From Mycobacteriales bacterium (GTDB lineage Bacteria; Actinomycetota; Actinomycetes; Mycobacteriales; SCTD01), in assembly GCA_030447385.1 (NCBI GenBank), contig JAUJOY010000001.1, forward strand, positions 854,830 through 918,829: a DNA stretch of 64,000 nucleotides. The letters run 5' to 3'. The notes below the pieces were generated by a model. The model saw only the letters and a program-made list of their open reading frames with translations. It made no database searches and was not told where the DNA came from. Shown here piece after piece: positions 1 to 64,000 of this stretch (positions within the stretch are counted from its first letter, which is position 1; the number at the start of each line of letters is the position of its first letter). A program made the translations under genes and the position numbers.

Positions 1-223
1 CGTGCAGGCCCGGCTTGAGACCGTTGGTCTCCACGGTCACCGTGACGTACCCCTTGTCGGAGAAGGCCAGCTGGACGGTGCCGCGGGTCCCGCTGTTGGC
101 GTCCTTGATGTCGGCGGTCACCTCCCCCGCCGACGTGTCGATGTCGTCGCTCCCGCCTCCGCAGCCGGTCAGCGTGAGGACGGACAGCACCAGGAGCAGC
201 GCGGAACGGCGGGAACGGGACAC
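1..223 (-). CDS. N-terminal part of a secreted lipoprotein resembling Cu/Zn superoxide dismutase (runs off left edge)
   Basis: Reverse-strand GTG start at 223; reads VSRSRRSALLLVLSVLTLTGCGGGSDD (lipobox LTGC), then TVQLAFSDKGYVTVTVETNGLKPGLH, similar to the SodC 'V.GL.PG.HG' region. Confidence 0.6.
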   Translation of the reverse strand, partial: MSRSRRSALLLVLSVLTLTGCGGGSDDIDTSAGEVTADIKDANSGTRGTVQLAFSDKGYVTVTVETNGLKPGLH

Positions 224-328
224 GGGTTCTCCTGACAGTCGGTGCGGGATCTTGGCGCACCTGGTGGACCGGTGGCAAGCCAGGTGCGGCCGCGGGCGGG
301 CGGTCAGGGGCTGCGGGAGAATGGGCTC

Positions 329-1702
329 ATGACGCGCATCGCCATCGTCGGCGGGGGGCCGGCCGGCTACGAGGCCGCCCTGGTCGCGGTGCAGCTCGGC
401 GCCTCGGTGACGCTCGTCGAGCGCGACGGCATGGGTGGCCGGTGCGTACTGTCGGACTGCGTGCCGTCCAAGGCGTTCATCGCCACGGGCGAGGCCATGA
501 CGCAGCTCGGCCACGCCGACCGGGTGGGGGTACGCGCCCTGGGCGAGGTCACCACCGCGGTCGAGGAGGTGCACGCCCGGGTGAAGGCGCTGGCCCTCGC
601 GCAGTCGGCCGACATCACCCGTCGGCTCACCAGCGAGGGGGTGGAGCTGGTACTCGGGTCGGCCTGCCTCGCAGCGGCGCACACGCTTCAGGTGAGTCCG
701 GTGGAGGGCCGGCCGAGGACTCTCGAGGCCGACGTCGTCCTGCTCGCCACCGGGGCGCGGCCGCGGATCCTCGCGGGCGCCGAGGTCGACGGCGAGCGCA
801 TCCTCGACTGGCGCCAGCTGTACGACCTCACCAGCCTGCCGGAGCACCTGGTCGTCATCGGCTCCGGCGTGACCGGTGCGGAGTTCGCCAACGCCTACCT
901 CGCCGTCGGCTCGCAGGTCACCCTCGTGTCCAGCCGCGACCGGGTCCTGCCGGGGGAGGACAGCGACGCCGCGGAGCTCCTCCAGCACGTCTTCGAGCGG
1001 CGCGGGATGAACATCCGCCGCGGCCGGGCGGCGCGGGTCGAGCGCACCGGGAACGGCGTGCTCGTCCACCTGACCGACGGGACGACGGTGCCTGGCTCAC
1101 ACGCGCTGCTGACGGTCGGGTCGGTGCCGAACACCGCCGGGATGGGGCTGGCCGAGGCCGGGATCGACCTGGACGCCGCCAGTTTCGTACGCGTGGACCG
1201 CGTGTCCCGCACCAGCATCCCGGGGGTCTACGCCGCGGGCGACTGCACCGGGGTGCTGATGCTCGCCTCCGTGGCCGCGATGCAGGGCCGCATCGCCATG
1301 TGGCACGCCCTCGGGGAGGCGGTCGCCCCCCTGCGCCTCGGCACCGTCTCCGCCAACGTCTTCACCGACCCGCAGGTCGCCTCGGTAGGCGTCACCCAGT
1401 CGCAGTCCGAGTCGGGCGCGGTCGCCACCCAGACCGTGACCCTCCCGCTCGCGACGAACGCCAGGGCGAAGATGCTCGGCCTGACCGACGGCTTCGTGAA
1501 GATCTTCAGCCGACCCGGGACGGGCACCGTGCTCGGCGGCGTCGTCGTCGCGCCCAACGCCAGCGAGCTGGTTCTGTCGCTGTCCCTGGCGGTCCAGCAC
1601 GGCCTGACGGTGGACCAGGTCGCCCACACGTTCACGATCTACCCATCGCTGTCCGGCTCGCTCGCCGAGGCCGCCCGGCAGCTGATGCTGCACGACGAGT
1701 GA
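329..1702 (+). CDS. lpdA: NAD(P)H-quinone dehydrogenase / dihydrolipoamide dehydrogenase-like flavoprotein (LpdA-like)
   Basis: MTRIAIVGGGPAGYEAAL FAD motif, GGRCVLSDCVPSK, VVIGSGVTGAEFA NAD motif, VYAAGDCTG; inner ATG of ORF 242..1702. Confidence 0.85.
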   Translation: MTRIAIVGGGPAGYEAALVAVQLGASVTLVERDGMGGRCVLSDCVPSKAFIATGEAMTQLGHADRVGVRALGEVTTAVEEVHARVKALALAQSADITRRLTSEGVELVLGSACLAAAHTLQVSPVEGRPRTLEADVVLLATGARPRILAGAEVDGERILDWRQLYDLTSLPEHLVVIGSGVTGAEFANAYLAVGSQVTLVSSRDRVLPGEDSDAAELLQHVFERRGMNIRRGRAARVERTGNGVLVHLTDGTTVPGSHALLTVGSVPNTAGMGLAEAGIDLDAASFVRVDRVSRTSIPGVYAAGDCTGVLMLASVAAMQGRIAMWHALGEAVAPLRLGTVSANVFTDPQVASVGVTQSQSESGAVATQTVTLPLATNARAKMLGLTDGFVKIFSRPGTGTVLGGVVVAPNASELVLSLSLAVQHGLTVDQVAHTFTIYPSLSGSLAEAARQLMLHDE

Positions 1703-1774
1703 GGGCAGGCGGCGCCGCACGTCCTGCTGAGCACGGAATGTGATGGGGTAGCGGCTCGGCGCGAAGGAGAGCTC

Positions 1775-2422
1775 GTGAAGGTGTTGATGATCGCGCCACC
1801 CGGCGCGGGCAAGGGGACGCAGGGCGTCGTCATCGCCAAGCACTTCGGCATCCCGCACATCGCGACCGGTGACCTGCTGCGCAGCCACGTGTCACGCGGC
1901 ACCGAGCTCGGCCGGTCCGTCGAGCAGTACCTCGACCGCGGCGAGCTCGTGCCCGACGAGGTCGTGCTGACGATGGTGCGCGAGGCGCTCGACAGCGCGC
2001 GCGGCGGTGGCTACGTCCTCGACGGCGTGCCCCGCACGATGGAGCAGGCGAGGGCGCTCTACGAGATCGCAAAGGAGCTCGACATGACGGCCGACGTCGC
2101 GCTCCACCTGAAGGGCACCGACGACGAGCTCGTCCGCCGCCTGCTCGCGCGAGCCACCGAGCAGGGCCGCGCGGACGACACCGAGGACGTCATCCGCCGC
2201 CGGCTCGCGTTGTACTACGAGGTGACCCACCCGATCCTGGAGTGGTACGGCGAACGCGGGATCCTGGTCTCGGTGGACGCGATGCGGCCGGTCGAGGAGG
2301 TGGGCCAGCACATCCTGACCGCCCTCGAGGTCCTGCGGCAGGTGATCGACGGGAACCCGGACGCCCCGCGCACGGCGGTGGACCTCACCGGCCTGGGCGC
2401 TGCCTTCGGCGCCTCGTCGTAG
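1775..2422 (+). CDS. Adenylate kinase family protein (short-LID type)
   Basis: APPGAGKGTQ P-loop, HIATGDLLR, GYVLDGVPRTMEQA. Confidence 0.85.
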   Translation: MKVLMIAPPGAGKGTQGVVIAKHFGIPHIATGDLLRSHVSRGTELGRSVEQYLDRGELVPDEVVLTMVREALDSARGGGYVLDGVPRTMEQARALYEIAKELDMTADVALHLKGTDDELVRRLLARATEQGRADDTEDVIRRRLALYYEVTHPILEWYGERGILVSVDAMRPVEEVGQHILTALEVLRQVIDGNPDAPRTAVDLTGLGAAFGASS

Positions 2423-2428
2423 CCAGGC

Positions 2429-4189
2429 TCAGTCCTTGATCTCGCACAGGGCCGCCCCGCTCGGAACGACCTCACCGACCACCGCCGCAAGCCCGGTGAC
2501 GACCCCCGCCTTGTGCGCGGCGATCGGCTGCTCCATCTTCATCGCTTCGAGCATCACGACCAGCTGACCGGCCTCGACCGTCACGCCCTCCTCGACGGCC
2601 ACCTTGACGATGGTCCCCTGCATGGGTGAGGTGAGCGCGTCGCCGGACGCCGCGCTGGCACCGGCTTTGCGCGGTGTCCGCTTCGTGGCCGTGCGGGGCG
2701 CCCCGCCCGTGCCGCCGCCCGTGCCGCGGCCGAGCCCGGCCGGAAGTCTCACCTCCAGCCGGCGCCCGCCGACCTCGACGACCACCGTCTGCCGCGGGTC
2801 ATCGGGAGCCCCGTCGGCCACGGCGGAGCCGCCCTGGAAGGGGGGCAGGTCGTTGTCGAACTCGGTCTCGATCCACCGGTTGTGCACGGAGAAGGGCTCG
2901 GAGGTGAAGGCAGGGTCGCGGACCACCTTGCGGTGGAACGGCAGCAGGGTGGCCATCCCCTCCACCTGCATCTCCTCCAGAGCGCGACGGGACCGCTCGA
3001 GGGCCTCGGCGCGCGTCGCTCCGGTGACGATCAGCTTGGCCAGCAGCGAGTCGAACGCGCCGCCGACGGCGGAGCCCGACTCGACGCCGCTGTCCACGCG
3101 TACGCCCGGGCCCAGCGGCGGAACGAAGGCCGTGACGGTGCCCGGTGCAGGCAGGAACCCGCGGCCTGGGTCCTCGCCGTTGATCCGGAACTCGAAGGAG
3201 TGGCCACGTGGCGCGGGGTCGGCGAAGGTCAGCTCGAGGCCGTCGGCGATGCGGAACTGCTCCCGGACCAGGTCGACCCCGGTGACCTCCTCGGTGACGG
3301 GGTGCTCCACCTGCAGGCGGGTGTTGACCTCGAGGAAGGACAGCAGGCCGTCCTGGGCGATGAGGAACTCGCAGGTGCCCGCACCGACGTAGCACGCCGC
3401 CCGGATCACCTTCCTGGAGGCGTCGTAGAGCTGGTCCCGCTGCTCGTCGGTCAGGAAGGGGGCCGGTGCCTCCTCGACCACCTTCTGGTAGCGGCGCTGC
3501 AGGGAGCAGTCGCGGGTCCCGACCACGACGACGTTGCCGTGGCTGTCGGCCAGCACCTGCGTCTCGACGTGGCGCGGGCGGTCCAGGTAGCGCTCGACGA
3601 AGCACTCACCGCGGCCGAACGCGGCGACCGCCTCGCGCACTGCGGAGTCGTAGAGCTCGGGAACCTCCTCCCGGGTGCGGGCGATCTTCAGCCCCCGGCC
3701 GCCCCCGCCGAAGGCCGCCTTGATGGCGACGGGGAGCCCGTGCTCGTCGACGAACGCGAGGACCTCGTCCACGCCCTTCACCGGGTCGGCCGTGCCAGGG
3801 GTGAGCGGCGCCCCGATCTGAAGGGCGATGTGCCGCGCGGTGGTCTTGTCGCCGAGTGCGGCGATGGCCTCGGGGGAGGGGCCGATCCAGGTCGCGCCGG
3901 CGTCGATCACCGCGCCGGCGAACTCGGCGTTCTCCGACAGGAAGCCGTAGCCGGGGTGCACCGCGTCGGCGCCTGAGTCGGCCAGCGCCTTCAGCACCTT
4001 GTCGATGCGCAGGTAGGACTCGCCCGGGGTCGTCCCGCCGAGCGCGAACGCCTCGTCGGCGACACGGACGTGCAGGGCGTCGAGGTCGGGTTCGGCGTAG
4101 ACCGCTACCGACACCAGCCCGGCGTCCCGGCAGGCGCGGGCGACGCGGACGGCGATCTCGCCGCGGTTCGCGATCAGGACCTTGCGCAC
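2429..4189 (-). CDS. accA: Acetyl/propionyl-CoA carboxylase alpha subunit (biotin carboxylase plus BCCP)
   Basis: [52 protein letters not shown]-terminal biotinylation motif EAMKMEQ. Confidence 0.95.
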
Positions 4190-4262
4190 GCGGGCAGCTC
4201 CTGAACGCAGAGAGGCGAGGGCAGCTCAGTCTACGAGCGGGCCTGTGCAGGCCCTGATCCGG

Positions 4263-5453
4263 TCAGCGCAGAATGCCGGTGTGGCCCAGGGAGTAGCGAC
4301 CCGGCTGGGGATAGACGGTGAGCCCGTGCGGCCCTCGGCCCACGTCGATGGTGGCAGTGGTCTGGCCGGTGCCCAGGTCGAGCGCGTAGATCTGCGAGCC
4401 GTAACGCGAGGACAGCCACAGGGTGGAGCCGTCGAGGGACAGGTTGCCCATGTCGGGGCTTGCTCCGCCCGGCAGCGAGTGGGTGGCGCGCACGGTGCGG
4501 CTGGCGAGGTCGAGCACCGAGACGGTTCCGGCGCCGCGGTTGGTGACGTAGAGGTCGCGGCTGCTCCGGCTGGTGTAGAGCCCGTGCGCGCCCTTGCCGG
4601 TGGGGATGAAGCCGGTCGTCGTGAAGGTCGCGGCATCCAGCACCACGACGCCGCCCCGGTTCAGGTCGGCCACGTAGTAGACCGAGCCGTCCGGCGCGAG
4701 CTTGACGTCCTGGGGCTTGCTCCCCCGCGGCAGGTCAAGCGTCCGTAGCAGGGTCCGGCCCGCCGTGTGGACCTGGATCAGCTGACCGCTGAACTCGCAG
4801 CTGGCGACGAAGGTGCGCCCGTCCGCGGAGAAGTCCAGGTGGTTGACCCCCTTGCAGGGGGTGCTGACGGAGGCCCTGAGCTCCATCGTCTGCGGGTCCC
4901 GGAAGTCGATCCGCCGCAGGCGCTCGGCGATGACGAGAGCGTCCTTCCCGTCCGGGGTGAAGTACAGGTTGTACGGGTCGTCGACCTGGATCGTCTCGAT
5001 CGCCGTCCCCGTCGCGGGGTCGATCTTCGTGAGGGTGTTGCTGGAGCTGCTGTTCACCCACAGCGTCGTGAGGTCGTAGGAGGGCACGACGTGCTGCGGC
5101 ACGCGCCCGGCGGGGAAGGTGCGGATCACCGACGCCGTCCTGGGGTCGACGACGCTGACCGTGTGGGAGTCGCCGTTGGGCACGTAGATCAGCTCGGGGA
5201 AGCCCTGGACGGCGGGCGCCAGGCCCTGCCGGGTCGCCGCGTAGACGTCGTCGGGCTCGAGCGGCGGGGGCATGCCTGGGAGCAGGTCCGGCAGCACCGG
5301 CGCCGCAGCGGTGGATGGAGACGAACTGGCCGTGGCACCGGAGGAGGGCGCACCGGAAGGCGCACCGACCGGCGCGGTAGGCGGACCCTGCGGCCCGCAG
5401 GCCGTGGTCAGGCAGGCGACAGCCAGGACCAGAGCCAGGACACCACCGGACAT
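4263..5453 (-). CDS. Secreted YVTN-type beta-propeller lipoprotein
   Basis: Lipobox LTTAC; repeated blades such as IYVPNGDSHTVSVVDPRTASVIRTFPAG and LYVTNRGAGTVSVLDLASRTV. Confidence 0.8.
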   Translation of the reverse strand: MSGGVLALVLAVACLTTACGPQGPPTAPVGAPSGAPSSGATASSSPSTAAAPVLPDLLPGMPPPLEPDDVYAATRQGLAPAVQGFPELIYVPNGDSHTVSVVDPRTASVIRTFPAGRVPQHVVPSYDLTTLWVNSSSSNTLTKIDPATGTAIETIQVDDPYNLYFTPDGKDALVIAERLRRIDFRDPQTMELRASVSTPCKGVNHLDFSADGRTFVASCEFSGQLIQVHTAGRTLLRTLDLPRGSKPQDVKLAPDGSVYYVADLNRGGVVVLDAATFTTTGFIPTGKGAHGLYTSRSSRDLYVTNRGAGTVSVLDLASRTVRATHSLPGGASPDMGNLSLDGSTLWLSSRYGSQIYALDLGTGQTTATIDVGRGPHGLTVYPQPGRYSLGHTGILR

Positions 5454-5775
5454 GCTTCCAGGCTAGACAACTTCCCTGGGACGGCAGGTGGACGAGGATG
5501 TCGACCAGGGCGCGGGTAGGTGCTCGCGGCGACCGCGTGCTCTTCACGTCGTGCTCCCGACGACCAGCTCCCTCGGGCGCTCGCCGCGACCGTCGGCTTC
5601 TCTTCCTGCGCCGGGTGTGCATCGAGGCGCACGAGAGACCGGGCGCCTGCGTCCGCCCCAACTCTCCTCGGGGGTGCGGCCTGCAGGCCGCCCGGCTGAC
5701 CACCTAGGGGGTCGCCCTGCAGGGCCCCTCAGCGAATGTTCCTGTGGACAGCGGGCTTTGGCTCGACATCCTGCC

Positions 5776-5787
5776 GAACACATGTAC
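5776..5787 (+). promoter_or_regulatory. Candidate LexA (SOS) box GAACACATGTAC overlapping the DUF222/HNH promoter
   Basis: One mismatch from GAAC-N4-GTTC; lies between a TCGACA -35-like and TACGAT -10-like element, just upstream of the ATG at 5797. Confidence 0.55.
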
Positions 5788-5796
5788 GATAGCTTC

Positions 5797-7265
5797 ATGT
5801 CCAGCAGCCCCGGTGCCGCGTCCGATGCGGAGTCGAACGCGTTGCTGGACGGCTGCCTGGACAGCCTTCGGGCGGACGCCCGGCAGCTGGGCTCGCGGAT
5901 CCGGGCGGTGGTGCGCCTGGCCGCGTTGAGCGGGACGGACGGCACCCGGCGGTTCTTGCCGTTGGAGCTCGCCGGGTCGTTGCGGGTCGGGCAGCTGACC
6001 GCGTCCCGTTGGCTGGATGAGGCCGAGCGGTATGCGGCGGCGTTGCCGGTGACGTTGGGGATGCTCGAGCGCGGGGAGCTGCTGACTGCGCAGGCCGCGG
6101 TGCTGCTGCACGTCACCTCCCACGCTCCGCAGGAGATCGCGGCGAAGGTCGAGGCGGAGGTGCTCCCCGACGGGGCACTGCTGTGCCCGGCGGATCTGCG
6201 CCGCCTGGTGTCCCGCACGCTGCTGCGGATCGAGGCCGAGCAGGACAGTCCAGCAGCGGCGGAGCAACGCCACGCCGATGCCGCCGCCGGGCGGCACACG
6301 TCTCACCGCCCAGAGCCGGACGGGCTGGGACTGGCCGGGGCGGTGCTGACCGCGGAGCAGCTGGCCAGCTGGAGCTCCGGTCTGGACACCCTGGAGAAGA
6401 AGGAGCGCATCTGCGACCGGCAGGCGGGGGTGGAGCGCACCGCGCAGCAGCGCCGGGCGGACCTGTTCGCCGCCCTCCCGGCGATGGTCCTCGCCGCCCA
6501 AGACGGCGCGGTCCCGGGTTGGGTGGCAGGTTCCAGTGTCGAGGTGCGCCCGCAGGTGGTGCTCAACGTGCTCGTGCCGATGAGCACCGTGCTGGAGCTG
6601 TCCCGCGAACCCGGCATGATGGACCGCTACGGTCCGCTCACCGCTGAGCACGTCCGGTTGCTGCGCCCCACCCTGCTGCGCCGGGTCCTCATCGACGAGG
6701 AGACCGGCCGGCCGTTGCACGTGCAGGACCGTCCAGAACCTGCCAGTCCCGACCCGATCGGGTTGCGGGAGCAGATCCTCAGGATGAACCGGCCCGAGGT
6801 GATCACCGACCGGGCGGAGCCGCAGCACGACCCGTCCGCCGCCCTCGCCCGCCTGGTGGACCTGCGGGACGTGCGCTGCGCCGCACCCGGGTGCGGCTCG
6901 ACCCGCACCCACCGCGACCACCTGATCCCCTGGCCAGAAGGCCCGACCGCCGCGTGGAACCTCGGGCTGCTCTCCGCGCGCTGCCACGCCGCCAAGCACA
7001 CCGACTGGGCCCTCGTGCGCCACCTTGACGGCAGCACCACCTGGACCAGCCCCTCGGGCGGACCTACACCCGACCCAGCCCGCACGCCCCGCCACCACGG
7101 GTCGACCCGGACGCCGAACCCCCACCACGACGACCACCACCCGTGGGACAGGCACCCCGCTGGATCGCCGCCGCCGATCCCGAGCTGGCACCCGCTGCGG
7201 AGGCGAGCCCGGAGGAGCCTGTCCAGCCGACGCTGCCGGTCGAGGACGACGAACCGCCCTTCTAG
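5797..7265 (+). pseudogene. DUF222 / HNH endonuclease-domain protein (13E12-repeat-like family) with an apparent 1-nt frame disruption near 7055-7062
   Basis: DUF222-like N-terminus; HNH region CAAPGCGSTRTHRDHLIPWPEGPTAAWNLGLLSARCHAAKHTDW. In the -1 frame the C-terminus reads SPSGRTYTRPSPHAPPPRVDPDAEPPP...VEDDEPPF*, the usual ending. Without a frameshift the ORF runs to 7476 across accE. Confidence 0.75.
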
Positions 7266-7273
7266 CGCGGGAT

Positions 7274-7497
7274 CTACGAGGGCATGCCGGACGACCGCCA
7301 AGCGCCGGGACCCTGGGACGGCATCGGGCGCAGGCTCCACCGCGACCACCGCGACCACCGCGACGGCATCGGGCGCGAAGGTGAGCGCGATCCGTCAGCG
7401 GCCTGCTGGACCGCCGACAGGACGGCGACCAGGGCCGCCAGCTGAACGGGGGTCGGCTTCCCCCGCACGACGGTGAGCACGGGCTGGTCAGCAACGC

Positions 7498-7501
<4 letters not shown>
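7274..7501 (-). CDS. accE: Acyl-CoA carboxylase epsilon subunit
   Basis: GTG start overlapping the accD stop (GTGA); [31 protein letters not shown]...[12 protein letters not shown]. Confidence 0.8.
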
Positions 7502-9108
<1,607 letters not shown>

Positions 9109-9177
9109 CTCGAGAGGTTACCGGCGGGCCTTCGGCCGGCCGCCTGGCACTCCCGCGCGGTGGCGCAGACTGGCGCG

Positions 9178-9960
9178 GTGGCGCACCCCTCGTCCTTCGG
9201 CGACCTCGAGCGGCCACCGCTGCGTGAGCGGTCCCTGCAGCGCGCGCTGGCTCCGGACGGCTGGCGCCTCGAGGTGGTCGAGCAGACCGATTCCACCAAC
9301 GCGCGAGTCGCCGAGCGGGCGCTCGCGGGGGAACCCGCCGGGCTGGTCGTCGTCGCCGAGTTCCAGGAGGCCGGCCGCGGCCGCCTGGACCGAACCTGGG
9401 TGTCGCCACCGCGGGCCGGGCTGACCTTCTCCGTGCTCCTGCGGCCCGACCTGCCCCGGCAGCAGATGTCCTGGCTGCCGCTGCTGACCGGGCTCGCCGT
9501 CGCCACCGCGCTGCGGGACAACGCGGAGGTCGACGCGGTGCTCAAGTGGCCGAACGACGTCCTGGTCAGCGGTCGCAAGCTGTGCGGGGTGCTCGCCGAG
9601 ATGCCGGTCCCTGGCGCGGCCGTGGTCGGAGTCGGCCTCAACGTGACGACCCGGGCGAGCGAGCTGCCGAACGAGCAGGCCACCTCACTGCGGCTGTGCG
9701 GCGCGGGCACGAGCGACCGCGCGACCGTGCTGCGCGCCGTGCTGCGGTCGCTGAGCCGGGTGCTGCGTGACGTGGGCGCCGCGCAGGCTGCATACCGGCA
9801 GCTGTGCAGCACCCTCGGTACGCAGGTGCGGATCGACCTGCCGGGTGGGTCCTCGGCCTCCGGCCGAGCCCAGGCCGTCGACGCGGCCGGTCACCTCGTG
9901 GTCGACGGAGTGACCCATGCAGCCGGTGACGTGGTCCACCTGCGGACGGTCACCCCTTGA
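9178..9960 (+). CDS. birA: Biotin--[acetyl-CoA-carboxylase] ligase
   Basis: VVEQTDSTNARVAERA, AEFQEAGRGRLDRTWVSPPRAGL, LKWPNDVLVSGRKLCGVLAE. Confidence 0.93.
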   Translation: MAHPSSFGDLERPPLRERSLQRALAPDGWRLEVVEQTDSTNARVAERALAGEPAGLVVVAEFQEAGRGRLDRTWVSPPRAGLTFSVLLRPDLPRQQMSWLPLLTGLAVATALRDNAEVDAVLKWPNDVLVSGRKLCGVLAEMPVPGAAVVGVGLNVTTRASELPNEQATSLRLCGAGTSDRATVLRAVLRSLSRVLRDVGAAQAAYRQLCSTLGTQVRIDLPGGSSASGRAQAVDAAGHLVVDGVTHAAGDVVHLRTVTP

Positions 9961-10636
9961 GCGTCACGCGCTTGCTGTCCACGAACACCCGTGAGCCGTC
10001 CTCCGCCGCAGACCGGCCCGAGCACCTGCGCCGCCGGTCCGCGGGTCAGCGGCTTCGCGGTGGACACCGCCCCCCACAGGCTCTCGACCGGCGCACCCTC
10101 CACGAGCAGGCGAACCGCGGTCAGCTCGGGGTCGGCGGCGGTGACGGTGTGCACCAGCTGCTGGAGGGTCGCTGCCTCGAAGGCCGAGCCGCCGCCGTTC
10201 GTACGGGCCGTACGCGACAGGTCGACCACCGCGGTCGGGCCCTCGATCCTGACGCTGCGCAGCGAGGTGTCCTTCGCCCACAGCGAGGTGTAGTCCGGAT
10301 CGCTGGGCTTGCCTGCGAGCATCACCTCGACGGCGTCGCGCACCGGTTCGGCAGTGGCCGGGCGGCGGACGAACTCCCGGTACAGCCTCGGCCCGCGGCG
10401 GTCCTGCGCACCGACCCAGTACACGGCGACAGCGTTGCGGGCGGCTCCCGAGCTCGCCTCGCCGCCGGCGGCTGCGGGAGAGCTCGGGGTGGGTGGCGTC
10501 GGCGTACCCGACGGCTCGGCGGCGGCGAGGCCGACAACGATGGCGTCGGGAGCTCGGACAGGACCCGGCCGTTCCCGCTGGAGCCGCAGCCGGTCAGCAG
10601 GACGACGGTCAGCAGGGTGGCAGGAACCGCGCGCAC
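9950..10636 (-). pseudogene. GerMN-domain lipoprotein with two apparent frame disruptions
   Basis: Signal frame VRAVPATLLTVVLLTGCGSSG (GTG 10636); body in another frame: LAAAEPSGTPTPPTPSSPAAAGG...NAVAVYWVGAQDRRGPRLYREF...SAFEAATLQQLVHTVTA...PVESLWGAVSTAKPLTRGPAAQVLGPV; probable tail in a third: AEDGSRVFVDSKRVTLKG*. Confidence 0.6.
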
Positions 10637-10675
10637 GCTGACCTCCCGGGTCCGGTCCGAAGTGGCCTCGTGCTC

Positions 10676-10993
10676 CTAGGACGCAGCGCCGGGTCGGGAG
10701 GTTGCTCCGGGAGCCGGAACCGTCCGGTCCGCGGCAGGTCCTGGCTCGTACGGCGGCCAGTCCCCCTGCGGCGGGGTGTGCGCGTCGAACCAGCGGTCCT
10801 GCGCACGCGCCCCGGCGCGCTCACCAGGCCCGCCCGCGTTGACGCCGACGCAGGTCATCACGGCGACCACCCCGGCCAGCACGATGACGAGCGCCGCGGG
10901 GATCCCGGGCGGCAGCACCGTGGCGGCGAGGACGAACGTGAGCCCCGCGGCCACGCGGATGACCATGTACGTCCTGAGCCGGGACCGCGCCAT
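10676..10993 (-). CDS. Small membrane protein (about DUF3099-like size and layout)
   Basis: MARSRLRTYMVIRVAAGLTFVLAATVLPPGIPAALVIVLAGVVAVMTCVGVNAGG; two hydrophobic segments. Confidence 0.6.
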   Translation of the reverse strand: MARSRLRTYMVIRVAAGLTFVLAATVLPPGIPAALVIVLAGVVAVMTCVGVNAGGPGERAGARAQDRWFDAHTPPQGDWPPYEPGPAADRTVPAPGATSRPGAAS

Positions 10994-11053
10994 GTGCGCG
11001 ACGGTACGCCGGGGAGGGGCGTCGGGCGATCCCGCACCTCCTAACCTCGACGG

Positions 11054-12007
11054 GTGGACCCCGGCGAGCTCGAGGAGGTGCTGCTCGGGGCGCCGTGCGA
11101 GCTGACCCGCGACGACGTGGCCGAGGCCGTCGGCCTGCCGGAGGAGGTCGCCCGCTCCTTCTGGACGGCGATGGGGTTCGCGGAGGTGCCGGCAGGCGAG
11201 CGGGCGTTCACTCGCCTGGACGTGGAGGCGCTGCGGCACGCCCTCGCCCTGCGCGACACCGGGCTGGTCGACCAGGACACGCTGCTGGTCCTCGCGAGGC
11301 TGATGGGGCAGGGGCTGGCACGCATGGCGGAGGCCCAGGTCGACGTCTTTCGCGACATGAGCGCCGGAAGAACGGTGCCCGAGACCGCGCAGGCCGCTGC
11401 GGAGGCCGCGGCCGAGGTGCTCCCGCGGCTCGAGCGGATCCTCGTGCACGTCTGGCGGCGGGAGTTCACGGCGGCCACCGCCCGGGCCTTCGTGGCCGCG
11501 ACCGAGGACGGGCGGCCGCTGCGCTGCGTCGGCTTCGTGGACCTGGTGGACTTCACCCGGTCCACGCAGCACTGGGACGCGTCCACGTTGGAGCGGCTCC
11601 TGGAGCGGTTCGAGAGCCAGACGGCGTTGCGCGTGACGGCGCTCGGGGGCCAGGTGGTCAAGACCCTCGGGGACGCGGTGATGTTCACGACCGACGACCC
11701 GACCTCCGCCGTCGAGGTCGCCCTGCGCACCATCGAGGCGCACGCCGCGGACGACGAGCTGCCCGACGTACGCGCAGGCACCGCCTTCGGCACCGTGCTT
11801 CTCCGGGTCGGCGACGTCTTCGGCCAGCCGGTGAACATCGCGAGCCGGCTCACCGACGAGGCGCGCCCCAGAGCCCTGCTGGTCGACGAGCGGATGGCGC
11901 ACGCCCTGGCCGAGGACGGGGCCTACGACCTGAAGCGCCTGCGCCGCAGGTCGGTACGGGGCTACCGGTCGCTGACGCCGTACCTGCTGCGGCGCGCAGG
12001 CTCCTGA
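11054..12007 (+). CDS. Class III adenylate/guanylate cyclase with N-terminal regulatory domain
   Basis: CVGFVDLVDFTRSTQ, GGQVVKTLGDAVMFTTDDP, GDVFGQPVNIASRLTD. Confidence 0.88.
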   Translation: MDPGELEEVLLGAPCELTRDDVAEAVGLPEEVARSFWTAMGFAEVPAGERAFTRLDVEALRHALALRDTGLVDQDTLLVLARLMGQGLARMAEAQVDVFRDMSAGRTVPETAQAAAEAAAEVLPRLERILVHVWRREFTAATARAFVAATEDGRPLRCVGFVDLVDFTRSTQHWDASTLERLLERFESQTALRVTALGGQVVKTLGDAVMFTTDDPTSAVEVALRTIEAHAADDELPDVRAGTAFGTVLLRVGDVFGQPVNIASRLTDEARPRALLVDERMAHALAEDGAYDLKRLRRRSVRGYRSLTPYLLRRAGS

Positions 12008-12019
12008 GACCGCTCCGGC

Positions 12020-12535
12020 TCAGCCGCGCAGCGGCTGGTCCTGGACGTCCTCGAGGACGGCCTGCGCAGCGGGGGCGCCGTCGGCGGCGGCCTCCTCGAC
12101 CTGAGCGGGCGCGGCCCAGACGAACCTGCGGTAGGACCAGAAGCGGAAGGTCGTCCCGAGCACCAGTCCGACGCCGTTGGCGGCGATGTTGTCGGCGAGC
12201 CGCGACTCGAAGCCGAGCACGTAGTGCGAGATCGCGAGGCACGACAGCGAGATGCCCAGCCCGATGGCGTTGAGGACGAAGAACAGGCCGTACTCGCGCC
12301 GGATCGTCGTCCGCTGGCGGTGCTTGAACGACCAGGCCCGGTTGAGCAGGAAGGCGTTCGTGGCCGCGAACAGCGTGGAGATGACCTTCGCGGTGAGCGG
12401 CTTGTCCAGAACCAGCAGGACCGCGTTGAAGATCACGATGTCGACCAGGAAGCTGAGGGCACCGACTGTGCCGAACTTCGACAGCTCCGCGAACAGCCCG
12501 CGGATGCGGGTGACAAGGGCCCGGATCACTCGCAC
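12020..12535 (-). CDS. GtrA family membrane protein
   Basis: FGTVGALSFLVDIVIFNAVLL, FLLNRAWSFKHR, four hydrophobic segments, TTFRFWSYRRFVW. Confidence 0.85.
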   Translation of the reverse strand: MRVIRALVTRIRGLFAELSKFGTVGALSFLVDIVIFNAVLLVLDKPLTAKVISTLFAATNAFLLNRAWSFKHRQRTTIRREYGLFFVLNAIGLGISLSCLAISHYVLGFESRLADNIAANGVGLVLGTTFRFWSYRRFVWAAPAQVEEAAADGAPAAQAVLEDVQDQPLRG

Positions 12536-12613
12536 GGGCAGCCCTTTGACGCGCGGTTCATCGAGCCAGCCTAGCGTCGGACGGGCAACGGGCGACCGAC
12601 GAAGGGCAGCGCT

Positions 12614-13402
12614 GTGAGCTGGATCGACCTCGAGGGTGCCGCCAACGTGCGCGATGTCGGCGGCCTGCCGACGATCGACGGGCGCGCGACGAGGAGCGGC
12701 GTCCTGCTGCGGGGAGACAACCTGCAGGGGCTGACCCCTTCCGACGTGGCGCGGCTGACCGGCGACGTCGGCGTACGCACCGTCGTGGACCTGCGCACCA
12801 CCGGGGAGCTGCGGCTGGAGGGCGAGGGCCCGCTGCGCCGTACCCCGGTCGCGCACCACCACGTCCCGCTCATCCCTGAGGCCGAGGACGAGCCGCTCGA
12901 GGACGAGGTCGACCGCGCGGTCCCGCATCGGCGGGATCGCGCGGGCAGCACGCTCACCGACATGACCGGCTACTACGTCGGCTACGTCGAGGACGCCCCC
13001 GCCAACCTGGCCCGCGCGCTGCGCATCCTCGCCGACCCGGCCACCGGAACGGCGGTGGTGCACTGCGCGGCGGGCAAGGACCGGACCGGCGTCGTCGTCG
13101 CCCTCGCGCTCTCCCTCGCCGGGGTGACGCGCGACGCGGTGGTGACCGACTACGTCCGCAGCGCCGACCGGATCGAGGCGGTCTTCGCGCGCCTGACGTC
13201 CTCCCCGACGTACGGCCCGAGCCTTGCGCACGTCCGCGCCGACGACCTGCGGCCCGAGGCCGGCTCGATGGAGCGCTTCCTCGACCACGTCGACCGGGCG
13301 TACGGCGGCCCGCACGGGCTGGCGATGAGCGTCGGCGTGGACGAGGAGACGGTGGCCCGCCTGAGCGCGCGGCTGGTGGGGACCTCCCCGCGAGCCCGCT
13401 AG
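12614..13402 (+). CDS. Tyrosine/serine protein phosphatase
   Basis: NVRDVGGLPT, RGDNLQGLT, catalytic loop VVHCAAGKDRTGVV. Confidence 0.88.
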   Translation: MSWIDLEGAANVRDVGGLPTIDGRATRSGVLLRGDNLQGLTPSDVARLTGDVGVRTVVDLRTTGELRLEGEGPLRRTPVAHHHVPLIPEAEDEPLEDEVDRAVPHRRDRAGSTLTDMTGYYVGYVEDAPANLARALRILADPATGTAVVHCAAGKDRTGVVVALALSLAGVTRDAVVTDYVRSADRIEAVFARLTSSPTYGPSLAHVRADDLRPEAGSMERFLDHVDRAYGGPHGLAMSVGVDEETVARLSARLVGTSPRAR

Positions 13403-13412
13403 GTTTGCCCCT

Positions 13413-14630
13413 GTGGATGCCCCTCCGGCCGTCGCCACCCGCGAGGTCGTGCCCCGCCCGGTCGTGCGGGGGGCGATGGGGCTTCCTGTCGTGGGCATGG
13501 TGGGCGGCGGCCAGCTGTCCCGGATGACCCATCAGGCGTCCATCGCGCTGGGCCTGTCGCTGCGGGTGCTCGCCGACGCCACGCACGACAGCGCCGCGCT
13601 GGTCGCGCAGGGCGTCAGCGTCGGCGAGCACACCTCGCTCGAGGACCTGCGCGCCTTCGCACGGGGCTGCGAGGTCGTCACGTTCGACCACGAGCACGTC
13701 CCCGAGGGGCTGCTCGAAGCGCTCGAGGCCGACGGGGTCACGATCCACCCCGGCTCGGCCGCGCTGCGGCACGCCCAGGACAAGGGAGTGATGCGGGAGC
13801 GGCTCGCGGCCCTCGGGATCCCCGTGCCGGCCTTCACCCCGGTGGCGACCGTGCGAGACATCGAGGGGTTCGCCCAGCACGTGGGCTGGCCGCTGGTGCT
13901 CAAGGCGGCCACCGGCGGCTACGACGGCCGCGGCGTCTGGGTGGTCGGCTCCGCCGCGGAGGCCGCGGAGGTGGTGGCCGCGGGCGTACGCCTGGTGGCC
14001 GAGGAGCTCGTCCCCCTGCAGCGTGAGCTGGCTGCGGTGGTCGCGCGCTCCCCGTACGGCCAGGGCGCCGCCTGGCCGGTCGTCGAGACCGTGCAGTCGG
14101 ACGGCATCTGCGTCGAGGTCGTCTCGCCGGCCCCTGGCCTGCCGGAGGACCTGGCTCTGCAGGCTCAGGCTCTCGCCCTGCGCCTCGCCGACGAGCTCGC
14201 CGTGGTGGGCGTGCTCGCGGTCGAGCTGTTCCAGACCGAGGCCGGGCTGCTGGTCAACGAGCTCGCCATGCGGCCGCACAACTCGGCGCACTGGACGATC
14301 GAGGGGTCGCGCACCTCGCAGTTCGAGCAGCACCTGCGGGCCGTCCTCGACTACCCGTTCGGCGACACGACGGCCACCGCGCCGTGGGTCGTCATGGCGA
14401 ACGTGCTCGGCGGGGAGGACCCCGACCCCGACCTCGACCGCCGGCTCCACCTGCTGTTCGGCCGCGACCCGGCGCTCAAGGTGCACCTGTACGGCAAGCA
14501 GGTCCGGCCGGGGCGCAAGATCGGCCATGTGACGGCCCTCGGCCCGGACCTGCGGGACGTACGGGCGCGCGCCCGCCGCGGGGCGGGCTACCTGCGCGAC
14601 GGGCACTGGCCGGAGGTGGAGCAGCAGTGA
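13413..14630 (+). CDS. purK: 5-(carboxyamino)imidazole ribonucleotide synthase
   Basis: [65 protein letters not shown]. Confidence 0.95.
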
Positions 14631-15124
14631 CCGCCGTGGTCGGGATCGTGATGGGCAGCGACTCGGACTGGCCGGTGATGCAGGCTGCCGCTGTGGCCCT
14701 GGCCGAGTTCGACGTCCCGCACGAGGTGCGGGTGCTGTCGGCCCACCGCACCCCGCAGGACATGCTCGCCTGGTCGAAGGACGCCGCCGGGCGCGGGCTG
14801 CGGGTGGTGATCGCGGGCGCCGGCGGGGCCGCGCACCTGCCCGGGATGATCGCGTCGGGAACGCCGCTGCCCGTGATCGGCGTGCCGGTGCCGCTTGCGC
14901 ACCTGGACGGCATGGACTCGCTGCTGTCCATCGTGCAGATGCCGGCGGGGGTGCCGGTCGCGACCGTGTCGATCGGCGGCGCCCGCAACGCCGGGCTGCT
15001 CGCGGTGCGGATCCTCGCGGGCGGCGACCCGGAGCTCCTCGAGCGGATGCGCGCCTTCCAGTCCGCTCTGGCGGACGGCGCGCGGGCCAAGGATGCCGCC
15101 CTGCAGGCGCGGCTGCAGGCCTGA
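14627..15124 (+). CDS. purE: 5-(carboxyamino)imidazole ribonucleotide mutase
   Basis: [35 protein letters not shown]; start overlaps purK stop (GTGA). Confidence 0.95.
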
Positions 15125-15134
15125 TCCGGGCCGG

Positions 15135-17666
15135 TCAGGCCAGCGCGTCGTAGCCGCTGCGCAGCCGCGCGACGTCGCGGCGGCGCTGCTCGTACGTCGC
15201 GCCGATCGCGACCAGCAGCACGCCCACCGCTCCGAGCGACATCCAGCGGGGCAGCGCTGCCGCGTACGGCGCGAGCAGCTGCAGCGCGTCGACGGCGAGC
15301 ACCGCGCCGCCGAGGCACAGCGGGGCCTGCAGCCGGAAGTAGGCCCCCGCGAGGAGCACCCCCAGGGCGGCCAGGCCGAGCAGCAGCGGCCGCTGCAGGG
15401 TGTCGTCGTCGAACGAGGCCACCAGGCTCGGGAGCAGCAGGAGCGACAGCCCAGGGCCGTACGCCGCCCAGGAACGCGTGCCGGGCACGGCGCAGGAGCG
15501 CAGGTGGCCGAGGATCAGGGCCACGGCGGCGAGCGGCAGGACGTACGGCTCCGGTGCGTCTACCCCGGCATCCGCCAGGCGCACCCAGGAGGAGGCGGAC
15601 AGCAGCAGGCCGCCGGCCACGGCGACGCTGCGCCGGTCCGGTCGCAGCGCCGTGGCGATCGCGAGGAGACCGATGCCGGCCAGCACCCACGACAGCCAGC
15701 CGACGTCCCCCGAGGCCAGCACCACCGCGACGAAGGCAACCGGCACCGCAGCGGCTTCGGCGCCGAGCCGCCGGGCAGGCCGAAGGCCAGGGGCGGCGGC
15801 GAGGGCCAGCAGCGCCGCCACGGCGACGAGGAGCAGCCCGCCGATCTGGTCCGCCGCGAGCAGCTGGGCGGCACCGGCGGCGGCGAGCGCCGCAGACGCG
15901 AGGCCGCCGGCCAGCGCGACCGCCGTCCCCGAGGCGGGCACGGGAAGGCGCGGCGCGAGCGAAAGGCCGGCGACGAGCAGCGCGGCCAGCGGCAGCACGA
16001 CCAGGGTCGCTTCGCGGTCGGCCGTGGCCCAGGCCGAGGTCAGCACCGTCACGGCCGCGCCGGCCGCGGTGAGCACCAGCCCGGCGTCCAGTCGCCGCGG
16101 CAGCAGCGCCGCACCGGCGCCGCCGAGCCCGGCGGCGAGCAGCAGCAGCAGGGCCAGGGACAGCGGGTAGCCCAGGTCGAGCCCGAGCGGCAGCAGCACG
16201 GCGGCGCCGGCGGCGAACGCGGCAGCGCCGAGGAGCGCGTGGCGCACCCGGTCCAGTGCGAGGCCCGCCGTGCCGGTGGTCAGGGCGGCCGCAGCCAGCA
16301 CCACCATCGTGTCGACGGTCCCCTGCCAGTCCTGGCCCGGGCCGACCGCCTCGCGGGCGTCGGCGCCGGCCGGCAGGCTCCACGGGTCCGCGAGCCACCC
16401 GAGCGGCAGCAGCAGGCCCTCCGCCGCCCGCTCCCCGACCGACAGCACCGCGACGGCGGACACCAGGAGCGAGCCGCCGACCGGCCCGGCACGCCAGGGC
16501 CGCGGCAGCTGCGCGGCCAGGAGCGCCGCCAGCAGGCCGAGAGCCGCCGGCACGAGCGGGTGCTGGTCCTGCGGCAGAACGCCCCGGACGACGGTGAAGG
16601 CGGCGATCGCGACGAGGGGGACGGGCGCGCCGGCCAGCAGCGCGCGAAGGACGCGGTCGCGTACCAGCAGGGCGGAAGCCCCGAGGACGGCGGCGTGCGC
16701 GAGCACGGCGCCCGCGGCTCGTCCTGGACTTGGATCCTGCACAGCACCGAGGGAGATCAGCAGCCCCATGGCGGTGACGACGCTGCCGCAGGCGACGAGG
16801 GCGCCCCGGACGTCGACGGGGGCCCTGCTGCCCGCGGCGAATACGGCCAGGTCTGCGGCGGCCAGCCCGGCCAGGACCAGGCCCGCGGTGGCGGGCGAGG
16901 CGTCGTAGCGGATCAGCAGCAGCACGACCGGCAGCTGCGTCAGCACGACCGCGGCCATCCTCATGACCCGCAGCGGGACGAGACCGGAGTAGCCCCCGGC
17001 GGCCATCGCGAGCACGGCGGCGCTGCCCGCGGCGTAGGACAGCGGGTCGGAGCCGCCGGCCAGGCCGAGCTTGCGCAGGCCGTACGCATCGAGCGCCCCC
17101 AGGACCAGCGTGACCGCGCCGAGGGTCTCGGCGGTGGCGGTCAGCCCGCGGCGGAGCACGGCCGGCGCGGCGGCGCCGGCGGCAAGGGTGAGCAGCACCA
17201 GGACGGCTGCGCGGCCGCCCGCACCCAGCCGGTCGTACGTCACCGCAGCGAAGACGACCGCTGCCACCGCGAGGAGCAGCCCGCCGAGGCCGAGCAGGAG
17301 GTTCTGGATGCGCTGCGGGGTCCACTCCCGGCGCGGCGCCGGCGGGGCCGGGGGGATGCTCGCGGGCCCGGGGGAGAGGGAGTGCGCCGCGGCGGCGGCC
17401 GGCGGCTGCGTCGCGAACGGGCTGGGAGGCGTCGGCTGGGGCGGCAGGACCGCGTCGCCGTGGAGCACGGCCAGGAGCGCGCTGCGCTCGGCCAGCAGGT
17501 CGCTGCGCGCGGCGTCGAGGCGCAGCAGCTCGGTGTCGACCTGCCACAGGCGGGCCGCGGACGGGCCGTGCAGCGCCAGGCCGCAGGAGTCGCAGGCGGC
17601 TCGGCTGAGCATCGCCCGGCAGTCGGGGCATCGGGTGGGGTCGGGCAGCAGCACGGTGGCGTTCAT
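15135..17666 (-). CDS. Large polytopic membrane protein with N-terminal zinc-ribbon-like CPDC...CDSC motif (SCO7613-C-terminal-like)
   Basis: MNATVLLPDPTRCPDCRAMLSRAACDSCGLALHG, then about 700 aa of consecutive hydrophobic segments. Confidence 0.75.
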   Translation of the reverse strand: MNATVLLPDPTRCPDCRAMLSRAACDSCGLALHGPSAARLWQVDTELLRLDAARSDLLAERSALLAVLHGDAVLPPQPTPPSPFATQPPAAAAAHSLSPGPASIPPAPPAPRREWTPQRIQNLLLGLGGLLLAVAAVVFAAVTYDRLGAGGRAAVLVLLTLAAGAAAPAVLRRGLTATAETLGAVTLVLGALDAYGLRKLGLAGGSDPLSYAAGSAAVLAMAAGGYSGLVPLRVMRMAAVVLTQLPVVLLLIRYDASPATAGLVLAGLAAADLAVFAAGSRAPVDVRGALVACGSVVTAMGLLISLGAVQDPSPGRAAGAVLAHAAVLGASALLVRDRVLRALLAGAPVPLVAIAAFTVVRGVLPQDQHPLVPAALGLLAALLAAQLPRPWRAGPVGGSLLVSAVAVLSVGERAAEGLLLPLGWLADPWSLPAGADAREAVGPGQDWQGTVDTMVVLAAAALTTGTAGLALDRVRHALLGAAAFAAGAAVLLPLGLDLGYPLSLALLLLLAAGLGGAGAALLPRRLDAGLVLTAAGAAVTVLTSAWATADREATLVVLPLAALLVAGLSLAPRLPVPASGTAVALAGGLASAALAAAGAAQLLAADQIGGLLLVAVAALLALAAAPGLRPARRLGAEAAAVPVAFVAVVLASGDVGWLSWVLAGIGLLAIATALRPDRRSVAVAGGLLLSASSWVRLADAGVDAPEPYVLPLAAVALILGHLRSCAVPGTRSWAAYGPGLSLLLLPSLVASFDDDTLQRPLLLGLAALGVLLAGAYFRLQAPLCLGGAVLAVDALQLLAPYAAALPRWMSLGAVGVLLVAIGATYEQRRRDVARLRSGYDALA

Positions 17667-17759
17667 GCGGGCAGCATCGACTCCTACGCAGCCTCGCGGT
17701 AGAGGAGTTCTACCTACCGGCGCTGTGTGCCTCACCCGGCACGCGGCGACCAGGCGCGC

Positions 17760-19091
17760 CTACGGCCGGCCGAGCGCCCGGTAGGTCCAGCCGGCCCCGC
17801 GCCACCGCTCCGGGTCGAGGGCGTTTCGGCCGTCGACGATGCGCCGCGCCGCGACGACGTCGGACAGCACCTCGGGGTCCATCTCGCGGAACTCCGACCA
17901 CTCGGTCAGGTGCAGCACGATGTCGGCGTTGCGTGCTGCGCCGAGGGCGCTCTCGCGGTAGGCGAGCTGCGGGTGCTTCACCTTCGCGTTCTCCATCGCG
18001 GCCGGGTCGTACACGCACACCGCGGCGCCCTGACGCTGGATCGTCGCGGCGACGTCGAGCGCCGGGCTGTCGCGGATGTCGTCGCTGTTGGGCTTGAAGG
18101 CGGCCCCCAGCACGGCGACGTGCATGCCGGCGAAGCTGCCGCCGACCTCCTCCCGGGCGATCTGGACCATCCGGTCGCGGCGCCGCATGTTGATCGCGTC
18201 GACCTCCTTGAGGAACGACAGCGCCTGGTCGACGCCGAGCTCACCAGCCCTGGCCATGAACGCGCGGATGTCCTTGGGCAGGCAGCCGCCCCCGAACCCG
18301 AGCCCCGCGTGGAGGAACCGCCCGCCAATGCGGTCGTCGTACGACAGCGCCTTGCTCAGCATCGTCACGTCGCCGCCGGTCGCCTCGCAGACCTCCGCCA
18401 TGGCGTTGATGAAGGAGATCTTCGTGGCGAGGAACGCGTTCGCGGCGACCTTGACGAGCTGCGCCGTCGCGAGGTCGGTGACGACGACCGGCGTCGGCCG
18501 GCCGATCACCGGGGCGAACGCCGCGCGCAGCTGCTCCTCCGCGCGTCTGCCACGGCCCGTCGCCGCCAACCCGAACACCAGCCGGTCGGGCGCGAGCGTG
18601 TCCTCCACCGCGAAGCCCTCGCGCAGGAACTCGGGATTCCACGCCAGCTCCAGCTCACCCCCGCGCTGCCGGCGCAGCGACTGCGAGAGGCGTTCGGCCG
18701 TCCCCGCCGGCACCGTGCTCTTGCCCACCAGCAGGCTGCCGCTGCGGGCGAGGGGGATCAGCGCGGCGAACGCGCTGTCGACGTAGCTCAGGTCAGCGGC
18801 GTACTCACCGATCTTCTGGGGGGTGCCCACGCACACGAAGTGCACGTCGCCGAACTCGGCCACCTCCTCGTACGAGGTGGTGAAGCGCAACCGGCCGCTG
18901 TCCAGGTTCTTCTGGAGCAGCTCGGGCAGCCCGGGCTCGAAGAACGGCACCGTCCCGGTCTGCAGCGACGTGACCCTAGCCTCCTTGATGTCCAGGCCGA
19001 GAACCTCGAAGCCCAGCTCGGCCATGCAGACCGCGTGCGTGGCACCGAGGTAGCCGGTGCCGATCACGGTCAGTCGCGGCTGCTCCGTCAT
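17760..19091 (-). CDS. ugd: UDP-glucose 6-dehydrogenase
   Basis: VIGTGYLGATHAVCMAELGFEVLGLDI, KISFINAMAEVCEATGGDV, GFGGGCLPKDIRAF. Confidence 0.93.
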   Translation of the reverse strand: MTEQPRLTVIGTGYLGATHAVCMAELGFEVLGLDIKEARVTSLQTGTVPFFEPGLPELLQKNLDSGRLRFTTSYEEVAEFGDVHFVCVGTPQKIGEYAADLSYVDSAFAALIPLARSGSLLVGKSTVPAGTAERLSQSLRRQRGGELELAWNPEFLREGFAVEDTLAPDRLVFGLAATGRGRRAEEQLRAAFAPVIGRPTPVVVTDLATAQLVKVAANAFLATKISFINAMAEVCEATGGDVTMLSKALSYDDRIGGRFLHAGLGFGGGCLPKDIRAFMARAGELGVDQALSFLKEVDAINMRRRDRMVQIAREEVGGSFAGMHVAVLGAAFKPNSDDIRDSPALDVAATIQRQGAAVCVYDPAAMENAKVKHPQLAYRESALGAARNADIVLHLTEWSEFREMDPEVLSDVVAARRIVDGRNALDPERWRGAGWTYRALGRP

Positions 19092-19129
19092 CGTCGAAGG
19101 GTAGTGCGACCCGGTTCTACGATCGCCTC

Positions 19130-20287
19130 ATGGCCGACACGTCTTTCCCCCTCTACGCACTGCCGGAGGAGCACGAGCTCCTGCGTGCCTCGGTACGCCA
19201 GCTGGCCGAGGACAAGATCGCGCCGCGGGCAGCGGAGATCGACGAGACCGAGCAGTACCCATGGGACGTCCACGCCGCGCTGAAGAGCGCGGACCTGCTC
19301 GCCGTGCACATCCCGGAGCAGTACGGCGGCGCCGGTGCCGACAAGATCGCGCACTGCATCGTCATCGAGGAGATCGCCCGGGTGTGCGCGTCGAGCAGCC
19401 TCATCCCGATGGTCAACAAGCTCGGCACGACCGGCCTGATCCTGTCGGGCTCCGAGGAGCTCAAGTCGACCTACCTGCCGCTCGTCGCGAGCGGCGAGGC
19501 GACGTTCTCCTACGCGCTGTCCGAGCGGGAGGCCGGCTCGGACGCGGCGGCCATGCGCACCCGGGCGGTGCGGGACGGGGACTCGTACGTGCTCAACGGC
19601 ACCAAGGCGTGGATCACCGGCGCCGGTGTCAGCACCCACTACACGTTGATGGCGGTGACCGATCCGGGCGAGGCGGCTGCAGGCATCTCGGCGTTCGTCG
19701 TCGCCGCTGACGACCCGGGGTTCTCGGTCGGGCACAAGGAACGCAAGATGGGCGTCAGGGGATCGCCCACCTGCGAGATCTACGTCGAGAACTGCCGGAT
19801 CCCTGCGGACCGCAGGATCGGGCCGGAGGGGACGGGGTTCAAGACCGCGCTGCGCACCCTGGACCACACCCGGCTCGGCATCGGTGCGCAGGCGGTCGGC
19901 ATCGCGCAGGGAGCGCTGGACGCCGCGGTGGGCTACGTGAAGGAGCGGCGCCAGTTCGGCAGGGCGATCGCGGACTTCCAGGGCGTGCAGTTCCTGCTCG
20001 CAGACATGGCGATGCGGATCGAGGCGGCCCGCCAGCTCGTCTACGTCGCGGCGGCCAAGGCCGAGCGGGGCGCGGCGGACATGACCTTCAGCTCCGCGGC
20101 GGCCAAGTGCTTCGCCTCCGACACGGCGATGGCGGTGACGACGGACGCGGTGCAGCTGTTCGGCGGCGCCGGCTACACGCGGGACTTCCCGGTGGAGCGG
20201 ATGATGCGCGACGCGAAGATCACCCAGATCTACGAGGGCACCAACCAGATCCAGCGGATGGTGATGGCCCGGCAGGTCCTGCGCTAG
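19130..20287 (+). CDS. Acyl-CoA dehydrogenase
   Basis: SYALSEREAGSDAAAMRTRA, GTKAWITGAG, QLFGGAGYTRDFPVERMMRDAKITQIYEGTNQIQRMVM. Confidence 0.93.
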   Translation: MADTSFPLYALPEEHELLRASVRQLAEDKIAPRAAEIDETEQYPWDVHAALKSADLLAVHIPEQYGGAGADKIAHCIVIEEIARVCASSSLIPMVNKLGTTGLILSGSEELKSTYLPLVASGEATFSYALSEREAGSDAAAMRTRAVRDGDSYVLNGTKAWITGAGVSTHYTLMAVTDPGEAAAGISAFVVAADDPGFSVGHKERKMGVRGSPTCEIYVENCRIPADRRIGPEGTGFKTALRTLDHTRLGIGAQAVGIAQGALDAAVGYVKERRQFGRAIADFQGVQFLLADMAMRIEAARQLVYVAAAKAERGAADMTFSSAAAKCFASDTAMAVTTDAVQLFGGAGYTRDFPVERMMRDAKITQIYEGTNQIQRMVMARQVLR

Positions 20288-20300
20288 CTGTAACGACCAG

Positions 20301-20321
20301 CCCAGCCTCTCTCCGGCTGGG
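20301..20321 (+). terminator. Candidate hairpin terminator between convergent genes
   Basis: CCCAGCC-tctctcc-GGCTGGG, 7-bp stem after the acyl-CoA dehydrogenase stop; no clear T-tract. Confidence 0.4.
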
Positions 20322-20337
20322 GTGCAGCGGGCGTGCG

Positions 20338-21828
20338 TCAGCGGGCGCGGCCGCGCCCGGCGGCCCGAGTCGGGGCCTGGCCGGCGCGGGCGGCGAGCTC
20401 GGCCCGCGTACGCGCCGGTGCGTTGCCGGTACGCCCCGCGCCGCGTCCGCCGGGCGTCCCGGAACGCACCGGTTTCGGCGCGGCGGTCTTCCCCGCCGCC
20501 GCAGCCGCGGCGCCCGGGGACCGAGGGGCTCCGCGTCGGCCGCCTCCGCGAGCGGGGACCTCGACGACCGGGGCGGGCTCCACGTGTCCAGCGGGCGGCC
20601 CGGTGAGGGCGAGGATCTCCCCGGCTCCCGGACGCACGGTGACGGTGGTGGGGCGTATTCCGGCCTGCCGAGTCAGGCTGCGCACCTCCTCGCCCTGGTC
20701 CGGCGTGGCCAGGGTGACGACGGTGCCACCGGCGCCGGCGCGGGCGGTCCGGCCGGAGCGGTGCAGGTACGCCTTGTGCTCGGTCGGCGGGTCCACGTGC
20801 ACCACGAGGGCGATGTCGTCGACGTGGATGCCCCGTGCGGCGATGTCGGTCGCCACGAGCACCCGGGTGGTGCCGTCGGTGAAGGCGGACAGGTTGCGCT
20901 CGCGGGCACCCTGGCTGAGGTTGCCGTGCAGCTCCACAGCCGGGATGCCGGCGGCGGTGAGCTGCTTGGCCAGCTTCTTGGCGGTGTGCTTGGTGCGCAG
21001 GAAGAGCAGGCTGCGCTCCTGACCGGACGCCAGCTCGCGTACGACCGCCGGCTTGTCCGCCGCCGTCACCGCGAACACGTGGTGGGTCATCGTGCTGACG
21101 GGCGCCACCGCGGGGTCCACCGAGTGGGTCGTCGGCCGGTCCAGGTAGCGCTGCACGAGCACGTCGACGCCGTTGTCGAGGGTGGCCGAGAAGAGCATCC
21201 GCTGGCCGACTCTCGGCGTCCGGTCGAGCAGCCGCCGTACGGCGGGCAGGAAGCCGAGGTCGGCCATGTGGTCCGCCTCGTCGAGGATCGTGACCTCGAC
21301 GCCCGACAGGTCGCACAGGCCCTGGCCGATCAGGTCCTCCAGCCGGCCGGGGCAGGCGATCAGGACGTCGACGCCCCGGCTCAGCGCCTGGACCTGCGGG
21401 TTCTGGCCGACGCCGCCGAACACGACCGTGCTCGTGAGACCGGCGGCGCGAGCCAGCGGCTGGACGACGGCGAAGACCTGGTTGGCCAGCTCCCGGGTCG
21501 GCACGAGGACCAGGCCGCGCGCCTGCCTGGGCCGCCGGGTGCCACCGCGGAGCCGGGCCACCATCGGAAGGCTGAAGGCGAGGGTCTTGCCGCTTCCGGT
21601 GCGGCCCCGGCCGAGGACGTCGCGCCCGGCCAGGGTGTCGGGCAGCGTCGCGACCTGGATGGGGAACGGCTCGCAGATGCCCTGGCGCAGCAGCGTGTCC
21701 ACGAGGTCGGCGGGAACCCCGAGGCCGGTGAACGTCGGGCCCCCGGCTGAGGGCGGAGCTGACTGAGCGGGGAGAACGGGCTGTACGGGGCTCGAGCGTC
21801 GACGCCGGGGTGGCGGGGGCGTGGTCAT
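20338..21828 (-). CDS. DEAD/DEAH-box RNA helicase
   Basis: GRGRTGSGKTLAF, VPTRELANQ, DEADHMADLGF, SATLD, HRSGRTARAGAGG. Confidence 0.92.
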   Translation of the reverse strand: MTTPPPPRRRRSSPVQPVLPAQSAPPSAGGPTFTGLGVPADLVDTLLRQGICEPFPIQVATLPDTLAGRDVLGRGRTGSGKTLAFSLPMVARLRGGTRRPRQARGLVLVPTRELANQVFAVVQPLARAAGLTSTVVFGGVGQNPQVQALSRGVDVLIACPGRLEDLIGQGLCDLSGVEVTILDEADHMADLGFLPAVRRLLDRTPRVGQRMLFSATLDNGVDVLVQRYLDRPTTHSVDPAVAPVSTMTHHVFAVTAADKPAVVRELASGQERSLLFLRTKHTAKKLAKQLTAAGIPAVELHGNLSQGARERNLSAFTDGTTRVLVATDIAARGIHVDDIALVVHVDPPTEHKAYLHRSGRTARAGAGGTVVTLATPDQGEEVRSLTRQAGIRPTTVTVRPGAGEILALTGPPAGHVEPAPVVEVPARGGGRRGAPRSPGAAAAAAGKTAAPKPVRSGTPGGRGAGRTGNAPARTRAELAARAGQAPTRAAGRGRAR

Positions 21829-22097
21829 GGGTCCTTCGGGAAAGGGGGGGCGTTCGTGGACGACAACGCGCAAGCGGCGCCGACGGCCCGCAGCAGCTCG
21901 AAGGCCAGGTGCAGGAGCACGGAAGGAGGGCGCCACTGTAGAGGCGCCGTCCTCCTGGCAACGCCGGCGCGACGCCGCTCGATACCGCCTCCGGGGGTGG
22001 GCTCGTCGCGCGAGCGCGCTCCGAGACACCCGTTCGCAGTGCAAAGGCACCCGTTCGGCCCTGATCGGGGGCGTGCCGGACAGCCGACACCAGGACC

Positions 22098-22331
22098 ATG
22101 GACGAGGCGAACGACACGACGATGACCGAGACGAGCCGGGCCGGCGGGCCGATGTGCCGCAGCGCGCAGGAGCAGGATCTGCTGGTCGCGCGGACGAGCG
22201 CCCTGCTGCGCGCCCACATCCCGCTGTGCCTGCTGCTCGACATCGTCGACCGGGCGGAGCCGGACTCGGCCGGCTGCTTCGCGCGGGAGGGCGCAGACCT
22301 CGACTGGTTGCCCCGGCCGCGGCCCTCCTGA
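22098..22331 (+). CDS. Small hypothetical protein (77 aa)
   Basis: Intact ORF MDEANDTTMTETSRAGGPMCRSAQEQDLLVARTSALLRAHIPLCLLLDIVDRAE...; no recognised family. Confidence 0.45.
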   Translation: MDEANDTTMTETSRAGGPMCRSAQEQDLLVARTSALLRAHIPLCLLLDIVDRAEPDSAGCFAREGADLDWLPRPRPS

Positions 22332-22334
22332 GGG

Positions 22335-23018
22335 TCAGCCGAGGAAGCGCACGCCTGCCAGGTCGCGTCCGCCGGCCGGCAGTCCCAGCGCAGCCGTGAC
22401 CCGTTCGGCGGCAGCCACGGCGGGGAGATCGACCTCACCCGGTGCCGGCAGGAGCACCAGGGAGGCCCCTGCCCGGAGCCCGGAGAGGAGACCGGCCAGT
22501 CCGCTCGGGTCCGCGGGGTCGACCGCGACCAGCACCCGATCCGAGCCCGACAGGCCGAGGTCCGGGAGCGGCCCGAGCGGGCCACCACCCACCTCGATGC
22601 TCACCCGGCCCGGAGCACCGCCGCTCCAGTGGTCGGCGTAGGAGGGGGCCTCGCGGGCGTAGTCGGCGGCCGAGGTGGGCACCGACGGCAGCGGCGCCCC
22701 GAGCGGATGGCAGGACAGGGCGAGCACCTCGTCGATCCCGGCCGCCACCGCCGCCTCGGCGTGCTCCCCGACCACGAAGGCGGCGTCGCAGCCGGCCAGG
22801 CTGTCCACGTCGCCGGCCACCACCACGACGGCCCCCGTGGCGACCCCGGCGAGCAGCAGGGCGACCGCCTGCCAGTGCAGCGGCAGCAGCAGGCCCACCC
22901 GGGCCGGACTCCCGAGCCCGTCGACGAGCAGGTTGGCCGACTTGGCCACCCAGTTGGCGGTGGTGGCGCCGGATACCTCGACCCGCCCACCGCCTGGATA
23001 CGCGACGCCGGCGTACAT
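22335..23018 (-). CDS. TIGR03089-like (AMP-binding-related) protein; true start may be upstream
   Basis: VEVSGATTANWVAKSANLLVDGLGSPARVGLLLPLHWQAVALLLAGVATGA; open frame continues upstream of the first ATG. Confidence 0.7.
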   Translation of the reverse strand: MYAGVAYPGGGRVEVSGATTANWVAKSANLLVDGLGSPARVGLLLPLHWQAVALLLAGVATGAVVVVAGDVDSLAGCDAAFVVGEHAEAAVAAGIDEVLALSCHPLGAPLPSVPTSAADYAREAPSYADHWSGGAPGRVSIEVGGGPLGPLPDLGLSGSDRVLVAVDPADPSGLAGLLSGLRAGASLVLLPAPGEVDLPAVAAAERVTAALGLPAGGRDLAGVRFLG

Positions 23019-23074
23019 CGTCAGCAGCGGCGAGGCCGGCTCGCGCTGACCGGCCAGCCCGCCGGTGCAGGTCG

Positions 23075-24673
23075 TCAGGCTGCGCAGGGGTCCGCCGCCG
23101 CGGTCTTGACCTCCGGCGCGGGCGCTGCCGCCGCCGGTGGGGCCGAGGGCTTGGACGCGCCGACGGTGACCTTCTTGGCCCCCGCGTAGCCGGAGCCGAC
23201 GACCACCTCGAGCGTCCTGCCCAGCGACGGTTCGAGCCGTGCGGTCGCGCCGGAGAGGGCGGCGACGAGCGTACGCGCGGCCTCGGCCCTGTCCGGACCG
23301 TGCAGGACGACGGTCCCCGCACCGGCTCCCGCGCGGTTGCCGGGGGTGCCGACCACCTGGAAGCCGGCCGCCTCCAGGTCGTCGTAGGCCTTGCGCCCGA
23401 GGCCGTTGACCGCAGCCCCGTTGAAGACCTTCACCTGGATCGCCGCAGAGGGGACGCTCAGCGGCTGGACTGCCTCGGCGGGCGCCTGCGGTGGCGGGGC
23501 GTCCGGGGCTGCGGGCGGCACGTCCCGCCGGAGCGAGTCGAACAGGGCCCGAGCGGCGGCGTCGTCGAGAAGCACCACGCTCTGCCCCTGCCGGCGCGCG
23601 GCGATGTCGCTGGTGGGGACGGTGGAGAAGATGACGTCTCCGGCGTCGAAGTTCTTGAAGCGCAGGGCGAGGTCGCGCAGGTCCTCGATCGACAGCTGCT
23701 CGTCCAGCTTCAGCGACTCCGTGGCGACGCTGATCACGCCGTTGAGCTTGAACGGGTTGAGCAGCGTGCCGGCAGACAGCGTCTTGCGCACGATGGCGCC
23801 GATGAACTGCTGCTGGCGCTCGATCCGGTCGATGTCCTGGCGCGGCAGGCCTGCGCGCTGGCGCACGAACGCCAGGGCCTGGTCACCCTTGATGGTCTGC
23901 CGGCCCGCCGGCAGGTCGATGCCCGACAGACCCTCCTTGGCCGGAGCGGACAGGCACACCTCCACGCCGCCGAGCGTGTTGACCATCTTCTGGAAGCCGT
24001 CGAAGTCGATCTCCATGTAGTGGTCGATCTGCAGGTCGGTCAGCTGCTCGATGGTCTGAATGAGCAGCGGCGGGCCGCCCTCGAAGAAGGCGACGTTGAG
24101 CTTGGTCGTGCGCTCCGGCACGACCTTGCCCGTCGTCGGGTTCACGTGCTCGGGGATCGGGACCCAGGAGTCGCGCGGGAAGCTGATCAGCTGCGCCTTG
24201 TCGGAGCTGCCGTAGAGGTGGGCCAGGATCACCGTGTCGGAGCGCTGGCCGGTCACGAAGTCCTTGCCGCGGCCCTGTGTCCCCTGGCCGGCCTTGAGGT
24301 CCTCGCGGCTGTCCGACCCCACGATGAGGATGTTCTGGGCCCCACGGCCCGTCGCCCCGGGACGGTCCTCGCCGAGCGAGCCGAACACGTCGATCCGGTT
24401 GATGTTGCCGTCGTAGTGGTTGAGAAGCGCGTAGCCGGCGCCGGCGGTCGCCAGCACCGCCACGGAGGTGACCACCGCGATCCAGGACAGGATCCGGACG
24501 CCGCGCCGGCGCGGCGGCGCCGGGGCCCGGCCGGGGACCGAACGCGGAGCGGCCGACGTGGCTCTGGCGTCACCGGGGCCGCGCGGGTTCAGGTGCGGCG
24601 GGAGCGGACGCGACGCACGAGCGGAGCCGGCGAACGGATCGGGTGCGTCCTGCCAGCCTGGGGGCGGGGCCAC
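23075..24673 (-). CDS. LytR-CpsA-Psr (LCP) family cell-wall ligase with C-terminal LytR_C domain
   Basis: NILIVGSDSREDLKAGQ, QRSDTVILAHLYGSSDKAQLISFPRDSWVPIP, GDQALAFVRQR; C-terminal IQVKVFNGAAVNGLGRKAYDDLEAAGFQV. Confidence 0.92.
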   Translation of the reverse strand: MAPPPGWQDAPDPFAGSARASRPLPPHLNPRGPGDARATSAAPRSVPGRAPAPPRRRGVRILSWIAVVTSVAVLATAGAGYALLNHYDGNINRIDVFGSLGEDRPGATGRGAQNILIVGSDSREDLKAGQGTQGRGKDFVTGQRSDTVILAHLYGSSDKAQLISFPRDSWVPIPEHVNPTTGKVVPERTTKLNVAFFEGGPPLLIQTIEQLTDLQIDHYMEIDFDGFQKMVNTLGGVEVCLSAPAKEGLSGIDLPAGRQTIKGDQALAFVRQRAGLPRQDIDRIERQQQFIGAIVRKTLSAGTLLNPFKLNGVISVATESLKLDEQLSIEDLRDLALRFKNFDAGDVIFSTVPTSDIAARRQGQSVVLLDDAAARALFDSLRRDVPPAAPDAPPPQAPAEAVQPLSVPSAAIQVKVFNGAAVNGLGRKAYDDLEAAGFQVVGTPGNRAGAGAGTVVLHGPDRAEAARTLVAALSGATARLEPSLGRTLEVVVGSGYAGAKKVTVGASKPSAPPAAAAPAPEVKTAAADPCAA

Positions 24674-24799
24674 CGCTTCCTCCCGGTCGACGTGCGTGCT
24701 CCCCAGGAGACGCGGCGCGCTCCGGGAACGTTCCGTGCAGCGGGACCAGCGTACCGACCCTCAGGCGTCCGGGCCGTCGGGAGCACTAGCCTTCGCGCC

Positions 24800-25864
24800 A
24801 TGAAGGCTCTGGTGCTGGCGGGCGGAGCGGGCACCCGGCTGCGCCCCATCACGCACACCAGTGCCAAGCAGCTGGTCCCTGTCGCCAACAAGCCGGTCCT
24901 GTTCTACGGCCTCGAGGCGATCCGGGACGCGGGCGTCACCGACGTCGGCATCATCGTCGGGGACACCCACGCCGAGATCGAGGCAGCGGTCGGCGACGGA
25001 GCCGCCCTCGACATCTCGGTCACCTACATCCGCCAGGGGGCCCCGCTCGGGCTGGCGCACTGCGTGCTCATCGCGCGCGACTTCCTCGGCGAGGAGGAGT
25101 TCGTCATGTACCTCGGCGACAACTTCCTCATCGGCGGCATCACGGCACTGGTGGACGAGTTCCGGGCCGGGTCCTGCGACGCGCAGATCCTGCTGACGAA
25201 GGTGGACAACCCCTCGCAGTTCGGCGTAGCCGAGCTCGGCCGCGACGGCCAGGTGGTCAGCCTGGTCGAGAAGCCGACGAACCCCACCAGCGACCTGGCG
25301 CTCGTGGGCGTCTACATGTTCCGCGCCGGCATCCACGAAGCCGTGCGCGCGATCAAGCCCTCGTGGCGCAGCGAGCTCGAGATCACCGACGCCCTGCAGT
25401 GGCTGATCGACTCCGGCCGCCAGGTGCGCCCCCACCTGGTGAGCGGCTACTGGAAGGACACCGGCCGGCTGGAGGACATGCTCGAGTGCAACCGCCAGGT
25501 TCTCGAGACGATCGAGCCCCGGGTGACCGGCTCGGTGGACGTCCACTCGCAGCTGATCGGCCGGGTGGTGGTCGAGGAGGGCGCTGTCATCGAGCGCTCC
25601 ACGGTCCGCGGCCCGGCCATCATCGGGCGCGACAGCGTCGTGCGCGACACCTACGTCGGGCCGTTCACCTCCATCTACTTCGGCTGCACACTGGAGGACA
25701 CCGAGATCGAGCACTCGATCGTGCTGGAGGAGTCGACGATCCGCGGGGTGTCGAGGATCGAGGACTCGCTGATCGGCAAGCAGGTGGAGGTCTCGCCGTC
25801 CTCCGCCCTCCCGCGGGCGCACCGGCTGATGCTCGGCGACCACAGCCGGGTCTCCATCGCCTGA
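24800..25864 (+). CDS. rmlA: Glucose-1-phosphate thymidylyltransferase, long form
   Basis: MKALVLAGGAGTRLRPITHTSAKQLVPVANKPVLFYGLEAI; C-terminal hexapeptide-like repeats. Confidence 0.9.
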   Translation: MKALVLAGGAGTRLRPITHTSAKQLVPVANKPVLFYGLEAIRDAGVTDVGIIVGDTHAEIEAAVGDGAALDISVTYIRQGAPLGLAHCVLIARDFLGEEEFVMYLGDNFLIGGITALVDEFRAGSCDAQILLTKVDNPSQFGVAELGRDGQVVSLVEKPTNPTSDLALVGVYMFRAGIHEAVRAIKPSWRSELEITDALQWLIDSGRQVRPHLVSGYWKDTGRLEDMLECNRQVLETIEPRVTGSVDVHSQLIGRVVVEEGAVIERSTVRGPAIIGRDSVVRDTYVGPFTSIYFGCTLEDTEIEHSIVLEESTIRGVSRIEDSLIGKQVEVSPSSALPRAHRLMLGDHSRVSIA

Positions 25865-25877
25865 TGCGGCTCCCCTG

Positions 25878-26861
25878 ATGCGCGTCCTCGTCACCGGAGG
25901 GGCCGGGTTCATCGGCTCCCACTACGTCCGCTCGGTGCTGAGCGACCGCTACCCCGCCTACGCGGGGGCCGAGGTCACCGTCTACGACAAGCTCACCTAC
26001 GCGGGCAACCTCGCCAACCTCGCGCCGGTGAGCGAGAGCCCCCGCTACCGCTTCGTCCGGGGCGACCTGGTCGACGACGCGCTGCTGGACGAGGTCCTGC
26101 CCCGGCACGACGTCGTCGTCAACTTCGCGGCCGAGACCCACGTCGACCGCTCGATCCGCGGCGGGCACGAGTTCGTGGTGACCAACGTGCTCGGCGCGCA
26201 GGCGCTGTTCGCCGCCTGCCTGCGGGCCGGCACCGAGCGGGTCGTGCACATCGGGACCGACGAGGTCTACGGCTCGATCGAGCAGGGCGCCTGGACCGAG
26301 GACGCGCCGCTGCTGCCGAACAGCCCCTACTCGGCGGCCAAGGCGGGAGCGGAGATGCTCGCCCGCGCGTACGCCGTGACGTACGGCATGCACATCTCGA
26401 CCACGCGGTGCAGCAACAACTACGGGCCCTACCAGTACCCCGAGAAGGTCATCCCGCTGTTCGTCACGAACCTGCTCGACGGGGGCAAGGTGCCGCTCTA
26501 CGGCGACGGCGCCAACGTGCGCGACTGGCTGCACGTCGACGACCACTGCCGGGGCGTGCAGCTGGTCGCCGAGCAGGGGGAGGCCGCCCAGAGCTACAAC
26601 ATCGGCGGCGGACGGGAGCTGAGCAACCTCCAGCTGACCGGGCACCTGCTCGCCGCTCTCGGCGCGGACTGGGACCGGGTCGAGCGGGTCGAGGACCGCA
26701 AGGGCCACGACCTGCGCTACTGCGTCGACTACTCCAAGATCGCCGGGCTCGGCTACGCCCCGCAGCACTCCTTCGAGGAGGGGCTGGCCGAGACGGTCGC
26801 GTGGTACCGCGCGAACGAGGCGTGGTGGCGGCCGCTGCGCTCGGCGGGCCTGCCGCGGTGA
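25878..26861 (+). CDS. rmlB: dTDP-glucose 4,6-dehydratase
   Basis: MRVLVTGGAGFIGSHYVRSVL, AAETHVDRSI, STDEVYGS-like IGTDEVYGSIE, YSAAKAGAEML, NNYGPYQYPEK. Confidence 0.95.
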   Translation: MRVLVTGGAGFIGSHYVRSVLSDRYPAYAGAEVTVYDKLTYAGNLANLAPVSESPRYRFVRGDLVDDALLDEVLPRHDVVVNFAAETHVDRSIRGGHEFVVTNVLGAQALFAACLRAGTERVVHIGTDEVYGSIEQGAWTEDAPLLPNSPYSAAKAGAEMLARAYAVTYGMHISTTRCSNNYGPYQYPEKVIPLFVTNLLDGGKVPLYGDGANVRDWLHVDDHCRGVQLVAEQGEAAQSYNIGGGRELSNLQLTGHLLAALGADWDRVERVEDRKGHDLRYCVDYSKIAGLGYAPQHSFEEGLAETVAWYRANEAWWRPLRSAGLPR

Positions 26862-27769
26862 CCCTCGCCCTGCTCGTCCCGGGCGCCGGCGGCCAGCTCG
26901 GGTCGGCGCTGCTCGACGCGGTGCGCTCCGAGCGCAACACCTTCGCCCGGCCGCTGACCCGCGCGCAGCTCGACGTCACCGACCCGTTCGCGGTCAAGGA
27001 CATGGTCGAGCTGTGGGCGCGGGTGGTGCGCTCGGACGGCCCGGAGCACCGGCTCGTCGTCGTCAACGCGACCGGCTACACCGCCGTGGACGACGCCGAG
27101 ACCGACGAGGAGACGGCCTACGCCGTGAACGCCGTGGCCCCCGCCCTGCTGGCCCAGGCCTGCGCGTCAGCCGGGGCACGGCTGATCCACCTGAGCACCG
27201 ACTACGTCTTCTCGGGCGATCGCGTCGCCGGCCCGCCCTACGAGGTGGACGACCCGACGGGCCCGCGCAGCGCGTACGGCCGCACGAAGCTCGCTGGGGA
27301 GCAGGCAGTGCTCGAGCTGCACCCGGCCGGGGGGTACGTCGTGCGGACGTCGTGGCTGTACGGCGGCACCGGGCACACGTTCGTGTCGACCATGGAGCGC
27401 CTCGCCGAGGGTGACCAGCCGGTCCCCGTGGTCGACGACCAGCGCGGCTCGCCGACGTGGAGCCGGGACCTGGCCGCAGGGCTGCTCTCTCTGGCGGGGT
27501 CGTCGGCGGCCCCCGGCACCTACCACGCCGCGGGCGGCGGCGACACGACCTGGCACGGCTTCGCACAGGCCGCCTTCGAGGAGGTGGGGGCCGACCCTGC
27601 ACGGGTGCTGCGGACGACCAGTGCGGCCTTCCCGCGCCCGGCGCCGCGCCCGGCCTACAGCGTGCTGTCTCCCGCGTCCTGGCAGGGTGCGGGACTGCCG
27701 GTGCTGCCGCACTGGCGGGACGCCCTGCGCGGCTATTTCCGGGAGCGGCCCGCGGACGCTGCCCGGTGA
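26858..27769 (+). CDS. rmlD: dTDP-4-dehydrorhamnose reductase
   Basis: LVPGAGGQLGSALLDAV, NATGYTAVDDAETDEETAYAVNAVAP, HLSTDYVFSGD, YGRTKLAGE; overlaps rmlB stop. Confidence 0.92.
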   Translation: MTLALLVPGAGGQLGSALLDAVRSERNTFARPLTRAQLDVTDPFAVKDMVELWARVVRSDGPEHRLVVVNATGYTAVDDAETDEETAYAVNAVAPALLAQACASAGARLIHLSTDYVFSGDRVAGPPYEVDDPTGPRSAYGRTKLAGEQAVLELHPAGGYVVRTSWLYGGTGHTFVSTMERLAEGDQPVPVVDDQRGSPTWSRDLAAGLLSLAGSSAAPGTYHAAGGGDTTWHGFAQAAFEEVGADPARVLRTTSAAFPRPAPRPAYSVLSPASWQGAGLPVLPHWRDALRGYFRERPADAAR

Positions 27770-28893
27770 GGGTGGGCCTGGACGCGACGCCTCTGCTCGG
27801 ACGCCCCACCGGGGTGGGGCGCTACGTCAGTGGTCTGCTCGGCGGCCTGGCCGCGCTTCCCGACCCGCCGGAGCTGGTCCTGACCGCCTTCACCGTGCGC
27901 AACGCGTCCGACCTCGCTGCCCTGGCCGGCAGGGCCGGCGCCGCGAGCGCCCGCGTGAGCACCCGCCGGGCGCCGGCCCGGGCGCTGCGGGCCGCCTGGC
28001 AGCGAACCTCCCTGCCGCCGGTCGAGCTGCTCGTCGGGCGGGTCGACGTCTTCCACGGGACAAACTTCGTGCTCCCCCCCGCCCGGCATGCCGCCGGCGT
28101 GGTCACCGTGCACGACCTGACCTACGAGCGCTACCCCGACCTGGTGTCGGTGGCGAGCCGTAGGTATCGCGACATGGTGCCGCGCGCGCTCCAGCGGGCC
28201 CGGGTCGTCCTGACGCCGTCCCGGGCGGTTGCCGACGAGCTGACCGAGCACTACAGGCTGGACCAGGGGCGGGCGGTGGCCAGCGGCCTCGGGGTGGACC
28301 AGGCGTGGTTCGACGCGCTGCCGCTCGCACCCGCCGACCTGGCGGCGCTGGGTCTGCCTGAGCGCTACGTCCTGTTCGTCGGCAACCAGGAGCCGCGCAA
28401 GAACCTGGCGGCGCTGCTGGCGGCCCACGCCGCGCTGCGGGCAGACGAGGCGCACACGCCACCCCTCGTGCTCGTCGGCCCCCCCGGCTGGGGCGAGGAC
28501 GTCGCTGCCTCCCCGAGCGTGGTGATCGCCGGCTACCTGGACGACGACGTCCTGCGCCGGGTCGTCGCGGGCGCAGCGTGCCTTGCCTACCCCTCGCGCT
28601 ACGAGGGCTTCGGGTTGCCCCCGCTCGAGGCGCTCGCCTGCGGAACACCGGTGGTGGTCAGCGACCTGCCGGTGCTGCGCGAGGTGCTCGGGGAGCACGC
28701 CGCGTACGCGCCGGCGGGGAACGTGAACGACCTCGCGCACGCGCTGCGGCGCGTGCTCATCGGGACCACCGACCCGAGCCCGGGGCGGGCGTGGGCCGCA
28801 CGGTGGACGTGGCGGCGCTGCGCTGAGATCACGATGGACGCCTACCGGGCAGCACGAGAGGCCGACGGAGGCGGCCCGCGGACCCCAGGGTGA
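27766..28893 (+). CDS. Glycosyltransferase family 4 (GT-B)
   Basis: VGLDATPLLGRPTGVGRYVSGLL, LFVGNQEPRKNLAALLAA, YPSRYEGFGLPPLEALACGTPVVVSD. Confidence 0.9.
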   Translation: MRVGLDATPLLGRPTGVGRYVSGLLGGLAALPDPPELVLTAFTVRNASDLAALAGRAGAASARVSTRRAPARALRAAWQRTSLPPVELLVGRVDVFHGTNFVLPPARHAAGVVTVHDLTYERYPDLVSVASRRYRDMVPRALQRARVVLTPSRAVADELTEHYRLDQGRAVASGLGVDQAWFDALPLAPADLAALGLPERYVLFVGNQEPRKNLAALLAAHAALRADEAHTPPLVLVGPPGWGEDVAASPSVVIAGYLDDDVLRRVVAGAACLAYPSRYEGFGLPPLEALACGTPVVVSDLPVLREVLGEHAAYAPAGNVNDLAHALRRVLIGTTDPSPGRAWAARWTWRRCAEITMDAYRAAREADGGGPRTPG

Positions 28894-29374
28894 CGCCGAG
28901 AACGGCGCCCGCCACGACGTCTGAGGGGTAGTGGACGCCGAGCACCACCCGGGACAGCGCCATCGCCACCCCGACCGAGCGCCAGGGCAGGCGGGGGAGC
29001 AGCGGACCGAATGCGGTCACCGCGGCGAAGGTCGATGCGGCATGCGCGCTGGGGAACGACAGCGCGCTCGGCGTGCGGACCCGGGCCGGCAGGTCGGCGA
29101 GGTCCGGACGCGGCCGACGTACGACCCGCTTGACCGCGACGTTGCCGCCGTGCGCCGCGGCCACGGCCAGGCTCGCCTGGACCCACTGCCCCCTCCGAGG
29201 GGCGTCCAGCACCGCACCGGCCGCGCCGATCGCGAGCCACCCAAGGGCGTGCTCGCCGAAGTGCGACAGCCCCAGGGCTGCGTCCACCACGCTCCGGTGC
29301 ACCGCCTGCCCGCGTACCGCCCGGTAGGCGGCGACGTCTGCGCCCAGCGCGGCCGATGTCCACGTCTCCTGCAT
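28829..29374 (-). CDS. PAP2-type phosphatase
   Basis: KRVVRRPRPDL, PSAHAASTFA, SRVVLGVHYPSDVVAGAVLG; 65-nt convergent overlap with the upstream glycosyltransferase. Confidence 0.85.
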   Translation of the reverse strand: MQETWTSAALGADVAAYRAVRGQAVHRSVVDAALGLSHFGEHALGWLAIGAAGAVLDAPRRGQWVQASLAVAAAHGGNVAVKRVVRRPRPDLADLPARVRTPSALSFPSAHAASTFAAVTAFGPLLPRLPWRSVGVAMALSRVVLGVHYPSDVVAGAVLGVTLGSAGRLRRPLVLPGRRPS

Positions 29375-29457
29375 CTGGCGCTCCCTGCGTCGTGGTGCGC
29401 CGCGACCCTAGTTCGGGCGGAACTCCCGCTGCCTCCCCACCTCCGGATGTAGCAGAG

Positions 29458-29530
29458 CGTCATCAAATCACGCGCTCGCTCAAGGGTCTTACGCCTGATG
29501 ACGAAGACCTGTGGTGACGCAACGTCATCG
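29458..29530 (+). promoter_or_regulatory. Cluster of CGTCA/TGACG inverted motifs upstream of the CAP-LGFP gene
   Basis: CGTCATCA (29458-29465) and its exact reverse complement TGATGACG (29496-29503), then TGACG-CAA-CGTCA (29515-29527). Confidence 0.35.
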
Positions 29531-29574
29531 TCTATCGGAGCCCGTCGATGCTCGACGGCCCCAGGAGGTCCCCC

Positions 29575-30696
29575 ATGCGTGTCACTCCCGTCCTTCGCTC
29601 GCTGTACGGCCTCGTGAGCCTTCTCGCGGTGACGGTGGCCCTCCTGCTCGTCCCGGCCACCTCGGCCTCAGCGGCCGGTGAGGAGCAGGACTTCATCAAC
29701 CGCCTCAACGCGTTGCGGGCCTCCGCGGGCCTGCCCGGCCTGACCGTGTACGGCGACCTCACGAACGTCGCCAGAGGGCAGTCGGTGCGGATGGGTCAGC
29801 AGAACCTGCTGTACCACAACCCCAACCTCACGACGGAGGTCACCAACTGGCTCTCGGTGGGGGAGAACGTCGGCTACGGCGGCTCCGTCGCCGCCATCCA
29901 CGACGCCCTCGTCAACAGCCCCGGTCACCGCGCCAACATGCTGAGCTCGACGTTCACCCAGGTCGGCATCGGCACCTACTTCTCGTCGACCGGCCGGCTG
30001 TGGGTGACGCAGGTGTTCCGCAAGCCGCTCCTGGCCCTCGCACCGCAACCTGTCGGCTTCCCGCTGGGCGGTGCGATCGGCGCGACCTATCCGGCTGTCG
30101 CGGGGGTGCTCGGTGCGCCGACGAGCGGCGAGTACAACGTCCCTGGAGGTCGCGGCCAGAACTTCCAGCACGGCGAGATGCTCTGGTCCTGGGGCACGGG
30201 AGCCCGCGAAGTGCACGGTGGAATCCTGTCCCGCTACCGCGTGCTGGGGGGTCCTTGGTCGCCGCTGGCGCTTCCGACCACCCACGAGAACGCGACTCCC
30301 GACGGCTGGGGCCGGTACAACCACTTCCAGGGTGGCTCGATCTACTGGAGTCCTCCGACCGGCGCCTTCGAGGTCCGCGGGGGCATCCGGGGCACCTGGT
30401 CGCGACTGGGCTGGGAGCGCAGTGCGCTGGGCTATCCGGTGACCGACGAGCTCGGCACCCCGGACCGCATCGGTCGCTTCAACCACTTCGAGCGTGGGTC
30501 GATCTACTGGACGCCCGGGACCGGTGCCCGTGAGATCCGCGGCGCGATCCGCAACCACTGGGCAGCAATGGGCTGGGAGCGCGGCCTGGGCTATCCAGTC
30601 AGTGACGAGTACGACGTCCCGGGCGGGCGCCGCAGCGACTTCCAGCGCGGTTCGATCGTCTGGGACGCTCGCACCGGAGCCACCCGCGTGGCCTGA
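29575..30696 (+). CDS. Secreted CAP/SCP-domain protein with C-terminal LGFP repeats
   Basis: Signal peptide; FINRLNALRASAGLPGLTVYGDL..ARGQSVRM..., GENVGYGGSVAAIHDALVNSPGHRANMLSSTFTQVGIG; about four LGFP repeats; AGGAGG ribosome-binding site. Confidence 0.92.
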   Translation: MRVTPVLRSLYGLVSLLAVTVALLLVPATSASAAGEEQDFINRLNALRASAGLPGLTVYGDLTNVARGQSVRMGQQNLLYHNPNLTTEVTNWLSVGENVGYGGSVAAIHDALVNSPGHRANMLSSTFTQVGIGTYFSSTGRLWVTQVFRKPLLALAPQPVGFPLGGAIGATYPAVAGVLGAPTSGEYNVPGGRGQNFQHGEMLWSWGTGAREVHGGILSRYRVLGGPWSPLALPTTHENATPDGWGRYNHFQGGSIYWSPPTGAFEVRGGIRGTWSRLGWERSALGYPVTDELGTPDRIGRFNHFERGSIYWTPGTGAREIRGAIRNHWAAMGWERGLGYPVSDEYDVPGGRRSDFQRGSIVWDARTGATRVA

Positions 30697-30709
30697 CCAC
30701 GTCCTCGAC

Positions 30710-30739
30710 AGCCCGGCTCCGCGTCAGCGGAGCCGGGCT
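30710..30739 (+). terminator. Rho-independent-type hairpin
   Basis: AGCCCGGCTCCGC-gtca-GCGGAGCCGGGCT, perfect 13-bp stem 14 nt after the CAP-LGFP stop; tail TCGTCGTC. Confidence 0.75.
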
Positions 30740-30831
30740 TCGTCGTCAAGATCTCAAGTCGGTCACGGAACGGGTCGAGACCGCAGCAGAACGTATCTTC
30801 ACGCAGGCTACCTTCAGCCCCACCCGTCACT

Positions 30832-30850
30832 GCAGCACCATTGGTGCTGC
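30832..30850 (+). promoter_or_regulatory. 19-bp perfect palindrome in the leader of the amidase-LGFP gene (candidate operator)
   Basis: GCAGCACCA-T-TGGTGCTGC, between a TATCTT -10-like element and the GTG start at 30870. Confidence 0.4.
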
Positions 30851-30869
30851 CCCTCTGGGAGTTCTCACG

Positions 30870-32678
30870 GTGCGGATCCGACCACTGCTCGCTGCCCTGT
30901 CCGTCTTCGTCCCGGCCCTGCTGGCCCTGCCGGTGGCGACGTCACCGGCATCCGCCGCCCACCCGGTGCGGCCCGACGTCACCGTCCTGCCGGTGCAGGG
31001 CGTGGACGCTACGGCGCTGACAGACGTCGACCCTGGCGAGCCCGGCAGGCCGCTCGCCCTGACGAAGAAGCACCTCACCGGACGGTTCTCCATGCTCGGG
31101 GTCACGTGGGCGCGGGGCACCGGCAGCGGCGAGGTGACGACCAGGATTCGCACTCGGGAAAGCGGCCGCTGGTCGTCGTGGTCGGTCCTCGAGGTCGCGG
31201 GCGACGACGGCCCTGACGAGGTGGCCGCAGAGGCCCGACGGTCGCGGCGCACCGGGACGGAGCCATTGTGGGTGGGAGCCGCCGACGGGGTGCAGGTCCG
31301 GGTCGATGCCGAACCCGAGCAGGCCCCCCGCGACATCCGGGTCGAGCTGATCGACCCCGGCACGTCCAACGCCGACAGCACGCTGGGCCGCGTCCCGGCA
31401 TCGTCGGCGGCAGCGGCCACCACCCGTCCGTCCATCATCACGCGGGCACAGTGGGGGGCGGACGAGCTCCTGCGGACCGGGTCCCCGTCGTACGCCTCGA
31501 CGGTCAAGGTGGCCTACGTGCACCACACCGCGTCCAGCAACAGCTACACCGCCGAGCAGGCGGCGGCCCAGGTGCGCAGCTTCTACGCCTACCACACCCA
31601 GAGCCTGGGCTGGGACGACATCGGCTACAACTTCCTCGTGGACAAGTTCGGGCGGATCTACGAGGGCCGGTACGGCGGGGTCGACAAGGCGGTCATCGGC
31701 GCCCACGCCGGAGGCTTCAACAGCGCCACCGTGGGCGTGTCGATGATGGGGACCCACACCTCTCTAGCCCCGAGCGCGGCCACGCTCACCGCCGTGCAGG
31801 ACCTCCTGGCCTGGAAGCTGTCGCTGTCCGGGCGCAACCCCCTCGGCAAGGACGTGCTCACCTCCGGCGGTGGGAGCACGGCTCGCTACCCGGCTGGCCA
31901 GCAGGTGACCGTCAACGTCATCTCCGGCCACCGGGACACCAACCTGACGGAGTGCCCGGGCGACGCGGGCTACAGCAAGTTGCCGGGGATCCGCCAGGGT
32001 GTGGCCGACCGCATCGCCCGCCTCAGCAAGACACCGATCGACCTCAAGCACGAGGCGCTCGGTGGTGACGCAGGCTTCCAGGGCCCCCCCATCACTCCAG
32101 AAGGAGCCGCCGTCGGCGGGCGCTACCGCCACTACCGCAATGGGTCGATCTACTGGTCCCCGGCCACCGGCGCACGAGAGGTGCACGGCGGGGTGTATGG
32201 CCGGTGGGCCGGCCTGAACTGGGAGCGGGGCTTCCTGGGCTTCCCGGTCACCGATGAGCTGGGGACGCCCGACGGGAAGGGCCGCTACAACCACTTCCAG
32301 GGGGGGTCGGTGTACTGGTCCACGACCACAGGTGCCTGGGAGGTCCACGGGGCCATCCAGCAGGCCTGGCGCCGGCTCGGCTGGGAGCAAGGCGTGCTGG
32401 GTTATCCGCTCACCAACGAGACGGGCACGCCGGATGGCCTGGGCCGCTACAACCACTTCCAGGGGGGGTCGGTGTACTGGTCCCCGACCACAGGTGCCTG
32501 GGAGGTCCGGGGGGCTATCCGGCAGCGCTGGGCCGAGCAGGGCTGGGAGCGCAGCAGCCTGGGTTACCCGACCAGCGACGAGTACTCCGTCCTCGGCGGG
32601 CGTCGCAGCAACTTCCAGCGTGGGTACATCACCTGGTCCGCCGCGACCGGTAGCACGAGCGTCACGATGCTGAAGTGA
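30870..32678 (+). CDS. Secreted N-acetylmuramoyl-L-alanine amidase (PGRP-like) with LGFP repeats
   Basis: RPSIITRAQWGADELLRTGSPSYASTVKVAYVHHTASSNSYTAEQAAAQVRSFYAYHTQSLGWDDIGYNFLVDKFGRIYEGRYGGVD; C-terminal LGFP repeats. Confidence 0.93.
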   Translation: MRIRPLLAALSVFVPALLALPVATSPASAAHPVRPDVTVLPVQGVDATALTDVDPGEPGRPLALTKKHLTGRFSMLGVTWARGTGSGEVTTRIRTRESGRWSSWSVLEVAGDDGPDEVAAEARRSRRTGTEPLWVGAADGVQVRVDAEPEQAPRDIRVELIDPGTSNADSTLGRVPASSAAAATTRPSIITRAQWGADELLRTGSPSYASTVKVAYVHHTASSNSYTAEQAAAQVRSFYAYHTQSLGWDDIGYNFLVDKFGRIYEGRYGGVDKAVIGAHAGGFNSATVGVSMMGTHTSLAPSAATLTAVQDLLAWKLSLSGRNPLGKDVLTSGGGSTARYPAGQQVTVNVISGHRDTNLTECPGDAGYSKLPGIRQGVADRIARLSKTPIDLKHEALGGDAGFQGPPITPEGAAVGGRYRHYRNGSIYWSPATGAREVHGGVYGRWAGLNWERGFLGFPVTDELGTPDGKGRYNHFQGGSVYWSTTTGAWEVHGAIQQAWRRLGWEQGVLGYPLTNETGTPDGLGRYNHFQGGSVYWSPTTGAWEVRGAIRQRWAEQGWERSSLGYPTSDEYSVLGGRRSNFQRGYITWSAATGSTSVTMLK

Positions 32679-34594
32679 GCCGGATACGTCGGCTGCCTCC
32701 CGAGCGGAAGAGGATGCCTGCTGCATCCGTGCACCGCCGCAGCGTCTCGGTTCGGGCGGTCCTGGCCGCAGCGCTGCTCGTGCTCGTGGGAGGGGTGCCG
32801 CTGGTCAACGTCGCGGCGGCCGGCGACGTCGTCTACCGGCCCGCCGACGGCATGCTCACGTTCGACGGCCGGGGCTTCGGGCACGGGAGGGGCCTGAGCC
32901 AGTACGGCGCGCACGGCGCCGGTCTGCGCGGGCTTGGCTACGCGCAGATCCTGGCCCACTACTACCCCGGCACCGCGTTGGCGACCGCTGCCGGCGTCTC
33001 GCGGCGCGTACTGATCACGGGCGAGGACGCCGACGCCGTGGTCACCAACACCGCCGGGCTACGGGTGCGCAACGAGCCCAGTGGCGCCGTCCTCGACACC
33101 GGCGCGCGCGGGGATTGGGCACAGGTGCGCGTGCGGGCGGACGGTACGGTCCTGCGGGTCGAGGCCCTGCAGGGTGGTGGGTGGGTGGCGGCTTGGCCGC
33201 CGGTGACCGGCCCCGTGGTGCTGGAGGGGCCGGGCACCCTGCGCCTCGCGCATCCGGCGGAGCCGCGCACCTACCGCGGCGCGCTGCGCGCCGCCCTCAG
33301 CGCGGAGGGCACCAAGCCGCTCTACGTCGTCAACGTCGTTGGTCTGGACGACTACGTCCGCGGCGTCGTGCCTGCTGAGATGCCGTCCACGTGGCACCCC
33401 GAGGCGCTCAAGGCGCAGGCGGTCGCGGCCCGCTCCTACGGCTCGAAACCGTGCCCGCAGCCACGCTCCTATCCCACGACCAGCCTCTACGACGTGGTCG
33501 ACACGACGTCCTGCCAGGTCTACCGGGGGGTGGGAGGCGAGGCGGTGAGCACCAACGCGGCCGTTGCGGCGACCGCGGGCCAGGTGCTGACCTACGGCCC
33601 CGACGTACTTCGCGCGGAGTTCTCGGCCGCGAACGGGGGCTGGTCGGTGGCCGCCGGCGGCCCGTACGTCGCGAGGGAGGACCCCTTCGACGGGGAAGGG
33701 GCTGCCGCCGTCGGCCATCCCGCAGTGCACCGGTGGACTGTGCGACGCCCGATCTCGGGACTGGAGACGGCCTTTGCGACCGGGACGCTGCGCGAGGTCC
33801 GCGTGCTGCAGCGGGATGGCCTGGGGGAGTGGGGCGGGCGCGTGCTGCGGGTCCGGCTTGTGGGGGACCTGCGCACGGTCGAGGTGACCGGGGAGCAGGT
33901 GCGCACTGCGGCCGGGCTGCGTAGCAGCTGGTTCGATCTGGCGGCGGTCTCGCCCATCGACTCCAAGCATGCCGCCCTGGGTGGCAGCGGCGGCTTCCTC
34001 GGCGCGCCGGTGGGCCCGGAGGCGGACGCCGTGGGAGGCCGGTTCCGCTACTACCAGGGCGGCGCGATCTACTGGTCAGCCGCCAGCGGGGTGCACGAGG
34101 TGCACGGGGCGATCCTGGGTCGCTGGGGAAGCCTTGGCTGGGAGCGTGGCGCCCTGGGCTTCCCGGTCACCGACGAGCTGGGCACGCCGGACGGCGTCGG
34201 CCGCTACAACCACTTCCAGGGCGGTTCGGTCTACTGGAGCCCCCGGTCGGACGCACGGGAGATCCGCGGGGCGATCCGCGGCACCTGGGGCCGGCTGGGC
34301 TGGGAGCGCGGGCCGCTGGCCTATCCGGTCACCGACGAGCAGGGCACGCCGGACGGCGTCGGCCGCTACAACCACTTCCAAGGCGGCTCGGTCTACTGGA
34401 CGCCGTCGACCGGTGCACACGAGGTTCGGGGTGCGATCCGGCTGCGCTGGGCGTCTCTGGGCTGGGAGCGCAGCAGGCTGGGCTACCCGGTGAGCGACGA
34501 GTACGACGTGCCCGGCGGCCGGCAGAGCAGCTTCCAGCGCGGTCTGATCCGGTGGGACGCCTTCACCGGCGCGACGACGGTCGTACCCGGCTAG
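32675..34594 (+). CDS. Secreted SpoIID/LytB-domain protein with LGFP repeats
   Basis: FDGRGFGHGRGLSQYGAHGAG, LYVVNVVGLDDYVRGVVPAEMPSTWHPEALKAQAVAARSYG; C-terminal LGFP repeats; start overlaps the amidase stop. Confidence 0.92.
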   Translation: MSRIRRLPPERKRMPAASVHRRSVSVRAVLAAALLVLVGGVPLVNVAAAGDVVYRPADGMLTFDGRGFGHGRGLSQYGAHGAGLRGLGYAQILAHYYPGTALATAAGVSRRVLITGEDADAVVTNTAGLRVRNEPSGAVLDTGARGDWAQVRVRADGTVLRVEALQGGGWVAAWPPVTGPVVLEGPGTLRLAHPAEPRTYRGALRAALSAEGTKPLYVVNVVGLDDYVRGVVPAEMPSTWHPEALKAQAVAARSYGSKPCPQPRSYPTTSLYDVVDTTSCQVYRGVGGEAVSTNAAVAATAGQVLTYGPDVLRAEFSAANGGWSVAAGGPYVAREDPFDGEGAAAVGHPAVHRWTVRRPISGLETAFATGTLREVRVLQRDGLGEWGGRVLRVRLVGDLRTVEVTGEQVRTAAGLRSSWFDLAAVSPIDSKHAALGGSGGFLGAPVGPEADAVGGRFRYYQGGAIYWSAASGVHEVHGAILGRWGSLGWERGALGFPVTDELGTPDGVGRYNHFQGGSVYWSPRSDAREIRGAIRGTWGRLGWERGPLAYPVTDEQGTPDGVGRYNHFQGGSVYWTPSTGAHEVRGAIRLRWASLGWERSRLGYPVSDEYDVPGGRQSSFQRGLIRWDAFTGATTVVPG

Positions 34595-34694
34595 CCCCCT
34601 GGAGTGCCGGCCGTGACCGAAGCGGTCCCCACGATGCTGAGACGTGACGGGGAGCGGGGGATGCCGGGTACGGCCGCCCGTCGGTGCCAAGTGG

Positions 34695-35138
34695 CTAGTG
34701 GGCGGCGGTGACGGCGCGACCTGGGAACACGAAGCTGCGGAACGTCCAGAACCGAAACGCGGTGGCGAGGCCCATGCCGAGGATGTTGGCGGACACGTTG
34801 TCCGCGAGCGCGCTGCGCAGTCCGAACACCTCGCGGGAGACGACCAGGCAGGTCAGTTGGATGCCCGCGGCCAGCACGCTGAACAGCACGAACAGGGCGT
34901 ACTCGCGCCAGGGCGAGTCGGTCCGGCGATCGCGCCAGGTGTAGTGGCGGCTGCCCGCGAACGCCACCCCGATCGCGGCCGCACTGGAGATCACTTTTGA
35001 CCAGGCCGAGGGCAAGCCCGCGCCGAGGAGCAGAGCGTTGAAGACGGCGACGTCGGTCAGGTAGGCGGCCAGTCCCGTCACGGCGAAGCGGGTGACCTCG
35101 CCACCCGTGCCGGACTGCTGGTCGTCAGGGGTCGGCAC
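34695..35138 (-). CDS. GtrA family membrane protein
   Basis: VTRFAVTGLAAYLTDVAVFNALLL, SRHYTWRDRRTDSPWREYALFVLFSVLAAGIQL, ATAFRFWTFRSFVF. Confidence 0.85.
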   Translation of the reverse strand: MPTPDDQQSGTGGEVTRFAVTGLAAYLTDVAVFNALLLGAGLPSAWSKVISSAAAIGVAFAGSRHYTWRDRRTDSPWREYALFVLFSVLAAGIQLTCLVVSREVFGLRSALADNVSANILGMGLATAFRFWTFRSFVFPGRAVTAAH

Positions 35139-35274
35139 GTCGGCAGACGCTACCGCGACGCCGGCCGGTGGGCACCGGCTGCTCCTCGGCCGGGTGCAGA
35201 ACTGGCCTGCCGGAGGGGACGCGGGGGCTCTGCCGGTACGCTGCGGAGGTCCTTCGCCGAGCCGAGATGAGCGC

Positions 35275-36213
35275 ATGAGCGTCCCGACCCGTTCCCGTGC
35301 TCGCGGCGGTCTCGATGACGCCCGGCCTCGGAGGTTGATGGACCTGCCCGCCGGCCTGCTCCGGGAGGCGCGGCCGAAGCAGTGGGTCAAGAACGTCCTG
35401 CTGTTCACCGCACCGGCCGCCGCAGGGGTGCTCCTGCAGGCCGACGTCCTGGTCTCGGTCCTCCTCGCGATCGTCGCGTTCTGCCTCACAGCCAGCGGCG
35501 TCTACTACGTCAACGACCTCGTCGATGTCGAGGCTGACCGGGCCCACCCGGTCAAGCGCAGGCGCCCGATCGCGGCGGGCGTGGTGCCGGTTCCGCTCGC
35601 CACCGTGGTGGCGATCCTGCTCTTCCTGGCCGGGATCGCGGTCGCGGCGCTGGTCAACCTGCAGCTGCTGATCGTGCTGCTGGTCTACGTCGTCATCACG
35701 ATGACCTACTCGTTCCGCTTCAAGCACGTCCCGGTCGTCGACCTCGTCATGGTGTCGTCGGGGTTCCTGCTGCGGGCCGTGGCGGGCGGTGTCGCGGCCG
35801 ACGTGCCGCTCTCCCCGCTGTTCCTGCTGGTCGCCGCCTTCGGGTCGCTGTTCATGGTGGCCGGCAAGCGGCACGGCGAGTTCATGGAGATGGGGGCTGA
35901 GCGGGCCTCCACGCGGGCCTCGCTGTCGTCCTACAGCGACGCCTACCTGCGCTACGTGTGGTCGATCGCCAGTGCCGTGACGATGCTGGGCTACAGCCTC
36001 TGGGCGTTCGAGCTGTCGCAGAGCCGCCCCTCCCCGATCTGGTACGAGCTGAGCGTCGCGCCGTTCGTGGTCGCGCTGCTGCGCTACGCCTACCTGGTGG
36101 AGGGCGGTCGCGGCGGTGAGCCCGAGGAGCTGGTCCTGTCCGACCGTCAGCTGCAGCTGTTCGGACTGGTGTGGGCGCTGCTGTTCTCCGCCGGCATCTA
36201 CCTGAGCGGCTGA
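35275..36213 (+). CDS. Decaprenyl-phosphate phosphoribosyltransferase (UbiA superfamily)
   Basis: REARPKQWVKNVLLFTAPAAAG, YYVNDLVDVEADRAHPVKRRRPIAAG, LFMVAGKRHGEF. Confidence 0.9.
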   Translation: MSVPTRSRARGGLDDARPRRLMDLPAGLLREARPKQWVKNVLLFTAPAAAGVLLQADVLVSVLLAIVAFCLTASGVYYVNDLVDVEADRAHPVKRRRPIAAGVVPVPLATVVAILLFLAGIAVAALVNLQLLIVLLVYVVITMTYSFRFKHVPVVDLVMVSSGFLLRAVAGGVAADVPLSPLFLLVAAFGSLFMVAGKRHGEFMEMGAERASTRASLSSYSDAYLRYVWSIASAVTMLGYSLWAFELSQSRPSPIWYELSVAPFVVALLRYAYLVEGGRGGEPEELVLSDRQLQLFGLVWALLFSAGIYLSG

Positions 36214-37565
36214 TGAACGAGATCCTGCTCACGGGCTGGGGGCGGACGACGCCCACGCGGTCGCGGGTACACCTGCCGGCTGACACCGACGCCACCCTGC
36301 GGCTGATGGCCGACGGCAACGGCTCGCGCGGCCTGCTCGCGCGCGGGCTCGGCCGCGCGTACGGCGATGCGGCGCAGAACGCCGGCGGGGACGTGCTCGA
36401 CATGACCTCGCTGGCCGGCATCCACGCGGTCGATGTGGACGCGGCGACGGTGGACGTCGACGCCGGCGTCAGCCTCGACACGCTGCTGCGGCACCTGGTC
36501 CCGCTCGGGCTCTTCGTGACCGTGTCCCCCGGGACCCGCTACGTCACGGTCGGCGGCGCCCTCGCGTGCGACATCCACGGCAAGAACCACCACCGGGAGG
36601 GCAGCTTCGCGCGGTCGGTCCTGTCCTTTGACCTGCTCACCCCCGACGGCGAGGTCCGGACCGTCACCGCCGACGCCGACCCCGAGGTGTTCTGGGCGAC
36701 AGCGGGCGGGATGGGGCTCACCGGGGTCGTGCTGCGCGCGACGCTGAAGCTGCTGCGCATCGAGACGGCCATGGTGAGCGTGGACACCGAGCGCGCCGGC
36801 GACCTCGACGACGTCATGGCGCGAATGGAAGCCCGCGACGACGACTACCGCTACTCGGTGGCCTGGATCGACCTCCTCGCCTCGGGCGCCGCCATGGGCC
36901 GCTCCGTGCTCACCCGCGGTGACCACACGCCGCTGGCCGACCTGCCGGAGGGCAAACGGGCCAACGCCCTCGACTACGGCCCCAAGGCACTGCTGAGTGC
37001 ACCCGCCTTCCTCCCGCCGGGGCTGCTCAACCGGCTGACCGTGCGGGCGTTCAACGAGCTGTGGTTCCGCAAGGCGCCCGTCTCCCAGATCGGCCACCCG
37101 GAGTCGATCGCCACCTTCTTCCACCCGCTGGACATGATCGGCGACTGGAACCGCATCTACGGCCGAGCGGGCTTCCTGCAGTACCAGTTCGTCGTCCCCT
37201 TCGGGCAGGAGGGCGCGATGCGGCAGATCGTCGAGGAGCTGGTCCGCCACCAGTGCCCGTCGTTCCTGGCGGTGCTCAAGCGCTTCGGCCCCGGCAACGG
37301 GCTGCTGTCCTTCCCGTCACCCGGCTGGACGCTCGCGCTGGACATCCCCGCAGCCATGGGCGGACTCGGCCCGCTGCTGGCGAGGCTCGACGAGCGGGTG
37401 GTCGACGCCGGGGGGCGCATCTACCTCGCCAAGGACTCCCGGCTGGCCCCCCACATGGTGCCGCGGATGTACCCCGAGCTGGACAGGTGGCGCGAGCTCC
37501 GTGAGCGGCTCGACCCGAAGCGCCGCATGACCTCCGACCTGGCCCGTCGCCTCCAGCTGCTCTGA
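36213..37565 (+). CDS. dprE1: Decaprenylphospho-beta-D-ribofuranose 2-oxidase
   Basis: LTGWGRTTPTRSRVHLPADTD, GLGRAYGDAAQNAGGDVLDMTSL, ALACDIHGKNHHREGSFARSV, YLAKDSRLAPHMVPRMYPELDRWRELRERLDP. Confidence 0.94.
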   Translation: MNEILLTGWGRTTPTRSRVHLPADTDATLRLMADGNGSRGLLARGLGRAYGDAAQNAGGDVLDMTSLAGIHAVDVDAATVDVDAGVSLDTLLRHLVPLGLFVTVSPGTRYVTVGGALACDIHGKNHHREGSFARSVLSFDLLTPDGEVRTVTADADPEVFWATAGGMGLTGVVLRATLKLLRIETAMVSVDTERAGDLDDVMARMEARDDDYRYSVAWIDLLASGAAMGRSVLTRGDHTPLADLPEGKRANALDYGPKALLSAPAFLPPGLLNRLTVRAFNELWFRKAPVSQIGHPESIATFFHPLDMIGDWNRIYGRAGFLQYQFVVPFGQEGAMRQIVEELVRHQCPSFLAVLKRFGPGNGLLSFPSPGWTLALDIPAAMGGLGPLLARLDERVVDAGGRIYLAKDSRLAPHMVPRMYPELDRWRELRERLDPKRRMTSDLARRLQLL

Positions 37566-37615
37566 GCGACAGGCCCGTCCTGCCGCTTCCCGCCCCGTCC
37601 GTCGAGGAGCTCCGC

Positions 37616-38377
37616 ATGAGAAACGCCGTCGGTGACGTCCAGACCGTCCTCGTGCTGGGCGGTGGTTCCGACATCGGGTCGGCCATCGCCGCACGCCTGG
37701 TCCAGCAGGGGGCGCGGACGGTCGTGCTCGCCGGCCGCCGTCCCGAGGCCTACGCGCAGGCAGAGCAGTCGCTGCGCTCCGCGGGCGCCACGACGGTGCA
37801 CCGGGTGTCCTTCGACGCCGACGACACCGACGGCCACCCGAAGGTCATCGCCGAGGTGGTCTCCACGGTCGGTGACCTCGACGTCACCGTCGTCGCCTTC
37901 GGCGTGCTCGGCGACCAGAGCGTGGACGAGCACGACCCGGCGGCCGCCGTGGCGGTGGCGCGCACCAACTACCTCGGTGCCGTGTCGGCCATGACGGTCG
38001 TCAGCCAGCAGCTGCGCACGCAGGGACACGGCGCGCTCGTCGTCCTGTCCTCGGTCGCCGGGGAGCGGGTGCGCCGCTCGAACTTCGTCTACGGCTCCAC
38101 GAAGGCCGGGCTGGACGGCTTCGCCACCGGCCTCGCCGACGCGCTGCAGGGCACGGGAGCCCGCGTGCTGGTCGTACGCCCTGGCTTCGTCGTCAGCAAG
38201 ATGACCGCGGGAATGGACAAGGCGCCGCTCAGCACCACCCCCGAAGCGGTGGCCGAGGTCGTCGTGAAGGGCCTCGCCGGCTCGGCCACCGTCGTGTGGG
38301 CGCCGGCAGCGCTGCGGCTGGTCATGAGCGCGCTGCGCCATGTTCCTCGTCCGGTGTTCCGGCGGCTGCCCGTCTGA
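37616..38377 (+). CDS. dprE2: Decaprenylphospho-beta-D-erythro-pentofuranosid-2-ulose 2-reductase
   Basis: VLVLGGGSDIGSAIAARL, VVLAGRRPE, VLSSVAGERVRRSNFVYGSTKAGLDGFATGL, VLVVRPGFVVSKMTAGM. Confidence 0.92.
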   Translation: MRNAVGDVQTVLVLGGGSDIGSAIAARLVQQGARTVVLAGRRPEAYAQAEQSLRSAGATTVHRVSFDADDTDGHPKVIAEVVSTVGDLDVTVVAFGVLGDQSVDEHDPAAAVAVARTNYLGAVSAMTVVSQQLRTQGHGALVVLSSVAGERVRRSNFVYGSTKAGLDGFATGLADALQGTGARVLVVRPGFVVSKMTAGMDKAPLSTTPEAVAEVVVKGLAGSATVVWAPAALRLVMSALRHVPRPVFRRLPV

Positions 38378-38391
38378 CCCGAGGCGGTTCG

Positions 38392-40914
38392 TTACCGCGG
38401 GGCGTCCACCGCGCCGCGGGCAGTGACGGTGATGGTCCCGCCCACGAAGTCCGTGCGACGGCCGTCGGAGACGGCGTACTCGTTGCTCGTGGGATACCCG
38501 AGGTAGCCCCTCTCCCAGCCGAGCTGTGCCCAGCGGTCGCGGGTGGGCGCCAGGATGCTGCGGGCGCCGGTGGTGGGGGTCCAGTACAGGGAGGCGTTCT
38601 TGGTGAAGTGGTTGTAGCGCCCGGTTCCGTCGGGGGTGGCGGTGCTGTCGGTGCTGGGGTAGCCCAGTGGCCCGGTCTCCCAGCCGCTGGCGGCCCAGGC
38701 CTGGCGCAGCGGGCCCAGGATGCTGCGGGCGCCGGTGGTGGGGGTCCAGTACAGGGAGGCGTTCTTGGTGAAGTGGTTGTAGCGCCCGGTTCCGTCGGGG
38801 GTGGCGGTGGTGTCGGTGCTGGGGTAGCCCAGTGGCCCGGTCTCCCAGCCGCTGGCGGCCCAGGCCTGGCGCAGCGGGCCCAGGATGCTGCGGGCGCCGG
38901 TGGTGGGGGTCCAGTACAGGGAGGCGTTCTTGGTGAAGTGGTTGTAGCGCCCGGTCCCGTCGGGGGTGGCGGTGGTGTCGGTGCTGGGGTAGCCCAGTGG
39001 CCCGGTCTCCCAGCCGCTGGCGGCCCAGGCCTGGCGCAGCGGGCCCAGGATGCTGCGGGCGCCGGTGGTGGGGGTCCAGTACAGGGAGGCGTTCTTGGTG
39101 AAGTGGTTGTAGCGCCCGGTCCCGTCGGGGGTCGCGGTGGTGTCGGTGCTGGGGTAACCCAGTGGGCCGGTCTCCCAGCCGCTGGCGGCCCAGGCCTGGC
39201 GCAGCGGGCCCAGGATGCTGCGCGCCCCGGTGGTGGGGGTCCAGTACAGGGAGGCGTTCTTGGTGAAGTGGTTGTAGCGCCCGGTCCCGTCGGGGGTGGC
39301 GGTGCTGTCGGTGGTGGGGTAACCCAGTGGGCCGGTCTCCCAGCCGCTGGCCGCCCAGGCCTGGCGCAGCGGGCCGAGGACGGTGCGCGCCCCGGTGCTG
39401 TCGGTCCAGTACACCGAGGCGTTCTTGGTGAAGTGGTTGTAGCGCCCGGTCCCGTCGGGGGTCGCGGTGGTGTCGGTGCTGGGGTAACCCAGTGGGCCGG
39501 TCTCCCAGCCGCTGGCGGCCCAGGCCTGGCGCAGCGGGCCGAGGATGCTGCGCGCCCGGTGGTGGGGGTCCAGTACAGGGAGGCGTTCTTGGTGAAGTGG
39601 TTGTAGCGCCCGGTCCCGTCGGGGGTGGCGGTGGTGTCGGTGGTGGGGTAGCCGAGCGGGCCGGTCTCCCAGCCGCTGGCCGCCCAGGCCTGGCGCAGCG
39701 GGCCGAGGACGGTGCGCGCCCCGGTGCTGTCGGTCCAGTACACCGAGGCGTTCTTGGTGAAGTGGTTGTAGCGCCCGGTCCCGTCGGGGGTTGCGGTGGT
39801 GTCGGTGGTGGGGTAGCCTGGCGCAGCGGGCCGAGTGGGCCGGTCTCCCAGCCGCTGGCCGCCCAGGCCTGGCGCAGCGGGCCGAGGACGGTGCGCGCCC
39901 CGGTGCTGTCGGTCCAGTACACCGAGGCGTTCTTGGTGAAGTGGTTGTAGCGCCCGGTCCCGTCGGGGGTTGCGGTGGTGTCGGTGGTGGGGTAACCCAG
40001 TGGGCCGGTCTCCCAGCCGCTGGCCGCCCAGGCCTGGCGCAGCGGGCCGAGAATCGTGCGCGCGGTGCTGTCGGTCCAGTACACCGAGGCGTTCTTGGTG
40101 AAGTGGTTGTAGCGGCCGGTCCCGTCCGGTGTCACAAGCTCGTCGATCACCGGGACGCCGAGCTCGCGGTGCCCCCCGGCTCTCAGGTAGGACTCGAGCA
40201 GCGGCCCGAGCAGGTACCGTGCTCCGGTCGAGGGCGTCCAGTACATGCGGCCGCGCTCGTAGGCCCGCCAGCGGACGTCGCCGTCGAACTGCTCGGCGCC
40301 GGTCGCGGCTCCCAGAGCCGCGCGCACACCCGCGTCGGAGGTGTAGCGCGAGTCGAGGGGAGACAGCCAGTACGAGGTCGTCTTGTTCGCACCCGGCCAG
40401 CTCAGGCTCACGTGCACGTGGTCGGTGTGGGGGTTCGCTCCCGTGTAAGGGCGCCATCCGGCATCGGCGTTGTAGGCCGACCACATGTGCCGGTTGTAGA
40501 TCATGTACATGATCCCGAGCCGGCGCGCCAACGCGTAACGGTTGCCGCGGCTGTCGGTGGCCAACAGCCACTGGAACAGGTCGCGCGCCGCCGCGTCCTG
40601 AGCCGGGTCGTAGGCGTTGACCTTCCAGTCCCAGGCGCGCCCCTCCTTGTGCTCGCTCATCCCGCCCACGGAGCAGGCCCGGACGATGCCGTAGTCGCCG
40701 GTGCCCCGATAGGTCGCCAGCACGAGCGACCGGAGCGCGACGGTGCCCGCCTTGGCCGTGGGGCTGCAGGTGTCCTGGCCGTCGTAGCTCGCCAAGCCCT
40801 CGATGAACGAACCGAAGACAGGCGTCGGTGGCGCCGCGAGCGCCGGACCGGTGACGGCGGCAGCCGCGGTGACGGCGGCCAGCAGCCAGGTGACACGGGC
40901 GGAACGGCGAGGCA
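38392..40914 (-). pseudogene. Secreted M15/ARB-07466-like peptidase-domain protein with long LGFP array; ORF split across three frames by two indels
   Basis: N-terminus MPRRSARVTWLLAAVTAAAAVTGPALA...SEHKEGRAWDWKVNAYDP...RRLGIMYMIYNRHMWSAYNADAGWRPYTGANPHTDHVHVSLSW in frame of ORF 37421..41365; continues in frame of 38322..41624, then of 38392..39414. Confidence 0.85.
38510..40130 (-). repeat. Tandem LGFP-coding repeats: 10 near-identical copies, 165-bp (55-aa) period
   Basis: The 'ccagtac' anchor recurs at 38581, 38746, 38911, 39076, 39241, 39406, 39570, 39735, 39914 and 40076 (spacings 165 x5, 164, 165, 179, 162); one divergent copy at 40238. Confidence 0.95.
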
Positions 40915-41081
40915 CGTGCGCTCCCTCGGGGTGGTAGTCGGAATGTCCATCGGTCGCTCGGCGTGGCGTCCTGAGTCCGGCGGGAACCAGTACTATTGTG
41001 ACGGGTTGGGCTAGTGTGACAGGTGTGAGGCGAACGCGCGAGGGGCTCAGGAAATCGGGAGCCCGCACCGATGCGATCCGC

Positions 41082-41777
41082 ATGTTCCTGCTCGCCCGGA
41101 CCTGCGTGTCGCTGCTCGTCGTCGTTGCCGTGACCGGTTGTGCGCAGGACCGGTCGCGACCGATCGCGGACAGCGGTCCTGCCGGTGCAGGGGCGACGCT
41201 GTTCCCGAGCGGCACGGCCTCGTCCGACGGCCCACGATTCGAGGCGCCGCCCCCGTCCGACCCCGTGCCCGCCGTGGGCCCGCGGACGAGCTCGCCGCCA
41301 CTGGCCCCGCCACCCGGCCCGGCGGAGGTGCGCACCACCCCCACGGCATCGCCGGCACCCGGCACGCTGCAGACGGTCGACTGGCCGGCGCGGGTGCAAG
41401 GCGACGCCGGCTGCCCCGCCGCCCGGGCCGGTGCGGTGTCCTACGGCGACCTCGACGCCGACGGGATGGACGAAGCCGCCGTCCCGCTCACGTGCGGCCC
41501 GGATGGCGGGACTGCTGAAGTCCTGGTCTACGCCGGGAACGCCCGGTCGCAGCGCCTGCTCGGCTCGTCGCTCGCGGCGGCGGCGCGCGAGCAGGTGCAC
41601 GCCGTGCAGTTCCGCGAGCGCCACCTCGTGGTGACCACGCTGGCGTACAGCTCGGACAACCGCAGCGGGAAGCCGGACACCGCGGTGACCACCCGGTGGA
41701 TCGTCCGGTCCGGCGCCCTCGAGCGCACCGACCGCTGGACCGACCCGGCGTACGTGCTGGAGACCGACGAGGAGTAG
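41082..41777 (+). CDS. Hypothetical secreted lipoprotein
   Basis: MFLLARTCVSLLVVVAVTGCAQDRS lipobox; Pro-rich linker; VSYGDLDADGMDEAAVPLTC (FG-GAP-like). Confidence 0.75.
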   Translation: MFLLARTCVSLLVVVAVTGCAQDRSRPIADSGPAGAGATLFPSGTASSDGPRFEAPPPSDPVPAVGPRTSSPPLAPPPGPAEVRTTPTASPAPGTLQTVDWPARVQGDAGCPAARAGAVSYGDLDADGMDEAAVPLTCGPDGGTAEVLVYAGNARSQRLLGSSLAAAAREQVHAVQFRERHLVVTTLAYSSDNRSGKPDTAVTTRWIVRSGALERTDRWTDPAYVLETDEE

Positions 41778-41817
41778 GCGTGGACGCGGGCGCCGGGTGT
41801 CCCCGAGCGCTCCCGCC

Positions 41818-43362
41818 TCAACTGGCCGCCGGACCCTGCTGACGCCGCGGCGCCGCTGCTGGCAGCATCAGATCAGAGCCGACCTCGCGGGCGCTTTCCC
41901 GCCCGTCGCCCGCGACCGGGTCGGGGCGTCGCCCGCGCAGCCGCCGCCCGACGGCCGACACCGCAGTAGGCAGACCGATCGCGACGAGCAGTGCGGTGGC
42001 GTAACCGGCGAGCACCGTGTGCTTGACCAGTTCGTAGTACCCGTCACCGAGCAGGGCGACGACCACCTGGCTCAACGCGCCGGCCGCGAGCAGGTAGCAC
42101 ACCACGGCGGTCGAGCGGCGCTCGACCGTCCCGCGTCGCAGCGCCACCACAGCGCCCGCAACGGCCACGGCGAGCCACCCAAGCGGCAGAAGTGGCCAGG
42201 CGGTCGCGCCCAGGCCGCTCAGCAGGCGGGTCGCCGGATCCGGGCGGGGAGCGAGCAGCTCGCCCAGCGGGCGCAGCTCGCGGTAGTTCGACAGGTAGTC
42301 CACGCGCACCACAGCCACCGCACGGGCTCCCTCGCGAAGCATCGGCACCCAGTGCCGCGGAGAGGTCGCGAGATAGCCGAGGATGTCGCCGCGGGACACC
42401 GAGCTCTGGAAGGCCTGGTACTCCGGGTCGCTCTGCTTGCCGGCGGCGGCCGGATCGAAGAAGCCGGTGCCCTGGTAACGGGTCAGGCCCGGCGGCGCAC
42501 CCAGCTTTCGAAGGGTGCCCGCGGGGTCGGCCGAGTCCGGCAGCAGCGTCTGGAAGGTCAGGTTGTGCACGTTGACCTGCGTGAAGAACACCGGCTGCTG
42601 CAGCAGGTTGGCACCGCTCGCGCCCACGACGGCCACGGCCGCCAGTGCGGGTGCGAGGCGTCCGGTCCAGGCGCCGGTCAGGCCGCCCAGCGGAACCCGG
42701 CGCAGCAGGAGCACGGGCACGAGGAGCAGGGCGAACGCGAAGGCCTGCGACTTCGCGAGGCTGAGGAAGACCCCGGCCGCGCTCAGCAGGACCAGGGCGG
42801 CTGCCGGCCGCGGACTGCGGACGTACCACGCCGCCGCGACGACCACGAGCAGGAGCCCGAGGAAGGTGGCCGGTTCACTGAACGGCGAGGTGAAGTAGGT
42901 GACGAAGCTGATGTCGGTGAGCAGGAGGCCGGCCAGGAGCACGGTCAGCACCCGTCGCGGGCGGCTGCCCGGAAGGGCGAGGAACATCAGAGCCAGCGCC
43001 GCTCCGAACACCAGGCTGTGCACCACGCCCAGCGCCCGCAGGTCGAACCCGCTCTGCGCGCCGTAGCGCAGCTGGTAGAGCTCCAGCGCCGGTGCGACCA
43101 CCCACTGCTGCGAGCTGAAGTACTCCAGCGGGGCGGCGCAGCCGTACGGGACCGGCCGGTAGCCCACGATCAGCGGGTTGAACAGCACGTCCTCGCTCTT
43201 GAGCAGCCCGAACTCGCACATGAGGCGGAAGCCATCACCGTTGTCCGCGAGCCCGACGTCCGGGCCGACCAACAGCTGCAGGAGCGCAGCCAGGCTGGCC
43301 AGGGCACCCAGGCCGACTGCCACGGCTAGCTCACCGCGCCGACGGCGGCCGATCTCTCCCAC
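41818..43362 (-). CDS. Polytopic membrane protein, probable glycan-biosynthesis transferase
   Basis: VGEIGRRRRGELAVAVGLGALASLAALLQLLVGPDVGLADNGDGFRLM...FSEPATFLGLLLVVVAAAW; about 10 hydrophobic segments. Confidence 0.7.
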   Translation of the reverse strand: MGEIGRRRRGELAVAVGLGALASLAALLQLLVGPDVGLADNGDGFRLMCEFGLLKSEDVLFNPLIVGYRPVPYGCAAPLEYFSSQQWVVAPALELYQLRYGAQSGFDLRALGVVHSLVFGAALALMFLALPGSRPRRVLTVLLAGLLLTDISFVTYFTSPFSEPATFLGLLLVVVAAAWYVRSPRPAAALVLLSAAGVFLSLAKSQAFAFALLLVPVLLLRRVPLGGLTGAWTGRLAPALAAVAVVGASGANLLQQPVFFTQVNVHNLTFQTLLPDSADPAGTLRKLGAPPGLTRYQGTGFFDPAAAGKQSDPEYQAFQSSVSRGDILGYLATSPRHWVPMLREGARAVAVVRVDYLSNYRELRPLGELLAPRPDPATRLLSGLGATAWPLLPLGWLAVAVAGAVVALRRGTVERRSTAVVCYLLAAGALSQVVVALLGDGYYELVKHTVLAGYATALLVAIGLPTAVSAVGRRLRGRRPDPVAGDGRESAREVGSDLMLPAAAPRRQQGPAAS

Positions 43363-43554
43363 TGCGCCATGATGCCGGAGTAGGTGCTGGGGAGCATCCC
43401 CCGCACGCCAGTGCGACTCCGGGTCGCGGAGCGTCGCCGCGGCAGTCCGGGTCGCTGCGGCTAGTCTGAGGCGCCGCGGACGCGCTGCTCGCTGGCGTGG
43501 CTGCACGCCACCGCCCATCGATGCACGCCCGCCGTGCCGGACTCGAGGTGCTCA

Positions 43555-45120
43555 GTGACCCCCCGTCCCGTGGAGGCCCCTCGGCCCCAGGTCGTCATCG
43601 TCGGCGCCGGCCCCGCGGGGTTGACCGCGGCCTACCAGCTCGTCAAGCACGACGTCGACGTCACGGTGCTCGAGGGCGACTCCATGGTCGGCGGCATCAG
43701 CCGGACCGCCGAGCGTGAGGGATGGCGCTTCGACATCGGCGGGCACCGCTTCTTCACCAAGGTGCCGGAGATCGAGGCGCTCTGGCACGAGATCCTGCCC
43801 GACGGCGACTTCATCATGCGACCGCGGATGTCGCGGATCTTCTACAACGGCAAGCTCTACGACTACCCGCTCAAGGCCACCAACGCGCTGCGCAACCTCG
43901 GCGTCCTGGAGGCCGTGCGCTGCGTCCTGTCCTACATCTGGGTGCGCCTGCACCCGCCAAAGGACCAGTCCAACTTCGAGAACTGGGTCGCGGCGCGCTT
44001 CGGCTGGCGGCTGTACCGGATCTTCTTCAAGACCTACACCGAGAAGGTGTGGGGCATGCCCGCGACAAAGATCCAGGCAGACTGGGCGGCACAGCGCATC
44101 AAGAACCTCAACCTGCTCAACGCGGTGCTGAACGCGGTCGTGCCTCGACGCAACCAGAAGGACATCGCCTCGCTGATCGAGGAGTTCCAGTACCCCAAGT
44201 ACGGCCCCGGCATGATGTGGGACACCTGCGCGCGCAAGGTGACCGCCGCGGGAGGTGCCGTCGTCCTCGAGGAGAAGGTGCGCACGGTGCACCGGGAGCC
44301 GGGCAGGGGCGCCGTCGGCGTGACCACGGAGGTCATCGGCGGCTACGGTCCCGGAGCCGGTGCACCCGAGCCGAGCCGGACCGACCTGGGCAGCGTCCGT
44401 AACTACCCCGCCGACCACGTGGTGTCCTCGATGGCCCTGCCCTCGCTCGTGCTGGCGATGGACCCGCCCGCCCCGCAGCACGTCCAGGACGCTGCCCGGG
44501 CGCTGAGCTTCCGCGACTTCCTCACCGTGGCTCTGGTCGTCCCGGAGTCGGCAGGCTTTCCGGACAACTGGATCTACATCCACTCCCCGGAGGTGAACGT
44601 CGGGCGCATCCAGAACTACGGCTCCTGGTCGCCGTACCTCGTCAAGGAGGGACGCACCTGCCTGGGGCTGGAGTACTTCGTCACGGTCGGCGACCACCTG
44701 TGGACGATGGCCGACGACGACCTGGTCGCCCTGGGCACTCGGGAGCTGGCACAGCTGGGCCTGGTGAAGCCCGAGGACGTGGAACGGGCCTTCGTCGTGC
44801 GGATGCCGAAGGCCTACCCGGTCTACGACAGCACCTATGCCGCGTCCGTGGAGACCATCCGGGAGTGGCTTCGGGCGGAGGTCCCGAACGTCCACCCCGT
44901 CGGCCGCAACGGCATGCACCGCTACAACAACCAGGACCACTCGATGCTCACGGCGGTGCTCACCGCCGAGAACATTGCGACCGGCAGCACGCACGACGTG
45001 TGGACGGTCAACGTCGAGGCCGACTACCACGAACAGGGACCCAAGCCGCAGACGTCGCTGGCCGACGACAGTGACGCGCCTGCCGCCGCCTCGCCTCCAG
45101 GACGCACGAGTGCGGCATGA
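43555..45120 (+). CDS. FAD-dependent oxidoreductase (amine oxidase / UDP-galactopyranose mutase-like fold)
   Basis: QVVIVGAGPAGLTAAYQLVKHDVDVTVLEGDSMVGGISRTAEREGWRFDIGGHRFFTK. Confidence 0.87.
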   Translation: MTPRPVEAPRPQVVIVGAGPAGLTAAYQLVKHDVDVTVLEGDSMVGGISRTAEREGWRFDIGGHRFFTKVPEIEALWHEILPDGDFIMRPRMSRIFYNGKLYDYPLKATNALRNLGVLEAVRCVLSYIWVRLHPPKDQSNFENWVAARFGWRLYRIFFKTYTEKVWGMPATKIQADWAAQRIKNLNLLNAVLNAVVPRRNQKDIASLIEEFQYPKYGPGMMWDTCARKVTAAGGAVVLEEKVRTVHREPGRGAVGVTTEVIGGYGPGAGAPEPSRTDLGSVRNYPADHVVSSMALPSLVLAMDPPAPQHVQDAARALSFRDFLTVALVVPESAGFPDNWIYIHSPEVNVGRIQNYGSWSPYLVKEGRTCLGLEYFVTVGDHLWTMADDDLVALGTRELAQLGLVKPEDVERAFVVRMPKAYPVYDSTYAASVETIREWLRAEVPNVHPVGRNGMHRYNNQDHSMLTAVLTAENIATGSTHDVWTVNVEADYHEQGPKPQTSLADDSDAPAAASPPGRTSAA

Positions 45121-45324
45121 TCGGTCCCGGCTTCGCCGCTCGCGCGCGCCCTGCTGACCGCTCGCCGCACGGTCGGTCGGCGCACTGACCCGCGGCTGCG
45201 CAGCGGCCGGCCTGGGGGTCCTCGTGCCGCTGTCGACTAGAGTTCGCCGTGCGATCAGCGCGGCTGCGGCCAGCGGCCGGCCGAGGACCTCGCCCGGCCG
45301 CAGTGCCCGCTCCAGGAGGAACGC

Positions 45325-47034
45325 ATGACGACCACCGGGACGCCGCCGGGCGTCGCGGAGGTCCGCGGCCGCAGCCAGGTGGCAGAGCCGCGGCCGGGTA
45401 CCGGTCGGCGCCCGCTGATGTCGCGGCGCGTGACGCTTGCTGTCCTGGGTCTGGCCGCGCTCGCGCTGCTGCTTCGCCTGGCCATGCTGATCAAGCCGTT
45501 GACCCTGGTCGATCGGCTGTTCGTGCCGGACGACGCCTACTACACGCTGGCCATCGCCCGGTCGCTGGCCGAGGGCCTGGGACCCTCGGCGGACGGCGGG
45601 GTCACCTTGACCACCGGCTTCCAGCCGCTGATCGCCTTTTTGATCGCGCCGGTCTTCTGGGTGACCGATGACCTCGGGGTGCCGCTACGGGCGCTCCTCG
45701 TCGTGCTCGCCCTCGCTGATGCGGTGACCGTCGTCCTGCTCGCCCGGCTTGCCGGCCGCCTCGCCGGGCCGGCTGCGGCGCTGGTCGCGGCGGCGCTGTG
45801 GGCGGTCTCGCCCTACGCGCTCTCGATCTCACTGAACGGGCTGGAGTCGGCGCTGGCCCTGACGATGACGCTCGCCCTGGTGGAGGTCTGGTGCCTGGCC
45901 CGGGAGAGGTCGGGTCTGCGGCTGTGGGCGCTCGCCGGGGCACTCGCCGGACTGGCGCTGCTGACGCGTGTGGACACCGCCTTCGTCGTGGTCCTCCTCG
46001 GTGTGCTCGAACTGGCCTCGCGCCGGGTCCGCCCGGTACTCCTGGCCGCTGGCACCGCTCTGCTCGTCGTGCTTCCCTGGTGGGCGTACTCGATCGTGCT
46101 GACCGGGTCGCCGGTCCCCGAGAGCGGCAAGGCCGTCCAGGAGATCGTCTCGGTGCACCGCGGTCTCGGGCTCGGCGTCACCGACAGCCTGGGCCTCGCG
46201 GTCGGTCGGGTGGTGGGCTCACCCGTGCTCGACCTGCCCGACCTGCGGGCCGTGCTGGACGACTCCCCCGCCCGGGCGGTGGCGTCAGCCGCTGGGCTGT
46301 GCGTCGCCCTCGGTGCCGCCGCGCTCTGGGCGGGCACCCGCAGGCGGAACGGCATCCGTCAGCTGCCCCTGCTCGCGCTCGGGTTGCACGCGGTCTCCCT
46401 GGTGCTCTTCTACACCTTCCTGGACGGGGCCCCCTGGTTCTACGACCGGTACCTCGTGCCGGTGGCCGCTGTCTGCGGCCTGGTGATCGCGGTCCTACTC
46501 GGCCAGCTGTGGTCGGCCGCTGCGGCCCGTCGACCAGGCGGTGCGCTGGGCGGTGTGTTCACCGCGGCCGTGCTGGCGGTGCTCGTGGTGCCCGCCGCGC
46601 AGACCGTCCGCCTACTGGATTCCGAGCCGGAGGGCAGCGTGGACGTCGGCTACGACGGCGCGAAGGGCTACGCGGAGGTGGCGCGGGAGGTGCTGGCGAA
46701 GCTACCCCCGGGTGCGGTGCTGGGATCCCTGCAGACCGGCGCGCTCGCCTACTTCGCGCCGAACGCCGCTCCGGGCCGGGTGCAGGTCGTCAACCTCGAC
46801 GGCGTCGTCGACGGCAACGCCGGTGATGCCCTGGCCGACGACCGCCTGGCCGACTACCTGCACCAGCGCGGCGTCACGCACTTCGCCGACTGGCCGCTGA
46901 ACTACTTCGTCCTGCAGTCCCACTCGACGGCGGCCGAGGTGGGCCAGGTACGGCTCGAGCCGATCGGCAAGGCGCGCCTGCAGGGCGGGGAGCGCTTCGA
47001 GATCTCGCGCGTCAGCTACCCCGGCGCCCCCTGA
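45325..47034 (+). CDS. Membrane glycosyltransferase-like protein (GT-C type)
   Basis: AGGAGG ribosome-binding site; FVPDDAYYTLAIARSLAEGLGPS; many hydrophobic helices; YDRYLVPVAAV. Confidence 0.75.
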   Translation: MTTTGTPPGVAEVRGRSQVAEPRPGTGRRPLMSRRVTLAVLGLAALALLLRLAMLIKPLTLVDRLFVPDDAYYTLAIARSLAEGLGPSADGGVTLTTGFQPLIAFLIAPVFWVTDDLGVPLRALLVVLALADAVTVVLLARLAGRLAGPAAALVAAALWAVSPYALSISLNGLESALALTMTLALVEVWCLARERSGLRLWALAGALAGLALLTRVDTAFVVVLLGVLELASRRVRPVLLAAGTALLVVLPWWAYSIVLTGSPVPESGKAVQEIVSVHRGLGLGVTDSLGLAVGRVVGSPVLDLPDLRAVLDDSPARAVASAAGLCVALGAAALWAGTRRRNGIRQLPLLALGLHAVSLVLFYTFLDGAPWFYDRYLVPVAAVCGLVIAVLLGQLWSAAAARRPGGALGGVFTAAVLAVLVVPAAQTVRLLDSEPEGSVDVGYDGAKGYAEVAREVLAKLPPGAVLGSLQTGALAYFAPNAAPGRVQVVNLDGVVDGNAGDALADDRLADYLHQRGVTHFADWPLNYFVLQSHSTAAEVGQVRLEPIGKARLQGGERFEISRVSYPGAP

Positions 47035-47099
47035 CGCACCGCCCGGCGTGCCGCGGTCGCCCGGGCTGTGGCCAGGGCTGCTGGCCTAGACTCCGGCGC

Positions 47100-47120
47100 A
47101 TGACGGGGCTCCGCCGGTGA
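47100..47120 (+). other. Candidate 6-codon leader ORF (MTGLRR*) overlapping the permease start
   Basis: TAGACT -10-like element 7 nt upstream of ATG 47100; stop TGA 47118-47120 overlaps permease start GTG 47117-47119. Confidence 0.35.
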
Positions 47121-47932
47121 GCGCACGCGGGGCGCTCGCCGAGATCTCCGCCTCGAAGGAGCTGCTGGCCAACCTCACGCTGCGTGAGCTGCGCGGCAAG
47201 TACAAGCGCACCGCTCTGGGTTGGGGCTGGTCGCTGCTGAACCCGCTCGCCCTGATGGCGACGTACTCCCTGGTGTTCAGCGTGCTGCTCAGAATCGAGC
47301 CGCCGCCGGGCAAGGACGGCCTGACCAGCTACCCGCTGTTCCTGCTGTGCGCCCTGCTGCCCTGGACCTTCGTGTCCAACACGATGACCGGGGCCATGGA
47401 GTCGCTGCTGCAGAACGCCAACCTCATCAAGAAGACGTACTTCCGTCGGGAGATCCTCGTCGTCGCGACCGTGCTGTCCTTTCTGGTCTCGTTCGGGACG
47501 GAGATGGCGGTCCTGGCGCTCGCCTTTCTCATCGTCGGGTCGATGGTCGTCCCCTGGCTTCCGGGGGTGGCGCTGCTGATGGCCCTGCTCACGCTGTTCG
47601 CGAGCGGCCTCGCCCTGCTCCTGGCGGTCGTGAACGTGTACTTCCGCGACGCGCGCTACCTGGTCGGGATCGCCTTGCAGCTGTGGTTCTACGCCAGCCC
47701 CATCCTCTACCCGATCGCCTACGTGAACGAGAACCTCCCCGGCTGGGCGGCGTCGTTGTACGAGGCCAACCCGATGGTGGGCTTCGTGGAGAGCTTTCGG
47801 GACCTGCTCTACGTGCAGCAGGCCCCCCCGCTCGCGACCGTGGGGTACCTCGTCGTCGTCTCGGCCGGCGTCTTCGCCCTGGGAGCCTGGTGCTTCTCCC
47901 GCCTCGAGGGACGCCTGGCGGAGGAGCTGTGA
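47117..47932 (+). CDS. ABC-2 type polysaccharide/teichoic acid export permease
   Basis: LLANLTLRELRGKYKRTALGWGWSLLNPLALMATYSLVFSVLL; six hydrophobic segments; YASPILYPIAYV. Confidence 0.92.
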   Translation: MSARGALAEISASKELLANLTLRELRGKYKRTALGWGWSLLNPLALMATYSLVFSVLLRIEPPPGKDGLTSYPLFLLCALLPWTFVSNTMTGAMESLLQNANLIKKTYFRREILVVATVLSFLVSFGTEMAVLALAFLIVGSMVVPWLPGVALLMALLTLFASGLALLLAVVNVYFRDARYLVGIALQLWFYASPILYPIAYVNENLPGWAASLYEANPMVGFVESFRDLLYVQQAPPLATVGYLVVVSAGVFALGAWCFSRLEGRLAEEL

Positions 47933-49158
47933 GCTCCGCGTCGCCGGCGGTGGTGGTCGACGCCGTCTCGAAGCGGTTCCGCGTCTACCACGAGCGCAAC
48001 CAGAGCCTCAAGGCCGCGGTGATGCGCGGTGGCCGGGCCCGCTACGAGGAGTTCTGGGCGCTGCGGGACGTGAGCCTGGAGGTGCCCGTCGGGACGACCT
48101 TCGGCCTCATCGGGCACAACGGGTCGGGCAAGAGCACCCTGCTCAAGTGCATGGCGCGGATCCTGCGGCCGGACTCCGGTCGCATCACCGTCACCGGCAG
48201 CATGTCGGCTCTGCTGGAGCTGGGGGCCGGGTTCCATCCGGAGCTGTCCGGCCGGGACAACGTCTACCTCAACGGGTCGATCCTCGGGCTGTCCCGCAGG
48301 GAGCTCGACGAGCGCTTCGACGACATCGTCGAGTTCGCCGGGCTCGGGCAGTTCATCGACACACCGGTGAAGAACTACTCCTCCGGGATGTACGTCCGGC
48401 TGGGCTTCTCGATCGCCATTCACGTCGAGCCCGACGTGCTGCTCGTCGACGAGGTGCTGGCTGTCGGGGACGAGGCCTTCCAGCAGCGGTGCACCGAGAA
48501 GTTCGCGGACCTGAAGTACGAGGGGAGGACCGTCGTGCTCGTCAGCCATGCCCTGGACAGCGTCCGGCAGCTGTGCGACCGCGCGGCCTGGCTGGAGCAC
48601 GGCCGGCTCAAGGATGTCGGGCCCCCGGGGGACCTTCTCGACGAGTACGTCGGTGGGCAGCGGGCGGAGCGCTCCACCGTCGAGACGGGCGGGAGCCGCT
48701 GGGGCCTCGGTGGCGCCCGCATCGACAAGGTCGAGCTGCTGCGGCCCGACGGCACGCCCACCACCGTGGCCCGCACCGGTGACAGCGTGCTGGTCCGGCT
48801 GCACTACACCTCGACGGCGCGCATCGAGCAGCCGGTGTTCGCCCTGGAGATCCACCACTCCTCGGGCGTGCAGGTCTCGGCGCCCAACACCTGGGAGGCG
48901 CGCAAGGTCCCCGACGTCCTGCCCCCCGCCGGGGTCGTCGAGCTCCGGGTGGACCGGCTGCTGCTGGTGCCGGGCGTCTACCACCTCAGCGCCTCGGTGG
49001 GCGACCCCTACGGCCGGCAGATCCAGGACTACCGCCACCACGCCCTGCGGTTCAGCGTGATGCACGGCAAGCCTCGGGAGAGCACCGGGCTGGTGTCCCT
49101 CGGCGGCGTGTGGACGCTGCGGGAGCCGGGTGCGCAGGAGGTCCGCGACACGGCCTGA
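47929..49158 (+). CDS. ABC polysaccharide exporter ATP-binding protein with Wzt-like C-terminal domain
   Basis: GLIGHNGSGKSTLLKCMARI, YSSGMYVRLGFSIAIHVEPDVLLVDEVLAVGDEAFQQRC; C-terminal beta-rich domain. Confidence 0.93.
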   Translation: MSSASPAVVVDAVSKRFRVYHERNQSLKAAVMRGGRARYEEFWALRDVSLEVPVGTTFGLIGHNGSGKSTLLKCMARILRPDSGRITVTGSMSALLELGAGFHPELSGRDNVYLNGSILGLSRRELDERFDDIVEFAGLGQFIDTPVKNYSSGMYVRLGFSIAIHVEPDVLLVDEVLAVGDEAFQQRCTEKFADLKYEGRTVVLVSHALDSVRQLCDRAAWLEHGRLKDVGPPGDLLDEYVGGQRAERSTVETGGSRWGLGGARIDKVELLRPDGTPTTVARTGDSVLVRLHYTSTARIEQPVFALEIHHSSGVQVSAPNTWEARKVPDVLPPAGVVELRVDRLLLVPGVYHLSASVGDPYGRQIQDYRHHALRFSVMHGKPRESTGLVSLGGVWTLREPGAQEVRDTA

Positions 49159-49197
49159 GCGGTTCTGCGCCTGGCCCGTCGCCGGGCTCGCGCGCGC

Positions 49198-51804
49198 TCA
49201 GCGGTGTCGGAGGCGGTCGGCCACGCTGCGCGCGAGGTCCAGTGCCTCGCGGGTACGGGGCCGGGCGCGGCGGGCCAGCGCCAGCGCCAGCGCTGCGCGG
49301 TCTCGTACGGGCGCGCTGCCAGGGCTGCTGGCCATCCAGGCGAAACCGAGCTCGACCTCCACCCGGTAGACCTCGCGCCCCCACTCGGGCGGGCACCGGA
49401 ACGACAGCCGGGGCCGCCGGCGGCGTCCGTGCAGCAGGTTGCCCGAGAGCATCTCGCCGTCGGAGTAGCCGAGCCGGGCATCGCCCTGCGGCCAGCCGAC
49501 GTCCACGACCTGGTCGGGCCGGCCGTGCACGCCGAACCGCAGACGCATCCAGTCGAGCCGGACGAGCCCGGGCCCCGGGGGGAACCCGATCGCCACCGCC
49601 CGCAGCGGTTGGGCATCGACCTGCTGCCGCAGGTAGTACAGCCCGCCGCTGTTGGCGCGCAGCACCGTCTGGCGCCGGGGGAGCAGGCCCACGCCGTAGT
49701 CGACGTAGAGGGTCGCGTACGTGTCCCGGCCGCTGGTGAAGACCTGCGCGGGCAGGTCGCCGGAAGCCACCGCCGAGGCGGCCCGCGCCAGCGAGGGGTT
49801 GTGCAGCGCCGCCAGGCCGAAAGGCCAGTAGAGGCGGCTCATCGGCAGGTCCAAGAGCTGGAGCGGCGAGAGGTACTCCAGGCGGTTCCCAGCCATCCCG
49901 TCGAGCAGCCGATCGCTCGCCTGTGAACCGGAGTTCTCGTCGTGCGACCAGGATCCGAAGACGGTCGCCTCCTGCGTCGTCGGCTCGGTGACAAAGCGCA
50001 GCAAGGTGGTGAGCAGCAGTGGCCGGGCCGCACCCGTCAGGCTCTGGTGCTCCGGGCCGACCACCCCCCGGTAGCGCGCCCACTCGTCCTGGAAGGCCAG
50101 GATCCCGCGTTGCACGGCCTGGCGCTCCGCGTGCTGGCGCGGGTCGGCGCCCTGTGCCGACGTCACCGGCCTGCCGTGCTCGTCGAAGCCGCGCAGGGAT
50201 CCGAGGTCGGGCATGCACAGCTGCTCGAGCACCTCCGGGCTGCGCACGATCCATGGCACGGCCGGCTCGGGCAGACCAAGGTCGCCCAGGAACCCCTCCG
50301 CCGCGACGCCGTCGAGGACGCGGGAGACCGCCGCGTCGTTGGTCAGCAGGTACAGCCCCCGGGTGCGCAACCGGCTGCCCTCGGCCCGCAGCGCGCGCTC
50401 CAGGGCCGCCTGGATGCTGGCCCCCCACCCGATGTCGACCAGCACCACCTCGCCGGCGTCCGCGCCGACCTGTCGTACGAGATGCTCGACCAGCCGCCGC
50501 CGCGCCTCGCCACAGTGGGCGGCGACTGCGGTACGCAGATCCGCGTCGCCGGACACCCGCCGCACGAAACGGGTCCGCAGCGCGGGGTCCTCGAGCCGGT
50601 CGCCGGCAAACGCGGCGAGTTCCGGCAGCTGCTGGATGCTCAGGCCGAGCCCTTCGCACGCCGCGGCAAGGGTCGGCGCCTGCCGGCGGTGCAGGAACAT
50701 CTCGATCTCGTCTGCCGCACCGGTCACGACCGCGGCCTGGGTGCAGACGTAGCGCGAGACCCAGAGCGTGCCGGCTTCGACCCCGACGGGACGGTGCCGC
50801 CGCGCCGACTGAAGCAGCGGCGCCAGGAATGCCCCTTCCCGCATGAGGCAGAAGACCCGGGCGGCCCCCGCCTCGGCGCCCCGATCGTGCACCCACTCGG
50901 CGAAGCCGGTGAACACCGGGCCCAGGACCGCGGCCCCGGTCACCCAGCACGTCCGCTCCCGGGTGCCGCCGGTGGAGCCGTCAGCGCGGCGAAGGGCCTT
51001 GGCGCGCAGCGCGGCAAGCCCGAAGTCGTGGCCCGGCAGGCCCAGGGAAGTCCGCCGCCGGCCGCCGGCCTGCGCCCGGACCATCCCCTCACGTTCGAGG
51101 ATCGCGGGAAGCGGCTCTGGCCGGGAGGGCAGGAGCGTGCCCTGGATGCCCACGTCCCCGGGCCGCGTGATGTCGGCGTCGAGGTCGTCCCCCAGGTGCA
51201 CCACCTGGGAAGCGGGGACACCGAGGTCGTCGAGCACCACCCGGTAGAGCCCTGATCCCTTGTGCCGGCGGCTCTCGGACGAGACGAACACGCCGTCGAG
51301 TCTCAGGCTGAGGAAGGGCTTCCGGTCGAGCAGCCACCGCACCTGCGTGGCCGAGAAGTAGGTGTTGGAGATCAGGACCACGCGCAGGTTGCGGGAGCGC
51401 TGCAGCGCTGTCGCCAGCTCCAGCACGGCCAGGTCGGGGAACGTGATGGACCGTTCGACCTGCAGCTCCAGTTCGGACAGCACGGCAGCGGGGGCACCCC
51501 CGACCACGTGGGGCGGCATCTCGTCGTAGATCTCCACGAGCGACACCTCCGGGGTGGAGCGCTCGCGGACCCCCCTGGCTCTGGCCCGTTCCTCGGCGGC
51601 AGCCCGCAGCAGGGCGAACGCCTCCGCCGACAGCTGCAGGTGGCCGGCCTCCCGCAAGCACCGGCCGACCAGCACGAAGGCGTCGGCCGGCTCGGGCACC
51701 ACACGCCACAGCAGCGTGTCGAAGACGTCCAGGGACAGGACCGTCACCTCCGCACGCTCGGCGAGCGCGCGGGCCCGGGCGACGAAGACGTCCGAGCTGC
51801 TCAC
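49198..51804 (-). CDS. Large HAD-superfamily protein (COG5610-like)
   Basis: VTVLSLDVFDTLLWRVVPEPADAF, VVLISNTYFSATQVRWLLD, VVHLGDDLDADI; about 600-aa C-terminal domain. Confidence 0.8.
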   Translation of the reverse strand: MSSSDVFVARARALAERAEVTVLSLDVFDTLLWRVVPEPADAFVLVGRCLREAGHLQLSAEAFALLRAAAEERARARGVRERSTPEVSLVEIYDEMPPHVVGGAPAAVLSELELQVERSITFPDLAVLELATALQRSRNLRVVLISNTYFSATQVRWLLDRKPFLSLRLDGVFVSSESRRHKGSGLYRVVLDDLGVPASQVVHLGDDLDADITRPGDVGIQGTLLPSRPEPLPAILEREGMVRAQAGGRRRTSLGLPGHDFGLAALRAKALRRADGSTGGTRERTCWVTGAAVLGPVFTGFAEWVHDRGAEAGAARVFCLMREGAFLAPLLQSARRHRPVGVEAGTLWVSRYVCTQAAVVTGAADEIEMFLHRRQAPTLAAACEGLGLSIQQLPELAAFAGDRLEDPALRTRFVRRVSGDADLRTAVAAHCGEARRRLVEHLVRQVGADAGEVVLVDIGWGASIQAALERALRAEGSRLRTRGLYLLTNDAAVSRVLDGVAAEGFLGDLGLPEPAVPWIVRSPEVLEQLCMPDLGSLRGFDEHGRPVTSAQGADPRQHAERQAVQRGILAFQDEWARYRGVVGPEHQSLTGAARPLLLTTLLRFVTEPTTQEATVFGSWSHDENSGSQASDRLLDGMAGNRLEYLSPLQLLDLPMSRLYWPFGLAALHNPSLARAASAVASGDLPAQVFTSGRDTYATLYVDYGVGLLPRRQTVLRANSGGLYYLRQQVDAQPLRAVAIGFPPGPGLVRLDWMRLRFGVHGRPDQVVDVGWPQGDARLGYSDGEMLSGNLLHGRRRRPRLSFRCPPEWGREVYRVEVELGFAWMASSPGSAPVRDRAALALALARRARPRTREALDLARSVADRLRHR

Positions 51805-51835
51805 CGGGGGGACGGTCTGGCTCGAGGCACCCTGT

Positions 51836-54499
51836 TCAGCCGCGCCGGGTCTTGCGGTAGGCCGAGCGCAGGGTCGCCTCGAGTGGCAGCCCGGTGCGGC
51901 TCTCCAGGCTGCGCACCGCCCGGGCCGGTCCGCGCAGGCGCTGAATGCCCGCCCGGTGGGCGAGCAGGGGACCGGGCGCGGGTGGCGACGTCGGCAGCGC
52001 CGCGTACGCGCACTGCACGTGCACGGTGTAGACGCTTCCGGGCAGGATGCTGGCGAGGTCGATCTCGAGGTTCGGGTCGTTCCCGTCGACGATCAGCACC
52101 TTCGGCCGCAGCCAGGAGCAGCGGGTGAGGCGAAGCCAGCCCAGCGTCTCGGGCGTGTCGAGCACGATGTCGACCGGCTCTGACGAACCCTGCACGGCGC
52201 ACCGGAAGGACACCCAGTCGAAGCGGAGGACCGCAGGTGCGTTGACCGGGTCGAGCCGGACCTTGCGGATGGGGGTGCCGGTCAGGCTCGTGGAGACGTA
52301 GGTAAGTCCGTAACGGTTCCGCCGGGGCTCCAGGGACACCTTGCCGCGCTCGCTGTAGCCCGCTCCGGCATCGACGAACACCTCGAAAGGTCCGGCTTCG
52401 ACGACGCTGCTCACGTCGTCGACGGACAGCCGCCCCATGGCCACTGCCTCAGCGGCGCGGGCCAGGTGCTCGTCCCGCAGCGCCGCCAGAGCGAACGGCC
52501 AGTAGAGCTCGCTCATCGGCACAGCGGCCAGTCCGGCCGGGTCCAGATGACGCACGGCACGGGTGATCGAACCGCCGACGATCGGTTCGGTCCCCTGCGA
52601 GCCGAAGTTCTCGTCGTGCACCCACGTGCCGAACATCCGGGCCTCGGACTCGGTCGGCGCGACGACGCAGCGGGTGAGGATGGCGCGCAGCAGCGGCGCG
52701 GACTCAGCCAGCAGAGGCAGCCGTCCGGGAAGAAGCGAGCGGTACCTGGCCCACTCCCGCTGGAAGGCGAAGTAGCCCTTCTGTGTCGCGTTCCGCTCGA
52801 CGCTCTGGACCAGCTCGGTGTCGGCGCCGGCTGGCGCGAGGACCGGCTCGAGATCGGAGGTGAGGTCGATCTGCGACCCGAAGTCCGGCATGCAGATCTG
52901 CTCGAGGATCTCCGGGCTGCGCATGATGGCCGTGGCCTCAGTGTGCGGATCTCCGTGGACGACGAGGAAGCCGTCGAGGTCGACGCCTGCCATGACCTTG
53001 TCCAGCGCACCGCCGTGGGTGACCAGGTAGAGCCCCAGCGTCTCGACCGGAACTCCTTCCGCGCGCAGCATCTGCTGCAGCATCGACTGGATCGAGCCGG
53101 CCCAGCCGAGGTCGACCAGGACCAGCCGATTGCCCTCCGGAACCAGGGACTGGACGTACCGGAGGATGCGCCCTCGCAGGGCGCGGCTGCTGGCCACGAT
53201 CTCCCCGCGGCGGGCGGGGTCCTCGGTGAGGGCGGTCAGCAGCTCGGATGCCAGCTGCGGGTCGTTCAAGCGCGCGTCGAGCCGGTTGGCGAAGCGGGGG
53301 AGGTCCTCCACGCGGACGCCGAGCGTCGTGGAGAACTCGCGCACGGTGGGCAGCCGGCGGCGGGTCAGCAGTGCGCGCAGCTCTGCCTGCGTAGCCTCGC
53401 GGATGCTCCCCCGCGCGCACAGCTGCCGCGACAGCCAGGCCTTCTCGGCCCGGACCGGCGGGTGGGGCAGGTAGTTGCCTGCGCCTTCGACGAGCTCGGC
53501 GAGGACGGCGCCCTCCCTCATGAGGCAGTGCACCGTGCTCACGCCTTCCTCGTGCGCCCGGCGCTGCACCCACTCGGCAAAGCCGGTCAGGATCGGGCCG
53601 ACGTGAGCAGCGCCGTACCGCCAGAACGGCTGCAGGGTCTCGGGCAGCGCGGTGGCCGCTGTCCGGTGCACGACCTTGGACCGCAGCGCGGTGAGCCCCG
53701 CATCAGTCTGTCCGGGCCCCGGGTAGCCGTGCGCCCTCTCCCGCGCGACCACCTCACCGACGCTGTACGGGCGCCGCTCGAAGTACACGGTGCGGATCCC
53801 GAGGCGTCGAGGTGTGTCCACATCGGCCACCTGGTTGTCACCGAGGTGGACGACCTCGTGACCCTCCACCCCCATCTGGTGAAGGACGATGTCGAACAGC
53901 CCGGTGCCCTTGCCGACACCGTGGGCACTGCTGGCGTAGACGGCGTCGAGCGGCGGGAGCGCTGCCGGGTCGAGCAGGTTCCGCAGCTGCTCGACCGTGA
54001 AGTAGGTGTCCGAGACGACGACAATCCGCTTGCCCACCTCCTTCGCCGCGACGAGCAGGTCGACGACGTCGAGGTCGGGCAGCAGGAGCGTCTTCTCCAC
54101 CTCCACCTCGACGGCCACCGCTTCGTCGATCGCGCTCTGCAGGCCGAGCACATGCGCCGGGATCTGCGCGTAGACCTGCCGCAGGTCGACCTCCTCGCCG
54201 CAGCCGGCTCGCCGCAGCACCTCCCTGGCCTGTGCCTCGGCGCGGGCGCGTACGTGGAAGAAGGTGTTCGGCGTGATGTGCCGGGCCAGCAGCCCGTGCT
54301 CCCGCAGACGCTCGCCGATGATCGGGAATGCGTGCATCGGCTCGTCGACGGTGCGCCACAGCAAGGTGTCGAAGACGTCCACCGACACGACCCGGACCGC
54401 CGGGTCGTCCAGAGCACGCAGCGCCTTCTCGAGGCGAGCGTCGGTGCTCACGCGCCCCGTTCCGCCGGGAATCGGGCCGGAAGCTGCTGGCGCGGACAC
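51836..54499 (-). CDS. Large HAD-superfamily protein (COG5610-like), paralog of the neighbour
   Basis: VRVVSVDVFDTLLWRTVDEPMHAF, IVVVSDTYFTVEQLRNLLD, VVHLGDNQVADVDTPRRLGIRTVYF; co-linear with 49198..51804. Confidence 0.8.
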   Translation of the reverse strand: MSAPAASGPIPGGTGRVSTDARLEKALRALDDPAVRVVSVDVFDTLLWRTVDEPMHAFPIIGERLREHGLLARHITPNTFFHVRARAEAQAREVLRRAGCGEEVDLRQVYAQIPAHVLGLQSAIDEAVAVEVEVEKTLLLPDLDVVDLLVAAKEVGKRIVVVSDTYFTVEQLRNLLDPAALPPLDAVYASSAHGVGKGTGLFDIVLHQMGVEGHEVVHLGDNQVADVDTPRRLGIRTVYFERRPYSVGEVVARERAHGYPGPGQTDAGLTALRSKVVHRTAATALPETLQPFWRYGAAHVGPILTGFAEWVQRRAHEEGVSTVHCLMREGAVLAELVEGAGNYLPHPPVRAEKAWLSRQLCARGSIREATQAELRALLTRRRLPTVREFSTTLGVRVEDLPRFANRLDARLNDPQLASELLTALTEDPARRGEIVASSRALRGRILRYVQSLVPEGNRLVLVDLGWAGSIQSMLQQMLRAEGVPVETLGLYLVTHGGALDKVMAGVDLDGFLVVHGDPHTEATAIMRSPEILEQICMPDFGSQIDLTSDLEPVLAPAGADTELVQSVERNATQKGYFAFQREWARYRSLLPGRLPLLAESAPLLRAILTRCVVAPTESEARMFGTWVHDENFGSQGTEPIVGGSITRAVRHLDPAGLAAVPMSELYWPFALAALRDEHLARAAEAVAMGRLSVDDVSSVVEAGPFEVFVDAGAGYSERGKVSLEPRRNRYGLTYVSTSLTGTPIRKVRLDPVNAPAVLRFDWVSFRCAVQGSSEPVDIVLDTPETLGWLRLTRCSWLRPKVLIVDGNDPNLEIDLASILPGSVYTVHVQCAYAALPTSPPAPGPLLAHRAGIQRLRGPARAVRSLESRTGLPLEATLRSAYRKTRRG

Positions 54500-54629
54500 G
54501 TCCGAACCTCCCAGGAACGACTGAGCGCGGCCTGCTCAGGCCGGAGCTCGCCCGCGGCACGGGTGACGGCACCGTAACATCGGCTTCCGCCCGATCCCGG
54601 GCGCGATGGGCGAGCCGAAGGAGCGCGCG

Positions 54630-55580
54630 ATGTCGATGCCGCTGCTGCTGCACTCGCTGACCGAGCACCGAGACGTCATCTTCGACTGTCTCGAGGCGGT
54701 CGGTGCGAACACGGCGGTCGAGGTCGGCTCGGAGTTCGGCGGCTTCACGACCGCTCTCGCGCAGTGGGCGCAGCACCGCGGTGGGCTGGCCGCCTCCGTC
54801 GAGCCGTTCCCGGCCGACGCGATCCGGGAGCTGGCCGCCGGCAGCGAGCACTTCCGCCTCGTCGAGGGGCGAAGCCCGCACGCGCTGCGCGAGCTCGAGC
54901 CGGCCGATGCCTACATCGTGGACGGCGACCACACCTACTGGACGGTGCTCGGCGAGCTGCGGACCATCGCCGAGCTGGCGGGCGAGGGCCGTCCACACCC
55001 TCTGGTCGTCCTGCACGACGTGGGGTGGCCGTGCGGTCGCCGCGACACGTACTACGCACCCGAGGCCCTGCCGGCGGAGCACGTCCACCCCCACTCCTGG
55101 GAGCGGGGGGTCGTGCCCTGGAGCGGCGGCGTCGTCGAGGGCGGCTTCCGGGGTGAGGGCCAGTTCGCGGTGGCACTCGAGGAAGGGGGGCCGTGCAACG
55201 GTGTCCTCACCGCGGTGGAGGACTACCTCGCGGATCGGCCGGACCTGGCCTACGCGCAGGTGCCGTCCGTCTTCGGCCTCGGCGTGGTCTATCCCGGAGC
55301 GGGCGAATCGGGTCGCCGGCTCGCTGCGGTGCTGGCCCCCTACGACAGGAACCCGCACCTGGACCGGCTGGAGCAGAACCGGCTGGAGCTCTGGCTGCGG
55401 GTCGTCGAGTTTCAGGACCAGCTTCGAGCGGCGGCCGCACGCGAACGGCAGGAGCACGAGGCGCGTACCGTCCGGTCGCGCGTGCTGGTCCAGTACGCCG
55501 ACCGGATTGCCTTCGCCGAGGCGGACAACGCCGCACTGCGACTCGAGCTGCAGCGCCGGTCGGTCCACGTCCGTACGTAG
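54630..55580 (+). CDS. Class I SAM-dependent methyltransferase-like protein
   Basis: NTAVEVGSEFGGFTTALAQWA, PADAYIVDGDHTYWTVLGEL, LVVLHDVGWPCGRRDTYY; AAGGAG before ATG 54630. Confidence 0.75.
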   Translation: MSMPLLLHSLTEHRDVIFDCLEAVGANTAVEVGSEFGGFTTALAQWAQHRGGLAASVEPFPADAIRELAAGSEHFRLVEGRSPHALRELEPADAYIVDGDHTYWTVLGELRTIAELAGEGRPHPLVVLHDVGWPCGRRDTYYAPEALPAEHVHPHSWERGVVPWSGGVVEGGFRGEGQFAVALEEGGPCNGVLTAVEDYLADRPDLAYAQVPSVFGLGVVYPGAGESGRRLAAVLAPYDRNPHLDRLEQNRLELWLRVVEFQDQLRAAAARERQEHEARTVRSRVLVQYADRIAFAEADNAALRLELQRRSVHVRT

Positions 55581-55601
55581 AGCCTGCCCCCGAGCGCGCG
55601 C

Positions 55602-57329
55602 TCAGTCCTGCGGGCGGTAGCGCAGCAGGACCGACGGCTCGAAGTACTTCGTGTCGTACGACAGCACGATCGGCTGCTCGACTTCTGGTCGCAGCGCGCG
55701 CAGCTGGGCTGCGAGGTCCCCGCACTGCCTCCCGAAGCTGCCGTACCCGTCGGCCCAGACCAGCCAGACGTTCTGACCGGGCCCGGCCAACTGGTCCAGG
55801 CTGCGGCTGAACGACTGCGGGTCCTCGGCGAAGATGCGGGCGGTGTAGTCGGTCCACTTCACCCGCCCGGGGGTGGAGCCCGACGGGAAGGTGACCTGGC
55901 GCAGGTCGGGCCGGAGCAACCGGTCCACGGGCGGCGCCAGCTGGTCCGGGCAGTACCCGACCACGTCGCCCGGTTGCGCCGCGCCGGATATCGCTGCCGC
56001 GATGGCCGGCGCGTGGGTGCGCTCGGAGGTGATGTTCGGGACGCTGCCGAGCACACCCAGCAGGACCAGTGCGGCGCTCAGCGCGAGCCGGAGCCATCTG
56101 GGAGATACCAGGCTCACGCCTGTCGCGACGAGCAGGAGGAACGGGACGAGCACGACAGCGAGGTAGCGGGACTCGAAGGACAGGGCCTTGAGCTTGCTGG
56201 CGGTGATCGCGAGGAGTAGGGTGCCGACCACCACTGCCGCCAGAGCGAGGCAGTGCCCTCGAGACGCCGCCTGCGGCGCCGGTCCGGGCCCGGTTGACGT
56301 GCTTCCCGGGCGCCGGCGTAGGAACGCCCAGCCGAGCAGGAGCAGGAACAGCAGGGCGAGGACGCGCCCGGCTGGGGCCGGCGGGAGGAGGTACCAGCGG
56401 GCCGAGTGGGTGTCCGCGAAGTAGTCGGGCAGGTCGAGCACGAACCGGTACGACGACGGGCTGCCCCACGGCGTCCCGGTGTGGCTGATCTGGAACAGGA
56501 ACACGCGCAGCCAGGGGAGCATCAGAACGCCGCCAGCGGCGATCGCGGCGATGCCCCACAGCGGCGCCGCGCGGCGACCCCGCGAAGGCAGTGCCGGTTC
56601 TTTGCCCGCCGGTTCGGTGCCCGCCGGCCCCGTGCCGGGCGAACGGCGCCGGACTGCGCGTTCCGCGCCGTAGGTCGCGAGGAGAACGGCAACGACGGTG
56701 GCCAGCAGGTAGAACGACCAGTAGTGGGTGAGCATCAACAGGCCGCTGACCAGGCCGAGCAGCACGAGGCGCACGGGCGTCACCCGGTCCAGCACCGCCA
56801 TCAGGGCCAGGTAGCCCACGGCGGTGAGCAGGATGAGCAGCGCGTACATCCGGGCCTGCGTGGCGTAGGTCACCGCAAACGGGGAGGTGGCCAGCAGCGC
56901 CGCCGCGGTCCAGGCGGCCCGGCTGCCGCTGAGCCGATGGGCAGCCAGCCAGATCACCGGCACAGCCGCGAGCACCACCAGCCCTGACAGCGAGCGCGCC
57001 GCGAGGTTGCCGGTCCCGAAGGCCGCCATCCAGAAGTGCAGGAGCACGTAGTGCAGGGGCGCCGAGTTGTCCTGCGCGAGGGCCTCGGGCATGTCGGTCA
57101 GTGGCAACCGGGCGATGTTGACGCTGAGCGCCTCGTCGAGCCAGAGCTCCACGCGCACGGTGAAGAACAGCACCAGGGCCACTGCCGCGATCCCAGCCGC
57201 ACCGAGGAGCGCGGGCAGCCGGACGGGCCCGAGCCTCCTGCTCCTCGTCAGAAGCTGGCCGGGCGGGAACGCCGGGCTCGCGGTCCGCATGCCGGAGGGG
57301 CTCTCAAGCGTGCTCGACACCCGCGACAC
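55602..57329 (-). CDS. GT-C/ArnT-like (GT39) membrane glycosyltransferase
   Basis: ELWLDEALSVNIARLPLTDMPEALAQDNSAPLHYVLLHFWMAAFGTGNLAARSLS; multiple hydrophobic helices. Confidence 0.82.
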   Translation of the reverse strand: MSRVSSTLESPSGMRTASPAFPPGQLLTRSRRLGPVRLPALLGAAGIAAVALVLFFTVRVELWLDEALSVNIARLPLTDMPEALAQDNSAPLHYVLLHFWMAAFGTGNLAARSLSGLVVLAAVPVIWLAAHRLSGSRAAWTAAALLATSPFAVTYATQARMYALLILLTAVGYLALMAVLDRVTPVRLVLLGLVSGLLMLTHYWSFYLLATVVAVLLATYGAERAVRRRSPGTGPAGTEPAGKEPALPSRGRRAAPLWGIAAIAAGGVLMLPWLRVFLFQISHTGTPWGSPSSYRFVLDLPDYFADTHSARWYLLPPAPAGRVLALLFLLLLGWAFLRRRPGSTSTGPGPAPQAASRGHCLALAAVVVGTLLLAITASKLKALSFESRYLAVVLVPFLLLVATGVSLVSPRWLRLALSAALVLLGVLGSVPNITSERTHAPAIAAAISGAAQPGDVVGYCPDQLAPPVDRLLRPDLRQVTFPSGSTPGRVKWTDYTARIFAEDPQSFSRSLDQLAGPGQNVWLVWADGYGSFGRQCGDLAAQLRALRPEVEQPIVLSYDTKYFEPSVLLRYRPQD

Positions 57330-57399
57330 GCTACGGCACCGCCCGGCCGTTGCGCCCCTCGGGCGCCTGCCCGCGCCGCGGCGTCGCCCAGGTTCGGCG

Positions 57400-58896
57400 T
57401 CAGAGCTGCCAGCCGGCCGGCGCGAGCCACTGGCGCGCCCTCGCCGCCGGCTCCCGCGCCCGGATCAGCCGGGCGAGGGTCACCAGGCTCGGCAGCGCGA
57501 GCCGGACCACCGCGAGGACGACGACAACGATGAAGCCGGGCGAGTGCGGAGCCGGGTGCTGGTCCTGCACGAACGGGTGCCACAGCGGGCTCAGGGTCGG
57601 CACGAAGTGGCACTGGTAGTTGAGCGTGAGCGGCCCCTCCTCGCATCGCGCGAGGTTGACCATGCCGTACGCGGCCCCGCTGATCGCGATCCAGCCGCCC
57701 AGCACGACCAGACCCAGGTTCAGCAGGACGCCGCGGATCCGCTCCTGGCGCTGGTGCAGCCGCACCGCGAGGACCAACGCAGCCGGAACCGTCGCGATCA
57801 GGAAGAACCGCGGTCCCCAGAAGAACCCGCCGTCCCAGCCCCACCACCGGGCGTAGACGAGCACCAGGCCGAGAACGAAGGCGACGAGCAGGCGGTACGC
57901 CGACCACACCTCGGCCCCGACCCGCTGCAGGGCCTGGCGCGCCGGGACGAACAGCCCCGGGGTGAAGAACACCAGGCCCTTGCCAAACGACAGCGTCAGC
58001 GCGAGGACCCCGAACAGGAACGGGTAGCTGAACGATGGCAGCCCCGAGTAGGGGGTGCCGTTGTTGAAGCCGCGGTCCAGCGTGGCGTACGGCGCGGGCG
58101 TCCACTGCCCGGTGCGCACCTTGTTGTCGAGCAGGATCAGCGCGAGGGCGGCGACGGGGACGGCCAGGTACCGCAGCCGCCGGGTCACCACCGCGTGCAC
58201 GGTCACCGCGAGCGCGCAACCGCCGAGAGCGGCCGGCATGTTGGCGACGCCCAGGATGATCAGGGGCCAGCCGAACCACCCCCGGCCGGTGACCACCGCG
58301 AGTATCCCGACCGTGACGAGCACGGCCGTGAAGGGCTCGAAGGTGATGTAGGCGGCGAGGTGGGAGGCGAACAGCGAGCCGGTGACCAGCAGGACCAGGA
58401 ACGTCCGCAGCACCGCCCGGTCGACGCGGGAGCGCAGGAGCAGCCAGATGGCCAGAAGTCCCGCGGCGACGAGGAACCAGTTGTAGCGCGCCAGCCAGAA
58501 CGACGGCGACTTGACGATCGACCCCAGGTACCACAGCGGGGACGCGATCAGTGTCCCGATCAACGGCCAGCGATCGGCCCATCCGGGGTCGACGTTCTGG
58601 AGGTCCCCGATCGCCCGGCCCGAGATGAAGGCCTCGATAATGTAGAAGCGGACGGTCCCGTCGTGCCACAGCAGAGAGCCGGGCGCCCACACCGGCCGCG
58701 GGGGTCCGGGTGGCAGGAAGAACAGCGCGATCATCCCGGCCCCGACGAGCGACCAGTCGAGCACCATCGGCACGGACCGCCATCGCGGACGCCACCGCGA
58801 CTGGGGAGCGGGCGAGTCGCCCTGGTCTGGATCCGGCTCGACGGTTGCGGCGTCCTCCCCCGCGGCCTGTCCTTGCTCCGTGGGCTGCGCCGTCAC
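57400..58896 (-). CDS. Polytopic membrane protein, probable GT-C-like glycosyltransferase
   Basis: Multiple hydrophobic helices; APGSLLWHDGTVRFYIIEAFISGRAIGDLQNVDPGWADRW. Confidence 0.65.
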   Translation of the reverse strand: MTAQPTEQGQAAGEDAATVEPDPDQGDSPAPQSRWRPRWRSVPMVLDWSLVGAGMIALFFLPPGPPRPVWAPGSLLWHDGTVRFYIIEAFISGRAIGDLQNVDPGWADRWPLIGTLIASPLWYLGSIVKSPSFWLARYNWFLVAAGLLAIWLLLRSRVDRAVLRTFLVLLVTGSLFASHLAAYITFEPFTAVLVTVGILAVVTGRGWFGWPLIILGVANMPAALGGCALAVTVHAVVTRRLRYLAVPVAALALILLDNKVRTGQWTPAPYATLDRGFNNGTPYSGLPSFSYPFLFGVLALTLSFGKGLVFFTPGLFVPARQALQRVGAEVWSAYRLLVAFVLGLVLVYARWWGWDGGFFWGPRFFLIATVPAALVLAVRLHQRQERIRGVLLNLGLVVLGGWIAISGAAYGMVNLARCEEGPLTLNYQCHFVPTLSPLWHPFVQDQHPAPHSPGFIVVVVLAVVRLALPSLVTLARLIRAREPAARARQWLAPAGWQL

Positions 58897-59090
58897 TCGC
58901 GTCGACCTGTCGTGACAGGCGAGGGCGGCGCCGCGACCTGTGCGGCCTTCTTCATCTACTCGCTCCTCGCGCCACCGGGTGCCACCCTGTAGATCTTCCT
59001 GTCGGGAACCGCTGGTCGAGACGCTGCTCAGTCGGCGACGGTAGCAGTCCCGGCGCTGTCAGACCGGTCCTGCGGCCCCCGTCTCTGGCG

Positions 59091-60518
59091 TCAGGCGCCG
59101 GGTCGGCGGCCCGCCGGCTCCCCAGGGCCGGAACGCGGTCCGGGATCCCGGCCGCCGCCGATGTCCGCGCCGAGCCATGCCTCCACCGTCGTGCGCGCGA
59201 CGACGGCGCTTCGCTGCACGGCCCGCCGTCGCACGAGGACCCCGGGCAGCAGCCGCAGGAACGAGGCCACCACCTGAAGGCGCAGGCGGGCTTCGCTTCG
59301 GCCGCCGGCTCCTGGCGGCACGGCCCGTACGGCTGCGGCCGCCGTGGAGAGCAGGTAGCGGCCCACCGACCGACGTACCAGCGGGAAGGAGGCGTTCTTG
59401 GTCAGTGTCAGCAGCCGGTTGCGCGCGTCGTGGAACACGTGCAGGACCGAGCCGCTGCCCACCGTGGCGGAGTGCTCGTGACGGGCGACGGCGCGTGGCT
59501 GGTAGCGGACCGTCCAGCCTGCGCGCCGCAGGCGCCAGCACAGGTCCACGTCCTCGTAGTACAGGAACCACGCGTCGTCGAAGATCCCCACCTGCCCGAG
59601 CGCCGCCGTGCGCAGGGCCAGTGACGCACCGCACCCGCCGAACACCTCCGCGGGCATGTCGTACCCGGTGTCGTCGGCGCGGCCGAAGCCGCGATCTGCC
59701 GCGTAGCCGTCCAGCGTGAGCACCGTGCCCGCGCTGTTGACGACGTCCGTGGTGGGGGTACCCGCAGGCAGCTCGAGCACCACCCGGGCACCGTTCGGTG
59801 GGACGGCGTGCTGGCGATCGGCGACGTGCAGGGTGGCCGCTCGCGGGGCCCGTACCTGAACCTCGACGCACACCGGGTGCTCCAGCCGGGCCGCATCGGT
59901 GCGCAGCGGAACCAGCAGCTCGATCGAGGGTCGGCACCAGCGCACCCCGTCGGCCGGTGCCGCCACCAGCAGCGGGTCCCACACCAGCTCGGCGGTGACG
60001 TCCTCCCCGTCCCGCGCGACGCTGACCAGGCCGAGGCGGTCCACCCCCTGGGCCCGGAGGGGGACGGACACGAACCTGGGCTCCAGCAGCAGCTTGCCGG
60101 CCACGGCACCCACGCTGGCGTTCTCGAAGGGCTCCAGCAGAGCGTGCAGCCACCCGGGCTGCACCACGGCGTCGTCGTTGAGCAGGACGACGTAGGGGCT
60201 CCGCGCCTGCCGCAGAGCCAGGTTGTTGCCGCCCGCGAAGCCGAGGTTGCGCGTCGACCGGATCAGCCGCACCCCGTCGGTGCGGCCGAGCACGACCGCG
60301 TCGGAGCCGTCGCCGGAGGCGTTGTCGACCACCCAGCAGGCGACCTGTCCCTGCCCGACCAGGTCCTGCGCTGCGACGGCGTCCAGGCAGCGGTCCAGCC
60401 TCCGGGCGCCGTTGTAGGTGACCACGAGGACGGTGACGAGCACCCCGTCGCGGTCCGAGGCGAACACCGTGGCAGCCAACCACAGCCCGCCCGGTCCGCC
60501 GGTGCTTGACGCGGACAC
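59091..60518 (-). CDS. Glycosyltransferase family 2 (rhamnosyltransferase-like)
   Basis: VTVLVVTYNGARRLDRCLDAVAAQDL, NLGFAGGNNLALRQARSPYVVLLNDDAVV, FFDDAWFLYYEDVDLCWRLRRAGW-like FDDAWFLYYEDVDLCWRLRRAGW; start may be inside the ORF near VLVTVLVV. Confidence 0.9.
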   Translation of the reverse strand: MSASSTGGPGGLWLAATVFASDRDGVLVTVLVVTYNGARRLDRCLDAVAAQDLVGQGQVACWVVDNASGDGSDAVVLGRTDGVRLIRSTRNLGFAGGNNLALRQARSPYVVLLNDDAVVQPGWLHALLEPFENASVGAVAGKLLLEPRFVSVPLRAQGVDRLGLVSVARDGEDVTAELVWDPLLVAAPADGVRWCRPSIELLVPLRTDAARLEHPVCVEVQVRAPRAATLHVADRQHAVPPNGARVVLELPAGTPTTDVVNSAGTVLTLDGYAADRGFGRADDTGYDMPAEVFGGCGASLALRTAALGQVGIFDDAWFLYYEDVDLCWRLRRAGWTVRYQPRAVARHEHSATVGSGSVLHVFHDARNRLLTLTKNASFPLVRRSVGRYLLSTAAAAVRAVPPGAGGRSEARLRLQVVASFLRLLPGVLVRRRAVQRSAVVARTTVEAWLGADIGGGRDPGPRSGPGEPAGRRPGA

Positions 60519-60541
60519 AGCGGCAGCGCACCGTGGGCGGG

Positions 60542-61111
60542 GTGCACCCGCTGACGTCGGTGTTCCTGGCCGCGGCCGGGCTGCTGGCGCTCGCGGGTGG
60601 GACGAAGCTGGTGCGCTCGGCCGCCACCAGCCAGGCCCTGCGTCTGTCCGGTCTGCCGTCGCGGTCGTGGCTGGTGCGTCTCCTCGGTGCCGCGGAGGTG
60701 CTGGTGGCCGTGGCGGCCCTGCTGGAGGCGCCCTTCGCGGCGGCTGCGCTGGCGGCGACCTACGCGGCTTTCACCGTCTTCGTGGGCTCGGCGCTGCTGC
60801 GCGGGGTGCCGCTGGCCTCCTGCGGCTGCTTCGCTGAGCCGGACGTACCGCCGTCGCCTCTCCACGTCATCGTCACGTCGGTGCTCGCTATCAGCACCGG
60901 GGCGGTCGCGGCCGGGTCGGGCGGCGGGCTCAAGGACCTGCTGGACGGGCCGATGTTGATGGCGGCGGGTGTCGCGGGAAGCGCTGCCCTGGTCGGCTGG
61001 CTCACCTACCTGGCGCTCAGCGCCCTGCCGCGTCTGGCCGTGGAGCTGGGACACGATCCGCCCGCTCGGCCGCCCGGTCTCGCGGTACACCTACAAGGAG
61101 GCGCGTCGTGA
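60542..61111 (+). CDS. MauE/DoxX-like redox-associated membrane protein
   Basis: VHPLTSVFLAAAGLLALAGGTKLVR...LLGAAEVLVAVAALL...GVPLASCGCFAEPDVPPSPLHV; hydrophobic helices with a CGC motif. Confidence 0.75.
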   Translation: MHPLTSVFLAAAGLLALAGGTKLVRSAATSQALRLSGLPSRSWLVRLLGAAEVLVAVAALLEAPFAAAALAATYAAFTVFVGSALLRGVPLASCGCFAEPDVPPSPLHVIVTSVLAISTGAVAAGSGGGLKDLLDGPMLMAAGVAGSAALVGWLTYLALSALPRLAVELGHDPPARPPGLAVHLQGGAS

Positions 61112-61878
61112 CCGCCCTCGTCGTCGGCCTCACCTTCGCCGTGCTTCTCCTCGGCGTGCTCGTTGCCGGCCTGCTCCGCAGCCACGCCGAGATCCTGCGC
61201 TCTCTGCACGAGCTCGGCGCCGGGCGGGAGGACACGGCGCCTCGGGGACCGGTGGACGTGCCGTTCGAGGTGCGCTCAGGCGTCGTCGGACCGGGCAGCT
61301 CCATGGGGATCGCGGCTCCCGACCTGGTCGGCGTGACCCCGTCGGAGGAGGCGGTGCTGGTCAGCATGTCGACCCGCGGCTCCGACACCCTGCTCGCCTT
61401 CTTGTCCAGCGGCTGCCTCACCTGCTTCACCTTCTGGGATGCCTTCGCGCCGGGCCGCGACCTAGGACTGCCCGCGGACACCCGGCTCGTGGTGGTCACG
61501 AAGGGGCGGGAGATGGAGAGCCAGTCCGCCATCCGCGACCTGGCGTCCCCCGGGGTTCCGGTCGTCATGTCGACGCAGGCCTGGGACGACTACGGCGTGC
61601 CCGGCAGCCCCTACTTCGTGCACGTCGACGGCGCCGCCGGCCGTGTGGCGGGAGAGGGATCCGCCACCGCCTGGGAGCAGGTCGTCCGCCTCGTGCGGGA
61701 GGCCACCGAGGACCGTGCGCTGACGTTGCGGCAGACAGGCGACGACGAGGACCGCGGTGACGGCGCGCACCGCGAAGCTCGCGCCGACCGGGAGCTGCTC
61801 CGCGCCGGCATCACGCCGGGGCACGACAGCCTCTACCCCGGCGGCGACGTGCCCGGCCAGGAAGAGGAGCGGCACTGA
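61108..61878 (+). CDS. Membrane-anchored thioredoxin-like protein (MauD-like)
   Basis: N-terminal TM; LLAFLSSGCLTCFTFWDAF (CLTC); PGVPVVMSTQAWDDYGVPGSPYFVHVDG; GTGA overlap with the previous gene. Confidence 0.75.
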   Translation: MTALVVGLTFAVLLLGVLVAGLLRSHAEILRSLHELGAGREDTAPRGPVDVPFEVRSGVVGPGSSMGIAAPDLVGVTPSEEAVLVSMSTRGSDTLLAFLSSGCLTCFTFWDAFAPGRDLGLPADTRLVVVTKGREMESQSAIRDLASPGVPVVMSTQAWDDYGVPGSPYFVHVDGAAGRVAGEGSATAWEQVVRLVREATEDRALTLRQTGDDEDRGDGAHREARADRELLRAGITPGHDSLYPGGDVPGQEEERH

Positions 61879-61958
61879 TGGACCTGTCGATGTGGGCGCT
61901 GGTGGTAGGCGTGCCGACCGCGGTTCTGGCTGCACTGCGCTCGATGTGGTCGCCTTGA
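61878..61958 (+). CDS. 26-aa predicted single-TM microprotein
   Basis: ATG overlaps previous stop (TGATG); MDLSMWALVVGVPTAVLAALRSMWSP*; followed 10 nt later by the next gene. Confidence 0.45.
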   Translation: MDLSMWALVVGVPTAVLAALRSMWSP

Positions 61959-61967
61959 GGCGAGTCG

Positions 61968-62573
61968 ATGCTCACGAGCATCACCCCGCTCGGTGAGCGG
62001 GGACGCGCCAGCCGCTGGTCCATCACCGCCACGGCGTACGTGCTCGGCTCGGTCGTCGGCGGAGCCGCGGTCGGGACGCTGGCCGGTGCACTCGGCTGGC
62101 TCCTGCCCCTCGAGGTGCCCGCTGTGGCGGCGGGGGCCTTGGTCCTGCTCACGGTCGCCGCGGTGCTCGCGGTGCTGGTCGAGCGCGGCCGGCTGCCCCA
62201 GGTGCCCACGGTGCGCCGGCAGGTCGACGAGGACTGGCTGCACCGCTACCGCGGGTGGGTGTACGGCGTCGGCTTCGGCGCGCAGCTCGGGGCTGCCCTC
62301 GTGACGATCGTGACCTCCCCGACCGTGCACCTCGCCCTTGCGCTGGCCCTCCTGACTGGCTCCCCCGCTGGTGGTGCGGTCCTGGGATCTTCTTTCGGCC
62401 TGGCGCGGGCCCTGCCGGTGCTCGGGATGCGCCGGGTCACGACGACGGAGCACCTCGCCACCTCGTCGCGCCGCCTCGCGTCGCGCGAGCGGACGGGTCG
62501 CGCCGCCGCCGCCGCCGGGCTTGCCGCCATCGCGGCCGCCAGTGCGGCGCAGCTCCTGGTGGGTGTCACGTGA
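61968..62573 (+). CDS. Unknown polytopic membrane protein
   Basis: MLTSITPLGERGRASRWSITATAYVLGSVVGGAAVGTLAGALGWLL...; five to six hydrophobic segments. Confidence 0.75.
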   Translation: MLTSITPLGERGRASRWSITATAYVLGSVVGGAAVGTLAGALGWLLPLEVPAVAAGALVLLTVAAVLAVLVERGRLPQVPTVRRQVDEDWLHRYRGWVYGVGFGAQLGAALVTIVTSPTVHLALALALLTGSPAGGAVLGSSFGLARALPVLGMRRVTTTEHLATSSRRLASRERTGRAAAAAGLAAIAAASAAQLLVGVT

Positions 62574-63037
62574 AGGTGCGCGGCCACGGGATGGCCGTCG
62601 ACGCCCCGCCAGGCTGGGAAGTCCGCATCAGGCGGCGCCTGCCCGAGAGCGGCGAGCCGGAGGCACGCCCGCGCCCGGTGCTGCACGCTGCGACAATCGC
62701 ACTGCCCGAGGTGCGCGGCGACTTCGGCGGCAACGTGACCGGACTGATGACGCAGGACGACGTCTTCGTCTCGCTGTTCGAGTATGAGCCGTCCGCGGCC
62801 GCGACCCCACTGTTCGCTTCCCACAAGCGACCCGTTCCGACTCCGCAGGACTTCAGCCCCGCCGGGTTGCAGCGCAGCATCGCCGGTCAGTCGGGCCGGC
62901 AGTACTTCTTCCAGGAGTCGGGACGGGCCTTCTGCCTGTACGTCGTCCTGGGCAGCCACGCCCGCCGGGCCGTGCTGGTGCGCGCTGTCCGTGCGGTCCT
63001 CGACTCGCTCGAGCTCTCGGCAGGCGCGGACTCATGA
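62570..63037 (+). CDS. Hypothetical protein of the same operon
   Basis: GTGA overlap; VKVRGHGMAVDAPPGWEVRIRRRLPESGE...GRQYFFQESGRAFCLYVVLGSHARRAVLVRAVRAVLDSLEL. Confidence 0.75.
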   Translation: MKVRGHGMAVDAPPGWEVRIRRRLPESGEPEARPRPVLHAATIALPEVRGDFGGNVTGLMTQDDVFVSLFEYEPSAAATPLFASHKRPVPTPQDFSPAGLQRSIAGQSGRQYFFQESGRAFCLYVVLGSHARRAVLVRAVRAVLDSLELSAGADS

Positions 63038-64000
63038 GCTCGGACCTGTTGGTGCGCGACTCCGGCCGCACGTCCCCGACGCTCGTGGAGCGGGCGGCAG
63101 CGGCCCTCGACCGCGGCCCCAGCCGCCGGAGCTTCCTCGTCCGCATGGCGGTGGTGGGTTCCGCGCTGACCGTGTCTCCGCTGCGCTTCCTGCTGCGACC
63201 CGGCACCGCCTACGCAGCGGTCTGCGGTGTGGACTCCACCTGCTCGTCCGGCTACACCGCCTTCTGCTGCACGATCAACAACGGCATCAACCGGTGCCCC
63301 CCCGGCAGCCTCGTCGGGGGCTGGTGGAAGTCCGACAACTCCGGGTTCTGCTGCGGTAACGCGCGCTACTACATCGACTGCCACAGCTACTGCTCGTGCG
63401 GCTGCGAGGCTGGTCGCAACTTCTGCGGCGAGGGCTGCCGCAACTGTTCCTGCGGCTGCGGGCCGAGTGGCCAGTGCGACCAGCGCAGGGTGTGCTGCAA
63501 CAACTTCCGCTACGGCCAGTGCAACCAGGGCATCTCCTGCACCGGTCCGGTGTGGTGCCGCGTCGTCACCTGCACCCCGCCGTGGCGGGTGCCGGCCTGG
63601 AGCTGCTCCACGACCAGCGCCCACGACCAGCGCACCAACGACCACGGCGCACCCTGCCTCGTCGACTGCACCGGCATAAACAACAAGTACACCGCCCTGG
63701 GCGGGCCGGGGTCGGTCCTGGGTGAGGCCATCACCCGCGAGCTGGCTCCTCCCGACGGCGTGGGTCGCTACACGCACTACGACCGCGGTTCGATCTACTG
63801 GCACCCCGCGATCGGCGCCTTCGCGGTCTGGGGGGCGATCCGGCAGAAGTGGCAGCAGCTGCGCTGGGAGACCGGCCCGCTGGGCTACCCGGTGACGGAC
63901 GAGACGCCGACCCCGGACGGCGTGGGTCGCTACAACCACTTCCAGCGCGGTTCGATCTACTGGCACCCCGCGATCGGCGCCTTCGCGGTCTGGGGGGCGA
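63034..64000 (+). CDS. Tat-exported Cys-rich protein resembling methylamine dehydrogenase light chain, fused to LGFP repeats (runs off right edge)
   Basis: ATGA overlap; SRRSFLVRMAVVGSALTVSPLRF Tat signal; 26 Cys after cleavage, including NRCPPGSLVGGWWKSDNSGFCCG and GPVWCRVVTC; LGFP repeats GRYTHYDRGSIYWHPAIGAFAVWGA and GRYNHFQRGSIYWHPAIGAFAVWGA. Confidence 0.8.
   Translation, partial: MSSDLLVRDSGRTSPTLVERAAAALDRGPSRRSFLVRMAVVGSALTVSPLRFLLRPGTAYAAVCGVDSTCSSGYTAFCCTINNGINRCPPGSLVGGWWKSDNSGFCCGNARYYIDCHSYCSCGCEAGRNFCGEGCRNCSCGCGPSGQCDQRRVCCNNFRYGQCNQGISCTGPVWCRVVTCTPPWRVPAWSCSTTSAHDQRTNDHGAPCLVDCTGINNKYTALGGPGSVLGEAITRELAPPDGVGRYTHYDRGSIYWHPAIGAFAVWGAIRQKWQQLRWETGPLGYPVTDETPTPDGVGRYNHFQRGSIYWHPAIGAFAVWGA

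Follow-up and report, generated by a model that had tools for sequence, protein, structure and literature searches.

The genes at the end of the window (the whole stretch of 64,000 nucleotides that was analysed) most likely form an operon dedicated to the export and oxidative folding of a Cys-rich surface protein, in which a MauF-like membrane helper would carry selenocysteine. Based on sequence comparison, we assign this reading a probability of roughly 0.8. The operon itself is real and conserved across many families of Actinomycetota. Its gene content comprises MauF-, MauE- and MauD-like factors together with a Tat-type Cys-rich substrate:

60542..61111, + strand: MauE-like membrane protein in which the CGC motif (SCGCF) is invariant; PF07291 match over cut-off
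61108..61878, + strand: MauD-like thioredoxin-fold protein with an N-terminal membrane anchor and a CLTC motif; profile match to MauD
61878..62573, + strand: predicted MauF-like membrane selenoprotein of 231 residues, one gene through an in-frame TGA; frame and spacing constant in 45/45 aligned loci
61956..61958, + strand: UGA, predicted selenocysteine (U27) at the position of the WSPCG cysteine of MauF; TGA in 44/45 loci
61967..62002, + strand: SECIS-like RNA directly 3' of the UGA, with a hairpin GAUGCU/AGCAUC (61967-61982) and a hairpin with a GGU apical loop (61984-62002)
62570..63037, + strand: protein of about 155 aa that lacks a signal peptide and is particular to this operon; conserved in 46 loci
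63034..63216, + strand: leader of twin-arginine type (SRRSFL...), with the cleavage site predicted behind AYA; both Arg unchanged in 18 members
63217..63690, + strand: Cys-rich domain, 26 Cys in the window copy, about 13 invariant in the family according to the family alignments
63718..64000, + strand: LGFP repeats (PF08310); the gene runs on past the window end

Operon layout and the MauE- and MauD-like proteins

The first-pass annotation described a row of six touching or overlapping open reading frames, and all of them are present with their junctions as first read: GTGA at 61108, TGATG at 61876-61880, a 9-nt gap at 61959-61967, GTGA at 62570 and ATGA at 63034. While this order stands, the count of six separate genes does not, as the 26-aa ORF and the polytopic ORF are best read as one gene. 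Whether the neighbors stay together in other actinobacteria had been left as a question. They do: synteny of the gene set is seen at about 45 loci from other Actinomycetota, including two Kineococcus species and Nitriliruptoraceae, and thus the operon is far beyond chance. Together with the PF07291, MauD and MauF matches given below, this synteny makes the proposed Mau-like maturation operon a stronger case than it was on first reading.

The first ORF had been called MauE-like, and it satisfies the family model PF07291 with 48.6 bits against a cut-off of 27 (E 1.3e-12). Both cysteines of the CGC motif are invariant in the family alignment, and CGCF is also found in MauE of Paracoccus and Novosphingobium. 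A TTG at 60506, upstream, is another possible start of this gene. The CLTC protein had been placed at the MauD position, in agreement with the match of its family profile (A3) to MauD of P. denitrificans (E 4e-8). Residues C103 and C106 are invariant in this family, and one relative matches TIGR02661 at 1.1e-5, while the window protein stays below the equivalog cut-off of that model (17.4 vs 188.6 bits). Judged by these profiles, the protein is a homologue of MauD, not an equivalog. For the 155-aa protein, no credible Pfam match was obtained among 17 members. Its AlphaFold2 model is partial (pTM 0.67) and gave no significant match against the PDB, several of the top ones being PsbP-like chains with E 0.26 or worse.

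The in-frame UGA of the MauF-like gene

The 26-aa peptide ends in WSP-UGA, and the next ORF lies in the same frame after the TGA and three conserved codons (G-x-S). The 26-aa ORF was first taken as a separate gene for a small transmembrane peptide. This has to be revised, since the MauF alignment spans the UGA, with the WSPCG motif aligned and U in place of C; the peptide is better regarded as the N-terminus of a UGA-containing MauF-like protein. Searched against three mau-bearing plasmids, the profile of the polytopic protein matches only mauF (E 1.1e-16, 1.2e-14 and 1.3e-12), and in the window's own genome it matches only itself. Thus the joined protein is a MauF homologue in both its membrane domain and its WSPCG motif. 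The read-through protein has no NCBIfam match, and usually no conserved Cys is found besides the WSPU position.

This MauF-like helper is very probably a new selenoprotein in which UGA is read as selenocysteine. The exception among the 45 aligned loci, L098, carries TGC (Cys) at the UGA site, as do L125 and L127 from other genomes, and no tRNA-Sec was detected in any of these three TGC genomes. Cys is likewise found at this position in the MauF proteins and in L125, L126 and L127. Coding conservation extends over both sides of the UGA (R..WSP-U-G-x-S) in all 45 loci with synonymous variation around it, and the +1 Gly uses all four GGN codons. Furthermore, tRNA-Sec occurs in 32/38 family-bearing genomes compared to 172/359 others (p 1.3e-5, with kinship between genomes ignored), and the window's genome contains tRNA-Sec (selC) as well as SelA and SelB over cut-offs. 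Against this reading, SelD was not located in the window's genome, and three draft genomes with the UGA form (G181, G014, G010) show no tRNA-Sec. The uniformity of the codon was judged weak evidence for selenocysteine, since TGA makes up 93% of true stops in these genes and 44/44 TGA alone thus says little.

A SECIS-like hairpin structure follows directly 3' of the UGA. In the window, this RNA has a folding z of -3.07, and among loci the hairpins carry compensatory changes with a covariation reached in 0/500 shuffles. Several synonymous codons after the UGA are invariant (Ser AGC 39/39, Ile ATC 38/38, Pro CCG 39/39, Glu GAG 36/36). The hairpins are preserved in 39/44 UGA forms but degraded in the Cys forms (0/3 intact). 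However, the second hairpin occurs in two registers, which makes the SECIS shape given here provisional, and no SECIS model in Rfam matches the hairpins; both points count against selenocysteine. RNAalifold over all sequences recovered only part of the structure, because of these two registers. With a plain mononucleotide shuffle, the mean z is only -0.8.

Two other readings of the UGA have to be weighed against this evidence. If translation really ended there, the cell would make a 26-aa membrane peptide and, by re-initiation coupled to termination, a polytopic protein of its own. Either part is a valid ORF, 44/45 loci retain the ATG behind the UGA, and TGA dominates the stops of these genes. 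However, such a stop would interrupt an unbroken MauF homology, the three G-x-S codons that lie between UGA and ATG are conserved and vary synonymously, the ATG is replaced by CTG in L078, and the Cys-codon versions are continuous ORFs where tRNA-Sec is missing. We therefore consider a true stop very unlikely. Alternatively, the UGA might be read through as another amino acid, such as Trp, Cys or a near-cognate insertion. Yet the residue that replaces it is Cys, tRNA-Sec, SelA and SelB are at hand, a structured RNA lies 3' of the UGA, and the Cys forms sit in genomes without tRNA-Sec, so that insertion of a different residue seems very unlikely, too.

The MauF-like protein also stands apart from known families. 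It resembles the DsbD_2/CcdA-type thiol transporters (PF13386) in having Cys or Sec at the end of the first helix and exceeds the Pfam cut-off (29.2 vs 24.9 bits), but it has a single Sec or Cys, not a conserved pair, and its profile is specific to MauF. TsoB (NF045694, rhodanese/DsbD fusion-like), the nearest known prokaryotic selenoprotein, shares Sec in a DsbD-type context, whereas it has a UxxxxU motif and two Sec in contrast to WSPU. No MauF-type or WSPU family is listed among the 119 prokaryotic selenoprotein families inventoried in 2026 (PMC13188914). In dozens of genomes, gene finders report the MauF-like gene as two pieces, a tiny ORF and a membrane protein that is truncated, and the family would have been overlooked in this way.

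The Cys-rich protein and the methylamine dehydrogenase light chain

In the leader of the Cys-rich protein, R31, R32, F34, L35, A59, Y60 and A61 are invariant in 18 members, while its score against TIGR01409 (15.5 bits) is slightly under the cut-off of 16.7. The Cys-rich domain represents a family that Pfam and NCBIfam do not describe: none of the 18 members has a Pfam match even at E 10, and the plasmid searches delivered no relative. In-frame TGA codons reported inside stand-alone Cys proteins lie at the very C-terminus and were taken as ordinary stops. The LGFP repeats (PF08310, E 1e-38) do follow the 26 cysteines as first annotated. Following the contig onward, however, showed that the gene does not end at 64000 but extends to about L002:5521, broken by an assembly gap (N run L002:4831-4931). 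The fusion is real as well, yet not essential, as relatives carry other repeats in place of LGFP or none. Thus the protein shares its C-terminal LGFP with known LGFP-repeat surface proteins but differs in its N-terminal domain.

A parallel to the methylamine dehydrogenase (MADH) light chain had been drawn from CPPG...W...C and a later WC, and it proves weak. The first TTQ-type Trp (GWW) is conserved in the family, whereas the second (WC) is limited to the window and Kineococcus copies, with His, Val, Gln, Thr, Met or Ala in most members. PF02975 matches neither the window protein (E<=1) nor any of the 18 members (E<=10), none of 397 genomes from the phylum has a match above its cut-off, and a PDB sequence search with the Cys-rich protein found no match. 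In the strict sense, the light-chain identity is consequently not supported. Tested by Pfam, PDB search, profile-profile comparison and shuffled columns, it was kept only as a weak possibility. The first reading noted no heavy chain or MauG, and neither mauB nor mauG was recognized by reading the ORFs of 15 kb downstream.

How the domain relates to MauA, and what it does, allows three further explanations. As a true light chain that forms TTQ, it would be part of a surface amine dehydrogenase. The Tat leader, the CPPG...W...C pattern and the MauF/E/D neighbors fit this idea, and MauA/AauA are matched by the full-length profile with E 2e-5 to 5e-3. The A2 profile singles out the light chain of Haematobacter (E 1e-4). 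However, the significant matches include the leader, the mature-domain match is indistinguishable from shuffled columns, and the missing PF02975 match and the replacement of the second Trp in most members speak against it as well, as does the lack of a recognized mauB or mauG next to the operon. The similarity is weak and stems from the leader, nothing points to a TTQ enzyme, and we regard this as the least probable of all readings. Considerably more plausible, with close to even odds, is that the domain is unrelated to MauA by descent and combines a leader for the same machinery with a convergent Cys-rich composition. Compared without the leader, the mature domain gives a probability of only 3-4% (P ~0.01), and a score this high is also reached by 8/300 column shuffles. 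Against this, the Cys pattern is partly colinear, with C-X5-C, CPPG, W and RYxxDC/YLxxYxDC aligning together with the leader. An AlphaFold2 model of the domain from 5 sequences has a pLDDT of 28.8, too low to be of use. Finally, the domain might bind metal or metalloids as thiolates and be kept reduced, not oxidized, by the MauF/E/D-like proteins. DsbD/CcdA-type proteins normally carry reducing power outward, and Sec is a good reductant. However, the Mau parallel is one of disulfides being formed in MauA (van der Palen 1997, cited by PMC7794033), the CGC of the MauE-like protein fits an oxidase relay, and no known metal-binding domain was matched. Metal handling is therefore rather unlikely.

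Proposed mechanism and meaning

In the oxidative-folding reading that we prefer, the Cys-rich domain would be exported by the Tat route, as predicted from its leader, and displayed at the cell envelope through its C-terminal repeats, which are LGFP in the window. Its disulfides may be made or proofread outside the membrane by the membrane-anchored MauD-like CxTC protein. This protein would exchange electrons with two membrane partners, the MauE-like protein (CGC) and the MauF-like protein, the latter of DsbD/CcdA type with the UGA-encoded selenocysteine of WSPU as its single redox residue. Since the MauF-like protein is usually without another conserved Cys, the selenol would have to act by bonding to another protein, the simplest candidate being the CxTC of the MauD-like protein. 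The 155-aa protein might be a further, probably cytoplasmic, factor. That the Cys-rich protein is the client rests on linkage, which counts against this scheme.

The closest described counterpart is mauFBEDA of Paracoccus denitrificans (NC_008688.1; L037/L046). Both combine MauF-, MauE- and MauD-type proteins with a Tat-type Cys-rich protein, and they share the WSPCG-site motif of MauF (here with U for C), the CGCF of MauE and similar leaders. In contrast, neither mauB nor mauG was found at the locus of the operon described here, which includes the additional 155-aa protein; its presumed client is fused to surface repeats and lacks the TTQ Trp pair, and its MauF-like protein is without the N-terminal extension of P. 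denitrificans MauF.

Taken together, MauF, MauE and MauD are probably not peculiar to methylamine dehydrogenase but form a folding system of general use for Cys-rich proteins exported by Tat. This system would be widespread in Actinomycetota and serve at least two new client families, while the MauF component would be a new WSPU selenoprotein family with Cys where the lineage lacks Sec decoding. If true, selenocysteine would occur in a MauF/CcdA-type membrane redox protein of aerobic Actinomycetota. To our knowledge, the function of MauF, MauE and MauD has long been unclear because most of what is known about them comes from methylamine dehydrogenase. With a second, independent client set and a selenium-labelled redox center, their electron path would become directly testable. 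Furthermore, a new Cys-rich domain would be defined that is displayed at the surface by repeats which can replace one another.

A MauF-like gene probably read through an in-frame UGA

The ORFs, overlaps and motifs which the first-pass annotation had described at 60542-64000 were all found in the sequence (G000:C9:854830-918829 of a 3.41-Mb genome). It had, however, taken a 26-aa TM peptide as a separate gene, and this view is very unlikely to be right. The peptide ends in every case with WSP and a stop, the next ORF begins precisely four codons further on in the same frame, and the MauF alignment spans both. Judged from the alignment, the peptide is the predicted N-terminus of a MauF-like protein, with a putative selenocysteine (Sec) at the in-frame UGA (61956-61958). 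The polytopic part scores as DsbD_2; its profile gave exactly three matches over eight plasmids with mau or aau clusters, each annotated mauF, while within the window's own genome it matched solely itself. Paracoccus MauF reads LLSTWSPCGYSS at the UGA site, and the ten aligned sequences of the read-through protein and MauF share P, U/C, G and S without exception.

Among 45 aligned loci, whose rows are related to one another, 44 have TGA at this codon and the remaining one has TGC. This uniformity alone is weak evidence for Sec, because TGA makes up 93% of the true stop codons of these genes. The Gly codon directly after the UGA makes use of all four GGN codons, and the supposed ATG start of the downstream ORF is CTG in one locus; thus the stretch after the UGA behaves as translated sequence. 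Further downstream, codons are frozen (Ser AGC 39/39, Ile ATC 38/38, Pro CCG 39/39, Glu GAG 36/36), although the amino-acid choice does not demand this and adjoining codons vary. The window RNA folds with z -3.07, and a two-hairpin structure shows covariation above all 500 shuffles, which ignore relatedness. Loci with a short Cys protein carry a C-G to G-C exchange on both sides, and in most Nitriliruptoraceae-type loci the second hairpin takes an alternative register. Counting both registers, 39/44 genes with TGA (UGA forms) keep the hairpins intact, compared to 0/3 with TGC (Cys forms). None of the Rfam SECIS models match.

Selenocysteine machinery and putative Sec/Cys exchange

The window's genome encodes a tRNA-Sec (72 bits; ARAGORN anticodon TCA), clustered with SelA (422 bits, cut-off 268) and SelB (272 bits, cut-off 242):

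L132:6856-12674, selC, selA and selB cluster of the window's genome

No selD was seen near this cluster. Across the phylum, tRNA-Sec was detected in 32/38 family-bearing genomes versus 172/359 others (Fisher p 1.3e-5, relatedness ignored). Among the six family-bearing genomes lacking it, G158, G398 and G406 have a continuous MauF gene with TGC at the UGA position, the draft G181 has the UGA form, and in G213 and G291 the MauF N-terminus is missing or masked. Two drafts of the window's family, G014 and G010, likewise have the UGA form without detected tRNA-Sec, most simply explained by a putative assembly gap.

The Cys-rich protein and its probable helpers

The proposed Mau-like maturation operon is borne out by its helpers as well: the MauE-like protein matches PF07291 over cut-off and keeps the CGC motif of Paracoccus MauE, and the profile of the CxTC protein matches Paracoccus MauD (E 4e-8), while a relative reached 1.1e-5 against TIGR02661, well under the equivalog cut-off. 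Consequently, counterparts of mauF, mauE and mauD are all found in this operon. PMC7794033, citing van der Palen (1997), treats a part for MauE in forming the disulfides of the methylamine dehydrogenase (MADH) small subunit as speculation, and what exactly MauD does as unclear. This subunit has six disulfides (PMC7876137).

An RR leader is common to all members of the Cys-rich family, as is a domain in which about 13 Cys never vary; no Pfam or NCBIfam family covers it. The suggested likeness to the MADH light chain is weak. The full-length profile matched MauA/AauA with a probability of 94-95%, retrieved five of eight MauA/AauA by hmmsearch (E 2e-5 to 5e-3) and singled out the Haematobacter light chain from its plasmid (E 1e-4). 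However, the signal stems largely from the leader; the mature domain alone gave P about 0.01, with 8/300 column shuffles as good, and the second Trp of the TTQ cofactor is not conserved. Therefore, on sequence grounds, the protein is possibly related to the MADH light-chain family, yet appears not to be a member.

The C-terminal part consists of LGFP repeats in the window, Kineococcus, Nitriliruptoraceae and others, and elsewhere of FG-GAP-like, GWAxDPDT-type or DGGIFxFGDA-type repeats, or none. At L074 and L079-L084 one and the same Cys domain is joined to one or another of these four repeat types, as though one presenting module could be swapped for another. In the extended contig (L002), the Cys-LGFP gene runs on through further LGFP repeats up to about L002:5521; an assembly gap (run of N at L002:4831-4931, just past the window end) interrupts the array. 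The downstream ORFs encode, by reading, GDP-mannose dehydratase-like proteins and glycosyltransferases; neither mauB nor mauG, for which the annotation had proposed to look there, was recognised by eye.

In a second genome group, a shorter, different Tat-type Cys protein without Pfam match lies beside a UGA-form MauF, a MauD-like gene and a divergently transcribed MauE-like gene:

L067, L069, L070, L071, L073 (also L068, L072), second short Cys-protein family, AYHICGHTYTT...CCGGRIR..DCC...VFCIGYRD

Distribution, novelty and proposed mechanism

Searching with the Cys protein revealed relatives in 15/24 genomes of the window's GTDB family, two Kineococcus species and three Nitriliruptoraceae MAGs, and the systematic profile search, covering Actinomycetota, matched 38 of 397 genomes. 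The neighbours stay together: MauE-like, thioredoxin-like, polytopic membrane, 155-aa and Cys-rich genes are clustered in almost every locus with enough flank, in the window's order at 31 loci (loci rather than independent events, since a few come from a contig that is counted more than once) and in several permutations elsewhere. In a concatenated Trx/MauF/155-aa tree the window operon (60542-63720) is placed with Kineococcus (support 1.000) rather than within the clade of its own GTDB family, and its Cys protein shares 75% identity with Kineococcus but about 55% with same-genus genomes; this suggests that the operon may have been acquired by horizontal transfer. In Kineococcus rubinsiae the Cys gene (L021:5455-7409) is divided between two reading frames, apparently by a frameshift or an error in sequencing.

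No MauF-type entry stands among the 119 prokaryotic selenoprotein families inventoried in 2026, the nearest being TsoB, a rhodanese/DsbD fusion (PMC13188914), and NCBIfam 20.0 did not recognise the read-through protein. A literature text search in limited libraries found nothing relevant on MauF or MADH together with selenocysteine, and earlier reports elsewhere are possible.

Since 29/50 MauF-like sequences have no Cys after the UGA, the Sec must work with a partner protein. To the gene set, homology and Sec signature, which the sequences themselves show, we add by inference the insertion of Sec, the direction of electron flow, the route of export, the identity of the client and the role of the 155-aa protein. 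Most likely, the Cys-rich protein would be exported and disulfide-folded by the MauD-like protein, which in turn would be recycled in the membrane by the CGC motif of the MauE-like and the Sec of the MauF-like protein.
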